Positions 1-64,000 of a stretch of DNA of 64,000 nt are shown here, piece by piece. The notes beneath the pieces were generated by a model. The model ran no database searches, was not told the origin of the DNA, and worked only from the letters and a program-made list of their open reading frames with translations. The first letter of the stretch is position 1, and every line of letters starts with the position of its first letter. The DNA comes from Xanthostigma xanthostigma (taxonomy: Eukaryota; Arthropoda; Insecta; Raphidioptera; Raphidiidae). Position numbers and translations under genes: made by a program. Location of the stretch: contig OY754467.1 in NCBI GenBank assembly GCA_963575645.1, positions 4,774,001 to 4,838,000 on the forward strand. The letters are read 5' to 3'.

Positions 1-254
1 TGGTAGAAAAAAAATAGTAATGGTGCGAATGGCGTCTGTTATGACATAAAGTCGAGAAACGGACGTTAAACACATTATTATTATTATATTCTTTTTCACG
101 ATATTTTTACTAATACTTGTTGAATTTTGTCGGAAAGCACGTTCTGCGAAAATAAGGTTTTTACGTGGTGGGAGCAACGAAACATTTATGGTGAAAGTGA
201 CGGGACAGTTATGGAAATGTCAAATTAAATCCTAATAAAAATATTGCATTGTCA

Positions 255-627
255 TAGTAGTCTAAGATCTGGTATTAGAAATATATACCCTCATCTGTTA
301 TTTAATGATGACAAAGATTATATGTTAGATAATATATATACATTGATAAATCGCACATGGGTCCTACTAAATCGCGTATCGATGCTGTTAAAGTAAATAA
401 ATTCAAATTAACTTTTTTGGGTCAATTTCCCCAATTTGTTAATCATAAAAATCGAGCCTAAGATGAGAGAAGATGACACAAATAAGATGTTAACAAAACA
501 AATAAACTCAAAGTACACAGAACACAACTATTTACAAGATATGTTTATGTGGATGATCTATATTTATGTATAGAATCAATTCATTGTGTCAATTTCCCCG
601 ATTTGTTAATCATAAAAATCGAGCTTA
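255..627 (+). repeat. Half copy of palindromic repeat P3
   Basis: This stretch matches the left arm and core of the repeat at 16831-18087: the same 'tctaagatc.ggtattag' end, the 'aaatcgcacatggg' block and the 'gatttgttaatcataaaaatcgag' block occur in the same order. The second arm is missing here, so it is a one-armed copy. It lies upstream of the first CCN exon in the window, so it is probably intronic. I see no gene in 1-890. Confidence 0.6.
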
Positions 628-890
628 AAATTCCAACTATTTACTGTTTGAATGCGAAGCCCTAGTCTACAGGAGAATAACCATTGATGGGAGCAGAGCA
701 ATCTAGTCACCAATCTTCTGGAGTTCCAAAGATCTAAACTGTTGGAGGACTAGATCCAGGACAAAAGGAGCAAACAAATTCTTTTAGGATGACGTGCATA
801 ACGGGCTATTAAGCCCTAACCCCCAATTTATTAATTCATTTATTGACCAGACGCGTTGGCTTATGTTTTATTTTTATTCTTTTATTTCAG

Positions 891-3800
891 CTCAACAGCC
901 GCCCAAATGCAATCCGATGTTTTCGCGTTGGTCGCCGTGTTCTTCGCCTTGCGGAGCCGGTCTTTCGCACCGGGAGTCGAACTTGAACGCCTTGTGCGAG
1001 AGCGCCACCGAAAGTCGTCTGTGTCAAGAAAGACGCTGTGACGACTTTCCGATGTCGTCTTTGCCGTCACATAGCAGACTTCATCACGTCCGAGTAAGTT
1101 TACATACACTGTTAAAAATTTTTGTAAATTTACTACCTCTTTACTAAGCAATTGCATAGTAAAATATAGACGCCGATGACCTCAGCTGTTGAGCATCTAT
1201 AATTTACAATCTCTCTCTCTCATAGTAAAATTACAAACTCTTGTATTGTATTGGAATTTTAACACGCATTTGTTGTAATATTACATTTTGTAATAGCTAG
1301 ATTACTAAGCAGGTTGCAATTTTACAAATGTTTTGTATTCGTCAGATACTTATTGTAATTTTATAATTCTAAGTTGTAGGATTAAATCTTTAATTTTGTA
1401 AAATTTCTATACATATTCGGAATTTAATTTTATCACAATTATCAGTAAAATTACTAACCAAAATTTGCAATTACAATTACAAGAAATGATTGGAAATTTA
1501 CAAACCATTATTTTTTTTTTAATTAGAAGATATAAGTCTCAGTTTGCAAAAAATTACAGCGCTGTTAATTTTTTGTCAATTAGAAAGTTTCTCATTTTTT
1601 TTTTATTCCAAAAATTAACGATGGAAGAAATTTTGTGTTCTGTTAATTTTTTGTCAATTAGAAGTTTCTCATTTTTTTTTACTCTTAAAATTAACAATAG
1701 GAGAAATTTTGTTATATCTTTAAAATTTTAATTTGACAATTGTCCGCGCTGTGTCATTCTCAGTGCAGGTGACGTCACGCGGCACAAATGTCATTTAATA
1801 TTTATATATTTAAAACACAAGCCCTATTTCTCTAGCCAATCCGCCAGCAATCCCCACTCAACCGATTGACACATTTTTTTTTAAACTAAAGCCTTTAGTC
1901 CACAGATCTGTTATCACTATTTTTTTTTTTTGTAAAATTTCTTTAAAAGGGCTTCTTTCAACCAATAATAGTAAAAAAGACGAGGGGATAGCGGGGTGAA
2001 GAGGAACGTAGGTAAAGAGAGAAAATCCTTCGATGTTCACGAGACATGAGTGTGAGAGAAATGCAAATATGTACGTATGTCGGAGATTTTACAAACAGTT
2101 TGACAAGTCGACTTTGAAAATTGAAGTGTATATTTAAATTAGTTAGTTTTTAGCGCAAATATTCCAAATATTAATACACAAATAAATTTTATTTTATTTT
2201 CCAAATAATTTAAGAACGTGTAAGTTTATGTTAATTTAATGCCAAAATAGAGTTTTTAAATATTACATGGACTGTACCAAGTCTAAAATTTGGTCTCAGA
2301 TCAGAAAAATATAGTGAAAATCGTAAATGTATCAAATGAGGTTAGATTTTCTAAAAATGAATTGTGACAGCTCTTGCGGGGTAACCATGACAACGATGAA
2401 CAGATCTCATACATTTTCTTTGAATTTATAACCAATTAAATATAGAGACAACTTGATGAATCAAGCTAAATCAAAAGAAAAATAACTGTAAATGGAAACT
2501 AATGCAAGAGCAATAAAATTATTGTCGTAGGTCTGTATCAAAATATCGATTTTTGAAAACAATGTGAAAATACATGCAAAAGGTTTTGCACGGATACACT
2601 AGTTAACAATTAATATAAAATCATATGCTTCAGGTTATTTTATAGGCGGTAGTGCAGAAAAAAAATATTTTAGTAGATCTTTTGCAACGATATTCCGGCC
2701 ATCCTAATTTTAGGCAATTTAGAATAAGTTTCTCAAATCTCCGATCCCATTCTTGACCCTATTAATAAATTCTAAATTATTGTTTACTCGATAAAAATAC
2801 AGAGCCGGTCCTGCATATATAAACAGTGCGTTCAATTTTAACCCTTATTATTATTTACTGAAAGCCGACGTATAAGCATATATCAACACACACAAAACTT
2901 CAAACTTTCTCATAGGTGAATTTGAAATGTATGTACGAAATTAGTTTAACCTATCTTAATAATTTATAATTAATTAAATTGAACGAGCTTTGCAAACAAA
3001 TAAATACCTCCATCATCGACGAATTGATATAAAATATGTATAGTTACTAGCTGAGAACCCGACTTTGCTCGGAATAAACGATGAGAAAATATTACAAATA
3101 TACCGTATTTCTTATGTTTACTTTGGTTTATATATAAACAGTTTTTTAGTGTTTTGGAACTGAATATTTGTTATTATCTTTTCGAATGAAAACAGTAATG
3201 AAATATGCTTTAAGCTAGGTTTTAATTAAATATTATACCAAATGCTATTTTCGCGTGATTTTTTTTAATTAAATGGTTAATGGTGTTTCAACATTCGCGT
3301 GAATTTAAATTAATGGCTTTCCGGTTCGGCTTTGTCCGGACAGATTCGGACAAAATTTAATTGGGCAACCAATCACTTTGCTCTATAGTCTAGCCAGCGT
3401 ACTAAGCTCAAAATTTGAGCCCAGTACGCTGGCAATTGTTTGACAATTTTCCCAGTAACGTTTTAGGTCCCAGATAAGATAAAATATTAATTTATTGCTG
3501 ATCCAATAATTAAAATTGGTTACAAACGTCAATTACAATGAATTGGTTATACAAATCATTTTTATACGGTGCAGTTCCGAGCAGGAATTTTTTTAGGCCG
3601 TTTTTTAGGGAATTTATATTTGTGCATTTCTTAAAATTTTGAGGAAGTTTTTACACGCTTTAATTAGTTTCACTTGTAAGTTTGTATGTATATAGGTATG
3701 TATGTTTGTAAACTAGTTTGGACTACAGCAAGTGGTTTATATAATGGTATAATATGCCAGCTCTGTAAGTACACTGGCTAGCCGTGCGGTCTAAGGCACG

Positions 3801-6800
3801 GGTCTTCGCTGACGTCAACTCTCGGAATCACGGGTCGTGGGTTCTAATCCTGTTACGCCGAAAAAAAAATGTGTTTTTTTCGGCAAATTTTTGACAATAA
3901 ATCGAACTAAAAAGAGGAAAATAAATATAGTTTAAAAAAACTAAAAAACACGCTTTATACCGAACTAAAAAGTAAAAAAAATGTTTTTTAAAATAAGCTT
4001 AAAACAAAAATGAATAAAAAATACAAGTATTATTGTGAAAAAAGCGTGGCGCGCTCGATGTACGAAAATGTGGAACAAAGCGCCCCACGCTTTTTTCACA
4101 ATAATACTTGTATTTTTTATTCATTATTGTTTTAAGCTTATTTTAAAAGAAAAATATTTTTTACTTTTTAGTTCGATATAAAGCGTGTTTTTTAGTTTTT
4201 TTTAAACTATATTTTTCGTATAGTTTATTGCCTTTATATATAGGACATTTTCCGTAAAAGGATGTTCTATGTTTTATAGATAAATTATTGTGTCTTATAA
4301 TATAGTTTTTAACTTCATTTTTGTTAGTTACCAATAAATTTGAATCGTAAAGAAACGTTATAAGTTCATACATGTAACTCCCCAGAAAGTTAAGATATTT
4401 TTATTTTTAAAAATTGCTTTACAGCTTTCTCTAGGCTTCAAGTTGAAAATTAGCCTTATTATTCTTCTCTGGGCTATAAAAACTCTAGCACTGTTTGTGC
4501 TGTTTGCCCAAAAAATAATGCCGTTTTTTACCGTGGACAATACTAAAGAATAATAAACACTCAATAGAGTTTGTTGATCTACATTTCGTTTTAGATTTCT
4601 GATTTGGAAATGTAGAGAATTGTTTCTTGCATACAGTATCTACGTGTTCATCCCATCATCATATATATTAATACGCTAAGGTTAAGATGTTTGCCTCCCT
4701 TTTTAGAAAAAACCACACAATTTCTCCACATAAATTATATATCATTTTACAGATAATTGCTTGCTCTACTGACATCGACAACTAAAAAATTTATTATTGC
4801 TTTTGTTTTTGTAAATTAATTAAAATACAGCAGCGCTGAACAACGTCTGCCATCTGACGGCTTTAATTTTGAAACAACGTCAACACTTCGATCTGTCATC
4901 TGACCTTCATATTGTAATACAACAGACACAATACTGCATACTGCCATCTGACGGCTTTAATTTTGAAACAGCGAGCAACGCTGAACAACGTCACAGCAAT
5001 GCTGCATGATGCCATCTGACGGCTTAGTTCAACGCTTTTGCTACGTGCGCCTCTATATGACAATTTTAGTAAAATATTTCTTCGATCTGTCATCTGAGCT
5101 TCATATTGTAATACAACAAAAAGAAGAACGTTATAAGCAGTGTGCAAAATTAGAAACGAATTGAATACCTGCAATCATATTTAAAAAATAATTTTGTAAA
5201 GTGATAATTATTATACTTATTTAGTGCGAATAATTCGCACAGGGCACTCTAGTTTTAAGGTATTATCCATAAGCAAACCTAATATTTTTGTTTTGTTTTG
5301 TTCCTTTATTGCTGCATTATTCACAGTAAAATACGTATCACTTGTAATCCTGGTGCTGCTTCGGAAGAAAGTCTGCCACGTAGAACATACTTGAGTTTTG
5401 CGCTCTGCCAGTGGCTGTAAACCTTAGCCTTGATTGTGTCTCTATTACCTTGTATATTTGTTTATATTAATGCGAAGACGATAAAAGACATTATTTGTGC
5501 TTCCTTAAAAAAGGCACTCGCTATGAATTATTAATTGCTTCATTTGGTTTGCTGAAAGGTAGAGATGGGTTGTATTTGCTAGTGCTGCCGTCTTCACAGT
5601 ACGAATGATCATATTCGTACGGATATCTCGTGACGCCATATTTTGTTACCCCACAGGGGAAACATCGAAATGCGGTTTTTTTTTTTGGGAATCAGCGCTC
5701 CCAGAAACCCGAGCTCGTACCAGTCGGTTTGTATATGCTCTCTCAGCTGTTGAGCGTCTATAATTTACAATCTAGCTATTGATATTTAGTTATCAACATT
5801 GCAATCCGTAGTATCGCTTAGAGAAGATAGCAGCGTCATCCGCAACATTTTATTGTACAATCGATGATGTAGTAAAAACTGGAAAATAATTATGACTCAC
5901 CATAGGGGGCTTTGATTAAACGAAAATAAAAGGCATTTAGTAGAAAACTTTCATTTATTTGAGATTGGAAATTATATTTAGTTTTCGATCAAAATATAAC
6001 TATAAATGCAGCCCATGATTTTATTTTAGTTTAATCAAAGCCCCCTATGGTGACTCATAATTATTCTCTAGTTTTTAGTACATCATCGCTTGTACAATAA
6101 AACCGTTTAACTTAAAAAACTTTTTACCCATTTTATTTTTTTATGTTTTTAGTGTGATTTTTTAAAATCATTGCATCCGGACGAAAGTCGGACCGGTCAG
6201 TCACTTATTATATTATTGTATTGTCATCGAAACTTCATACGTATACAAAATTTCGACTCAATCGGATAACGGGAAGGAGTTGAAATGCGATTTGAATCCG
6301 GACGAAAGCCGGACCGGTCAGTCACTTATTATATTATTGTATTGTCATCGAAACTACATACGTATGCAAAATTTCAACTCGATCGGATAACGGGAAGTAG
6401 TTAAAAACGCTGTCGCAAGATTTGCAACAAAGTTAATAACATTTCAAGTAAATAAAATTGTCGACCAATTTTTCTCAGACCATACGATATATTGACAAAA
6501 ATGATAAAAATACAAATCAATATATTATTCAGACGTTAATTAAAGATTTGAAAGTTAATAACAAATATACGAGGTCAAGCTAAATAAAACCGTTTAAAAA
6601 TAAACTGAGACGTTAAGGGAAATGCAACTGATATTAAGTTTGGTGTTTGAAGTATCTAACAGGTAGCTGAATAAAAACCTAAAAATGGCGAAGCACCTGC
6701 AGGAGACACTGCGATACTGAAACGCAAGCTGAAACTTGAAAATGAAAAGGCGAGAGAGACGGAGACAGGAATCCATTTCTTGTCTCTCTTTAGGTTGGCA

Positions 6801-9800
6801 ACTATACGTGAGACTTTATAGGAACTCCACGTGCAGCAAAGGAAACATTTTACTTGTTTCGAAAATTCAGAACCGTCTCCACTGGTGCAAATTTAATAAA
6901 ATAGTTCTAACAGGTTTATGCTAACCCGCGCGCTCTAACACAAACTTTATTTTATTGAAGTTATACTTCTTATGCGACTCCTATACTTGTTTACCGCTGT
7001 AAAGCGCGCGGTATTATTGTGAAAAAAGCGTGGGGCGCTCGATGTACGAAAATGCGGAACGCTTTTTTCTCAATAATACTTGTACCTATTTTTTATTCAT
7101 TAATGTTTTAAGCTTATTTTAAAAAAAATATTTTTTACTTTTTAGTTCGATATAAAGCGTGTTTTTCAGTTTTTTTTAAACTATATTTATTTTTCACTTT
7201 TTAGTTTGATATAAAGCGTGTTTTTTAGTTTTTTTTAAACTATATTCATTTTCCACTTTTTAGTTCGATTTATTGTCAAAAATTTGCCCAAAAAAAAATA
7301 ATTTTTTTTTCGGCGTGGACAGGATTAGAACCCACGACCCGTGATCCCGAGAGTTGACGTCAGCGAAGACTCGTGCCTTAGACCGCACGGCTAACCACTG
7401 TAGTTACAGTGCTGGCATATTATACTACAGTAATAAACCACTTGCTGTAGTCCAAACGAAGGTTACAAACATACATACATACATAGTACATACATACATA
7501 AAAAACTTACAAGTGAAGTTAATATAAAGCGTGTACCTAATAAAAGCATTTTCGATCAATTTAACCGAGAACCAAATCTTATAAGGTTTGTGCGGGTTCC
7601 TTTTGTGAATGTTTAATCGTAGCTACCACACTTTTTCTGAGATCGTTTTTGACAATCTGAGTGTAAAGTCACCTTAAACTAAAAACACCAGTGGTTGACA
7701 CGTTCAAGGTTGAAGGTTGAAGAAGCCAACAGTCAGGAGATGAACATTACTGTTTAATGCAGTCTCCCAACCTCAGGTCTCTGGGGCCACCGTCCTACTT
7801 TCACTCCGCTCCGCTAGGGGGCCCGTAGATGATTTATTACTTAATTATTCAAGCGTCTGAACCACGCTGCTGCTGTATTTTTTTTTTCAACATTATATAT
7901 ACATTTAGAATTAACACACACCAACACTAATCCTACTGCACTGAAAATACAATTTATTCATTGTTGTAACCGTCTCTCAAATTCACTCAATTTAAATGTC
8001 TTTAATTTCATCCCATTCAACAATGAACATTTCTAATAAAGGCTTACTGTTACAGTTGACTCGAAATTCAACTCTTTTATTGTTGCTAACACCAGTGGCG
8101 ACGCGTGAATATTTTTAATGGGCGTCCCGCAGGGTCAACCGACCGTACCTCCTAAAAAGAGGGGGGTTAATTAAAGTATTAATCATATCCACCATTTGTA
8201 CCGTTGCCACTCTTTATATAATAGATTATATTTTAGCATCGGATACTTCTTTTTATTTAAAATTAAATTATCTCAATTAAGATTTATTATTAATTAAAAT
8301 AATACGCCAATCCAGATCACAACAGTTTATTTAAAAATATTAGTTTAAATTTTATAATTGTAATTTATAAAATGCGGTAGATTATTTAAATTCTATTAAT
8401 TTCGACTTTAAATAGTTTGTCTAAATTATCTTTTATAATAATATGAATTTTTATTCTAATTTTTAACAAGTTTATTAACAATTATTTAAATTTTTGATGT
8501 TAGTTTAAGCGTTGCCAAAGATCAAGTGAATTAATTATTATCAACTTATTTTAAGTACTGTTGACAACAAATTACAATATAGGTACACTGTAACACTAGT
8601 CACTACTGCCATAAGCCGTGTATCATGTATGTACGACATACGTACCGTGAACAGTGACAGATGCTTATTTGTACTAATGTGCTGACGGTAAATGCAGCTC
8701 AAAACCGATCTAAATAACACGCTATAAATTTGTGGATCGGAAGTTGCGCGTTGTACAGCGGAGGTATCTGAAAACGACGTTTCATGTGCTCCTTCGGAAC
8801 ACAGAACAGCACCGGACTACTGAAGTGCCGGATAAGTAAGACTCTACTATAATCCGGTTGACAGTTAATATTATCTTTAACTATAAAAAATTCTTTAATA
8901 ATTATAATATGGTATAAAGTAACTATGATAGAGTCTTGAATATTTTTTTACGACGCCTATGGAAATATGAACGTTCATATTTCCTTTGAATTCTAACAAA
9001 AGATAACGCTTTGAAAACATATACCATTTATTGATAAGAAAAATTGGAGATAATATTTTTTTTTATTTATCGGTCACATCCTGCCATCATTCCGGCTGTC
9101 ACAACAAAAATATTATTTCTCCCAAACCTTGCTCAAATAAAATTCAACTCTAATCAAGGCAAATGCAAACTTATGAAACATCAAAGAGCTAATATTTCGA
9201 TATTCTGTGCCGATGGCTTGATAAATATAAAAAAAAATGAACGAGTATTAAGGCCGCTGCACACGAGACTGAAAACACTGCTTGAACTTCTACAGGCCGG
9301 CAGACTGGGTACGAAGCTGGAAATGACGTCACTGCTGGCTCGCCTGCTAGCTCACAAGATAGATTTTTAAATTTGAACAAGGGTTATTTTTACACGCTTT
9401 ATATATGTTTCACTTGTAAGTTTGTATGTATGTTTGTTCGTAACCTCGTTTGGACTACAGCAAGTGGTTTATTAAAGTTAGTATGTTATCTACTGTAAAA
9501 GCAATCGTTGACCGAGCGGTCTAAGGCGCTAGTCTTCGCTGACGTCAACTCTCGGATTCACCGGTCGTGGGTTCTAATCCCGTCCACGCCGAAATAAAAA
9601 AAATAATTTTTTTTCGGCAAATTTTTGACAAATCGAGCTAAAAAGTGCAAAATAAATATAGTTTAAAAAAAACTAAAAAACACGCTTTATATCAAACTAA
9701 AAAGTGAAAAATAAATATATAGTTTAAAAAAAACTAAAAAACACGCTTTATATCGAACTAAAAAGTAAAAAATATTTTTTTTAAAATAAGCTTAAAAAGC

Positions 9801-11230
9801 GTGGGGCGCTCGATGTACGAAAATGTGGAACAAAGCGTCCCACGCTTTTTAAGCTTATTTAAAAAAAAATATTTTTTACTTTTTAGTTCGATATAAAGCG
9901 TGTTTTTTAGTTTTTTTAAACTATATTTACTCTTGCTAGGTTCTCTGCGTGCTCTGAGCAAGAACCAATATCTTGTCACGTGGGCTACTTGAACAAACAC
10001 CCACAAACAAACACTGTGCCGTAGTGTGTGTTCTGTTCAGAGACAATAGACGTTCACTTTTGTTACCGTTCTATTACTATTCGCGCACCGAGCCTGCCTA
10101 AAAAGCAAGCTTGAAAATACGTCTCGTGTGAAGCGAGCACATAAAACCAATCAAGAAAACTAGCAGCCAAATCTAGCAAGGAATTTAGCAGCAAATTCAG
10201 CCTCGTGTGTAGCGGCCTTTAGATACAGTAGTTGCGAATGATGTGTATCATTATTTATTAATACTTTACCTAACTTTCAGAATTGAATTCCTTTAACGAA
10301 CCATAATCTAGTTATTTAATTTACATTATCGTGTGAAGCGAACACATAAAAGCCATCACGAGTCAAATCTAGCAAGGAATCTAGTGGCAAAACCAGCCTC
10401 GTGTGCAGCGGCCTTAACATAATTAGGAAACCACAATAGTAGGCGATTAAAATAGAATGTGCATAGGTATGCTTCTTCGGATTGAGATATTCAATATTTC
10501 AAAGTGTACATGCTCTACGACCTACGTTATAAAAATGAAGAGTCGCAATAGTAGCTTGGTTGGAAAAATTTATTGTTCCAAAATTCTCCTCGTTCAGTGC
10601 CGTAACTAGCCTTTTATGCGCCCGGGACGAGCTTCAATAACTGCGCCCTTGAAAACCCAAAACTCGATCCTGGTCTGGTCGTTTCTGCGCCCCTCCAGGG
10701 TCTGCGCCCTGTGCCTGGGCACCGTCCAAGTTAAAGCACTGAACCTATTCGTTCTTGGTAGTAATGCGGATTATTTTGTATTACAGAAAGGACACGAGTG
10801 CAAGGCAACCCAGCGCGTAAGCGAACCTGTCCGATTCCGCTTCGGTCCCTGTCGTAGCCGTAAACATTTCCGACCGAAATACTGCGGCAGCTGTTCGACG
10901 ACCGGAATGTGTTGCGAGCCCCGTTTGAGCACAACTGTCAAAATTGAATTCATCTGCGACGACTTGTACCACGAACTGCCCGAAAACACGTTGGAAGTTG
11001 TTCTGGAGCATTTGGAGCCGTCGCAGGATCTTTGGGTGCCGTTGGTGAAGCTGTCAAAAGAAGGCGGCCATAGACCTCGTCGGTCGCTCTTTGTCAACAT
11101 TCAGTGGATCTTAAAATGTGAGTGCGGGCCAAAATGCAGCACCGATCGTAGTGAATCCATTACCTCGAATCCGGTCACGGGACCTGAAGGAATGATCTTA
11201 CATAGAGTTCACAGGACAGCTGCTCCATGA
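891..11230 (+). CDS. Ccn: CCN-family matricellular protein, 3' part (TSP1 and C-terminal cystine knot exons)
   Basis: Secreted matricellular growth factor of the CCN (CYR61/CTGF/NOV) family, partial. Two exons are seen: 891-1093 and 10787-11230, both with GT/AG borders and joined in phase 0. Exon one encodes a TSP1 repeat: a W-S-P-C-S-S-P-C-G-A-G core, then the R-L-C-Q-E-R-R-C end typical of CCN proteins. Exon two encodes the C-terminal cystine knot, from K-G-H-E-C onward, with C-G-S-C, M-C-C, E-F-I-C and K-C-E-C-G-P-K-C; all ten family cysteines are present. The spacing between F-I-C and K-C-E-C is 53 residues, against about 15 in vertebrate CCN proteins, so an extra ~38 residues sit in one loop. 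The signal peptide, IGFBP and VWC exons should lie left of the window. The 9.7 kb intron is packed with mobile elements. Family assignment is strong; the orthologue symbol is by family only. Confidence 0.88.
1166..1221 (-). repeat. Copy of a dispersed ~50 bp motif ending in (GA)n
   Basis: On the minus strand this reads (GA)n, then attgtaaattatagatgctc, then a CAGCTGAGGTCAT..GCGTCTA block. Related copies lie at 5739, 37432, 41532, 42371, 49114 and 61918. It is in the CCN intron. Function unknown. Confidence 0.6.
1562..1718 (+). repeat. Two-unit tandem repeat, 78 bp period
   Basis: The block starting ctgttaattttttgtcaatt recurs 78 bp later with small changes, including the T-run and the 'gaagaaattttgt' tail. 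It lies in the CCN intron and encodes nothing convincing. Confidence 0.65.
1719..3647. other. Intronic stretch without a recognised gene
   Basis: AT-rich sequence inside the CCN intron. The only structures I see are a short perfect hairpin at 3393-3433 and, near 3050, a 'ctagctgagaacccgactttgctcgg'-like phrase that resembles the edge of an old retroposon. Confidence 0.4.
3393..3433. repeat. Short inverted repeat (hairpin)
   Basis: gccagcgtact...agtacgctggc: two arms of about 18 bp with a few central mismatches around 'aaaatttgagc'. Possibly the remains of a small palindromic element. Confidence 0.5.
3648..4205 (+). mobile_element. tRNA-Leu-like SINE with fold-back tail, copy 1
   Basis: The tRNA-like region is 3774-3860: an A-box 'tagccgtgcggtctaagg' of the class II (Leu/Ser-like) type and a B-box 'gggttctaatcc'. 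It is followed by a T-rich 'tttttcggcaaatttttgac' stretch. The 3' part (about 3890-4200) is a near-perfect inverted repeat: arms containing 'aacacgctttat' and 'aataagctta' flank a ~30 nt loop containing 'gctcgatgtacgaaaatgtgg'. The same layout recurs at 7012-7535 (minus) and 9389-9931. Non-coding; transcribed by RNA polymerase III if active. Confidence 0.65.
4206..4580 (-). mobile_element. LINE reverse transcriptase C-terminal fragment (CR1/jockey-like)
   Basis: Minus-strand open frames give a pattern typical of the region after the reverse transcriptase core in CR1/jockey-type LINEs: Y-Y-S-L-V-L-S...N-G-I-I-F-W-A-N-S, then a block resembling R-E-S-C-K-A-I-F-K, then 'I-L-T-F'. The frame changes near 4373, so the piece is broken, and it is only about 375 bp long. 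It directly abuts the SINE copy on its left. The clade is inferred from motif similarity only. Confidence 0.6.
4659..5252 (+). mobile_element. Non-autonomous Helitron, copy 1
   Basis: The element starts with TC (tcatatatattaatacgc) after an A and ends with CTAG before a T. The hairpin gtgcgaataattcgcac lies about 10 nt before the CTAG end. TC start, hairpin, CTRR end and A/T target are the Helitron signature. Related copies lie at 46386-46984, 51496-52021 and 60100-60580. The interior repeats a 'gccatctgacggc' module and the 'cttcatattgtaatacaaca' module; this copy and 46386 carry an extra duplication of these and are longer. No Rep/helicase gene is present. A 92-codon frame on the minus strand is shared by copies but has no domain I recognise. 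Confidence 0.75.
5739..5775 (-). repeat. Copy of the dispersed ~50 bp motif
   Basis: tcagctgttgagcgtctata followed by atttacaatct, matching the motif at 1166-1221. It is adjoined by a 'cccgagctcgta' stretch that is also found inverted beside the copy at 41532, so the motif may be the end of a larger element here. Confidence 0.55.
5848..6102. mobile_element. MITE with ~95 bp terminal inverted repeats
   Basis: The two ends are inverted copies: ttttattgtacaa at the left, ttgtacaataaaa at the right. The match continues inward through 'catcatcg', 'ataattatgactca' and 'ccatagggggctttgattaaac'. The spacer is about 70 bp. No clear target duplication; superfamily unassigned. Confidence 0.7.
6175..6416 (+). 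repeat. Two-unit tandem repeat, 121 bp period
   Basis: The unit begins atccggacgaaag.cggacc and contains 'cagtcacttattatattattg' and 'atcggataacgggaag'. The second copy starts at 6296. The text resembles 3' tails of RTE-type retroposons, but that is inference. Confidence 0.7.
6417..7011. other. Intronic stretch without a recognised gene
   Basis: CCN intron sequence. A block 'aataaaattgtcgaccaatttttctcagac' near 6452 recurs near 26872, so it is repeat-derived. No coding or RNA signal is seen. Confidence 0.35.
7012..7535 (-). mobile_element. tRNA-Leu-like SINE with fold-back tail, copy 2
   Basis: Same family as 3648-4205, reversed. The tRNA-like part is 7311-7398 (minus strand A-box 'tagccgtgcggtctaagg', B-box 'gggttctaatcc'). 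The distal hairpin with the 'gctcgatgtacg' loop is at 7012-7085. This copy has a tandem duplication of the 'aacacgctttatat' module. Confidence 0.65.
7536..9247. other. Intronic stretch without a recognised gene
   Basis: AT-rich CCN intron sequence. 'cagtggcgacgcgtg' near 8090 looks like a hAT-type end but has no partner. A palindrome around 'tgtatgtacgacatacgta' lies near 8625. Nothing coding is seen. Confidence 0.35.
9252..10413. mobile_element. TTAA-flanked element with GGCCGCTGCACACGAG termini, carrying a SINE
   Basis: The left end ggccgctgcacacgag follows TTAA (9248-9251). The right end ctcgtgtgcagcggcc precedes TTAA (10414-10417). The 16 bp inverted ends and TTAA flanks are piggyBac-like in target, although the ends are not the usual CCY. 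A second right-type end 'ctcgtgtgtagcggcc' at about 10202-10217 and the repeated 'atctagcaaggaat' block show an internal tandem duplication. The SINE at 9389-9931 sits inside it, so the SINE inserted later. Confidence 0.55.
9389..9931 (+). mobile_element. tRNA-Leu-like SINE with fold-back tail, copy 3
   Basis: The cleanest head of the three: 9508-9592 reads gaccgagcggtctaaggcgc (A-box), with B-box 'gggttctaatccc' and a 'ccacgcc' end. The tail is the same inverted repeat around 'gctcgatgtacgaaaatgtgg'. It lies within the TTAA-flanked element. Confidence 0.68.
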
Positions 11231-11256
11231 AAATAGTGGACTGTTTTAGTGGTTAC

Positions 11257-11262
11257 AATAAA
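11257..11262 (+). terminator. Polyadenylation signal of the CCN gene
   Basis: AATAAA lies 27 nt after the CCN stop codon, the first such hexamer downstream. Close spacing implies a very short 3' UTR. Confidence 0.5.
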
Positions 11263-11772
11263 TTTCGTAACTAACGTAACATTATCTGTCTACGCGGAAA
11301 GGAAGGGTTATGGTTTTTTTAACGGTAAGTGTTGACTTCGCACACATTTTCAATATTTGGGGCGTGGACGACGAGTAAAATTGAAATACAAAATCGGGTC
11401 TGTTTGGTAGTTGTAGGTCAAGTTATTGCTAGTTAATTTTAAAAATATTCGCTGAAGGACAAATTATGTGTTTTGATCCTTTGCTCTTGCGCAGAACCTA
11501 AACCTTATTTCAAACATGAAAAGCCTGAAACAAAAGTCAATAGCAAATATTCGCTCCCAATGTTTGTCTCTCTCTATTCCAATGACACATCAGCACCATA
11601 GACTTCCAGAACACATACCAAAGATACGTCAATCATTTTGCAGTAGGCAGGACAGCCAACTCCTAAAAATCTTTCCCCCCAACCGCAAGTTGAAATATCT
11701 CTAAAAATCCCCTAAAAAAAAATAATTGTTTTACTTTGAAAAAATTATATATCTATCGTATTACGATAGACC

Positions 11773-11940
11773 GCGCTCGGTCTCCTTTACATAGCAGAAG
11801 GCAAACTTTGTTGAAGATAAGTTAACAAAATAAAAAATGATTGTTCTACAGTTACAACAATCGTAATTCTCTGTTAACTCATCTTCAACAAAGTTTGCTG
11901 CTTTGACGGCGGTATTCTGCTATTGAAGGAGACCGAGCGC
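11773..11940. mobile_element. Small TIR element (MITE)
   Basis: gcgctcggtctcctt at the left and aaggagaccgagcgc at the right are perfect 15 bp inverted ends. Inner blocks 'gcaaactttgttgaagat' and 'atcttcaacaaagtttgc' are also inverted. 168 bp, no coding capacity. Confidence 0.72.
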
Positions 11941-12194
11941 CACGTAATGTTACTATGATACTATATTATTAGGACTTAGGTTACTACTTAGTAAACAGAT
12001 ATTTAACAATGAGTCGGTTTTGTAATTCATCTTATGTCTGATAGAAAAATTTTAAGTTTTTTTTTTCTCTAAAATTATCCCTAAAAATATTACGGCCCTA
12101 AAGAAATCCCATTCTACATTTTATCCCTCCAAATTTAGGGGGGAACCCCCAAGTTGGCAACCCCGGCAGTAGGTATTACACTACACTACAATTA

Positions 12195-12328
12195 TTACGA
12201 TGAAGGAAGGTTTTGGTTGAGGATTATAAATAAATAAGCTTTACCAATGTTTCGCTAGTGACCACTAGCGAAACATTGGTAAAGCTTATTTATTTATGAT
12301 CCTCAACCAAAACCTTCCTTCATCGTAA
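12195..12328. mobile_element. Near-perfect 134 bp palindrome
   Basis: Arms of about 63 bp starting ttacgatgaaggaagg and ending ccttccttcatcgtaa meet at 'cactagtg'-like symmetry around 12261 with almost no spacer; one base differs. Recent or conserved hairpin MITE. Confidence 0.75.
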
Positions 12329-12772
12329 CATTCTATTGGATCAACACTTCTTTATGCTGAAGACTACAATTATTACTACCTTTCAATAATCATTGCATCA
12401 AACCCTCAACCATGAGGGGTTTTGTTACAATTAATTACAAACATGCGCAACGTGAAATTGGATAAAACCGTTCAAAAATGCAAATAACATCTTGTTCCGA
12501 AATTGACGGAACTTGATCTACTACGAACATTGGCTTTGTTCAATGTAGAAAAATGATGAAAACCAAACAGACCCCATGGAGTTTACTAATAGTCATATGT
12601 TCAATTGTTTTAGTAGGGTGCCGTTTCACTATTGTCTATGGCTTACTTCACTGTACAAGTAGAATAATTTTTAGTGCCACTGTAACTTATTGTTCCCTCA
12701 CTTCAGATGTTAGTTGATAGTATCGCTGCCTAACGGAATGGGTTTTTAAAACCCGAACAATCTTCTATTTTG

Positions 12773-13204
12773 TAGAGGAAGGAGTATTCGAAAAAAAAAG
12801 TTTCGGACAAGAGTTGTAGGGATTCAAGATGAAAAAAAATAGGTTTAGGTTTTCTTTCATTTGGTTGAAGCGACTTCGAGATATCAAGGTCAATTCCACT
12901 TTTCTAAATAGGAATGCGTATTTTTTGTCTCGGATTATTGTTTTTTTGGGTTTTTTCCGACTCACACAATACATTAAAATAGGAACCAAACAGCGGATCA
13001 GGATTGAGTCAAATCGAAAAATGTTTGGTACAAAAACTATTTTCTTTAACCCAAAAAATAATAACTCGAAATAAAAAGTGGAGGTGATCTTGATATCTCG
13101 GATGCGCCTCCACCAAATGAAAAAAAAACTACACCAATGTTCTTCCCCCTCTTTTCTCTCTAACTTTTGACCGAAACTTCTTTTTCGAAAACCCTTCCTC
13201 TACG
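12773..13204. mobile_element. MITE with imperfect long inverted repeats
   Basis: The left arm 'gtagaggaaggag..ttcgaaaaa' is mirrored by 'tttttcgaaaacccttcctctac' at the right. Inner blocks 'ttcatttggttgaagcg' and 'gatatcaaggtcaa' are mirrored by 'ttgatatctcggatgcgcctccaccaaatgaa'. No target duplication is clear. Short open frames in it are by-products of the arms. Confidence 0.55.
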
Positions 13205-13934
13205 AAAGAAAAAGGTGTTCTGGTTTTAAAAATCTATCCTGTATATTAACATTGGACATATGCATATTGGTATTATATTTCGCTGCATCTTTGTGCAGAT
13301 AATGAATTGAAGAAATATCCATAATATGAAATTAAAAATTTTGGAATGATACTAAAACTAGGGGATCGTTTTAAAAAAAAAACAGGAACTGCATCGCGTT
13401 CTTAATTTGACAGGCGATCCGGGATAAAAGCAGAATTGACAATTTTACTGAACTGAACATAAAAAAAAAACTAAAATATAACGTAGATAATATTTAACAA
13501 ACTGCCTTTAATTAAAACAAAATGAAATAAAGGTGAACTTAAATCGCCTTTGTTAATAAATATCAGTTTTATTGGATTAGAATTTGTGACACAGACTTAT
13601 TAATATTAATTATAATAATAATAATAACGAAGGGCACTATTTTGTGAACACTTTTTTAAAAAATAAAGATATTTAAATTAAGTACACTGAACATTGTGAA
13701 TTTTAATAAATGCAATGTGCTAAGAAAAGAGAATTGTTCATTTTAATTTTTTTTTTTATTAAAATGAAATTAAAATATTGTAAACAATTAAATTATAATG
13801 ACGTCATTGTTTTGTACTAACACAGTATAACGAAAAGTTTTACTCCTGCCGGACACTTTAATTCTGTTTTCTTGTGACTACCTGCGATGTTCTTGGAGGT
13901 GCAAACATTCAGTACCATAACCTATTGGTGTAAA
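13205..13934. other. AT-rich intergenic stretch
   Basis: No gene or repeat recognised apart from short homopolymer and (ATA)n runs near 13610. Confidence 0.35.
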
Positions 13935-14617
13935 AGCTGGCTACGGAGAAAATGGGTGACTCGGTGCAAAGCTGAAAATTTGCAGAATAATAGGAGATAG
14001 TACAAGTAAGTAGGGAAAAAATTGCCAGAAGGCTAGGCGGAAGATAAAGGGCCGCCAGAAGGCGCTAATGTTGCGAAAAATCAGTGCACTTCTGGCAATT
14101 TCTATACTTATTCTGTAATTCAAAACTAGATTATATATTATATATATTATACATTATATGGGCATACTGAAAATTCAAACATGATATAATAATTACATTC
14201 GACAAATATTCAAAATTATTAATGGCATTTTGATAGAAGTAAAATTAAATAAATTAATAAAATTACGTAATTTTATTAATGAAAATATATGACGATTAAT
14301 TTTATTTCTATCAAAATGTCATTAATAATTTTGAATATTTGTCGAATGTAATTATTATATCATGTTTGAATTTTCAGTATGCCCTTATAACTATATAATG
14401 TATAATATATAATCTAGTTTTGAATTACAGAATAAGTATAGAGATTGCCAGAAGTGCACTGATTTTTCGCAACATTAGCGCCTTCTGGCGGCTCTTTATC
14501 TTCCGTCTAGCCTTCTGGCAATTTTTTCCCTACTTACTTGTACTATCTCCTATTATTCTGCAAATTTTCAGCTCTGCACCGAGTCACCCATTTTCTCCGT
14601 AGCCAGCTCTCCGTCTA
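13935..14617. mobile_element. Long palindromic element P1, copy A
   Basis: About 680 bp inverted repeat. The outer sequence agctggctacggagaaaatg is mirrored at the right by cattttctccgtagccagct, followed by ccgtctat. Arms of about 320 bp are nearly identical; only a short central region containing 'aaaattacgtaatttt' lies between. Each arm has a 60-codon open frame shared by all copies, but it comes from the arm sequence and shows no protein family. Other copies: 25431, 53331, 57231. Confidence 0.75.
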
Positions 14618-14993
14618 TATGTACGCATATACCTAATACTCCTACATTGCTAGTTCCCGTTAGTTAGCAACTGCAAACCGACGAAATCGCCGGAGTAGAA
14701 CTACTCGTTTATACGATGTGGTTATGTGCATGTATTTACCACCGCAGAAAATATCATAGCGATTCACTAAAACGGTGTAAATAGTTTTTAGATCATATAC
14801 AATTAGATAACTAATTAATTATAATAATACTTCAACATAAGTGTGCGTACTTTGGATTATAAGATCTAAATTAAATGCACTGTTCATTCATAAATAGTTT
14901 ATTTCTTTTCCATTATTAAAAAAAATTGATAATTACAGCGATAAAGCCTGTAACCACGAGACCCAGCTTCCTATGTTTGCCGCGTGTCGAAAC
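14618..14993. other. Intergenic stretch
   Basis: No gene, RNA or repeat recognised. Confidence 0.3.
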
Positions 14994-15497
14994 TAGTGAT
15001 GTGCCGAATATCCGTATCCGCGGATATCCGAGGGAGAAGAAAGATCCGTATCCGTTAGTTTTTGGCGGATCTTTTACCTTATTAATTTTCAATTCATAGA
15101 TGAAATTTTATATATATACGTGATTAGGTAATAATAAAAAACTGTTAAATTCCATTTAGATTATTTTTTATTTTTTTAAATCGTATTTGGCACCTTTATA
15201 TTGCAAACATTTATCGTAGTGAGTACTATACCAATAGTACATAACTCAAAGGTACTAAAAAACTATCTTTATAATGAGATATTGCAGATCGATCTTCGGA
15301 AAAAGACAATCTGTTATGAGAGTTAACTCTTAAAGAGGTCAATAACTTTTTCCCATAACAGATAGTTTCTTTCCAAAGGTCGATGTGCAATATTTACCGC
15401 CGTGTACTCTAAGAAAGTTAAGATCCGTATCCGTATCCGCGGATCTTGAAACCAAATATCCGCGGATATGCATTTTTAACGATCCGGCACATTACTA
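14994..15497. mobile_element. hAT-like non-autonomous element, copy 1
   Basis: Ends tagtgatgtgccg and cggcacattacta are inverted and carry the TAGNG start of hAT elements. The interior repeats 'atccgtatccg' and has an inner inverted repeat ('aaagacaatctgttat' against 'ataacagatagtttcttt'). The sister copy at 33660-34113 shows the target duplication; this one does not, so its flanks have changed. Confidence 0.65.
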
Positions 15498-16830
15498 CCC
15501 AGAAGCTGCCATATTGGTTCATGCGACAGATATCTGTCTACCGCTACGCTCGAGCTAGATCTCCTGGTTACAGACTTCGTGATTGCAACAAACAATCCGA
15601 TTTCATGGGTCTCTTGCTTTTATTGAGACAAATTTTAATGGTTCACTTTTTGGATGATTATCTCAAATCTTCAAAGGGGACATCAAGTCACCATGAAGTG
15701 GAAAAAAGTTTATCGCGAGAAATGGCAAGAAAATTAAAAATGTTATTTATAGAGACACTAAAGTGCTGAAATCAAATTTTACAGCTTGCGTTAAAATTTT
15801 GAATTGATTTAATGGTGCCTTTAATTTTATCTTCAAAATCTAAAAGACGACGCAGAATTTTTCGTTGAATCAAGAAATCTTCTATAATAACCATTATTTT
15901 TTATAGAGGCTATTGCTTTTAAACAATTAGAAAAATTGAATGAAATTGAAAAAAAAGTTATTTACCTATATCTAAAAGCACTAGGTTCTAAAAAAAAATA
16001 ATGTTTTAAATTAAAATATCCCAAAAAAGATTTTGGGAAAGTATCCATTTTATATAAAAATGTAAAAAATATTTTTAATTCAAAATCTTCTTTTTAAAAA
16101 ATAATGTGGGATTCTACAGGAACGTTTAAAAAAATATTGGAGATAGCTTTCTAAAAATCGTTCCAAATAGTTTTTGGTTGTTGAACTAAGGGCGCCAGCG
16201 TAATTTAAGAACTGATATAGTCGGGTCACCTGATAAAACATAATATGGATTGCATAATTTTTACAAAAAACACGAACTGCAACTTCTGTGTTTTCACACT
16301 TGATTTGTTCACTGTTACTAAATAATTAGTTTAATTTTTAAAAAATTAGAATAGGTATTTCGAAAAAAGTATGGACCATATAAGTACTTAGAAAAGAAAG
16401 TAAAGAACGATTCACAACTATTTTATAGGGACCAGTTAAATTAGATATCCCTTTGGACCATTCGAAAACATTATTGGAATTTTGTGGCAACCGTGCGCCG
16501 TTAAAAAAAAAAAAAACTAAAACTCTGATATGAAAGATCAGACGATTAGCAGTTATAATAACGAGTTAGTGTATTTTTTATTTCAAAGTACAATAAACCC
16601 CTGAAATTTCAAATTCGCACAAAAAAAATTGTTACAAAGTTTTAAATTGTCATTTCTCAATTTCTTTGCAGGTTTCAATAACGGAAAGTTCATTGATTAT
16701 TATTATTGAAAAAGTAGCCACAAAACATACACGTTTTGCTGAGTTTTAATCATATTTTGATTATGCTGAGCGAAACGTGCGTCGAGAATAAAGTGTGTTT
16801 TAGTATTTTGTGGAAGCTTTATCAGTATTC
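15498..16830. other. Intergenic stretch without a recognised gene
   Basis: AT-rich. A 107-codon frame starting in the hAT element and running to 15769 shows no family and is probably chance. Near 16740-16810 there is 'aaacgtgcgtcgagaataaagtgtgttttagt', which looks repeat-derived. Confidence 0.3.
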
Positions 16831-18087
16831 ATAGTCTAAGATCCGGTATTAGAAATATATAGCCTCATCTGTTATTTGATGATGACAAAGATTATATGTT
16901 AGATAATATATACATTGATAAATCGCACATGGGTTGCCTAGCTAAATCGCGTACCGATGCTGTTAAATTAAATAAATTCTAATAATTTTTTTGAATTAAC
17001 TTCCCCGATTTGTTAATCATAAAAATCGAGCCTAAGATGAGAGAATATGATACAAATAAAATGTTAACAAAACAAATAAACTCAAAGTACACAGAACACA
17101 ACTATTTACAAGATATGTTTATGTGGATGATTTATATATTTATGTATATAGAATCAATGGTATATTCCAATTTATTGTGTCATATTCTCTCGTCTTACGC
17201 TCGATTTTTATGATTAACAAATCGGGGAAGTTGATCCAAAAAAGTTAATTAGAATTTATTTAATTTAACAGCATCGGTACGCGATTTAGCTAGGCAACCC
17301 ATGTGCGATTTATTAATGTATATATTATACGAAAATTTGGTAATACGAAAATCACGTGGTCACAGAACTATAAAACTTGGAAACTGGCCTCATATACACG
17401 GCGTTATATGGGAGACAGGCAAAATTAATGTATAAGAATCTGTTAGAGATTCGTCGGCATTTAGCACAGAAAAGAATCTCTAACGAGATTCTTCGATTTA
17501 ACATATAAACTTTGTCATCATCAAATAACAGATGAGGGTATACAGATTGTATCAAATCAAAACGGTCCATAGAACATTCTGTGTGTAAGACAGAGACGAT
17601 ATTATATAAAGCACTAAAGCAGTAAGTAAGAATGAGATAAATGATCGCTAATAGTTACTGTGGTTACATAAATAAATAATTACGTACACTTTAAATCTTT
17701 TTACCAATTTATCAATTAAAACAACTAAACTGTAATATTAATGTTTTCAAAGACAGCTACAAATAAATTTATTATGTCGGCGGTTGAATTGCCACCATAA
17801 AACCATTTAATTATTTGGATTTTTCCCGAACAGTATAAATAGCCATTTTATCAATAATTTCACTAGTGAATACTGACATTTGATAAAATTGTGATTTTTA
17901 CTGTAGAAAACAAAGACGATACTATCAGATTGTATAACCACAGTAACTATTAGCGATCATTTATCTCATTCTTACTTACTGCTTTAGTGCTTTATATAAT
18001 ATCGTCTCTGTCTTACACACAGAATGTTCTATGGACCGTTTTGATTTGATACAATCTGTATATCTCTAATACCGGATCTCACACTAT
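16831..18087. mobile_element. Palindromic element P3 interrupted by a younger element
   Basis: The left end atagtctaagatccggtatt is mirrored by the right end 'taataccggatctcacactat'. Inner blocks around 'cgcacatgggttgcctagctaaatcgcgtaccgatgctgtta' recur inverted at 17260-17310, and 'catctgttatttgatgatga' recurs inverted at 17515-17535. The right arm is split by the TA-flanked element at 17543-18058, so P3 is the older element. Confidence 0.65.
17543..18058. mobile_element. TA-target MITE P2, copy 1, nested in P3
   Basis: Inverted ends cagattgtatcaaatcaaaa and ttttgatttgatacaatctg, with arms of about 115-120 bp, flanked by TA on both sides (17541-17542 and 18059-18060). The sequence outside matches the two parts of the P3 arm it split. 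A TA target fits Tc1/mariner-type mobilisation. Sister copy at 23456-23993. Confidence 0.75.
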
Positions 18088-18669
18088 CAGCATCTTCACA
18101 CCAAAGTGCAAAGGTTCCATCCCCGTTCAGTTGATGAAAACCGCTATTTATTTTAAGAATGAATAAAAGTTTTTGAAAAATACAATTTGAAACACAATTT
18201 CTAACACATTGCAAATAACGTAAGCAAATTTTTGTAAATAAATTAACACAGTTGTAAAACAAATAATTATATACACTTATTATCAGTTTTAATGTTTGAA
18301 ATAATTTATAAATAAATAATTATTTAATAAATACGTTCTATTATTAAATTTATGTTTATATTTTCATATTTTTTTTGCACATAACGACATGTATTCATAA
18401 AAAAACTGATTTTCAAAAATTTTTATTATTTAAAAAAGTTATGATTTTTCATTCTTCATCTATTATCTCGCATCGCACTGAATTTTCCTCTTTTGCTTTT
18501 TAATTAAAATAATGGTTGCTTATAATATTAATAGAAACTTAATATACCTACTTCTCTTGTTGTCTCATCCAGTTTGGCGTCAAGCTGAATTGCGTAAAAA
18601 ATGTTTTTGGATGGTACTTTATCCGGCTTGACGCACGTGAAAAACTTCTTTTATTAATCGCTATAAACA
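18088..18669. other. Intergenic stretch
   Basis: AT-rich; no gene or repeat recognised. Confidence 0.3.
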
Positions 18670-19190
18670 TACTTTATTCAACACGCGTGAGTAATATATA
18701 ATTTCGGGGCCCTGCTGAATTCGGGAGAAATAATAAATTACTTCATGTTGACGCGTAGAGTGCTAATAATGAGCCGAAACTGTACGATAATGTATTACTG
18801 CATGGTTTCTGGACCAATAAGAACGCGGTAGCGAGCCGAAACTGTACGGTAATAAATTATTACTGCATAGTTTCTGGACCAATAGGAACGCGGTAGCGAT
18901 TTGTATATATGAAAACAGCATCACAATTCAGCGAAAGTCAGGGCCATCTTGTGTGCATCGAGGGCAGTGGGTACGTCAACCAATGAAGTGATTTATTATT
19001 TTTCCCTCTTTTATTAGGGCCTCGATCACATATTACTCGTGCTAGTTGAATAAAGTATTATGTGCGACCATTGATCGAAGAAGAATATTCCACTCGCGTG
19101 TTACCGCACTCGCTACGCTCGTGCGGTAACACGCGAGTGGAATATTCTCCTTCTCTCACTAGTCGCACAATATACTATTAATGCTACCAC
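18670..19190. mobile_element. Composite TIR repeat, copy 1
   Basis: tactttattcaacacgcgtg at the left is mirrored by 'gctagttgaataaagta' ending at 19057. The inner 'agtaatat.taatttcggggccct' is mirrored by 'agggcctcgatcacatattact'. It is followed directly by a second palindrome (about 19053-19185) with arms 'gaatattccactcgcgtgttaccgcac'. Both parts recur in the same order at 41772-42264, so they travel together. An internal 'ccaataRgaacgcggtagcga' block is duplicated. Confidence 0.6.
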
Positions 19191-20490
19191 TTTATAATAG
19201 GTACGTGCAATGTACTTTATTTTTTCGTTTGAGGGGGCAGCTACCCCTCGCTGGATACTCACTTAGTGGAGATAACCTCAATCTTTTTTTTTATCATAGC
19301 TATTTCTAAACTTATCATTTTATTTACAGACACAAGTTGACAATATAAGAATGACGAATATAACTGACCTCTGTGGACGTTTGCAGAACTAATTTCATGA
19401 CATTTTCAAAAATTTTGTTTCCAGTCTATTAAGGTAAGTGCACAAAATCATGTTTCATTTCACGTTTTATTTTTATCATTGTTTTTATTGGGTAACGCAC
19501 CCACCAGCAGTATTTGTTTTTTTTATGTAAGGATGTAGCACGCTGAGTATTTCAAAGTATTATTAATTTTTATCTGAGGTCGGCGCTGGCATTATGTTAT
19601 GTCACTACGGAAATATGTTATGTCATTATCAAGTATTCACAGACATTGTTCGAAGTTGTCCTCGTTTTGTTGGACACAAAGATGCTTCTGTACATGGTTG
19701 TAGTAACTATAAGGGCCATTGGCGTAGAAAGAGGGGGGGCGGGCAAGAATATTAATTGTTCACATATAATCTACGTTTTTTTGGCGTGAAATTTCTCCAG
19801 AATGTCGTGTTAATTGATATGATTTCGCTCCTAGGATAAAATCGTTTCCCCTCCTAGGATAAAATCGTTGCTACGTCTAGGATAAGGGCCTTCTGCGAAT
19901 TATTTCCAATTCGTGCTAGCATTTCTTCACGCGCGTTAACCGAGCTTTTGAATTAATTAAATAAAATTTTAAAAAAATTGATCAAACTTTAAAAGGCTGT
20001 TTCTCTCTTATTTTTGTTGATAAAAGAGTTAATAAAGTATTTGTTCGTCTATTTGATTTCTACACGCTATTAAAAAAGAAAAATGGACTTAAAAATCATT
20101 CGATATATAAATAAACATTCGACAAACTTTTTTACAACTACTCGGTTTTACTCCTGAAAAAGTATTCTTTTGATGCGATGGCAAATTGTTAGCAGTAAAC
20201 AATTGTCCTCGTGTGCCGCATACCAACATTACAAAACAAAAATCTCCTTTGTGGATTTAAAAAAAAATACGACGGCAATTAAAAACATTACATTTCTCCT
20301 GTGGGAACGTTGAGCTATCCATTACGCACGCCTGGCGTTCGATTTTTTTTTTCTTCCTTCAGTACAGTTTAGGTTCAAAAAGTATATTTAACTCTAATAT
20401 ACAGGGTGTGTCCGAAGTAATGAGAAAGCTCTTTAAACGCGATCCTCTATTTCCCCAACAGCGGATATACACAACTCGCCTGGAACATCA
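19191..20490. other. Intergenic stretch without a recognised gene
   Basis: A short degenerate tandem repeat 'ctcctaggataaaatcgtt' (three units) lies at 19829-19884. 'tacagggtgtgtccgaagtaatgag' at 20400 looks like a mariner-type terminal sequence without a visible partner. No coding signal. Confidence 0.35.
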
Positions 20491-20800
20491 TGACGCGTAG
20501 TGCAGGAATATCAAACTTTCGGCCGGTCTGGTGTACCTATACTATTTTTCTTCATACCTCGGTCGTAAGTACGCTTATTAAATACATTAATTAATTACTT
20601 ATTAATTACATAAAAACACAAGTAAATTCAAAGAAAGCGGCTTTGAGGTTATACGTATTAGCTAAAATGTAATAGGGTTGCTATGGAAACAACATCTAAA
20701 CAACAGTTGATAGGTTGTTTTTGGTTTACTGCCGCCCGAACTTACGTACTTCCCGCATCAGTGCGTGTAATCCCACTAATGCGTAAATGTTAGACTTTCT
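20491..20800 (+). repeat. Dispersed repeat shared with 39672-39990
   Basis: The block 'atatcaaactttcggcc', 'actatttttcttcatacctcggtcgtaagtacgcttatt', 'actgccgcccgaac.tacgtacttcccgc.tcagtgcgtgtaatccca' is shared in order and spacing with 39672-39990. About 85-90% similar by eye. Origin not identified. Confidence 0.65.
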
Positions 20801-21276
20801 GCTTTACAATTGATTGATCTTTACGCTACTTTTTTATATATTGACGAGTTCGAAATGGGAATCATGTAAATTCGTCATGAACGGGTAACTACGGGCCAAT
20901 TTTCAATTTAAACCGTATAAGAATGTTAGTAACAGTGAACAAAATGTCAATCAAACATTTATTTATTGATCAAGAAAGATTTTTAAACATTTTAACGTAT
21001 TGTTATTCCTGTTTTGAAATATTAGTTTTTGTATCTAGAACGTAATGAAGGTTATTACGTTACGAGTTGTGACATTATGGAAAAACGAGTGATCATCAAG
21101 TTTTAACAGTCACACGAGTCATAATTACTTTCGAGATACATACTACATTTTTTGCACGTACCCCTTATATAATAGCTGGTTTTCACATAATTTTCAGCTA
21201 TTAACTTTTTTGACAGTTCGAACTTTACATTCATTTGGTTGTTTGTGTTAATTGGTTAGATGTAAGTTTTTTTTTA

Positions 21277-21595
21277 AAGTGAAACTTTTATTCTATCGCC
21301 CCGAATTTTTCTGACCGTCTGTTGCATGTCGCATTACAGGCGGCCGCGGAGTAGGGGTAAAGTGAAAGGCGTTCGAAGTAGGCGCTCAGTAGAGCAGCCA
21401 AGGCCAATATGGCGGCGCTTATGGTTAGCATCAGCTGACCGTGTAGTATGTATAACACATAGTCAGTCTGTCATGCGGGCAAGTGCTGTACAGTGTTTAC
21501 ATGTTTTTATTCGTGTATTCATGTGAATATTGTTGTTAATCGTGATGGATAAGTGTCTACAATCCAACGCCTACAATCCAATAAAAGTTTCACTT
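21277..21595. mobile_element. Short TIR element with AAGTGAAACTTTTATT ends
   Basis: Perfect 16 bp inverted ends aagtgaaacttttatt and aataaaagtttcactt enclose about 290 bp that is more GC-rich than its surroundings (containing 'ggcggccgcggag' and 'aatatggcggcgctta'). No protein family is seen inside. Confidence 0.55.
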
Positions 21596-22139
21596 GCGTC
21601 GTGGTTTCTTAAAACCACACAACTGTTTTTTTTTACTTTACTCACTAGTGCTAAATAGGTTTTTTATGACTGCTGTGTAAGCACGAAAAGCAGATATTTC
21701 ATAGGGGAGTGTGCCAAAAAAGATGACAAAATTTTTATTTAAGAATTTTCGAGTTCTATGTTTCAAGTCTCAATACATTTTTTCCTAGAGGCGGAAAAAA
21801 CTGTTTTCCACAGCTGTAGTATCATGTTTGAAATGTTTTAATCAAGGATAGCTCTGTATCTATACTATTTTGGTATTCATTGTAATGACTCGTTGGTTAA
21901 GCCATTATACAAGTCTGTGAATCCCCCACGTAAACAGTCCGGCTGGACTAATTAAGTCTAATGATGATTCTTGCCACGTACCCATTGTAAATAACGATGT
22001 CACACCTTAAAATTAATTGTAAAATTATGAAAAAAATGTTCCAGAATTGTGGATGCGCTTTGCACGCCAAAAGTGTACATAAATATTAAACAATTTTTTT
22101 TTAATTTTATCACCTTGTTCCGGTTTATTTATACAATGT
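21596..22139. other. Intergenic stretch
   Basis: No gene or repeat recognised. Confidence 0.3.
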
Positions 22140-23118
22140 GGTAATTGCTCGTATTCCTCTAGGGAGAAGAAACTATGACTAATTTGGAATGATTTAACCT
22201 CTATCACTTGGGGGTTCCCAATGCGTCATTTTCGAGAAAATCTACTTCGGTTTTCTTTTTACAAAAATCCGAATTTTTGGTGTTAAGAACTAAAATATTT
22301 TTGGCTTGAATTTTTCCTTGATCTGATAGCTTAATAATTGGCAAACCTTCCTAAAGCTAAAAATGATGATAGTTAGTGTTAGATTTTATGTTGTTAAAAC
22401 TGACAATGAATAAAAAAAAATTGGTTGTCTGTAAAGTCGGTTTACGGACGATAGTTTTACGTGATAACGTATTCCGTAATACATAACCTAAATTCTACAT
22501 ATAATAATTATAATAATTCGAATCTATGATATTGCATCTTTCGCTTCAAATTTAGGTTAATTTTATGTATTAAAATACTCACCACCTATAATAATAATTG
22601 TTTTTTTTTTAACTTTCTTTCTTTCGTATTTATTTTAAGTCTCAAAGATTAATTGTCATAATATTTTGAAAACAATTGTTTCACTGTTTATATAAAATTC
22701 CAAAACCTACTTACAATATTGAAGTATTTTCATACGTCAAAAAATTGATTTTTATAATGATAAAATTTGTATGAAAACGATTTTTTCGAGAGATGAGACC
22801 TAGCTAAAACGATTTTTTGCCCCCCAAAATCCATTTTCAGTAAATTTCATCCAAATCGTTAGGGCCGTTTTCGAGAAAAGCACGCACAGGGTCAGACGGA
22901 ACGTTAGGAACGTTACACTTTTTCGTGCATGCAGCCGGTGTTTCATCAATTTATAAGATTGATGATTCATCAATTTATAAGACGTTATCACGTCAAAAAA
23001 AAATTCTTCACGGAAGTGTCATTATCATAAAAAATGACGCAGTTCCGACCCCTAAGTGATAGCGGTTAATCATTCCAAATTATAGTTTCTTCTTTCGAGA
23101 GGATTACGAGTAGTTACC
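22140..23118. mobile_element. ~980 bp element with ~80 bp inverted ends
   Basis: The left end 'ggtaattgctcgtattcctctagggagaagaaactat' is mirrored by 'atagtttcttctttcgagaggattacgagtagttacc'. 'aatttggaatgattt', 'tatcacttggggg' and 'aatgcgtcatttt' are mirrored further in. The interior (22280-22990) shows no transposase. Confidence 0.6.
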
Positions 23119-23455
23119 GGTCACCCTATATATAATCACGATAGTTTTGGAGTTTGCACTCGACATCCAAAATATCGAGATTTTTATTGCCCTAATAAAA
23201 ATATAATTCTTTAGTACATAAATAATTATTATCTAATATATTTCTAATTATCATATTACCATTTAATATTGGGAAAGCAAAATGTGATAATATAACTCAC
23301 AAAGTGACCAAATTTTTCTTGGAATAATTGGCCTTATTCACCAAATATAACTGGAAAATAATATTATATCTTATACACACAGCATAATATAGTAAATTAA
23401 AATATTAATTATATTATCAATGGACAAATAAATAGCTATAATTTGCTATAATATA
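23119..23455. other. Intergenic stretch
   Basis: AT-rich, nothing recognised. Confidence 0.3.
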
Positions 23456-23993
23456 CAGATTGTATCAAATCAAAACGGTCCATAGAACATTCTGTGTGTA
23501 AGACAGAGAAGATATTATATAAAGCACTAAAGCAGTAAGTAAGAATGAGATAAATGATCGTTAATAGTTACTGTGGCTATACAATCTAATAGTACCTATC
23601 GTCTTTGTTTTCTACAGTAAAAATAACAATTTTATCAAATGTCAGTATTCACTAGTGAAATTATTGATAAAATGGCTATTTATTATAATCGATTAGGATA
23701 TTGTTTGGCAGAACGTGGAGGTCTTTTTGAATATTTAATAAATTAATTATTAAAAGTATTGTTAAAACTTTTGTACCAGATATAAATAATAATACGAATT
23801 AATATTACGGTTTAGTTGTTTTAATTGATAAATCGGTAATAAGATTTACATTTTACAGTGTACGTAATTATTTATTTACGTAACCACAGTAACTATTAGC
23901 GCTCATTTATCTCATTCTTACTTACTGCTTTATATATCGTCTCTGTCTTACACACAGAATGTTCTATGGAACGTTTTGATTTGATGCACTCTG
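23456..23993. mobile_element. TA-target MITE P2, copy 2
   Basis: Same ends (cagattgtatcaaatcaaaa at the left; ttttgatttgatgcactctg at the right, slightly changed) and TA flanks as 17543-18058. The interior also matches ('gtcagtattcactagtgaaattattgataaaatggctattta'). Confidence 0.75.
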
Positions 23994-24480
23994 TATAACA
24001 TCTACGATCGCGGCGGCTGAATTATCATTTATTCTACTGCCAAACCTAACAAGGTGTCAACCGGCAGCCCCAGTCTCGTGTGCAGCGCCCTTTAGAGAGT
24101 ACGCTGACATGAACGTTCACTATATCGAGGTTGAATAAAATATCAAATTTCTCCTGTTATTAGTTAATTTAATTTGAGAACCGAAAGTGACTTGTTTGGA
24201 TAAGAAATAATTTTGCAATGTGTGTTTCATAATATTATAGCAAACTATAGCTATATTTATTTGTGTATTTATAACCTTACATTCTTATTCTGTAAAGAAA
24301 CTATTAAGTTATTAATTGTTATTATCATTATTTAGTTTATAATATTATTTAGTAAATAAAGCCCGGGCGGCCAGGCCACGCTCATCATCATCGCAATTTG
24401 TCTCTGTGGCCCTCGTACGTCGATTTTTTGGTAAACTATAAAATAAACCCGAAAAGGACGCCACTGTCGCATCTTTTGAT
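23994..24480. other. Intergenic stretch
   Basis: An isolated right-type end 'ctcgtgtgcagcgccctttag' at about 24076 matches the 9252-10413 element; the rest is unrecognised. Confidence 0.35.
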
Positions 24481-24628
24481 ACACGAGCGTTACGAATGAC
24501 GAGTCGAACAAAATTTGTTCACTAATGTAGGTACATTTAAAATTTAAATAATATGAAGGTGATCAACATTTTAAATGTATACGTTAAGGAATGAATTTCA
24601 TTCGACTCGTCATTCGTATTGCTCGTGT
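24481..24628. mobile_element. Small hairpin MITE
   Basis: acacgagcgttacgaatgac at the left and 'gtcattcgtattgctcgtgt' at the right are inverted. The match extends through 'gagtcga', 'attcattc'-like and 'acatttaaaat' blocks to near the centre. Confidence 0.65.
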
Positions 24629-25430
24629 AGTAAAGAAGTATACAACAAAAAATGACGACCTGAATTAATACTAAAAAATCGACTAAGCGACTAATCAATT
24701 TTTAAGTTTTGTTAAAATAAGAATAACTGGGTATTTTGTACATATCTATCAATACCTTCGCATGTAGTATTGTAAGAAATATATATATTAATAAACACGT
24801 AAAATATTAGCTCACAATTTTTTTATATAAAAAGTCACAATGTCGTTAGTTATGTATTATTTTATTTATTTAAAAAAATACGGAGCGTTAATGAGCTCAT
24901 TTCCTTGACCTCTTATTTAGGCCAGTGCGAAAAAAATACTCTTTATTTTTTGCACTTGCTGACCTAAAATAACTAAAGTTATAGCCAATTGATCGATAGA
25001 AACAATGAATGCATGCATTAATTAGCATCGTTTTTTGTACAATTTCCACGTCAAAACAACATTTTTCTAACCATTTGGATCAAAATTTAACCAGAAAAGC
25101 AATATTTTTCTATATTTATATTTTTCTATATCATTTGTTTTTGTGTGACTACACTCTAATCTTTCTACATCTAGGTGCCATTTTTTTTCAAAATTTTTAA
25201 TGTAACCATGACGTACCGACAAGCAGCAAACGAAATTTAGTTGTCAAAAAAATTAATCAAACACAGATAATATATTGAGCGCCATGAAACTTTTACGTAT
25301 TTGTTATTCAATTTTTTAAACATCTAGATATTTTTAGTTATTACACCTCAAGTAATGTCGTGCCCATAATAATCTGTCGCGTGCCATCTGTGGCACGCGT
25401 GCCATAGATCGCCACCCCTGTTTTATAGCG
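24629..25430. other. Intergenic stretch with an orphan hAT end
   Basis: Mostly AT-rich. Near 25385-25420, 'gcgtgccatctgtggcacgcgtgccatagatcgccacccctg' (reading toward the right) is a typical hAT-type terminal inverted repeat, but I find no left partner. Confidence 0.4.
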
Positions 25431-26122
25431 GAGAGCTGGCTACGGAGCAAATGGGTGACTCGGTGCAGAGCTGAAAATTTGCAGAATAATAGGAGATAGT
25501 ACAAGTAAGTAGGGAAAAAATTGCCAGAAGGCTAGGCGGAAGATAAAGAGCCGCCAGAAGACGCTAATGTTAGGAAAAATCAGTGCACTTCTGGCAATTT
25601 CTATACTTATTCTGTAATTCAAAACTAGATTATATATTATTATATATATTATACATTATATAGTTATAAGGGCATACTGAAAATTCAAACATGATATAAT
25701 AATTACATTCGACAAATATTCAAAATTATTAATGACATTTTGATAGAAATAAAATTAATCGTCATATATTTTCATTAATAAAATTATGTAATTTTATTAA
25801 TTTATTTAATTTTATTTCTATCAAAATGACATTAATAATTTTGAATATTTGTCGAATGTAATTATTATATCATGTTTGAATTTTCAGTATGCCCTTATAA
25901 CTATATAATGTATAATATATAATCTACTTTTGAATTACAGAATAAGTATAGAAATTGCCAGAAGTGCACTGATTTTTCGCAACATTAGCGCCTTCTGGCG
26001 GCTCTTTATCTTCCGCCTAGTCTTCTGGCAATTTTTTCCCTACTTACTTATACTATCTCCAATTATTCTGCAAATTTTCAGCTCTGCACCGAGTCACCCA
26101 TTTTCTCCGTAGCCAGCTCTTA
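25431..26122. mobile_element. Long palindromic element P1, copy B
   Basis: As 13935-14617: left 'gagagctggctacggag', right 'ctccgtagccagctctta'. Arms of about 320 bp are nearly identical; the central spacer is short and AT-rich. Confidence 0.75.
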
Positions 26123-26769
26123 GTCTATTAGATGACAGAGAGTTCTACAAAATTACACTGCTCCTGAGGTATGGAAACTGTAATTATATTATCACAGTCT
26201 AAGGTTATTGTCAAATCAAATTTTTTGGCAATCCTTTCTGCAATCGAGCAATGCGCCCATCGTAATAAAATTAATTTTATTTCATTACAGTATCGTATTT
26301 ACGAAATATTTACGTACCGGCATGAAAATGTTAATTGATTATATCGACGCGCTTTTGTTTTATATTCGGAATATTTCTTTTATGGCCTCATTTCGACTGG
26401 ATGTAAAATACTTGTTTTTTTTTCTTTTGAAATTGCTAAATTATTGGTTCGGATGCATGAAAGAAAGGGTATTAGAAAGCACAGCTGTTATAGGATTTTT
26501 ATAGTCAGTTGTAAAATTGCTATTCTAAAGCTAACATCGGTCTGCAACCGGAAAAACTTGTCACCGTCTCAAATAAACGACTGTCGTAATTCAGATGTTA
26601 TTTTATTAGGTAGATATTTGTAGGTTTATACGAAGTGGATCAAAATAACAACCGCAAAATTCATGTGTATAAGAAATTGATGAATATGATGAAGCAATGA
26701 TTTTTTTGTACGACTTCTAGATTTATGAATATCGTTTGTTTTTAACTGATAAAAAAACTTAAAAAAAAT
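26123..26769. other. Intergenic stretch
   Basis: A 98-codon frame (26208-26504, +) is hydrophobic and AT-driven with no family; I do not treat it as a gene. Confidence 0.3.
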
Positions 26770-26995
26770 TAAACCCCCTTCAGAAAAGTTTCACTAAAAA
26801 GCGTAAAATAACAGAGTTTTGAGGTTGGCAAATCTTTGATTAACGTCTGAATAGAACTCTTTAAATAAATAAAATTGTCGACCAATTTTTCTCAGACATA
26901 AAACGTGATAGTAATAATATTAAATAGGCGCCGAACTCAAAACTGTTATTTTCCGCTTTTTAGAGACCCTTTTTTGAAGGAGGTTCAATTTACAA
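26770..26995. mobile_element. TIR element around a shared core
   Basis: 'taaacccccttcagaaaagtttcactaaaaagcgtaaaataacag' at the left is mirrored by 'ctgttattttccgctttttagagaccc..ttgaaggaggttcaattta'. The core 'aataaaattgtcgaccaatttttctcagac' also occurs near 6452. Confidence 0.55.
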
Positions 26996-28038
26996 AAAAA
27001 AAAGGTTTTTTCACTTAGTTTAATATTGAAATTTTTTTATTTTTGTGAAAAATATTTTTTTTCTTAAAAGTTGCTGAACCAGTTTTCCTAGAATTTATAC
27101 GGGACCAATTTTGAGACATTTTTTAGTGTCTAATGAAACCAAAGAGCAACGTTCACGCCGACAACTACAACTTTTGCAATATTTTTTTGATTTTTGTTAA
27201 TTTTCTAACAAATTGTCGAACCAGTTGAGAACCTAGTTTTTTTTTAAGGTCGGTTAAAAAAGATCTTCATTGCATTGGCATACACTTAATAAGAATATTC
27301 TTAATTTTTGACAAAGAACAAAAAAATGAAGTATTTTATATATTAAAGATTTGTTTGGTTGAGGAACAAGTTTGAAATAAGCTTTCAGAGTATCGCTTGT
27401 GGCCAACGTTTCGAAAAATATATTTTCATCATCAGGGGGCCTCAATGCAAGTTAAGATGGTAAATTGTGAAAATAATTTTAATATATACATGATCAATTT
27501 ATTACGAATTTCGACAATTTTTTTCAAAAATATAAAACAGTTTTTTAATAAAATTGTTCTGTTCAATGTGCAAATAAATATTGTAGTCATTGGCTAACCA
27601 GTAACCTCTACTGTCTAGCGTCTATAGCTTACAACAGATAACATAACAGCAGTAGTACTCCTTTTTCCATTGCAACGAAATAAACTTCACATTCTGACAA
27701 CAATCTGCCGTTTTAAGAACACTTTTTTTGGATCAGCCTGTATAAAAAGAGGATTTTCACGTAGTCCACTAAAATTCATAGTCGTATAAAATTTACATCC
27801 TTTTTATTTTCCTATAATAAATAAAATTATCCTCATTTTTGGCACGTATATAATATTAGGAAATTTTTTATGTTTGATGATTTTTTAAAAGAGGTACCTA
27901 TGTCTTAAAGTATGAAAATTCAAAACTTTTAACACCTGATTTTAGGATATTAGCAATATTTATTTGTTAATTCTTTTATAGGAAACGTTTAAATATTGAT
28001 TGTGTTTTGTTCAGAACCTTTCAAATTTTATATTCATT
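26996..28038. other. Intergenic stretch
   Basis: A degenerate relative of the ~50 bp motif ('gtctagcgtctatagcttaca') occurs near 27615. No gene recognised. Confidence 0.3.
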
Positions 28039-28046
28039 GTGTAAAT

Positions 28047-28583
28047 CAGTGATTCCCAAAGTGGTCTATATCGGCCCCCAGGGGTCGACGACAACTTGCA
28101 AGGGGTCCATGTCAGCGGGAAAAAAAATTGGGAGTCCATGAAATGAAAATGGGGGTCAACGATAGTGAATCTTCTAACAAAGAAAGAAACAAACTGGACA
28201 TCGTTAACCGAAGAGATTTAAGATTAAATCTAACTAAATTGATGCCAAATGTTGAAAATTTATTATTAAAGCATCAGGTTCATCCCTCACACTAAAAGCA
28301 TTTATTTTTTGCTTAGTTATTTTATGTAACAGAAAGTAAATTTGGATTTGATTCGTTTAATTTGAATCTAATTAATAAATGTATAAAACTAAACATTTCA
28401 CACTACATTTCACTACCGTTATAAATTTAAATCGTTCAAAGTGAGTAACACTATACCGGTTGTCAAAAATACATTTGAAGTTAATGAATTTGCAAAAAAT
28501 CAATATCAGATAAGCAGGGTGTCTACCCAAAACCGAAAAACAAGGCAAGTGGTCTACGAGACAAAAAAGTTTGGGAACCTCTG
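28047..28583 (+). mobile_element. hAT element remnant with perfect 8 bp target duplication
   Basis: The end cagtgattcccaaagtgg is mirrored by 'aagtttgggaacctctg'. Both sides carry gtgtaaat (28039-28046 and 28584-28591), a perfect 8 bp duplication. The interior + strand near 28165-28290 encodes a fragment resembling the C-terminal end of ZBED5-like hAT transposases (K-K-R-N-K-L-D-I...D-L-R-L-N-L-T-K-L-M-P-N...H-P-S-H then stop). The element is internally deleted and has no complete transposase. Confidence 0.8.
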
Positions 28584-28886
28584 GTGTAAATAATTTCATA
28601 ATTAAAAGAGAGAAGATTTTATACGAAGGTACAATTACTGTTATTACTTGGAACTTTGCGTTGTAATAATAAATTACGCAAATAAATTTTGTTTTTAAAA
28701 TGCATATTTTTAATTCCAAATTATTCACAGCAGACAGCACAGCATAAAATACAAGTAATGCATCAAAAATGAAAAATATGCACATTTACCACATTTTCTT
28801 GTGCGTCATAATGCAAATGATTAATGTAAATATCGTTACACGAGTGTAATTATAACTACTTGAAATTAAAACACATTAAATTATAA

Positions 28887-30446
28887 TCACGCAAAACGGT
28901 TCATATCACTGCTATTATTAAGCAAAACAATATCAATTTCATCTTCCGTTTTTGACAAAAAACTATTTATAAACTCAGTCCAACTCTTCTCCCATTTTTT
29001 AATTGCGTTCGTTTTTTGCACGTCGCCCATTGCACTATAAATTAACGAATTCAAAGCCAGCTGTTTTAAAATTCTTATGTCAGCTTCACGACTCGACAGT
29101 CCCATAAACGCTGCGTAAAAATCGTAGCTCAATCCCTTTGCTCCCCAAAAACTGGGGTCGTCGTTACAAATGACGACAGGATAATTATTGGCTATGTACA
29201 TATTGGCTGGATGGTTCCTGAGATCATCTACCAGCTTAAGAACTTGGTTAGATATCGGACTCACCTCGATAGCGATACCTCTTTGTTTAACAAGTTCCAA
29301 TACTTTTGGATGCTTCATCAACGCATAACCGTGTCCAATTCGGGTCGTTCCCAAAAGAACAGCGTCGACTACATTCAAATCTGTACTTGTACCGTACCAG
29401 TTCGTTTCTCCGGCGTGAAAAAACAATTTTATACCACTCTTCGATATCTCTTGCAATTCCTGTACAAAGTCCATTAATGGCAATCCTAAATCTTCCTGAC
29501 CAACCAAATCGAATCCAGCAATAAAATCAGTATATTTCTCGACCAGTTCGTGAAGAACTTTCATGTAATGATCGAACGTGACTGCAGAAGCGTGTCTTAA
29601 TGGAGCGTATATAAATTTTGCACCGTAAAAATCCGGATAATCCAACATAAATTGATCGAGAACTTTTTTATAAATACCGACAACTTGGGTTTCGTTGTAG
29701 ATCGTGCCATTTAATTCATAAACTGGAGGCAAAGTACCTCTCATCTCCACGTACATAACGTTGTCTTCGTAATGCTCTTTCAAAACTTGGTAGAAATATT
29801 CCTCGAATACAGGTCTGTAAGTCAACATTGGTTCTATTGTTAAAAATATGGAAATGAATTTCTGCCAAACAATATTGATGTCTAAATAAATTTTCGTTGG
29901 ATTATCAACAAGCAGTGATAATTGTCTGTGTAAATAATCGTCAAATTGAGTCAAATTGGCTGCATTTGTGCGCATGTCCTTCAATAATGACCAGTCATCG
30001 CCCTGGGGTTTCTCATCGAAGAACTTTAAAGACAGTTCTTCATTTTCGTTGATCTTTCCGTAAAGATTGTCTCTATATGTCAGATTAAAAACAAATTCGT
30101 GCGAAGCTAACGCCGTATCGTGTCCATGAAGTAACGCTCCTTTTGGCATTTTCTTTACGAAATTATTAAAAACAGACGAGTCTTCAATTTCGTCTTTCGC
30201 AAAAAAGAAATGTTTAGCCGGTGGAAATCTTTCTGGATCTAGAAAACCCTTGTCGTATTCACTGTACTTCTGCGTCATTAATAAAGTATTGACAATTTCT
30301 TCATTTTTCGTTAAACTTAAATTGCCGCCGATTATCTGGTTCGCTTCCAGCAAGAGAAAGGCGTGTCTCTGATTCCAATAATCAGCTTTTGTTAAAACAA
30401 ACGATACACACACCAACGTCACGAGATTTAAATTCACTGCAGACAT
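28887..30446 (-). CDS. Adgf: Secreted adenosine deaminase-related growth factor (ADGF/ADA2 family), gene 1
   Basis: Secreted adenosine deaminase: adenosine to inosine plus ammonia, acting outside the cell. It is intronless, 519 residues from the chosen start, normal for the ADGF family. A signal peptide covers about residues 1-21 (MSAVNLNLVTLVCVSFVLTK), followed by the ADGF N-terminal domain. The deaminase core has the zinc pair H107 and H109 (K-G-A-L-L-H-G-H-D), H344 and E347 (F-F-H-A-G-E-T-N-W), H372 (R-I-G-H-G) and the D429-D430 motif (C-N-D-D-P), so it should be active. N-glycosylation sites include NLT and NET. An in-frame ATG 12 codons upstream (30480-30482) is not used here because it falls upstream of the Inr-predicted start site and would spoil the signal peptide. 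Its nearest relative is the tandem gene at 34331-35830. Which ADGF subclass it belongs to is not decided. Confidence 0.93.
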   Translation of the reverse strand: MSAVNLNLVTLVCVSFVLTKADYWNQRHAFLLLEANQIIGGNLSLTKNEEIVNTLLMTQKYSEYDKGFLDPERFPPAKHFFFAKDEIEDSSVFNNFVKKMPKGALLHGHDTALASHEFVFNLTYRDNLYGKINENEELSLKFFDEKPQGDDWSLLKDMRTNAANLTQFDDYLHRQLSLLVDNPTKIYLDINIVWQKFISIFLTIEPMLTYRPVFEEYFYQVLKEHYEDNVMYVEMRGTLPPVYELNGTIYNETQVVGIYKKVLDQFMLDYPDFYGAKFIYAPLRHASAVTFDHYMKVLHELVEKYTDFIAGFDLVGQEDLGLPLMDFVQELQEISKSGIKLFFHAGETNWYGTSTDLNVVDAVLLGTTRIGHGYALMKHPKVLELVKQRGIAIEVSPISNQVLKLVDDLRNHPANMYIANNYPVVICNDDPSFWGAKGLSYDFYAAFMGLSSREADIRILKQLALNSLIYSAMGDVQKTNAIKKWEKSWTEFINSFLSKTEDEIDIVLLNNSSDMNRFA

Positions 30447-30471
30447 CGTAATGTGACCGCACTTGTTTAAC

Positions 30472-30511
30472 AAATGAATCACTTGTCTGATAAATCTTTG
30501 GTTTATATATA
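30472..30511 (-). promoter_or_regulatory. TATA and Inr core promoter of ADGF gene 1
   Basis: On the minus strand a TATATATAAA box spans 30502-30511, and an Inr match TCATTT spans 30472-30477, with the start A at 30475. TATAAA begins 32 nt upstream of that A, the expected spacing. This gives a 5' UTR of about 29 nt before the ATG at 30446. Confidence 0.6.
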
Positions 30512-31124
30512 GAGCTAAACAGATTCAATCCTCATAACATTCCAATCGTTAAGTCATCTGCGCAGTATCAGTGTTATTATTTTGTTTTTTTTTTATCAAA
30601 ACCAAAAAAAAAAAACGAACAGAACAGATTTGTTAGTTTTAAACAAGTGTCATAATAATTCTTGAAAATATTTATCAATGCACTTTTTTCATGCGACAAA
30701 TTTTAATTTTCGGGTAAATTTAATCAAACTATCTTCATACTTGATTTTTTTATCTGTTGAACAAGAGAAAAGTTTCAAGGGTAAAGAACAAATATAGAAA
30801 AAGATAAGATAGTATTTTAATTAAATTGACGGACAAGTAGTGCAATGTTCAATAACTTTTGAACGAGTTATTCTATTTTGGTTAATGTTTTTTTTTACCC
30901 AACTACGGCGAAGCCAAAAAGTAGGGTTATGAGTTTAGCAGTCTATATGTATGTATGTTTGTTCCACCGTAGCGCCTAAACTATTCATCCGATTTTGATA
31001 AATAAGGTATCAATCGATTCGTTATTATGGCTCGGGTAACATTGGCTACATTTATTTTTGAATTTTACTCCCAGAGGGGAGCAAATTAAAAAACAACTAA
31101 AAAATAAGTTAAAAGAAATAATTT
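30512..31124. other. Intergenic stretch
   Basis: About 30895-31035 ('caactacggcgaagccaaaaagtagggtt', 'gttccaccgtagcgcctaaactattcatccgattttga') reads like a degraded retroposon. The rest is AT-rich without a recognised feature. Confidence 0.35.
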
Positions 31125-31396
31125 CAGAAAAAGATAAGTTTAAAAACTACAACCCGACTACTGAAAAGTATGAAACAAGAAAATATTCTCATCTGAAGAT
31201 AGCCGTGGTCGTATGCCATCTCATATATATGAGGCCCCTCTAGATGTATCGTGATGCACTTTGGCCTAGAGCTTATGATCGCTTACTACTATTAAAATTG
31301 TAGGTGGCATATGACCACGGCTATCCTCAGACGAGAATATTTTCTTGGTTCATACTTTTCAGTAGTCGGGTTTTAGTTTTTGAACTTATTTTTTTA
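31125..31396. mobile_element. Hairpin MITE with ~100 bp arms
   Basis: Arms containing 'actactgaaaagtatgaa', 'agaaaatattctc' and 'gatagccgtggtc.tatgcca' are mirrored around a spacer of about 75 bp. The small frame at 31058 is a by-product. Confidence 0.65.
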
Positions 31397-31589
31397 AGTT
31401 AAAAGACCAATGTCTCATAGTGGTTTTGCGTGTATTATTATTAGTTTTTTTTTTTTTTAATTATGTTTTACAAAACATTAACGAAATCGAGTATGTTTTT
31501 AATACAAGACGGTAAAATATATTAAATAATTAAATTCGATTCTTTCACCATTCGCTACCACTTTTCTCAACAAAACTAGACAAAAAATG

Positions 31590-32322
31590 CAGAGGACCTT
31601 CTGAAGTGAAGAAGCAAGTAAAATTTTTAGGTCTTGAAATAGACAATCAGCTTAACTGGAAAAGTCAAGTTGATAATATATCTGCTAAATTATATAAATG
31701 CATATATCTTATAAGATATTTAAAAAACAAATTAAATTCTGAAATACTTATTAATGTTTATTATGCTCATTTTCAGTCTATAATGAGATATGGTCTAATA
31801 TTTTGGGGCAACTCTGTAAGCATTAAAAAAATTTTAATAATACAAAAATTATGTGTACGAATCATGGCAGGCGCTGCTCCTCGAGAACATTGCCGCCCTC
31901 TTTTCAAAAAATTAAACATCCTTACGATTATTGACCTTTTTATTCTAGAATGCTCTAATTTTGTCAGATTAAATCCTGATCTTTTCAAATCAAACAATAT
32001 AATACATAGGCACAACACTAGAAATAAAACATCCACTCTGAAAAACTATCAACATCATCTGCAAGTGACGAGTCGTGGAGCACGCAATGCCATGATTCGA
32101 ATACATAATAATCTGCCACAGAATGTTAAAAATATTAATATTAGCAAAAAATCCCTTTTTAAAAAGGAAATAAATAAATTTTTATTGCAAAACAACTTTT
32201 ATAATTTAAATGATTTTTTTAATAAATAATGTAATACATTTTATTGTTGACGCCATTAATGTGTTCTAAAAAAATACTCTCTAATAAAGTGGTTATTATT
32301 ATTATTATTATTATTGCTGGCT
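31590..32322 (+). mobile_element. LINE 3' end (CR1/jockey-like reverse transcriptase C-terminus) with (TTA)n tail
   Basis: A 207-codon frame (31606-32229) covers the C-terminal part of a non-LTR reverse transcriptase: V-K-F-L-G-L-E-I-D near the start, N-W-K-S-Q-V, then Y-Y-A-H-F-Q-S-I-M-R-Y-G-L-I-F-W-G-N-S, then E-H-C-R-P-L-F-K-K-L-N-I-L-T-I. A stop at 32227-32229, a short 3' UTR and a (TTA)n run at 32299-32322 form a normal LINE 3' end. It is 5'-truncated, as usual for target-primed insertion. The frame is intact, so the copy is fairly young. A more degraded relative lies at 4206-4580. Confidence 0.8.
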
Positions 32323-32923
32323 ACTCCGTTAAATAACATTATTTAATTATTATTTATTATTAAGTATAAATACTTACTAAATTGTAGCGTAGACTCGATG
32401 ATAAAATTATTACATATCTAACTCACAATTGATTTCAAACTTTCGATTATTTTGTGTTCGAAATAAATACCTTCGATTTGTTTTAAAAAAAAAAACAGTT
32501 TAATCTCGATCGTTAAATAGTAATTTTTAAATATCTGCAATTGTTATGATTAAAATTGTTAACATTTTATTACTCTATGTCAGTGGCTCTCAATACGTGT
32601 ACACGGGTACTATTATAGCATTCGTCAAAAACAGTAACATGCGATTAAAATTTAATGTCTGAAAAATTAAGAATGCTCGACACACTTCTCTGCAACTCGA
32701 TTGCGCTTTTCGTCAGAAACGTTTGAGTTTTACTGGTTTACTATGTTCTTTTTTTTGTTTTTGTTTTTAATGCAGCGACAAATTATGTTGAGAATTAACA
32801 ATAGCTCACACTCTAGTGTTGTAATTAGCAATTTTGAGCAAAAATACAAAATGTTACATTACATATTGTTACTGACTTAATTTAAAATAAATATTTAAAA
32901 CTTAAATATCTACATATATACTA
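32323..32923. other. Intergenic stretch
   Basis: AT-rich; no gene or repeat recognised. Confidence 0.3.
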
Positions 32924-33319
32924 TATTATTTTATTCAACTCATACGCGTTATTCATGTTTTATCATGTCTAAAAACCGAACCCTAAATAGCCATTTACCG
33001 ACTGGTGACAATTACTTGTCATAACTCAATGAAGATTCCTACTAGCTCGGCCATTGTGGAGTAATGAAAATAAACGTAACTATTTTCTGAGTCGTAGGTA
33101 ACAACAACTCCGTTGTTACCCATTGAGACTAAAATTGAGAGGCCGAATGTTTTCGACATGGAGTTTATTCATAACCGGCTAACCTCAAACCAAAACATTG
33201 AATCGTGCTGTTTGGTGCTGTTAGTATTGACAGTTTTTTTTATAAAGAAATAAATAGATATTTACAACATCTCATTATAATTAAAACATGAATAACGCGC
33301 AATTGTTGAATAAAATTAT
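32924..33319. mobile_element. TIR element with 37 bp inverted ends
   Basis: attattttattcaactcata at the left is mirrored by 'ttgttgaataaaattat' at the right, and the inner 'acgcgttattcatgtttt' is mirrored by 'aaaacatgaataacgcg'. The interior shows no coding family. Confidence 0.6.
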
Positions 33320-33387
33320 GGGCGTAACTTGTAGGCTAAGTCATGACCTGTCAGCGCCATGAATGACTTAGACTACTAGTTACGCCA
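33320..33387. repeat. Short hairpin
   Basis: 'ggcgtaactTgtaggctaagtcat' and 'atgacttagactactagttacgcc' are inverted around 'gacctgtcagcgccatga'. It abuts the preceding element. Confidence 0.5.
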
Positions 33388-33394
33388 ATAACTA

Positions 33395-33600
33395 TTATAT
33401 AAAACAAAGTTTCCCCGTCGCGTCTGTCTGTCAGAACGCGATAAACTCAAAAACTACCAAACGAATTTTCATACGGTTTTCACTAATGGAAAGAGCGATA
33501 AACGAGGAAGATTTCTGTATATAATTTGTAAATATTTTGTATAAAATGACTGAACTATGACGGCGTTTAAAAAAAAACTGTTTTCGTACGCTTACATGGC
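33395..33600 (+). repeat. Retroposon-like repeat fragment
   Basis: 'gtctgtctgtcagaacgcgataaactcaaaaactaccaaacgaattttca' followed by 'acggttttcactaa' is a phrase I associate with widespread insect retroposon repeats. There is no second copy in the window to prove it. Confidence 0.35.
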
Positions 33601-33659
33601 TTACGTTGGCTAAATCTTTAGAGATGCATCAAAGCAATGTACTTTGATAGTATTGCTAT

Positions 33660-34113
33660 TAGTGATGTGCCGGATATCCGTATCCGTATCCATTAGTTTT
33701 TGGCGGATCTTTTACCTTATTAATTTTCAATTCATAGATGAAATTTTATATATATAGGTGATTAGGTAATAATGAAAACCTGTTAAATTCCATTCAGATT
33801 ATTTTTTATTTTTTTAAATCGTATTTGGCACCTTTATATTGCAAACATTTATCGTAGTGAGTACCATACTAATAGTACATAACTCAAAGGTACTAAATCA
33901 ACTATCTTTATAATGAGATATTACACATCGATCTTTGGAAAAAGACAATCTGTTAAGAGAGTTAACTCTTAAAGAGGTCAATAACTTTTTCCCATAACAG
34001 ATAGTCTCTTTCCAAAGGTCGATGTGCAATATTTACCGCCGCGTACTCTAAGAAAGTTAAGATCCGTATCCGTATCCGCGGATATACATCTTTAACGATC
34101 CGGCACATCACTA
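33660..34113. mobile_element. hAT-like non-autonomous element, copy 2
   Basis: Ends tagtgatgtgccgg and ccggcacatcacta are perfect 14 bp inverted repeats. Flanks attgctat (33652-33659) and gttgctat (34114-34121) match at 7 of 8 bases, the 8 bp target duplication of hAT elements. It is closely similar to 14994-15497. Confidence 0.75.
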
Positions 34114-34330
34114 GTTGCTATATAGATGGGAAAATCAATATAATATTTCCAGAACAGTTTTGCATCCGGGTAAACACTCATAAAAATGTAGGAACTACCT
34201 AATTTTTAAAGCTAAAAACAAAAGTTTCTTAATAGTGCAATTGCCTATAGGTAGATGTAATATGTGCGTAGGTCGGATGACGAGACCTACAACTGGGATA
34301 ATTTGAAAATTAAAATCTCTTCTATAAATT

Positions 34331-35830
34331 TTACAGCTCTTCCTTTTCCGCTGCAAAACTATTAACAAAAACATTCCAACTATTCTCCCATTGTTTTATA
34401 GCATTTGTTTTTTCGGTTTCACTCATCGAACTATAAAGTAAGGAATTCAAAATTAACTGCTTTAAAGTTCTCAAATCAGCATTGCGATGCACAAGTCCCA
34501 TAAATGTTTCGTAAAAATCGTAGCTCAATCCTTTAGCGTCCCAATAAGTGGGATCATCATTACAAATCACTACCGAAAAATTATTGGCAATGTACATATT
34601 AGCTGGATGATTTCTCAAATCGCCCACCAGTTTCAACACTTGATTAGATATAGGACTTACTTCAATTGCAATACCTCGTTCTTTAACAATTTCCAAAACT
34701 TTGGGGTGCTTCAACAAGGCAAAACCATGCCCGATTCTGCTCGTTCCCAAAAGTACAGCGTCTACCAAATTTAAATCCGTACTTGTGCCGTACCAATTCG
34801 TTTCACCAGCGTGAAAGAAAAACTTTATTCCGCTTTTAAATAACTTTTGTAATTTCGGTATAAATTCGAGAAGAGGATGTCCTAAACTTTCTTGACCACA
34901 AATATCAAATCCAGCAACAAAATCTGGATATTTTTCAACCAATTCATGCATGACCTTTGAGTAATGTCCAAAAACGTTTTGGGAAACTCTTCTAATGGGA
35001 GCGTAGATCAGTTTGGCACCGTAAAAGTCCGGATAATCCGACTTGAACTTATCAAGAACACTTTTGTATATACTAGCAACTTGGATTTCGTTATAGATCG
35101 TACCGTTTAATTCATAAACTGGAGGTAAAGTTCCTCTCATTTCCAAATACATAACGTTGTCTTCGTAATGCTCCTTCAAGACTTGATAGAAATAATCTTC
35201 AAAGACCGGTCTGTACGTGATTAGTGGCTTCACAGTCGAATTTTTTTGGACGAATTTTTTCCAGACTGCGTTTATATCAGGATACATGTCTTCTGGATTG
35301 TCGACCACAAGTGATAATTGCCCGCGCAAAAAAAGATTAAACTCCGTCAAATTATTTGCTTCTTCTCGCATGTTTCTTAATAATTTCCAGTTACCAACAG
35401 TTGGTTTTGAGTTAAAAAATCGTAATGAAAATAATCCTTCCTCGTACCTTCCGTAAAGATTATCTCTGTACGTCAAATTGAACACGAAATCCAAAGATGC
35501 CAAAGCAGTGTCATGGCCATGCAACATTCCGCCTTTTGGCATCTTTTGAATGAATTTGAAAACACTTGATTTTTCGATGTCTTTCTTCGCGTGGAAGAAA
35601 TGTCTTGCCGGCGGAAATGTACCAGGATCTAACACTGCCCGATCAAATTCAGTGAACTTTTGTTCCATTAATAGTTTGTTGACTTTGTTTTCCTTTTCGT
35701 TTAACTTGATATTAGCGCCTATTGTCATTCCGGCTTCTTCCGATAAAAAAGCATCTCTTTCTTTCCAAAAAACGGCAATTGATTGCGAAAAATATAAACA
35801 CAATAACGCGAATTTTAACAAAGCAGCCAT
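34331..35830 (-). CDS. Adgf: Secreted adenosine deaminase-related growth factor (ADGF/ADA2 family), gene 2
   Basis: Second ADGF, in tandem with the gene at 28887-30446 on the same strand, about 3.9 kb upstream of it. Intronless, 499 residues. The signal peptide covers residues 1-19 (A-A-L-L-K-F-A-L-L-C-L-Y-F-S-Q-S-I-A). Deaminase core: H104 and H106 (G-G-M-L-H-G-H-D), H340 and E343 (F-F-H-A-G-E-T-N-W), H368 (R-I-G-H-G), and D425-D426 (C-N-D-D-P). All zinc and catalytic positions are present, so it should deaminate extracellular adenosine. The longest shared stretch with gene 1 runs from Y-R-P-V-F to N-G-T-I-Y-N-E. The C-terminus is about 12 residues shorter than in gene 1. The ATG chosen is the first one and gives a clean signal peptide. 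The pair probably arose by tandem duplication of an already intronless gene. Confidence 0.93.
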   Translation of the reverse strand: MAALLKFALLCLYFSQSIAVFWKERDAFLSEEAGMTIGANIKLNEKENKVNKLLMEQKFTEFDRAVLDPGTFPPARHFFHAKKDIEKSSVFKFIQKMPKGGMLHGHDTALASLDFVFNLTYRDNLYGRYEEGLFSLRFFNSKPTVGNWKLLRNMREEANNLTEFNLFLRGQLSLVVDNPEDMYPDINAVWKKFVQKNSTVKPLITYRPVFEDYFYQVLKEHYEDNVMYLEMRGTLPPVYELNGTIYNEIQVASIYKSVLDKFKSDYPDFYGAKLIYAPIRRVSQNVFGHYSKVMHELVEKYPDFVAGFDICGQESLGHPLLEFIPKLQKLFKSGIKFFFHAGETNWYGTSTDLNLVDAVLLGTSRIGHGFALLKHPKVLEIVKERGIAIEVSPISNQVLKLVGDLRNHPANMYIANNFSVVICNDDPTYWDAKGLSYDFYETFMGLVHRNADLRTLKQLILNSLLYSSMSETEKTNAIKQWENSWNVFVNSFAAEKEEL

Positions 35831-35887
35831 CTCTCACTGATCAGACAGATAATAAAAAAACACATAAAAATATTTTTTTACTTTCTA

Positions 35888-35895
35888 TATTTATA
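35888..35895 (-). promoter_or_regulatory. TATA box of ADGF gene 2
   Basis: TATAAATA on the minus strand, 58 nt upstream of the ATG, predicting a start near 35864. No clear Inr at that point. Confidence 0.45.
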
Positions 35896-36020
35896 ATACA
35901 GACAGAGCGCACGTTTAGCCATTTGCAAATATTGTTTAAAACAGTGGCGTGCTATTCAGATTTTTATCGCTTAGATAATAATAAATGTGCATTTGTTAAA
36001 ATTGGGGTTGCGCCTCTTAT

Positions 36021-36991
36021 TATGGAGGGTAGAGGGTAAGGAGAACCATCTCTGTGTATGAAAAGTGTCCGTCAAAAAGAGTGAAATTAAGATGGCGCCA
36101 CCGTAGGAAGAGTGTCAATTTCTCTCTGATGAGTCTATAGGTTATATTTACCAAATAATGTTTGACTACTTAAGTGATTGAGGTTTCGACCATATTTTTT
36201 AATGAAAAAATATGGTATAATCGTTGCTAACTAGAAAAAAAAATTTTTTATTCTAAATTAATACGGTAGATCCCTTTTATATACTTTAATACATTTTTCA
36301 TCAAAATATTGTTTTTTACCATGCCAGATTCAATTTTTAAGCATCGTGACAGCGTTTTTTCATAAACAAATTAGCTTTTACAAGGGCCGTGTCAAAACAC
36401 CACCTTAATTTTTTTCTTAAAGAAGGTTTGACATCTATTTTCTGCTTAAAAATTGGTCTGTCAGCGAAAAAATGTTTTTTACTATGACAGACTTCATAAA
36501 GAAAATAATTTATAACAAATGAAGTCTGACAAATTTATTAACAAAAATTGTCAGCCAGACAAATTTTTTCAAAAATGGTACATTATTTACTACAAATTGT
36601 ATAAATTTCAAGCAGGTGTTTTGGAAAGTAAAATCATTTTTTTTTTTAAATTCAAAAATTCATAAAAAATAACAATTAACAAATTTTTACTAGTCTGGCG
36701 GGCGTAACATGTTTCTTACATGTTTTTCAGCCATTTTCACTTTATAATTTTGAGGTGTTCGTAGGGGTAACTTTTTCTGTCATGGGAGCTTGGACTATAA
36801 CTACTCTAATCGCCAAAAATATTAAATATTCCCTTTCAGCACACTTCACTTCGTCTACAACTGCTAAGTTCACATTAAACACTTTTCCTATCACTAGCGC
36901 TATTCTGGCCACTTTTTAAACTATTATTTGACGCATTCAGATGGACACTTTTTTAGTTTTACCCCCAATCCTTACCTCTCTACCCTCCATA
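36021..36991. mobile_element. 971 bp TIR element with perfect 8 bp target duplication
   Basis: The end tatggagggtagagggtaagga is mirrored by tccttacctctctaccctccata, with one extra base. The flanks are cctcttat on both sides (36013-36020 and 36992-36999). The interior is AT-rich with no transposase. An 8 bp duplication fits hAT or P superfamilies; the TATGG end does not decide. It lies about 190 bp upstream of the ADGF gene 2 ATG. Confidence 0.7.
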
Positions 36992-36999
36992 CCTCTTAT

Positions 37000-37431
37000 A
37001 ATCGGGCATCGCCGGACGCTGAGGCAGGCACCGGTTCAACACGAGCAGGAGAGAGAGAGAAAAGCGTTTCTGTTTCCGTTTTGAAAGTAGTCAACAGGTA
37101 ACTAATAAATGTTTATGTTTTGGTTTATTATTCTCACAAAAACTGTATACCTACATGTTGTTTTGATCAGTTTCACGAAAAAATTCAAATTGCAGAAATC
37201 AACGAAAAACTTAACTTTATTTTATTTTTGCTCAGTGCTGTACCTTTAAGTCCGATTACCGAATCCTCTACCAAACATAAATAGCCTTACAAGAGGTTTA
37301 ATCACAGCACTCTATAATTTCGATTATAATCGAAGTTGTCCAATTATAGACTATTTAAAATTCTGGAAAAAGGAGCTTTTCAGAAAACGTAGATAATTTG
37401 AACATCTTCATGTGATATTATTATCGACTTT
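37000..37431. other. Intergenic stretch
   Basis: No gene or repeat recognised; a (GA)n run lies near 37050. Confidence 0.3.
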
Positions 37432-37477
37432 AATTGTAAATTATAGACACTCAACATCTGAGGTCATCAGCGTCTAG
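37432..37477 (+). repeat. Copy of the dispersed ~50 bp motif
   Basis: attgtaaattatagacactc then 'aacatctgaggtcatcagcgtcta'. The hAT element at 37480 inserted at its right edge, duplicating gtctagat from the motif. Confidence 0.65.
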
Positions 37478-37479
37478 AT

Positions 37480-37715
37480 CAGTGTTTCCCAACCTTTTTT
37501 GTGCCATGCCCCACCTTAGCCTTTCTAAAATTCTTATGCCCCCCCTATGTAACATACATAATTTTTAATATTACAAAAGGCACTGAAATCTAGCATTGCA
37601 TTTAAATGGCCCAGGGCGAAAGGGTTAAACTCGTGTCGAGTCCATTTTCGAATTGCCCCTCTTAACAATCAAATTGCCCCCCTGTGGGGCGTGGGCCTCA
37701 CGTTGGGAAACACCG
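37480..37715. mobile_element. hAT MITE with perfect 8 bp target duplication
   Basis: cagtgtttcccaacctttttt at the left and 'cacgttgggaaacaccg' at the right are inverted. gtctagat flanks both sides (37472-37479 and 37716-37723). 236 bp, no coding capacity. Confidence 0.8.
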
Positions 37716-37723
37716 GTCTAGAT

Positions 37724-38042
37724 GTCGCTATCATTCATCCATTACAAACTTATAAATTAAAAATAATAATATTGATTGAAATTCTAGTAGTTGGACACAC
37801 TATTTAATAAAATAAATAATTCAGAACAGAAAATTTTATAACGACTATGAATTTTCTCCTTTTGATAAGACAATCTGAAGAAGATAAAATATTGTTAGAG
37901 TAAATAAAACTTTACTTTAAAAAAATATAATAATTTATAAAATTAGTTTAAATCTCAATATAGTATTTATCACATATTTTTTTACAGGACTGATTAGATC
38001 GCCATATCTCATTAAACTCCATATCTGTACCCTTATAAAACA
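37724..38042. other. Intergenic stretch
   Basis: AT-rich; nothing recognised. Confidence 0.3.
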
Positions 38043-38645
38043 CTATAGCGGTCCCGTCCGGTTTCACCCGGGTGTAAAAGAACGAATGGGGAAGGTAGGA
38101 ACATGAGTACACACATTCATCTTAGTTTACCGAGATGAATGTTGTGTCCAAATTTCATGATGATCGGAGCTACCGTTCAAAAGTTTTTGTCGATAAAAAG
38201 CAGTATTTATACATTTTTTAACCAATTTTTTTAAAATTAATTAAATAAAATTAAAATAAATTTAAATGTAAGCCTTAGAAGAAAGCAATGTAGAAAATAA
38301 AAATATATTCGCCCAACGTGGGGCTCGAACTTACGACCCTGATATTGACAGTCGCATGCTCTACCGATTGCGCCATTCGGGGTTGTGTACTCACAAAGCT
38401 AATATGAGTGTATTTAGTTAGTGCATTTCACCTGAATAGAAGCTTATTTTTGAGATACATTTTGCAACATTTTTCATTAATGCTCCGCTCCTAATGGTCG
38501 TAGCGTGATATTATATAGCCTATAGCCTTCCTCGATAAATGGGCTATCCAACAAAAAAAAATTTTCAATTTGAAGCAGTAGTTCCTGAGATTAGCACGTT
38601 CAAACAAACAAACAAACTCTTCAGCTTTATATATTAGTATAGATA
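38043..38645 (-). mobile_element. Composite SINE with internal tRNA-Lys-like promoter, copy 1
   Basis: On the minus strand the element begins near 38645 with 'tatactaatatataaagctgaagag', then has a tRNA-like sequence at 38310-38382 (A-box-like 'tggcgcaatcggtagagc', B-box 'agttcgagcccc'), then ends in a tail with 'accgttcaaaag'-type and 'acccgggtgaaaccggacgggaccgct' sequences. The tRNA-like part resembles tRNA-Lys in both stems but its anticodon loop reads GTC. The tail resembles RTE-type retroposon ends. Shares body and tail with 44208-44755. Confidence 0.55.
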
Positions 38646-39155
38646 GATGTCTCTAGGTTTGTTTATTCCCTTATGACTCAAGAACGGCTGAACCGATTTT
38701 AAGCGGTATTCTTTCGCATGTAGATGCATTATCTGATCAGTTTTTAGGCAATGTTTAATAAGAATTATTTCTGTTATGACAATGTTTGTATAAACGGGTA
38801 ATACAAAAATCAGTGTTTTATGTCTTTTTATGAATTTTCTTAAAATTTTCAGACAAAATATTATGTTTTGTCCGTAATAAAGTTTATACAAAAATTAAAA
38901 TTAAGGCCGCTTGTAGCCTTACTAAAACGATTTACATTAGGACTTTAATGTTTATTGGAATTGGACAATAAATAACGAAGTTTTTGTGGTTTAAAGCGTT
39001 AAAAAATAATAGACTGTTACTAGTTACTAGGTTATTAACAACCGGTTATTTAATAACAGACCATAAATATTGTACGTAGTCGGTTATTTATAGAAACAGG
39101 TTTTTAAAAATCTGTGTTTTTATTAGCAGTGCAATTTTGGTAGCAGTCTTTTTAA
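38646..39155. other. Intergenic stretch
   Basis: 'atgactcaagaacggctgaaccgatttt' near 38670 looks retroposon-derived. No gene recognised. Confidence 0.3.
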
Positions 39156-39586
39156 TGCCCGGTTTACATTATTCCAGTCCAGCGATCCAGTTCAGTGCTG
39201 GACTGGATCGCTGGACTGGATTCGTTGTCTACATTATTCCAGTCATTTAGAAGCCGTTTTCATTGTGAACACCACAGTGACAATGATTTCAAAAAGAGAT
39301 CAGTTTCGAAAATGTTTCAAACGTGCTCAATCACTCTTGCTACAAGAAGTTATTAATGAGGTTGATAATGAACTAAGAAAAAAGTAACGGAATGGCACTG
39401 GATTGGCCGTCTACATTATTCCAGTTGCACTGGATTGATCGCACTGGATTCAAAAGTAGACCGCGAATCCAGTTACTGGACTGGAATGCTTACTGGATCC
39501 AGTGCATTCCAGTGAGGGTTTACATTATTCCAGTTGCAATCCAGCACTGGACTGGATCGCTGGACTGGAATAATGTAAACCGGGCA
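39156..39586. mobile_element. Harbinger-like non-autonomous element rich in CCAGT repeats
   Basis: Ends tgcccggtttacattattcc and ggaataatgtaaaccgggca are perfect inverted repeats, extending into 'agtccagcgatccagt'. TAA flanks both sides (39153-39155 and 39587-39589), a 3 bp target duplication typical of PIF/Harbinger. The subterminal zones carry many direct and inverted CCAGT/ACTGG pentamers. The centre holds a 34-codon frame from 39282 (M-I-S-K-R-D-Q-F-R-K-C-F-K-R-A) whose family I cannot name. Confidence 0.7.
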
Positions 39587-39628
39587 TAAAACCGATATTT
39601 TCCAGTTCCTGAATAAATAATACTGGAG

Positions 39629-39720
39629 CCGAAAGTTTGATATTCTTGCACTGCGCGCCATGATGCCCGAAGCGAAACCTCGGGCATCATGGCGCGCAGT
39701 GTCAGATATCAAACTTTCGG
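39629..39720. repeat. Strong hairpin inside a dispersed repeat
   Basis: Arms of about 41 bp ('ccgaaagtttgatat', 'cactgcgcgccatgatgcccga') are mirrored around the loop 'agcgaaacc', almost perfectly. The right arm and what follows belong to the repeat shared with 20491-20800. Confidence 0.7.
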
Positions 39721-39990
39721 CCAGTGTGGTGTATACTATTTTTCTTCATACCTCGGTCGTAAGTACGCTTATTAAATACATTAATTAATTAATTACTTAT
39801 TAGTTACATAAAAACACAGATAAATTTCAAGCAAGCAGCTTGCAGAGGTTATACGTAAAAACACAAATGACAATAATATGGTTGCTATGGAAACGACATC
39901 CAAACAACAGTTGATAGTTTATTTTTCTTTACTGCCGCCCGAACGTACGTACTTCCCGCGTCAGTGCGTGTAATCCCACCAATGCGTAAT
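39672..39990 (+). repeat. Dispersed repeat shared with 20491-20800
   Basis: Same ordered blocks as at 20491-20800, ending 'cagtgcgtgtaatccca'. It lies just downstream of the secreted protein gene at 40142. Confidence 0.65.
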
Positions 39991-40141
39991 CTGCCTTACA
40001 ATATTGATGTCGAAAGTATGTACTCGATATGAAGAAAAATATAATAAGCTCGTCCCTGTTGACGTAGATATTCGCTTTTTTATGGCCACTTTGTTATATC
40101 TGGCTGCACTATTGTTTGAAAATTCAAAAGTTACGTCTTCT

Positions 40142-43100
40142 TCAAAACGGACAACAAGACTCGTTAAAATCAGGAGGACAGTAAATTGCACCGTTAGATA
40201 GTTGTATGCAATGTCCTTGGCCAAGTTCGTAGATTCCGTCAGTTGTGACGCCATAATCTTGTTGAACCCATTCTAAAAGATTTAACGTAAAACTTTCCGG
40301 GGTTTCCATTTTCTGAAAGAAAAAACATATATAAGTATACACGATCTTCCTTAAATAATGTCGAAAACAACGACGGCTGATTTCTAATGTTTTATTATAA
40401 GAAAAAAGTTAAATATACTATAAAACTATAAACATAATATACAGGGTGAGTCAGACCACCCGTACCGTTCGTTTTTTTTTTCGAAAACGGTTAGTCGTAG
40501 AGAGTTGTGTCAAAAATCTGCATTATAAAAGCCCTAATGAAGAATCGAATGGTGATATTTTTTTCCCCAGAAAGGTCGGTTTCCCTATTAGTTTGCTCCA
40601 AAATGTTCAGAACTCCGGAATATTAAATGGCACGATAGGCCGAAAGTGATATTGTTGAAAAGATCTTTAAAAAATAAGCAAGTTTTGCAGAACATTTTTT
40701 TTTATTACTGCCACCCCTGTTAAGTAATATTCGTTTGAAATTACTAACTAGATTTTAAATGCCGACTTTTAAAATTAAGTTCGTCATTACATGTAAATTT
40801 AATAATTTCAAACGAATATTACTTAACAGGGGTGGCAGTAACAAAAAAAAAATGTCCTACAAAACTTGCTTATTTTTTAAAGATCTTTTCAACAACATCA
40901 CTTCGACCTATCGTGCCATTTAATATTCCGGAGTTCTGAACATTTTGGAGCAAACTAATAGGGAAGCCGACCTTTCCGGGGAAAAAAAATATCACCATTC
41001 GATTCTTCATTAGGGCTTTTATAATACAGATTTTTGACACAACTCTCTACGACTAACCGTTTTCGAAAAAAACGAACGGTACGGGTGGTCTGACTCATCC
41101 TGTATTTAGAAGCGGGCAGTTCCTGAAATACAGGCTATTGAAATTCCAAATCTTTACTTCAATATTTCGTAGAGCTTCGATTCAATGCGTGTCTTTGGAC
41201 AGAATGTTAGTGTAAAAAATTTTATGTAAGAATTCATTTAATTACGGAATTACAAAATTTTAAACTTTCGTTGATGTTAGCCTAATAACACTTTGAACTT
41301 GCAATTAATTACTTACCACAAACTTTTCTTGAAGATCTTCTCGTACAGGTATGTCTTCTATGACATGAGGATGAACTTTTATTGGCGCTGGATGTGTCAA
41401 AAGAAAGCCTTTCGCAAAATGATAAACCAAAAAGTCATCTTTTTCTATATAACAAATTAAAAGAATCCATTATTAAATTATTTACAACATCAAGGATGTA
41501 TCACAATTAAAAGCAATGTTCAATTTGATAGAAGAGAGAGATTGTAGATTATAGACGCTGAACAGTTAAGGTCATCAGCGTTTATGTGCGTATTAGAGGA
41601 TCTGACACAAATCGCCTGTTACGAGCTCGGGTTCCTGGAAGTGCTAATTCCCATAAAACATTTGGAATGCTAAATACATTTCAATGTTTCCCCTGAGAAA
41701 AAATTAATGGCAGAAATTCAAATCTTTGATTAACTAGAACTCTTCAAATAAATAAAATTGTCGACAATTTTATTTATTCAACACGCGTGAGTAATATGTA
41801 ATTTCGGGGCCCTGCTAAATTCGGGAGAAATAATAAATTACTTCATGTTGACGCGTGGAGTGCTAATAATGAGCCGTACAGTGTGATAATGAATTTTCTG
41901 GACCAATAGAAATTCAGTAGCAAGCCAAAGCGTGCAATAATGAAAAAAAACTGCACGCAGCTTCCGGACTAATAGGAACGTGGTAGGCGGTATTGTATAA
42001 TTATATGAAAACAACATCGCAATTCAGCGAAAGTCATGGCCATCTTGTGTGTATCGAAGGCGCTGGGTACGTCAATCAATGAAGTGATTTATTATTTTTC
42101 CCTCTTTTATAAGGGCCCCGATTACATATTACTCCTGCTAGTTGAATAAAATATTATGTGCGACCATTGATCGAATTAGGAGAATATTCCACTCGCGTGC
42201 GTTTTACGCTCATGGAATCTTCTCCTTCTCTCACTATAGTCGCACAATATACTATTAATTAATAGAAGAACTGACCACTTGGTAAATCATGATGTCTGTA
42301 TTTAAACAATGATAGAAAGGAATCAAAACAATTTGAAACCTAGATGTATATTTCTTTAAGCTTAAGAGAGACAGAGAGAGATTGTAGATTATAGACGCTC
42401 GCCATGCAATAGGTAAGTATGCATTTGTGTCCCATAGAAATATAAATAATGTAATGAGGCTTTTGCCGTTTCCGACGTCTTTGGGTATTTCGTAAGCTAC
42501 CTAGATGGAAGAATTGTTGTCTATCAGCGTCATCCGAAAACTCCTGAACCGATTTCGATGAAACTTGGGACATTATCAATCAGTACCTAAACTTGACTGT
42601 GCGAACCGATATTGAGATCAAACCTCCTGTTTATTATTGGATTACAGAATCTGCTGTACTATATAACTTTTAATTCTAAATATTGAATACTTCAAAGTCA
42701 AATAATTCATTGCCTGTTTAGTCCGGTCAAAATACACAAAAAAAATAGTGGTAGGTTTACAATAATTCGCATAGAGCTGAAAATTGGTACAGGACTTAGG
42801 TACACTATTACAAATAACATATCAAGTCTTCACCGATCCTACATCTGCTAAAAAAATTATTCAAGGTCAAATGTTAAAAGTATCAGTTTTTTGAACATTT
42901 CCTGTAAACGGTAAATGTTATCTAAAAATAGTTCAGACAAAAGTTGTAGATCATGTAATTGTCAACAAGAATTCTTCTTATATTTTTTTCCCTACGAATC
43001 ACCATTCTTTTGAAATAAAATATGCATAATATATTAATATTTAATGTTATTTTTGATAAATACGTAATTCAGTACGTACATAGACATTTTGATCCCATAA

Positions 43101-43898
43101 TTAAGGAATAGTGATTCGTATGAAAAAAAGACGGGTTGCACTCTGGGAGTGCCGGCAGAAGTGAAAACTTGAATATTACCTCTACTCTCCATCCGTCTTA
43201 CGAATTTTCGATCAGGTCACGTGTCCTGACGTGAGTTTAACATTTTTTACCCATTACAAAAAAAGTGTACAACGCCGCTAAAGAAGTTTTCACTTCAAAA
43301 ATATAAGAACAGTTTTTGTAGACAATTGCATGATCTACAACTTTTGTCTGACCTATTTTTAGATAACATTTACCGTTTACAGGAAATGTTCAAAAAACTG
43401 ATACTTTTGATCTTTGACCTTGAATAAATTTTTAAAGCAGATGTAGGATCGGTGGGAGTTTTGATATTTTATTTTTAATAGGGTACTTAAGATCTGTATC
43501 AATTTTCAGTTCTATGCGAGTTATAGTAAATTGAAATGTTTATTTTGACTGAACTATAGTTTGAGTGTTTCGTTCACGCGAGCGAAACCGCTGACAAGAG
43601 TCAGTATATATTTAGAGAAAAATGATATCTACTTGTAAGCGAAGACTTCGTAATAAATTACAACCTTATTAATTAATTATTTAGTATTAAAAGGAATTAA
43701 CATATCAGTGCAAGGTAAATAATAAATCAATCAATGTCGTACGTACAAATATTGAAACAATGTCTTACCGTTTTCTGGAACAGAATCTAGTATCTGTCTG
43801 CCTTCTGGCTTAACCGGACGCAGTGATTTACTTTCAACATTCCCAAAAATAATCAACACCGCCGACATCAAAGCGAACAAAACTATTTTACCGAACAT
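40142..43898 (-). CDS. Small secreted protein of unknown family, three exons
   Basis: I do not recognise this gene. Exons on the minus strand are 43898-43769, 41444-41317 and 40312-40142; all splice sites are GT/AG and phases agree (130, 128 and 171 nt, total 142 residues). Exon one starts MFGKIVLFALMSAVLIIFGN, a good signal peptide, then a basic/polar stretch. Exon two encodes K-D-D-F-L-V-Y-H-F-A-K-G and a proline/histidine-rich part (T-H-P-A-P-I-K-V-H-P-H-V). Exon three is soluble-looking and ends with four cysteines in the last 22 residues: G-H-C, I-Y-C and E-S-C-C-P-F-stop. No transmembrane segment after the signal peptide. A TATA box lies about 80 nt upstream. Intron one holds two TIR elements, intron two a 661 bp palindrome. 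It could be a lineage-specific secreted peptide or a member of a small family unknown to me. Gene structure is fairly sure, function unknown. Confidence 0.7.
40442..41102. mobile_element. 661 bp palindromic MITE with TA target
   Basis: cagggtgagtcagaccaccc at the left and gggtggtctgactcatcctg at the right, flanked by TA on both sides. Arms of about 300 bp are nearly identical, with a ~55 bp spacer. It is entirely within intron two of the secreted protein gene. A TA target and the cagggtg end fit Tc1/mariner-type MITEs. Confidence 0.78.
41532..41582 (+). repeat. Copy of the dispersed ~50 bp motif
   Basis: gaagagagagattgtagatt, then 'atagacgctgaacagttaaggtcatcagcgt'. One of the most complete copies. 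Confidence 0.65.
41772..42264. mobile_element. Composite TIR repeat, copy 2
   Basis: Same order as 18670-19190: 'tttattcaacacgcgtgagtaatat', mirrored near 42150 by 'gttgaataaa', then the distal 'gaatattccactcgcgtg' palindrome, here partly deleted. In intron one of the secreted protein gene. Confidence 0.6.
42371..42403 (+). repeat. Partial copy of the dispersed ~50 bp motif
   Basis: acagagagagattgtagatt then 'atagacgctcgcc'; the distal 'gaggtcat' half is missing. Confidence 0.55.
42719..43556. mobile_element. ~840 bp TIR element with long arms and a shared central module
   Basis: The left 'tagtccggtcaaaata' is mirrored by 'tattttgactgaacta'. Arms of about 260 bp include 'gatcctacatctgc', 'cattt.ccgtttacag' and 'gatctacaacttttgtctga' in inverted order. 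The centre (about 43125-43305) contains 'ctctgggagtgccggcagaagtgaaa' and 'aatttttcgatcaggtca'-type text that recurs at 45711-46045. In intron one of the secreted protein gene. Confidence 0.65.
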
Positions 43899-43972
43899 TT
43901 TTGGTTGTTTTTCTTTCTAATATTCTCAGACAAAGAAAAATTGAACTGGTAATAAATGTAATAAAAATTATT

Positions 43973-43981
43973 CTTTATATA
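43973..43981 (-). promoter_or_regulatory. TATA box of the small secreted protein gene
   Basis: TATATAAAG on the minus strand, about 80 nt upstream of the ATG at 43898. 'CCAGTTCA' about 33 nt downstream (near 43947) could be the start site. Confidence 0.45.
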
Positions 43982-44207
43982 TTCTTTGTATAAAAAAAAA
44001 GGTCTGTCAAGATTATGTCAAGGGGGGATTACAGTTTGCTCACTAAAAAGAATCGATTGTTTAGGTGCGATTGTTAAATTAATCCTATTAATCTCTGTCA
44101 ATACGTTTTATGCTTTAACTAGACGTCAACATTTGAAAAATAAAATTTACGATTAGTTCATAAACGATACGACTCCCCAACTGGTAAGACATTTTTATAA
44201 GGTCAGT

Positions 44208-44755
44208 AGCGGTCCCGCTCGGTTTCACCCGGGTGAAAAAGAACGAATGGGGAAGGGACATGAGTACGCACATTCATCTTAGTTTACCGAGATGAATGTT
44301 GTGTTCAAACTTCATAATGATGGGAGTTACCGTTCAAAAGCAGTATTTATACTTTTTTTAAGTAATAAATTTCTTTAGGAAAATTATTTTTATATAGGCA
44401 CCTATAGTTGTAACAATTTTCAAATGAGCTATTAATTAGATTTATTTAATTTTAATTAGTCGTAATAAAATTAAAAAAAATTGAAATGTAAGCCTTAGAA
44501 GAAAGCAATGTAGAAAATAAAAAAAATAAACATATATTCACCGACGTGGGACTTGAACCCAAGACCCTGGCATTAAGAGTCTTACGCTCTACCGACTGAG
44601 CTATCCGGGCTTGTGAAAGTGACGCGCTAATATTGCAATATTTAGTTAAGGCATTTCACGCGTTCCTGAGAAAAAGGGTCTTGACAGACAGACAGACGGA
44701 CGGACAACGAAGTGAGCAATTTTAAGCGATTTTCATTGCACGGTTCTATACTAGC
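44208..44755 (-). mobile_element. Composite SINE with internal tRNA-Lys-like promoter, copy 2
   Basis: The tRNA-like part at 44539-44609 (minus) begins gcccggatagctcagtcggt, identical to the 5' part of tRNA-Lys, with a CTT anticodon loop and a B-box 'gggttcaagtccc'. The acceptor and anticodon stems no longer pair fully, so it is a SINE promoter and not a working tRNA. The tail to 44208 matches 38043-38300. Upstream the copy differs from copy 1. Confidence 0.6.
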
Positions 44756-44841
44756 TCAAGTATGCGTATACGAGAAACTATATAATGTAGTTGAATTTTG
44801 CGATTTTGATATAAACTTTCATTGGAGTGCCTTTTTTTTGT

Positions 44842-45309
44842 ATGATGTCGGGAATTTTTTTATATCAACGTCCTAATAACACATGCTTTCCAAAAATTAC
44901 CCAACTCATCCTGAAAATAAAAATCGTATATTTTTGTATATACTTTACTAATAATAAATCAATCAAAATTCAGTTGGAAAAGTTTTTAAATAAAGTAGAA
45001 TTAAATTCCTGTTTTGTTTACTTCTTAAAATATTACGAAACTAAAAATACTGAAGTGTTTTTACCACCTAGGAATGTTTCGAAAGTATACTTACGAAACT
45101 TTTTTATCTCTACTATTCATACAATTTTAGCGATGTGTGATACAATGAATGTAGGTAGTTCCAGTGAATCGATTTTGATGAAATTTTCGCTAAAGAATAG
45201 AAAATGTCATCAGTTTGAAGATAGGTTATGTTTAAACAATATCATTTTAACAGTTCTTTATTTATTAGTTTTTTTGTTAACCTCGATGGCTATTAAAACA
45301 AATGCGTGA
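44842..45309 (+). CDS. Unrecognised 155-codon open frame
   Basis: Open from ATG 44842 to the stop at 45307-45309. The predicted product has an amphipathic N-terminal half, a middle with K-N-T-E-V-F-L-P-P-R-N, and a hydrophobic segment near the end (I-I-L-T-V-L-Y-L-L-V-F-L-L-T-S-M). I recognise no family. By base composition a frame this long is unlikely but not impossible by chance in 64 kb. It could be a single-exon gene, one exon of a membrane protein, or part of an element. Low confidence. Confidence 0.2.
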   Translation: MMSGIFLYQRPNNTCFPKITQLILKIKIVYFCIYFTNNKSIKIQLEKFLNKVELNSCFVYFLKYYETKNTEVFLPPRNVSKVYLRNFFISTIHTILAMCDTMNVGSSSESILMKFSLKNRKCHQFEDRLCLNNIILTVLYLLVFLLTSMAIKTNA

Positions 45310-45489
45310 CTCCCGCGCGTTAGAAGTGAAACTTCTTAGATTCTGATATTTGTTGACGATTTTATTATTTTATACGATTAGGAAATGGTTATACATGGAA
45401 TTTGTTTCCGTGGCTAGAGAAAATGCTACATGTACGCACTGCGCATGCATGTTGAGTGTGTATGACGCTTTGACAAAGAAAGTAGAAAC

Positions 45490-45665
45490 GATTCTCTCAC
45501 TCTTTCCTTTCAACTGCCGGTTGAAGTCGTAGAAGGGGAAGAGCTCCCCATTTTTCGTCTGATTTACCTCCTAGCAAAACTATTCTCCTATTCTTTCCTC
45601 TCAACTGCCGATCGAAGTCGGAGAAAGGGAAGCGTTACACTTTTCGCCTGATCCCGATAATTTTA
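45490..45665 (+). repeat. Two-unit tandem repeat, ~89 bp period
   Basis: 'ctttcctttcaactgccggttgaagtcgtagaaggggaag' recurs about 89 bp later as 'ctttcctctcaactgccgatcgaagtcggagaaagggaag', each followed by 'tttttcg.ctgat'-type text. Confidence 0.6.
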
Positions 45666-45710
45666 CTCCTCTAGAGTCTAGGGCGTCTAAAAAAGTTCCA
45701 CTAAAAAAAA

Positions 45711-46045
45711 AAAACGCAAATTCACTCTGGGAGTGCCGACAGAAGTGAAAGCGCAGAGAAGTTTGAACTAATAACTTCCAAGAAATTCCGTCTGATGTCG
45801 CCAAAACACAACTTATAGTGTAGTTAAAAACCATTCGATTGCATAGACAAGTCCCAAAAAATATATAACTTGCACATTAATACAATGGATTTCATTTAGG
45901 GCATGTCACAAAAGTTTTCGTCTTACGAATTTGGTCTTACGAATTTTCGATCAGGTCATGTGTCCTGACGCGAGTTTAACATTTTTTACCCATTACAAAA
46001 AAAGTCTACAACGCCGCTAAAGAAGTTTTCACTTCAAAAAACATG
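45711..46045 (+). repeat. Module shared with the core of the 42719-43556 element
   Basis: 'cactctgggagtgccg.cagaagtgaaa' and 'cttacgaattttcgatcaggtca.gtgtcctgacg.gagtttaacattttttacccattacaaaaaaagt' occur in both places in the same order, but here about 130 bp of other sequence separates them. Confidence 0.6.
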
Positions 46046-46385
46046 TAAGGAGAGATCGCTGTCGGACTATAAAAGAAAACGGGTTGTGTTTTAAAAATAT
46101 GATGGCCTGTTTTTCAATGACGCTATCGGTAATGTTCTGATAAACATTTGCACGTAGGCGTTTAATGCAGAGGTATTAAGCATGGATTAACTGCAGCCAT
46201 AGATAGTAATTGTGACTAAGTCTTTACTGTGATATTATATAGCACTGATTTACATGGAAAAATATTAATCCCTGAAGTGCAGTAATTTCTAAATTAATAA
46301 AAGAAATACTCCTGATGGATTTAAAACATTATATTTATTATTTTATAAAACCAGAGCCTCGTATAATAGCCCTGATCTTATTAAA

Positions 46386-46984
46386 CTAATGTGACCTGTG
46401 CGAATTATTCGCACTAAATAAGTATAATAATTATCACTTTACAAAATTATTTTTTAAATATGATTGCAGGTATTCAATTCGTTTCTAATTTTACACACTG
46501 CTTATAACGTTCTTCTTTTTGTTGTATTACAATATGAAGCTCAGATGACAGATCGAAGAAATATTTCACTAAAATTGTCATATAGAGGCGCAAGTAGCAA
46601 AAGCGTTGAGCTAAGCCGTCAGATGGCATCATGCAGCATTGCTGTGACGTTGTTCAGCGTTGCTTGCTGTTTCAAAATTAAAGCCGTCAGATGGCAGTAT
46701 GCAGTACTGTGTCTGTTGTATTACAATATGAAGGTCAGATGACAGATCGAAGTGTTGACATTGTTTCAAAATTAAAGCCGTCAGATGGCAGACGTTGTTC
46801 AGCGTTACTGTATTTTAATTAATTTACAAAAACAAAAGCAATAATAAATTTCTTAGTTATCGATGTCAGTAGAGCAAGCAATTATCTGTAAAATGATATA
46901 TACCTAATTTGTGTAGAGAAATTGTGAGGTTTTTTCTAAAAAGGGAGGCAAACATCTTTAACCTTAGCGTATTAATATATATGA
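46386..46984 (-). mobile_element. Non-autonomous Helitron, copy 2
   Basis: Reverse orientation of 4659-5252, with the hairpin at 46398-46414 and the TC end at 46983-46984 (read on minus). The terminal CTAG has become TTAG. Carries the same extra internal duplication as copy 1. Confidence 0.72.
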
Positions 46985-49113
46985 TAACTATCGATCTATC
47001 CCGGTTTCACCCGAGTGTAAAATTGTAAGATTTATAAATCCCATATATGGGTGAGTTGTTACGTGGTATGGATGGTTGCGTAGATGGGAAGGTCAATATA
47101 ATATTTCCAGAGAAAAAGAGGGGGAGAAGATTAATCATATATCTATTAATTAACTATATGAATCATTGCCTATCTACTCAATGTGCGGTGAGTGAACGCA
47201 ACAAAGCGTCTCTTTCTTCGATGTAATTCCCTGATTTCTCCGATGATAGGATTGGTTGATGTATACTTACATTCAATCTGAATAAAGTATCTCTGTTTCA
47301 AAAACTTTGTCTTTTTCTATGACGTTAACATGGGCTTGCCCAAATTTTGGCCCAGGAGGGAGAAAATTAGATATTTCTTAAGCCGGGTCCCCCGTGCTTG
47401 TTTTGCCCTCCTGATGGACACGGCAGTGCTTACGGCGTAAAAAAGACAGAAGTATATGCTTGCACCCTAATGGCACGATTGCGATTTTTTTAGTCCTATG
47501 CTCAGTATAGAATAAAAGTATATGGTTTTATATAACCAACAAAGTTTTGAGGGCGAGAAATCAGAATCTTGCCATGCGCGCCGATGAATCTAGCTACGAG
47601 TTCGTAATTTTTTACCAATAATCAATATTGCCTAAAGTTTCTAACGGAAATTAGCAAAAAGCGATTTTTTTTTTGAAATTCAAATTCTTAATTTAACCAC
47701 TTTTGGACTAGTAACACCTAACTTTGCAAAATGCGTCAACATGACAATGTTTCTGAATTATTTTATCGGGGCAACAACTTTTTTCGACTTTATCACATTC
47801 CATATTAATCCTCATCGAATGGAAAAATGTTCATGTTACAAAAGTATGACAGATAAAAAAATCTGACAAGTGTTTATTAACGAAAAAATTTCCAAGATGA
47901 AAAATCGGTAATCGATACTTTCATTACAAAATAATTACGGAATTTCTCAGTATTATTTTTTATGGGATTTTTTAGCAATTTGTCGATGCTACTATTGCGA
48001 AATAGTAGAGAGCGACTCATCAATTGGCGAAGCATGTAAAGCATAAAAACTGCGCTGCTTACATACATATATTAGATTGTTAAGTATAATACTTAATTTA
48101 TTAGTCACTAATAAACGTAGGTATCGTACTATAAACGGAAAACGTGTTTTCAGATTTTTTGTCTGTCTGTCTATTTGTACCTACTTACTACTAGCATGAT
48201 TCAAGAATGGCTGGCCTGATTTTTGTAGAACTCATTAGCACTATTAGCAGTAAGTTTGTACTGACTACTGACAAACTTAAAATTCGAAATTTTCGTTGTT
48301 TCATTGCGCCATATAATGGGATACTGACGTCACTTCCGAGTTGTCACTTTTAGGATGCCGTGCATCCGATAAAAATCAACGGAACCCTTATAGGGGCACT
48401 CCCGTCTGTCTGTCACAGCTTATTTTCTCCAAATCTTCTGGATGAAAGAAGTTGAAATTGGGTTGAGTTAAATGACCCAATCATGGGCGTATAGCGTAAA
48501 TAAACTAACTCTGATTGTGGGGGGCAAATTAGAAAATTTAAAAAATAATATCAAGTGCGTCATGTGATGTATTAAATGAAAGTGCTCATTATAAAAAATA
48601 CAAATCCCTATATATTTTTTTTATAATTTTAAAAGATATTTAAAAAAATAGATACGAGTCTCGAGCATTCCCCCACCCCTTATTTTGGACAGTTTTCTTA
48701 TATAATTGACGTCAGAATGTCTCAACGAGTACTTTCATATCATAATGAGGCAGTCGTAGTTTTGCAATTTCCGCCCGTATAAAAATAATATTAATAAATT
48801 GTGGTTCCCTATTAGAGGAACTATTAGATAATTTATATTGAAAAAAAAATTATTTAGAACTATGCGACTTGATAAAAGATTATATTGCATTATTTATACA
48901 ATAAATTGAAGATAATTAGATAATATCAATAATTTGTTTTATTGTTTTTAAAAATAGATTAAATTTGGTTTAATTATAAATATTTAAAATTATTTATAGT
49001 GTTTTTATGTGCCTAATGAGTTTGAGTAAATAACATAGACAGTCGCGTTTTTATTGTTCTAAATTCATTTAAATAATTAAAATGTATCGTCTAGGTTCAA
49101 CCGTACTTTGAGC
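46985..49113. other. Intergenic stretch, partly repeat-derived
   Basis: 'atctatcccggtttcacccgagtgtaaaa' at about 46993 resembles the tail of the composite SINEs. 'aatcaacggaacccttataggggcactcccgtctgtctgtcacag' near 48365 is retroposon-like. No coding signal is seen. Confidence 0.35.
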
Positions 49114-49175
49114 GAGAGAGAGAGAGAGAGAAATTGTTGATTATAAACGCTCGATAACTGAGATCATTAGCGTCT
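49114..49175 (+). repeat. Copy of the dispersed ~50 bp motif
   Basis: A (GA)n run, then 'attgttgattataaacgctcgataactgagatcattagcgtc'. Confidence 0.6.
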
Positions 49176-49809
49176 TGGCCGTACTTCGACTTAAAATTAT
49201 TAGTTCTCGATTATTTAAGAAAGCATTCTTTATTCAGATGAAGTGCAATTTATACAAGATGTTGCGTTTTATAGGATATTTTCTAAGGAAAGAATCGTTT
49301 CTTTAGTATGTAAAGATTATGAAACGTTTAAATCCGTCGATATTTCGATTTTGACTTTTTTCGCAATCATAAAAACTTTTTCGCTTAAAAATGTTTAGGA
49401 TAATTCTGCATTGATTTTTCGTATCGTAATTCGTAATACGCTTATAAAATGTATTTGTCTTTTTCTTAGTATCTCGTAATGTTTGAAAAACTGTTAAACC
49501 TTTATTCTTATAATCTCAAGTGGTCTTTTATTAAAACAATACCCATGAAACAAACTCGTATTTCCATTGACTTAGCTACTGTGAATAGTTGCAAAATAAT
49601 GCCAACAGATGTCTTACAAATGACCCAAGCGCACAAAAAATAACTCCAGAGATCAGTGGAAATGACCATAGAAATAATATCTATGGAAGTGACCCGTTAT
49701 TTATACTCCTTGTATCTATTTTTTATAAACATAACCTGACGTTTTAATTTGACACTTACCGATTTCCCTGTTTTTGTAAGATTTTACGATTTCATATTTG
49801 TGTTTTAAA

Positions 49810-50880
49810 ATGTCTGAAGAAACGTCAAAAATTGTGTTTAAAAGAAAGAGCAGAAAACCTCTGAGAAAACGACAACAGTCATCTGATGAAAGTGAATCGT
49901 CAGAAGAAGAAAATGTTCGGTAAAATAAATTTATGTTATTTGTTATACGACTACATTTGCCACTTGAAAATTAATATTAATTTGGAACAGGAAAACATTA
50001 GAAGAAATGAAAGAACTACAAAAACTTCGCGGACGTCCCAATGGAGTAAGTGTAGTAGGACTTGCCCTTGGTAAGAAAACGACCATCGAAGAAGAAATAA
50101 CAGTAAGTAGCAACTTATTTTTCATAAACTACATTTTGTAAACTATTTTTTAAATAAATTGAATATTTTAGAAAGATCCGTTTAGAATAAACAGCGGCGG
50201 TTTAATAAACATGAATGCCTTAAAAAGCGGAAAAATCAAAACGAATGATGATGCATACGATACAGGAATAGGGACACAATTTTCAGCAGAAACAAATAAA
50301 CGCGACGAAGATGAAGAGATGATGAAATATATTGAAGAGCAATTGTCGAGACGCAAAGGAACAGATAGTGGCGATGAAGGCAAAACAAAAAATGAAACTA
50401 ATGTGGAACAGGAACAAAATAAATACTTCACTCCTGAAGAAGCTGCCCTTCAAGCTGTACCAAAACATTTGAAAGAATCGTCAACGCAACGATCTGAAGA
50501 AATGTTATCGAATCAAATGCTCAGTGGTATACCGGAAGTTGATCTTGGGATCGATGCTAAAATTCGTAATATAGAAGCAACGGAAGAAGCTAAGCTCAGA
50601 CTTTTATGGGAAAAACATAATAAAAAAGATGGTCCATCACAATTTGTGCCCACCAATATGGCCGTCAATTTTGTACAACATAATAGATGTATGTAATTTT
50701 TTTTTTCCTGACTGATTTTTTCTTTCTTGTTAGTGTATTTGCCATAAGGCACTTACACTATTGGCGTCGGTCGGATGGCGGGACCTAGGGGTCGGACCAA
50801 AATTTCTCGACGTTTCATAACTTTCTAAGAAGTTTGGCACCATTTTTGGAAATGTTTATATATATATGTATATATATATA

Positions 50881-50918
<38 letters not shown>

Positions 50919-52267
50919 CGGGCTATAACTTTCGAAGGAGTTAATTGATTTTAACGAAATTTGGACCACATGTTGAAATCCATCACCGCACGAAGCCTAT
51001 TTAAAATGGGCCCAATCGGGCCATGTTAAGGGTGGTATTTAGGGGTTGAAAAAAGTTTTCGGGCCCAAAAATACCGAAAAAATTTTCGGAACCGTTTCAA
51101 ATTTGAAATTTAACCCTTCAGTAATTATTAAAATGTGCTGCTAAAATTTTAATAAAATCGGCCCGACAGGACCGGACTTACAAATTTTATGAAAACACAA
51201 GTTTCTGATATGGATTTTACATACTGAAGAGTGTATATAATTTGGTACAGATGTTGAATTGATATGTAGTATTGAAATTAAGTAAAAAAATGTTTTAAGG
51301 GTTGTATTAAGGGATAATTTTTTTTATTTTGTCGAAAAACAAAGTTAAGTTCATATAATAGAGCCACACTGCTTATAAAAGCAAATACACTATATGTCGG
51401 CAGGGTTTCGCACTGCGACCCGGAGTTTTATTATTTATTTAATAATGGCCTCGAACTGCGCATTTCAAATCATATTTTTAGTAAATTATTTAAAACTAGA
51501 GTGATCTGTGCGAATTATTCGCACTAAATAAGTATAATAATTATCACTTTACAAAATTATTTTTTAAATATGATTGCAGGTATTCAATTCGTTTCTAATT
51601 TTGCACACTGCTTATAACGTTCTTCTTTTTGTTGTATTACAATATGAAGCTCAGATGACAGATCGAAGAAATATTTTACTAAAATTGTCATATAGAATAG
51701 AATAGAATAGAATAGAATGGAATAGAATAGAAATAGAGACGCAAGTAGCAAAAGCGTTGAGCTAAGCCGTCAGATGGCATCATGCAGCATTGCTGTGACG
51801 TTGTTCAGCGTTGCGCCGTCAGATGGCAGACGTTGTTCAGCGTTGCTAATAATTAATTAATTTACAAAAACAAAAGCAATAATAAATTTTTTAGTTGTCG
51901 ATGCCAGTAGAGCAAGCAATTATCTGTAAAATGATATATAATTTATGTGGAGAAATTGTGAGGTTTTTTTCTAAAAAGGGAGGCAAACATCTCTAACCTT
52001 ATAGCGTATTAATATATATGATATTAATAAGTACCAAGCCAAAGTAAACGTAGCCTTTAATCAATAAAAAATGAGGTGATTGAAAGTTGATAATTATTGT
52101 TTGTTTCAGTTAATATTGAAGACAGTGGTATTCCCAGGAAGAAAAGAGAACTGGATAAAAGAAGAGAGGCATCTTCAAGTAACAACAGTAACAAAAAATC
52201 TAAGACAGAAAAAGCGACAGATGATTATCATTATGAAAAATTTAAAAAGCAATTTAGAAGATACTAG
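49810..52267 (+). CDS. TLS1/C9orf78 family spliceosome-associated protein
   Basis: Nuclear protein of the TLS1/C9orf78 (HCA59) family, associated with the late spliceosome in other eukaryotes. Exons: 49810-49919, 49991-50102, 50172-50688 and 52110-52267, all GT/AG, phases consistent, giving 298 residues (human 289). Seen in order: a basic N-terminus and acidic serine stretch (about 1-36); R-P-N-G-V-S-V-V-G-L; D-P-F-R-I-N-S-G-G-L; the family core F-S-A-E-T-N-K-R-D-E-D; then E-E-M-L-S-N-Q-M-L-S-G-I-P-E-V-D-L-G-I-D-A-K-I; F-V-P-T-N-M-A-V-N-F-V-Q-H-N-R-F; and the C-terminal D-D-Y-H-Y-E-K-F-K-K with R-R-Y at the end. Intron three (1.4 kb) contains a TA microsatellite and Helitron copy 3. The start is the first ATG and matches the family N-terminus in length. 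Expected to be a single-copy housekeeping gene. Confidence 0.93.
50856..50916. repeat. (TA)n microsatellite
   Basis: About 60 bp of mostly TA dinucleotides with a few G and T interruptions, in intron three of the TLS1-like gene. The sequence on both sides ('gttataactttc', 'cgacgtttcataacttt') looks repeat-derived. Confidence 0.8.
51496..52021 (-). mobile_element. Non-autonomous Helitron, copy 3, with an internal (AATAG)n run
   Basis: CTAG at 51496-51499 (minus-strand 3' end), hairpin next to it, and the TC end at 52020-52021. Shorter than copies 1 and 2. A pentanucleotide run (aatag)n at about 51694-51733 breaks the shared frame. It lies in intron three of the TLS1-like gene, ending about 90 bp before the last exon. 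Confidence 0.75.
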
Positions 52268-52290
52268 ATTTGTGTCTAAGCCGGTGAAGA

Positions 52291-52296
52291 AATAAA
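52291..52296 (+). terminator. Polyadenylation signal of the TLS1-like gene
   Basis: AATAAA, 23 nt after the stop codon; the next is about 25 bp on. The Harbinger element begins at 52334, so a longer 3' UTR would run into it. Confidence 0.45.
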
Positions 52297-52333
52297 TCAG
52301 TTCGCGTGGAATTTGTGATAAATAATAGTATTA

Positions 52334-52982
52334 ATAGACGATCGAACTTGGTACGGACCGGACAGCGGATATGGTCCGCTCCGTACCAAATCTGCTCGTC
52401 TAGACAGTAGTCTGCGTGTCCGCGCGGTTCGATGGTTTGCACATCGTACTTGGTTCGCTTCGTACTTATATCCGTGCGTGTGTATACAAGAACGATTGAA
52501 CTTGATACATATAACCGTATAGCGACGTCATTGTAATTCAAAACGTTGTGCAACATGACAGAAATTTTGACAGAACGCGAAGTGAAGTATTGGTATTGTA
52601 TAAAGATTTCCCATGTTTGTGGGATCTATCGAATAAGTTATATTGTAACAGAGAAGCGCGTAACAACGCTCTAGAAATTCTTCGGGAGTGTTATTCAAAA
52701 TATGATCTTCGCTATCAAGCGATTTTATTAACTTCATATGACTAAATTCATCGCGATCTTTCAAATAGAATTTTGCCCACTCCTTTCTTTTCTTCCTTGT
52801 TGTTTGTGGCGGCATTAACGTTGCCGTTAGAACAAACGCAATTTTCCCGCGCTTAATCGGAGGCATGATGTTCGCGACCTGTGTACACAAGGAGACTGAC
52901 AGATTCGGTCGTCTGTTGTAACCAGCGAACTTGATCCGCCGTACCATGTCCGTTCCCGGCCCGTACCAAGTTCGATCGTCTA
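52334..52982. mobile_element. Harbinger-like element with MADF and transposase gene remnants
   Basis: Perfect inverted ends tagacgatcgaacttggtac and gtaccaagttcgatcgtcta, set in a palindromic 'gtattaa/ttaatac' target. On the + strand at about 52575-52705 is part of a MADF (Myb/SANT-like) domain: V-L-Y-K-D-F-P-C-L-W-D-L-S-N-K...R-E-A-R-N-N-A-L-E. On the - strand at 52717-52866 is the N-terminal start of a Harbinger-type transposase (M-P-P-I-K-R-G-K, then R-K-K-R-K-E-W-A-K-F-Y-L-K-D-R-D). Harbinger elements normally carry exactly these two genes. Here both are truncated and converge, so the element is an internally deleted derivative. It sits 67 bp after the TLS1-like stop codon. Confidence 0.72.
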
Positions 52983-53330
52983 TTAATACTATAAGATGCC
53001 AATTCATCGGTTCTACAGCAGAATCTGTTGATCACAGCTATTTATATAAAACGACAATTTTAATTTTTTTTTAATATTTATAAATAACAATATGTTAGAG
53101 AATAAAGATTGCTAGACAGGACGTGATTTGTGATCTGTTAATTTTTCCCAAACATTCAAAACAGTTATTTTTCTAATTTTGTTGAAATATGTGCAATTTT
53201 CGTGTAGAGAAATCAATATTTGATAGCAGCGTTAAATTGTTACAAATTTGCGAATAACTTGGTACTAGATCGGCATAGAAATGCCAATATTATTATGGCG
53301 TTTGTATAATTCATTCAAATAACTCATAGA

Positions 53331-54033
53331 CGGAGAGCTGGCTACGGAGAAAATGGGTGACTCGGTGCAGAGCTGAAAATTTGCAGAATAATAGGAGATA
53401 GTACAAGTAAGTAGGGAAAAAATTGCCAGAAGACTAGGCGGAAGATAAAGAGCCGTCAGAAGGCGCTAATGTTGCGAAAAATCAGTGCACTTCTGGCAAT
53501 TTCTATACTTATTCTGTAATTCGAAACTAGATTATATATTATACATTATATGGTTATAAGGGCATACTGAAAATTCAAACATGATATAATAATTACATTC
53601 GACAAATATTCAAAATTATTAATGACATTTTGATAGAAATAAAATTAATCGTCATATATTTTCATTAATAAAATTACGTTGTTATAACAATGTAATTTTA
53701 TTAATTTATTTAATTTTATTTCTATCAAAATGACATTAATAATTTTGAATATTTGTCGAATGTAATTATTATATCATGTTTGAATTTTCATTATGCCCTT
53801 ATAACTATATAATGTATAATAAATATAATATATAATCTAGTTTTGAATTACAGAATAAGTATAGAAATTGCCAAAAGTGTACTGATTTTTCGAAACATTA
53901 GCGCCTTCTGGCGGCTCTTTATCTTCCGCCTAGCCTTCTGGCAATTTTTTCCCTACTTACTTATACTATCTCCTATTATTCTGCAAATTTTCAGCTCTGC
54001 ACCGAGTCACCTATTTTCTCCGTAGCCAGCTCT
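53331..54033. mobile_element. Long palindromic element P1, copy C
   Basis: Left 'cggagagctggctacgg', with the outer 'tagacggag' matching the right flanks of copies A and D; right 'ccgtagccagctctta'. Near-identical arms of about 320 bp. The spacer contains 'gttgttataacaatg', as in copy D. Confidence 0.75.
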
Positions 54034-54189
54034 TAGCCAGAAGTGTCAATTTATAAGTTGAATCCATATAGTTATAGTAGTTCGAAACCTTAAATAATTA
54101 AATAAAAGGATGTTTTTAATTTTTACAACCAGTTCTCAACCGAGAACTGCAAATCCCAAATCATAAATGTATTTATCATTATGTCAAGT

Positions 54190-54374
54190 CAGTGGCGGAT
54201 CCACGGGGGGGGTTTTCGGGTTCAAACCCCCCCCTTCCAGAGAATCAAAAATCCCAAATTAAAATCTTACTGCGCAATAAAAAAAAAACTTTTCATGTTT
54301 TTCATGAATTCTCCGCAAAAGGAGTAAAAAATTTTCAAGACCCCCCCATTGCCGTAATCCTGGATCCGCCACTG
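54190..54374. mobile_element. Short hAT MITE with perfect 8 bp target duplication
   Basis: cagtggcggatcca and tggatccgccactg are perfect 14 bp inverted ends. tgtcaagt flanks both sides (54182-54189 and 54375-54382). 185 bp, with G and C runs just inside the ends. An 81-codon open frame covers it by chance. Confidence 0.82.
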
Positions 54375-54382
54375 TGTCAAGT

Positions 54383-55551
54383 CATAATGAAAATAAAAAG
54401 TTTTTATCAATCTTGCAAATCATTGTTTTCGTATTAATAAATAATCAAACGCAGTTATCTACTTTTTTTGCAAAGTTCGTTGGTCTCATTAAAACCAGAA
54501 CGACTTTGAAGTAAGGAACAGTTATAAAAATCCAGTAATCATTTTATGAAAGATTTATGATAAATTGATTATTAACTGTAAATACCCTACCATTCCTATC
54601 ACTTTATCATTTATAAAAATTAAACATGTAGAAGAAAAGAGGACGACAAAAACTTTGAACCATTTCGCTAGGAAAGTAATTGAGAACTTTAATAATTAAT
54701 TCATGAATGCTTCGTTATATATTTATGACAAAACTGTTTGATAAACAGACAGAGAATTGAAAAAATAAAACTATAAATACTGATAGTTTAATAATTAAAG
54801 CGAAATAATTATTTTGCCATCATTTTAAATAGACTTTGACTTCAAAATCTCCCTTAATTTTCTACCATTTATCATTCCAAATTACCGATAAGCCAGTTAT
54901 AATACAAACAATAATTTTTGTTTATTACTTATTTATCTGTAATTTAAAAATATGATAAAAATAAGGTGTGTGTGAAAAATTGAACTTCGTACTCAACCTA
55001 TTACATGATTTGTTAATTCATTAATAAATAGTAAAAGTATTATAAACTTAATAATTTCCTGTTAATAAATGTATTATAATAATATAATGATGCAATTAAA
55101 AAACCCATCGATATTCCCTTGAAAATTAGCATTACATGTGCGTTTTGTTTATTAAATCAAATGATAGTCCAGGTTTACAAGTTGCATGTTAAGGGTTAAA
55201 TAAACTAAAAATAAATACTGTGTCCGATTATGACGATCGGTACACGTGTAAGCATGAGACAGACATATACTACTAAATTGGGATAAATCTATATAAAAAC
55301 GCGTTTGTTAAATAAAGAAAGAAGCTATGACTTGCTTTCAAACTTGTTTACTACATAAAGTTTTGTACCAAAGTACAAGGGTTCTTACCTTGGGATGACG
55401 ATACAAATAACTTTTTGATTAATTCGCTCACATTAGATGACTTTAAATTAGTAAAATCCTAGCTGTGATATTTACCGGACATTTTCGCTGTTAACTGTAT
55501 TTTAACTGGTGTGATTATTAGTTAAAATCATTTTATTTACGTTTGATAAAT
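54383..55551. other. Intergenic stretch and Mcad upstream region
   Basis: AT-rich; no gene or repeat recognised. The Mcad promoter must lie in its right part, but I see no clear TATA box close to the ATG. Confidence 0.35.
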
Positions 55552-58500
55552 ATGACTACCTTACAGCAAGTAAGTATTTATTTCTTATTTACTGCTCATA
55601 ATGACTTACAAGTAGGTTTACATATTGCATAAAAATGTTTTTATAGATTATTCGTCCCTGCATACGACCGATTGTTCGGGCATTATCAACCAGTGCTAAA
55701 TTAGAAAGTTCTGCTGCTGCTACTCAATCTAATGGCTACAGCTTTGGTAAGGAATAAACTTTTGTTTTTACTACTGTCATTTGTTTTTAAATATGAACAT
55801 AACCTTACTAACTGATTCTCACCAATGTTATAAACTAAACTTGTATGTTGTTATTTAGAACTTAACGATACCCAGAAAGAAGTTCAAGAGGTAGCGAGAA
55901 AATTTGCAAGAGAAGAAATCTTACCCGTAGCAGCTAAGTATGATAAAACCGGAGAGTACCCGTGGGAGATTGTCAAGAAAGCATGGGAGTTGGGTCTAAC
56001 AAATGGTCATATTCCGGCCGATATTGGTAATTACAATAAAAAAATCTATTATTCAGTAGTTTCAGTCGACGTTTATTTACAGGATCTATTTTATAGGTGG
56101 AATGAACATTGGTGTTTTTACCGGTTGCTTAGTCGTAGAAGAATTAGGTTACGCATGCTCTGGAATACAAACTGCAGTTGAAGGAACGAACTTAGGTGTA
56201 AGTTAATGTTGTATATTATATTTTCAGGCGGTTTGAATATCGGTGTATTTGACGGCTGTCTTGTAGCCGAAGAATTAGCTTACGCTTGTACGGGAATCAT
56301 GACTGCGCTTGAAGCTAGTGGGCTTGGTGTAAGTATGGGATTGTATGTTTCTTTGTGCTCAGTTGGAATATGTGTGTGTTTTTAAACTAAACAATAACTG
56401 TATTGTACTTTTAACCTGTACTGTTCTTTTAAAAGGACCACGATTCGATTTATTTAATTGCCAGTTTGTCAATTGTTTTTAGTTAATCATCCCGAAGAAG
56501 TTTTATAAATGTTACTTTTGGTTGTCCTGTCAATGTAAAAATGTACTAACGAGTTAGAAATTTAAAGGCATGCTAGGGATACGAATTTTTTTTTACACCG
56601 ACAGTTCTGGGACTGGCTAGTTTAATTCGCATTTCTGAAAACTATCAGAATGTTCTTTTTTTAAACTTAAGCTTTAAAGGGAAAGAGAACGTAAAGAAGT
56701 TATAATAATTATTGTTGATCATAATTGGCTTGTTTACCATTTTCATAAAATGCTTCTAGTGAAGTCATAAGGATAAAAAAATAATAAAAAAACATTGATT
56801 TTGTGTAACCTACAAAAGCATTAATCATTCATTTAACATCTGTACTTGTAAAAAAAATAATACGCATGCAATTTTGTGAACTTCTGTAAATTAAGTCAAC
56901 AAAATTCTCATTTATATTTTTAGCTTTTCTCGTTTTTTTTAATTTGTTATCTAATTTTTTGTGGTGTGCAAATCATGCAGGGGCATAGCTACCGCAGTAT
57001 CAATGATACAGGACCCCCGGACTAACGTGTTCATTTGGGTTTCGCCGCAGTCGGGTACAAGGACCCTTTGACAAATTGACAAATCACCTGACACTCTAGA
57101 CCTTTTTAATGTTTATAATATTTTATTTCAAAGATAATTATAATTACATCCCATTATAACTAACTGCATTACAAATTTTCAATTACATAATACACATTCT
57201 TAACAAGACTATATCATTTGGATTTTGGACTAAGAGCTGGCTACGGAGAAAATGGGTGACTCGGTGCAGAGCTGAAAATTTGCAGAATAATAGGAGATAG
57301 TACAAGTAAGTAGGGAAGAAATTGCCAGAAGGCTAGGCGGAAGATAAAGAGCCGCCAGAAGGCGCTAATGTTGTGAAAAAGCAGTGCACTTCTGGCAATT
57401 TCTATACTTATTCTGTAATTCAAAACTAGATTATATATTATATATATAGTTATAAGAGCATACTGAAAATTCAAACATGATATAATAATTACATTCAACA
57501 AATATTTAAAATTATTACTGACATTTTGATAGAAATAAAATTAATCGTCATATATTTTCATTAATAAAATTACGTTGTTATAACAATGTAATTTTATTAA
57601 TTTATTTAATTTTATTTCTATCAAAATGACATTAATAATTTTGAATATTTGTCGAATGTAATTATTATATCATGTTTGAATTTTCAGTATGCCCTTATAA
57701 CTATATAATGTATAATATATAATCTAGTTTTGAATTACAGAATAAGTATAGAAATTGCCAGAAGTGCACTGCTTTTTCGCAACATTAGCTCCTTCTGGCG
57801 GCTCTTTATCTTCCGCCTAGCCTTCTGGCAATTTTTTCCCTACTTGCTTGTACTATCTCCTATTATTCTGCAAATTTTCAGCTCTGCACCGAGTCACCCA
57901 TTTTCTCCGTAGCCAGCTCTCCGTCTATATATCATTGCCACAGTTACTAGAAACCATTTACATGAATGGATATTGTTTTGGAATAAACACTACAAATTAC
58001 AATAATTATTTTATTCAGTACCTATTGTATTTTAAATAATATGTTTATTTACAGCAAATGCCAGTTGTAATCGCGGGAAATAAGGAACAACAGAAAAAAT
58101 ACTTGGGACGCTTAATTGACGAGCCTTTGGTTGCTGTAAGTTTTAAAGAATGTTTAATACTAAGGGTTTCATTATACAAGTTGTGGAGGATCGCGATCTC
58201 TCCATAATACATGTCAACAGATCATACGCATTAGTCGCTGTATAATTTTCAGAATTTCTATCTGTCTATCCGTTTTTTCAACATTCACTCAAACGAAAAT
58301 TTACTCAATCCATTGTCTTATTTTAATTAGACTAAGATAAGAATCTAAGGGGTGTTGAACGCCAATCTGATTAATGAATATTTCTTTTTGGTTTATGCCG
58401 AGTAGCTGTTGGGATTTGACATAAAACGATACGACGTCTGGTGACAGCAATTTAAACCATAAACACACGACATTTTACGTGCTGTTAGCTGTTACAGTAT

Positions 58501-61243
58501 GTAAACGCGTAAGGTGCACATAGGGAAATTAGCATTGGGAAAAATACTTGGATCAGAGTTAGCCATGACTGCATTAATTGTTATTTCTATTGAATTATCG
58601 TCGTAATCTTGATGATTTCTATTTTATTTTGATTCATTTTTATTTTACTTGGCTTTTTTTAATAATAAAAGGCTCTTATAAATCGTTATTTTAATTTTTT
58701 TGTACAAAAATAAAACAAAAAAACAACTCCATCTGTTTGGAAACATTTCATTCAAAAATTGTCTGACTGGTATGACGTATGCGCGTTGGTAAATCAGTGA
58801 CCTAATGTCTTTAGGTTCAACACGAATAGGCGGAGATATTTGATCTCGCACCATATTTAAGTATTTTTGGGAATTTAATGTCCCATTAATAAAAAAAGTC
58901 CGATTATGTTGTAATCATTTGAATATTTTCTTCGGTAGTATACACATTCATTTTGCAAAAAAATATTATCTGTCAAATTGAAAAACAAGATTTCAAGGCT
59001 CACTCTGATCCAGTCATTTTTTCCCAATGTTAATTTCCCTACGTGCACCTTACGTGTTTACATACTTTATACCTACATGAAAAATTGTGGATTTGACATT
59101 ACATTTGGCCTAACACATGTCAAATCCCAACGGGCTTGGATACTATTAGAAACAAAGATTGTAAACAATAAGCAAATAAAACAAATTAACTCATATTCGT
59201 ATGATTAGTTCGAAAAATATGCAGGAAAACAAGTAATATGTGTGGATTTTATAAACTTGAAAATGAGTCAGTTGCCAAGTATTTTAGAAATGACTGATAA
59301 AGTCCAAAGATATATTCTAAATATTAAATACAAATGTTGACAGGATGTTGGCTTCTTTTAGTTTTTCTTTTAAAATATATTAATAATGGGCAGCATTTTA
59401 GGGCCTTTATATTAAAATTTCTTTTTTTTTAAGAAAATTATCTTTAACCTAACAAAATTTTTTTCCATACTCAATGAGACTCGAGGGAATCCCCCATGTA
59501 GCAAACAGAAAAAAAATTGAGAGAATGTCATAAACTAGAATTAGGTACCAAAACCTCATTTTGTCGCCACAGACCCTCACAGCTTTAAAATTTTAGACAA
59601 ACTTCGAACAAATAAAATTATTTGAAAGAATAATCAAAAAATTATATTGTTCAATATCAATATCGTTACATATAATAGATTCAGATGTAAAAATTCTGCA
59701 ACTTAAGTTTTAAAAACTAACTTTAACAGTAATGGTAATGAATTCCATTTAATTCGTAGGCTTACTGTGTGACTGAACCAGGTGCAGGCTCTGACGTAAA
59801 TGGAGTCAAAACAAAAGCTGAAAAGAAAGGCGATGAATGGATTCTTAACGGACAGAAAATGTGGATCACGAATGGTGGTGTTGCCAATTGGTATGCTGAA
59901 TAATATCGATTTAACAATTTTGAAAATCGAATATACCTTGGTCTATTCTTTTGTTTTCCAGGTATTTTGTTTTGGCTCGTACAAATCCAGATCCGAAATG
60001 TCCAGCGAGCAAGGCTTTCACCGGATTTATTGTCGAACGTGACTCTCCTGGACTAACTCCCGGCAGAAAGGTTTGTCTCCTTTTGCGCCAATATCATCAT
60101 CATATATATTAATACGCTAAGGTTAAGATGTTTGCCTCCCTTTTTAGAAAAAACCACACTACTTCTCCACATAAATTATATATCATTTTACAGATAATTG
60201 CTTGCTCTACTGACATCGACAACTAAAAAAATTATTATTGCTTTTGTTTTTGTAAATTAATTAATTATTAGCAACACTGAACAACGTCTGCCATCTGACG
60301 GCGCAACGCTGAACAACGTCACAGCAATGCTGCATGATGCCATCTGACGACTTAGCTCAACGCTTTTGCTACTTGCGCCTCTATATGACAATTTTAGTAA
60401 AATATTTCTTCGATCTGTCATCTGAGCTTCATATTGTAATACAACAAAAAGAAGAACGTTATAAGCAGTGTGCAAAATTAGAAACGAATTGAATACCTGC
60501 AATCATATTTAAAAAATAATTTTGTAAAGTGATAATTATTATACTTATTTAGTGCGAATAATTCGCACAGGTCACACTAGTTTTATATATTGCTCTAATA
60601 CTGTGTTTAAATTTTAGGAAATTAATATGGGCCAACGAGCATCTGATACAAGAGGCATAACGTTTGAAGATGTCCGAGTTCCAAAAGAAAACGTACTTCT
60701 TGGTGAAGGACAAGGTTTTAAAATTGCGATGGGTGCTTTCGATAAAACACGTCCTCCTGTATGTGTTGAAATATTTAACCAACTAAAATTTAAACTAGAA
60801 TAAATTAATGACTTGAATTTTAGGTTGCTGCAGGTGCAACAGGCTTAGCTCAAAGATGTTTGGATGAGGCATCGAAATATGCACTCGAACGGAAAACGTT
60901 CGGCGTTCCGATTGCGGCGCATCAAGCTGTAGGCTTTATGTTAGCCGATATGTCTATAGCCGTAGCGACATCTCGATTGTCCTGGCAAAAAGCTGCATGG
61001 GAAGTTGATCAAGGGCGCCGCAACACTTTGAATGCTTCGATAGCTAAATGCTATGCAGCCGATGCCGCTAATAAATGCGCTACCGATGCTGTGCAAATAT
61101 TCGGTGGAAATGGATTCAATACTGAATATCCAGTTGAAAAATTAATGAGAGATGCTAAGATCTATCAAATTTATGAAGGCACTTCACAAATCCAGCGTAT
61201 TATTATTTCGCGTGAAGTGATCGAACATGCCAAAACATTGTAA
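55552..61243 (+). CDS. Mcad: Medium-chain acyl-CoA dehydrogenase, mitochondrial, with two alternative exons 4
   Basis: Mitochondrial flavoenzyme for the first step of beta-oxidation: medium-chain acyl-CoA to trans-2-enoyl-CoA, electrons to ETF. Exons: 55552-55569, 55647-55746, 55859-56026, then either 56097-56197 or 56228-56328, then 58055-58135, 59760-59890, 59962-60070, 60618-60758, 60824-61243. Every junction is GT/AG and in phase; 422 residues with either exon (human 421). A transit peptide covers about residues 1-30 ([14 protein letters not shown]). Seen: the N-terminal helical domain (exons 3-4), the flavin-binding [11 protein letters not shown] and M-W-I-T-N-G-G (exon 6), E-R-K-T-F-G, and the catalytic base E401 in [10 protein letters not shown] (exon 9), the counterpart of mature human Glu376. 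Exons 8 and 9 split D-K-T-R-P-P/V-A-A-G. Introns 4, 5 and 7 hold a P1 palindrome, a mariner-like remnant and a Helitron. Active-site residues are all present. Confidence 0.95.
56097..56197 (+). other. Mcad: Mcad exon 4a (mutually exclusive version a)
   Basis: 101 nt, acceptor 'ttttatag', donor gtaagt. Encodes [16 protein letters not shown] then [18 protein letters not shown]. The Q and E in I-Q-T-A-V-E align with Gln95 and Glu99 of mature MCAD, so this version keeps both residues that close the acyl pocket. Confidence 0.85.
56228..56328 (+). other. Mcad: Mcad exon 4b (mutually exclusive version b)
   Basis: 101 nt, acceptor 'attttcag', donor gtaagt. Encodes [16 protein letters not shown] then [18 protein letters not shown]. 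Same length and phases as 4a and about 65% identical in protein. The position of Gln95 is Met here; Glu99 is kept. Only 30 nt separate it from exon 4a. Confidence 0.88.
57231..57928. mobile_element. Long palindromic element P1, copy D, in Mcad intron 4
   Basis: Left 'taagagctggctacgg', right 'ccgtagccagctctccgtctat'. Arms of about 320 bp, nearly identical; spacer with 'gttgttataacaatg' as in copy C. It lies between Mcad exon 4b and exon 5, so the Mcad pre-mRNA must contain a long hairpin. Confidence 0.78.
58404..59135 (-). mobile_element. Mariner/Tc1-like remnant with inverted ends, in Mcad intron 5
   Basis: gctgttgggatttgacat at the left is mirrored by 'atgtcaaatcccaacgggc' at the right. 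Further in, 'atgtaaacgcgtaaggtgcacatagggaaatt' is mirrored by 'aatttccctacgtgcaccttacgtgtttacat'. On the minus strand at about 58740-58895 is a transposase fragment [17 protein letters not shown], a pattern typical of mariner/Tc1-type DDE transposases. The transposase is otherwise lost. Exact family not decided. Confidence 0.65.
60100..60580 (+). mobile_element. Non-autonomous Helitron, copy 4, in Mcad intron 7
   Basis: TC start at 60100 (tcatatatattaatacgc), hairpin gtgcgaataattcgcac at 60552-60568, CTAG end at 60577-60580, followed by T. The shortest copy, without the internal duplication. The TC triplet is repeated just upstream (atcatcatc), so the exact start could be 60094 or 60097. Confidence 0.78.
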
Positions 61244-61363
61244 ATCAGTTTATTTCTTGTGCAGTAGATATAACGAAGAGATTAATGTTTCTTGTTATGA
61301 AAGAATTACAATATCAGAAGTTTAACAATAATTCCGTCACAATTTTTTTAGGCAGTATTTTCT

Positions 61364-61369
61364 ATTAAA
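61364..61369 (+). terminator. Polyadenylation signal of Mcad
   Basis: ATTAAA, the first common variant after the stop, 120 nt downstream. Confidence 0.35.
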
Positions 61370-62780
61370 GTGAAATTAATTGTTCTGTGTTTTATAGCTA
61401 GTCTTGTTTTAGTATAAAACAAGTGCCTTTATAATTTATATACTTCGTAAAATGATTTTTTATAATCTTTAAAAAAAATGCTATGTATTCCTATCTATTT
61501 TGTGAAATATATATATTTTTAATGATATGTAGTTTTTTTCCTTTGTGTGTTTTTATTCAACAGGAAATTTGATTTTGCCTTCCTAAGTATCAAAAGCTAT
61601 TTTTAAACAAACAATTGAATTGACTATTTTTGCATGGGAAGTACACTTTATATGTACAGATTTTATCATACAACTAACTCAGGCGAATGAAATTTGAACA
61701 ATTTTTAGTCTGTTCATGCAGTAACAGAATTTCTATAATAATTATGTAGTTTTCGTACGTTAAAAAACTTTCTCAATAGTTGATGATTTTGTACAGATAA
61801 TTTGAACGCGATAATATCTGTTTAGCATGTCATAGATGAGTGAACACAACCTCCAAACAATACACTAAAAATACAGTGTATTTTTAGTAGATTTAATTTA
61901 AAATTTATATATATAATAACACTCAGTTGTCGAGTATCTACAATCTCTCTCCCTCTGTATATTAAAAGAAAACAATTGAAATTATATGTTCTTTTAAAAG
62001 TCCACATAAATTTCTTATCGCAATTTTCAAAAGATAAGATTCCTAAAATATGAAGAACCATTATAAACTATCTGTTAAATTAAAATACATTATGAAGTAT
62101 TACATATATTTAAAAATAATAAATTTTCATAGTTCTTTGTAAATAACACTTTAAAGTGTATTTTTTAGTTATATACAATTGGCGCTTCTTTTTAAACATG
62201 TTGCTTTTAGTGTATATAAGAGATGCTTGCGCAACTCCACTAACCTAGTCAAAAATTTAGTATTTATATTTTTCTTAATTTTGGGTGTTTTCTTACGAGT
62301 TCATGTCTTTCTTTTATTTATAAATAAAAAATTAATTGTTTAAAACGTACAAAAAATGTTTTATTTGCCAATTTTCATAAATTGTCATAAATGCTTAAAA
62401 TTGCATAAAATGTTTTAAATATTCTAGAAAAACTAATAAACATTTCTTTCTATTCATTATTTTTAAAAGAAACATTTTAAAGACATATCTTTCGTTATAC
62501 AAAAATTATGCAATAAATTAGTTTTCACTTTCGTACAGTTCCATCATTTATGCAACCATTATAGTTGCTTACTTGAGCTACCGAGTTATGTCTGAATGCA
62601 TAGTGTAAGTGAAGTGGCCTACAGACCTACATTCAATACTTCGATTTTTATACCGCGTAAAAGAAAGAGAATTTAGTGAAACCTTGTTATATTAAAAAAA
62701 GTTCAGAGCTTTTTTAAGCTCGCAGTGTTTGTTTTCGCGATAAACAATCGCTCGATATAGTGTTATATTCTAAATGGACA
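61370..62780. other. Intergenic stretch
   Basis: AT-rich with no gene. A copy of the dispersed motif lies at 61918-61957. The last ~100 bp should be the promoter and 5' UTR of the exon at 62781. Confidence 0.35.
61918..61957 (-). repeat. Copy of the dispersed ~50 bp motif
   Basis: 'aacactcagttgtcgagtatctacaatctctctccctctg'; read on minus it is (GA)n, attgtagatactcgacaact. The 'gaggtcatcagcgtc' half is missing. Confidence 0.5.
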
Positions 62781-62958
62781 ATGCATGAAGAGGCGACAAG
62801 TATGACTAGCGTTCCGGGCTCTGTTGCCGCTTCTACTAGTCAGCCAAGCGCTCAGACTGCCCCTGGCTTGAGTACCACAGATGTTGATCCTATTGCTACA
62901 GATAATTCCACCTCTGACAATGTCGAATTACAAGTATCGTATTCATCTAATTCTGCAG
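62781..62958 (+). CDS. Probable first coding exon of an unrecognised gene (partial)
   Basis: I do not recognise this gene. The frame opens at ATG 62781 (A at -3, good context) and runs to a strong donor (gcag/gtatgt) at 62958/62959, leaving phase 1: 59 codons. The peptide is rich in Ser, Thr and Ala (V-P-G-S-V-A-A-S-T-S-Q-P-S-A-Q-T-A-P-G-L-S), then acidic, ending V-E-L-Q-V-S-Y-S-S-N-S-A. No signal peptide or domain. Codon use and base composition (about 48% GC) stand out from the surrounding ~30% GC, which supports coding. The next exon must lie beyond 64000, since I find no matching acceptor and frame before it. An ATG at 62774 in another frame gives a four-codon uORF that overlaps the start. 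Confidence 0.55.
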
Positions 62959-64000
62959 GTATGTCACATTTCCACTGTCATTTGATAATACCTAACTTTC
63001 ACACTAATCCGTCTGTCAACATAGGTTAGAAAATGTGCCATAAGGGCAGCAGGGCACAACACATTTTATGGTGTGTGTCTGTACAGAAACCTGTTTGATA
63101 ATAAATGTATACTGGCCACACAGAACGGATCTAGCCATTTCCTATAGAATAGGTTTACTCAGTACCTACTATGCTCTCATAATAAATTTATTATACGTAA
63201 TCCCCACTTACGTTTCTACCTGCAGTGTTGTAGGTAATACTAATAATAATACAACATTCATACATAATACCACCTGCATTGGTTATGCTATTCAGGTTAG
63301 AAGACAAGCAGATTCACTTTTGTTAATGTGATGTAATTGTTTATTCACAAGCAAAAGTCGTCTGTCTAGCTCCGTTCGTCTGCTGTTTTGCAACGCGAGC
63401 TTTTTGTTTTTTTATTTATACAAACGTATTGCAGTTAAAACGATACGTAAAATCATACAACTGAGACTAAAGTCTAAAACCAAAACAACCTAGTACAATA
63501 TTATTAACTTGCATTACTTATATTTATTTATAAAATGCACTCTTCCTTGGGATAGGTTCAGTTGTCATTTTGCTAACTTCTCACAATGTGTAGTTTGTCA
63601 AATGTAAACGTAAGCGTATTTCGATAATTCATAATTTATTGCAAGGTTAATTATTTACTTCCTCTATTTATATTTTTGATTCAAAATATAAACAATTTGT
63701 AATTATTTTGTTTCCTAAATATACAATGCAAATACGTATATTTTATGACATTACTAAGCGGTTTCATAAAAAGTAAATATATTGTAGTAGTAAGGAATAC
63801 ATTATTACAGGGTAATTAATGGATTAACATTGCTGTTCCGTGCCAATAAGTTGTATTAAGTACTACTGTTTTAGATAGTGTACCAATATTATTGCATCCT
63901 GGGTACATGCAGGGCATAAAGTAATCCAAAGCGACACAAACATATTTAGGTTGCATTTTACTATAGTACTAGTTCGATATAAAACTATTCTGGGACATAA
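62959..64000. other. Intron or flank of the last gene
   Basis: AT-rich with no exon recognised. The 87-codon frame at 63068-63331 has no family and no supporting splice sites. Confidence 0.35.

Follow-up and report, generated by a model that had tools for sequence, protein, structure and literature searches.

The kind of exon switch described here is already known from the exon pairs of ACOX1 and ACSL. The peroxisomal oxidase ACOX1 and the medium-chain acyl-CoA dehydrogenase (MCAD) belong to the same ACAD/ACOX superfamily, and the ACOX1 isoforms reportedly show a chain-length difference, according to the work of Oaxaca-Castillo in 2007 and Vluggens in 2010. In human ACOX1, tandem duplicated exons substitute for each other over 55 amino acids, 28 of which are conserved, and all five predicted FAD-binding residues are retained in the pair (PMC9741552). 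In ACSL1 and ACSL6, mutually exclusive exons swap a short motif at the fatty-acid entry site, the alternatives differing by a Phe or Tyr residue (PMC1543647), and ACSL6 isoforms that carry distinct gate motifs are unequal in activity (PMC2868784). Mutually exclusive exons in general are recognized by their length, their splice-site type and frame, the homology of the encoded protein, and the presence of one exon per transcript (PMC3228551). A distance of less than ~50 nt between the donor and the branch point is the proposed steric limit for U1 and U2 to be accommodated together (PMC7969005; PMC5740500); 57 human clusters (9%) are assigned to this steric-exclusion class (PMC5740500), and OGDH exons 4a/4b and the α-tropomyosin pair are kept exclusive via a branch point near the upstream 5' splice site (PMC7969005). 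No title among the literature matches listed, a partial coverage that leaves novelty unproven, deals with alternative exons of Mcad, and the literature searches made met no exon-switch case in a mitochondrial acyl-CoA dehydrogenase.

The window, i.e., the whole 64,000-nucleotide stretch of Xanthostigma xanthostigma DNA analysed in this study, contains a complete medium-chain acyl-CoA dehydrogenase gene (Mcad) on the plus strand at positions 55552-61243. The coding part of exon 1 with the start codon ATG (55552-55569, donor CAA/gtaagt), exon 2 (55647-55746), and exon 3 (55859-56026) are bounded by GT-AG introns with the frame intact; exon 3, which exits in phase 1, is the final common exon 5' of a pair of alternative exons, a (56097-56197) and b (56228-56328). 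On the 3' side of the pair, an 81-nt exon (58055-58135, acceptor tttacag/CAA, phase 0) is followed by exons of 131 nt (59760-59890), 109 nt (59962-60070), and 141 nt (60618-60758), and by the last coding exon with the stop codon (60824-61243). The coding sequence is 1269 nt long and encodes 422 amino acids in an open frame, regardless of whether it includes exon a or exon b.

Both proteins contain the Pfam acyl-CoA dehydrogenase N-terminal, middle, and C-terminal domains. When a 196-residue part of each was compared with solved structures, human and pig MCAD were the top matches, with 327 bits (a) and 331 bits (b) for the human enzyme, followed by 176 bits (a) and 183 bits (b) for Thermus MCAD and by 123 bits (a) and 121 bits (b) for the first enzyme not titled MCAD. 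The full-length b protein matches pig MCAD at 671 bits and aligns without gaps to residues 30 to 419 of the human precursor. The catalytic Glu376 is present as the Glu of IYEGT, which lies at mature position 376 in the last coding exon, common to both forms (mature numbering according to pig MCAD, 1udy). By these sequence comparisons, the gene is that of MCAD, the orthologue of ACADM, and a medium-chain preference is predicted.

Exons a and b are each 101 nt long, enter in phase 1, exit in phase 0, have GT-AG splice sites, and share the identical donor GGT/GTAAGT. They encode homologous versions of the same 34 residues (residues 71 to 104 of the mature enzyme), 24/34 of which are identical, at a nucleotide identity of 66/101, and a tblastn search of the window with exon a found exon b at an E value of 8e-13. 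No third copy was found within the window, in which neither exon has a further match with an E value below 0.76. The coordinates, lengths, and phases given in an initial annotation of this DNA were reproduced, and it is near certain that the exon pair is real. Joining of a to b breaks the frame, as had also been claimed, with a stop that follows the second codon of b and limits the product to 131 amino acids, and skipping of both exons leads to a stop after 104 amino acids. The ACSL1 and ACSL6 genes resemble Mcad in having an exclusive exon pair at the acyl site of a fatty-acid enzyme, but they encode an acyl-CoA synthetase, and transcripts with neither exon exist for them, in contrast to the early stop in Mcad.

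The gap between the two exons measures 30 nt (56198-56227; GTAAGTTAATGTTGTATATTATATTTTCAG), in agreement with the earlier claim, and is too short to serve as an ordinary intron; it begins with GTAAGT of the donor of a and ends with TTTTCAG of the acceptor of b. The only branch-site-like motif of the form yTnAy in this gap is TTAAT (56203-56207), which starts at the sixth and last base of the donor of exon a; the branch A of this motif lies at a distance of 9 nt from the donor and 22 nt upstream of exon b. A yTnAy motif is located 16-40 nt before the acceptor in 5/7 constitutive introns and is absent in 2/7 (the intron after the pair being counted once). Both the gap and the distance of 9 nt between the donor and the candidate branch motif are below the ~50 nt that define the steric class. 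OGDH is likewise a mitochondrial enzyme with an exon pair, and the α-tropomyosin pair consists of exons 2 and 3; their branch points are located at 25-46 nt from the donor, whereas in Mcad the entire gap measures 30 nt and includes a motif that overlaps the donor itself. Because of this overlap, binding of U1 to a should preclude binding of U2 to b, and vice versa. As judged from the motif, the branch site of b would sit within the donor region of a, the two snRNPs would compete for one stretch, and only one of the two exons would be spliced between exon 3 and the 81-nt exon. The proposal of one exon per transcript is well supported by this anatomy, i.e., by the gap, the frame, and the overlap of the donor with the branch motif, and both exons are likely to be used in a mutually exclusive manner.

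The intron 5' of exon a is 70 nt long and contains the yTnAy motif TTTAC (56076-56080) 18 nt before exon a, followed by a decoy AG (56081-56082) 14 nt 5' of the exon that the initial annotation does not mention. Since the decoy lies between TTTAC and exon a, the latter may be a weaker, regulated exon; on the other hand, the acceptor of a scores above that of b (7.8 versus 7.0, with a constitutive range of 1.0-8.8 and a score of 4.0 for the decoy, by a matrix derived from only seven sites of this gene). Use of the decoy would add 14 nt with an in-frame TAG, and the decoy is a possible unproductive-splicing switch. The folding of the RNA at 56000-56360, which bears on regulation by a strong or competing local structure (the docking/selector class), is unremarkable (z = 0.76 for one fold of a single sequence).

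Exon b is the one that more closely resembles known MCADs. Over the 34 residues, b matches human MCAD at 21/34 positions and a at 19/34, while the corresponding values for pig MCAD are 21/34 and 17/34. Bacterial segments were compared by using the best 80 of 212 relatives found, a set that serves for judging residues and is unable to date the duplication; 70 segments are nearer to b, 3 are nearer to a, and 7 are ties. Its closeness to the human, pig, and bacterial enzymes makes b the probable default, with a as a special and presumably regulated form, as judged from the sequences compared. The initial annotation had hinted that a, which carries Gln95, is the standard form, and this assignment is not supported by the same comparison. 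The segment of Drosophila Mcad is probably b-like as well, with Met.

Among these best 80 of 212 relatives, residue 95 is Ala in 37, Gln in 21, Ser in 12, Cys in 6, Thr in 2, Gly in 1, and Leu in 1, and this spread indicates that the floor position changes in the family. Residue 99 is Glu in 50, Met in 22, Gly in 7, and Tyr in 1. In counts uncorrected for kinship, Gln95 is paired with Met99 in 21/21 cases, Ala95 with Glu99 in 35/37, and Ser95 with Glu99 in 6/12; Ala, Cys, and Thr at position 95 are paired with Glu99 in 43/45. The 21 loci with Gln95 and Met99 (within L047-L079) are nearly all titled Caldilineaceae, Litorilinea, Anaerolineae, or Chloroflexi, and residues 95 and 99 possibly form a covarying pair at the pocket floor. 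Neither Gln95-Glu99 of a nor Met95-Glu99 of b occurs among the best 80 of 212. At the positions where a and b differ, the residues unseen in this set are Thr79, Val84, Val98, and Thr101 of a and Met95 and Ser101 of b; position 101 is Asn in 80/80. The Gln95 of a may have been either kept or regained. The six pattern matches in viral contigs included no relative.

In a structure modelled for one of the bacterial relatives (L003; 14/80 loci aligned, mean pLDDT of 89.4, best PDB match to human MCAD with 63% identity), the segment comprises a loop, the helix of residues 77 to 90, and most of the helix of residues 92 to 111, and residues 95 and 99 are on the second helix. Gln95 and Glu99 presumably line the pocket floor and close the acyl pocket in the MCAD structure; literature searches on this role of the two residues gave no match. 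The two versions differ at 10 positions (given as a/b): Met/Leu73, Thr/Asp79, Val/Ala84, Gly/Ala88, Ser/Thr92, Gln/Met95, Val/Leu98, Gly/Ala100, Thr/Ser101, and Asn/Gly102. Thr96, Glu99, and Leu103 are common to both, as is Glu376. The reading of position 95 as Gln in a and Met in b, with Glu99 in both, was thus accurate, and the claim that the exon swap changes the acyl pocket holds in part: the exon spans the pocket helix and residues 95, 98, and 100 differ, but Glu99, Thr96, Leu103, and Glu376 are unchanged, and with the first three of these retained, the effect on the pocket may be small. Similarly, the exchange of Gln for Met at residue 95 is a real change, although the two side chains are of similar length and this residue is variable in the bacterial relatives of MCAD.

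The two products would be working MCAD enzymes that differ solely in residues 71 to 104, so that the pocket helix would be changed at residue 95 (Met in b and Gln in a) and at the neighboring residues 98 and 100. Such changes would be expected to tune the acyl-chain preference or the turnover rather than to act as an on/off switch, and there is about an even chance that a and b differ in this respect too. The closest likeness is found in ACOX1, in which a tandem exon pair also overlaps the equivalent pocket helix. ACOX1 and the MCADs align at the TE motif; the solved human ACOX1 chain is isoform 2, and its differences from the presumed stretch of isoform 1 end just before IIGTYAQTE. The alternative stretch of ACOX1 includes MCAD positions 95 and 96 and ends near 128 by this alignment, which may be off by two or three residues; within the same uncertainty, Glu99 is aligned to Asp of isoform 2 and to Gly of the presumed isoform 1. 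The ACOX1 pair differs from that of Mcad in that it belongs to a human peroxisomal oxidase and has other exon borders, which reach further toward the C terminus.

It is also conceivable that the exons are exclusive without any change in substrate and that they instead set the stability of the enzyme, its contacts within the tetramer or with the electron-transfer flavoprotein, or the level of expression; in the latter case, the decoy AG and the skipping of both exons would yield unproductive mRNA. The fact that 7/10 of the a/b differences are away from residues 95, 98, and 100, together with the retention of Glu99 in the pocket, is in line with this explanation, whereas the inclusion of the pocket helix in the segment, the seven residue types found at position 95 in the best 80 of 212 relatives, and the location of the ACOX1 and ACSL pairs likewise at an acyl site argue against it. 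We regard it as possible, though less likely than not.

The pair appears to have arisen from one exon. Human ACADM has exon borders at the same codons as Mcad (387/388 and 708/709); unlike Mcad, which has two exons at this place, it has a single exon, CDS 287-387, of the same length, and the human introns after c.216 and c.945 are absent from Mcad. In the gap-free alignment, the Mcad borders 387/388 and 708/709 coincide with the sites of the human ACADM splice variants c.387+1delG and c.709-1G>A, and the variant c.945+2T>G marks the human intron after c.945 (PMC8025081). Because these borders are old, the pair is best read as a tandem duplication of the ancestral MCAD exon that ends at CDS 387, the copies of which would have come to be spliced mutually exclusively.

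The divergence of a and b falls mainly on third codon positions, with differences at 8/33 first, 7/34 second, and 20/34 third positions. The NG86 estimates are a dN of 0.25 and a dS of 3.75, which means saturation, and the same codon is kept in only 10 of the 24 common residues. The near-saturated third positions and the slow second positions indicate an old pair that was largely kept as protein. The ratio of the position 2 rate to the position 3 rate is 0.21 (bootstrap interval of 0.06-0.50, 4882/5000 replicates usable), which sets an upper limit on the portion of the path without constraint. When a copy was simulated as unconstrained for half of the path, the open frame and the four splice bases survived in 3% (a) and 4% (b) of simulations, which were without indels. 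With all 35/35 changes neutral, 24 identical residues were reached in 0/20000 runs, whichever exon was the starting point, while with 17 neutral changes, at least 24 identical residues remained in a fraction of 0.33-0.34 of the runs, so that the amino acid identity alone is weak evidence of constraint. Long neglect of either copy is therefore unlikely, as judged from these substitutions, and the pattern may still be compatible with one copy having lost its use recently.

Such a recent loss would fit a gene that makes one enzyme and carries the other copy, more likely the more diverged a, as an unspliced relic. Exon a has Thr79, Val84, and Val98, which are unseen in the best 80 of 212 relatives, is the nearer copy for only 3/80 of them, and is preceded by the decoy AG at 14 nt; b alone has the unseen Met95, and both copies have an unseen residue at position 101. 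Against this, exon a has a full open frame of exactly 101 nt, the same GTAAGT donor as b, an acceptor score of 7.8 inside the constitutive range of 1.0-8.8, and the retained Thr96, Glu99, and Leu103, and we consider this explanation improbable. The placement of two alleles or gene copies side by side by a collapse of the assembly, for which no supporting point was found, has a negligible probability, because 35/101 differing bases with third positions near saturation are far beyond the divergence of alleles and the ungapped flanks of 60 nt on each side agree at only 3-7/10 positions per block.

The best explanation thus combines exclusive splicing with an altered enzyme, and the two together have, as far as the sequence can tell, an even chance of being correct. 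In a wider and more tentative form, which we hold to be plausible but short of probable, one Mcad gene would give two mitochondrial enzymes and mixed tetramers with differing chain preference by means of an ancient steric exon switch that is independent of that of ACOX1 at the same pocket helix and that matches β-oxidation to tissue or diet. Should both exons be in use, one gene would supply two natural versions of a core mitochondrial fat-burning enzyme, which differ at 10/34 residues in and around the acyl-pocket helix. Such a pair would be a natural experiment on the determinants of chain length in acyl-CoA dehydrogenases, and MCAD would be the third fatty-acid enzyme, after ACOX1 and ACSL, to be varied by an exon swap at the acyl site.

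Other features were observed in the window. An element of ~690-700 bp is present in four copies (13931-14615, 25429-26123, 53329-54036, and 57230-57925). Compared with the other three, the copy at 57230-57925 shows matches of 93-95% in one orientation and of 91-93% in the opposite one; since it also matches its own reverse complement (93%), the element is of the foldback type. This copy is situated in the intron of Mcad that follows exon b, and the pre-mRNA would contain a very long hairpin at this place. Two adjacent long open frames on the minus strand (28887-30482 and 34331-35830) encode adenosine deaminases, with the Pfam domains A_deaminase and A_deaminase_N in both, and an open frame on the plus strand (50211-50696) matches the Pfam family Hep_59 with an E value of 7.7e-32.
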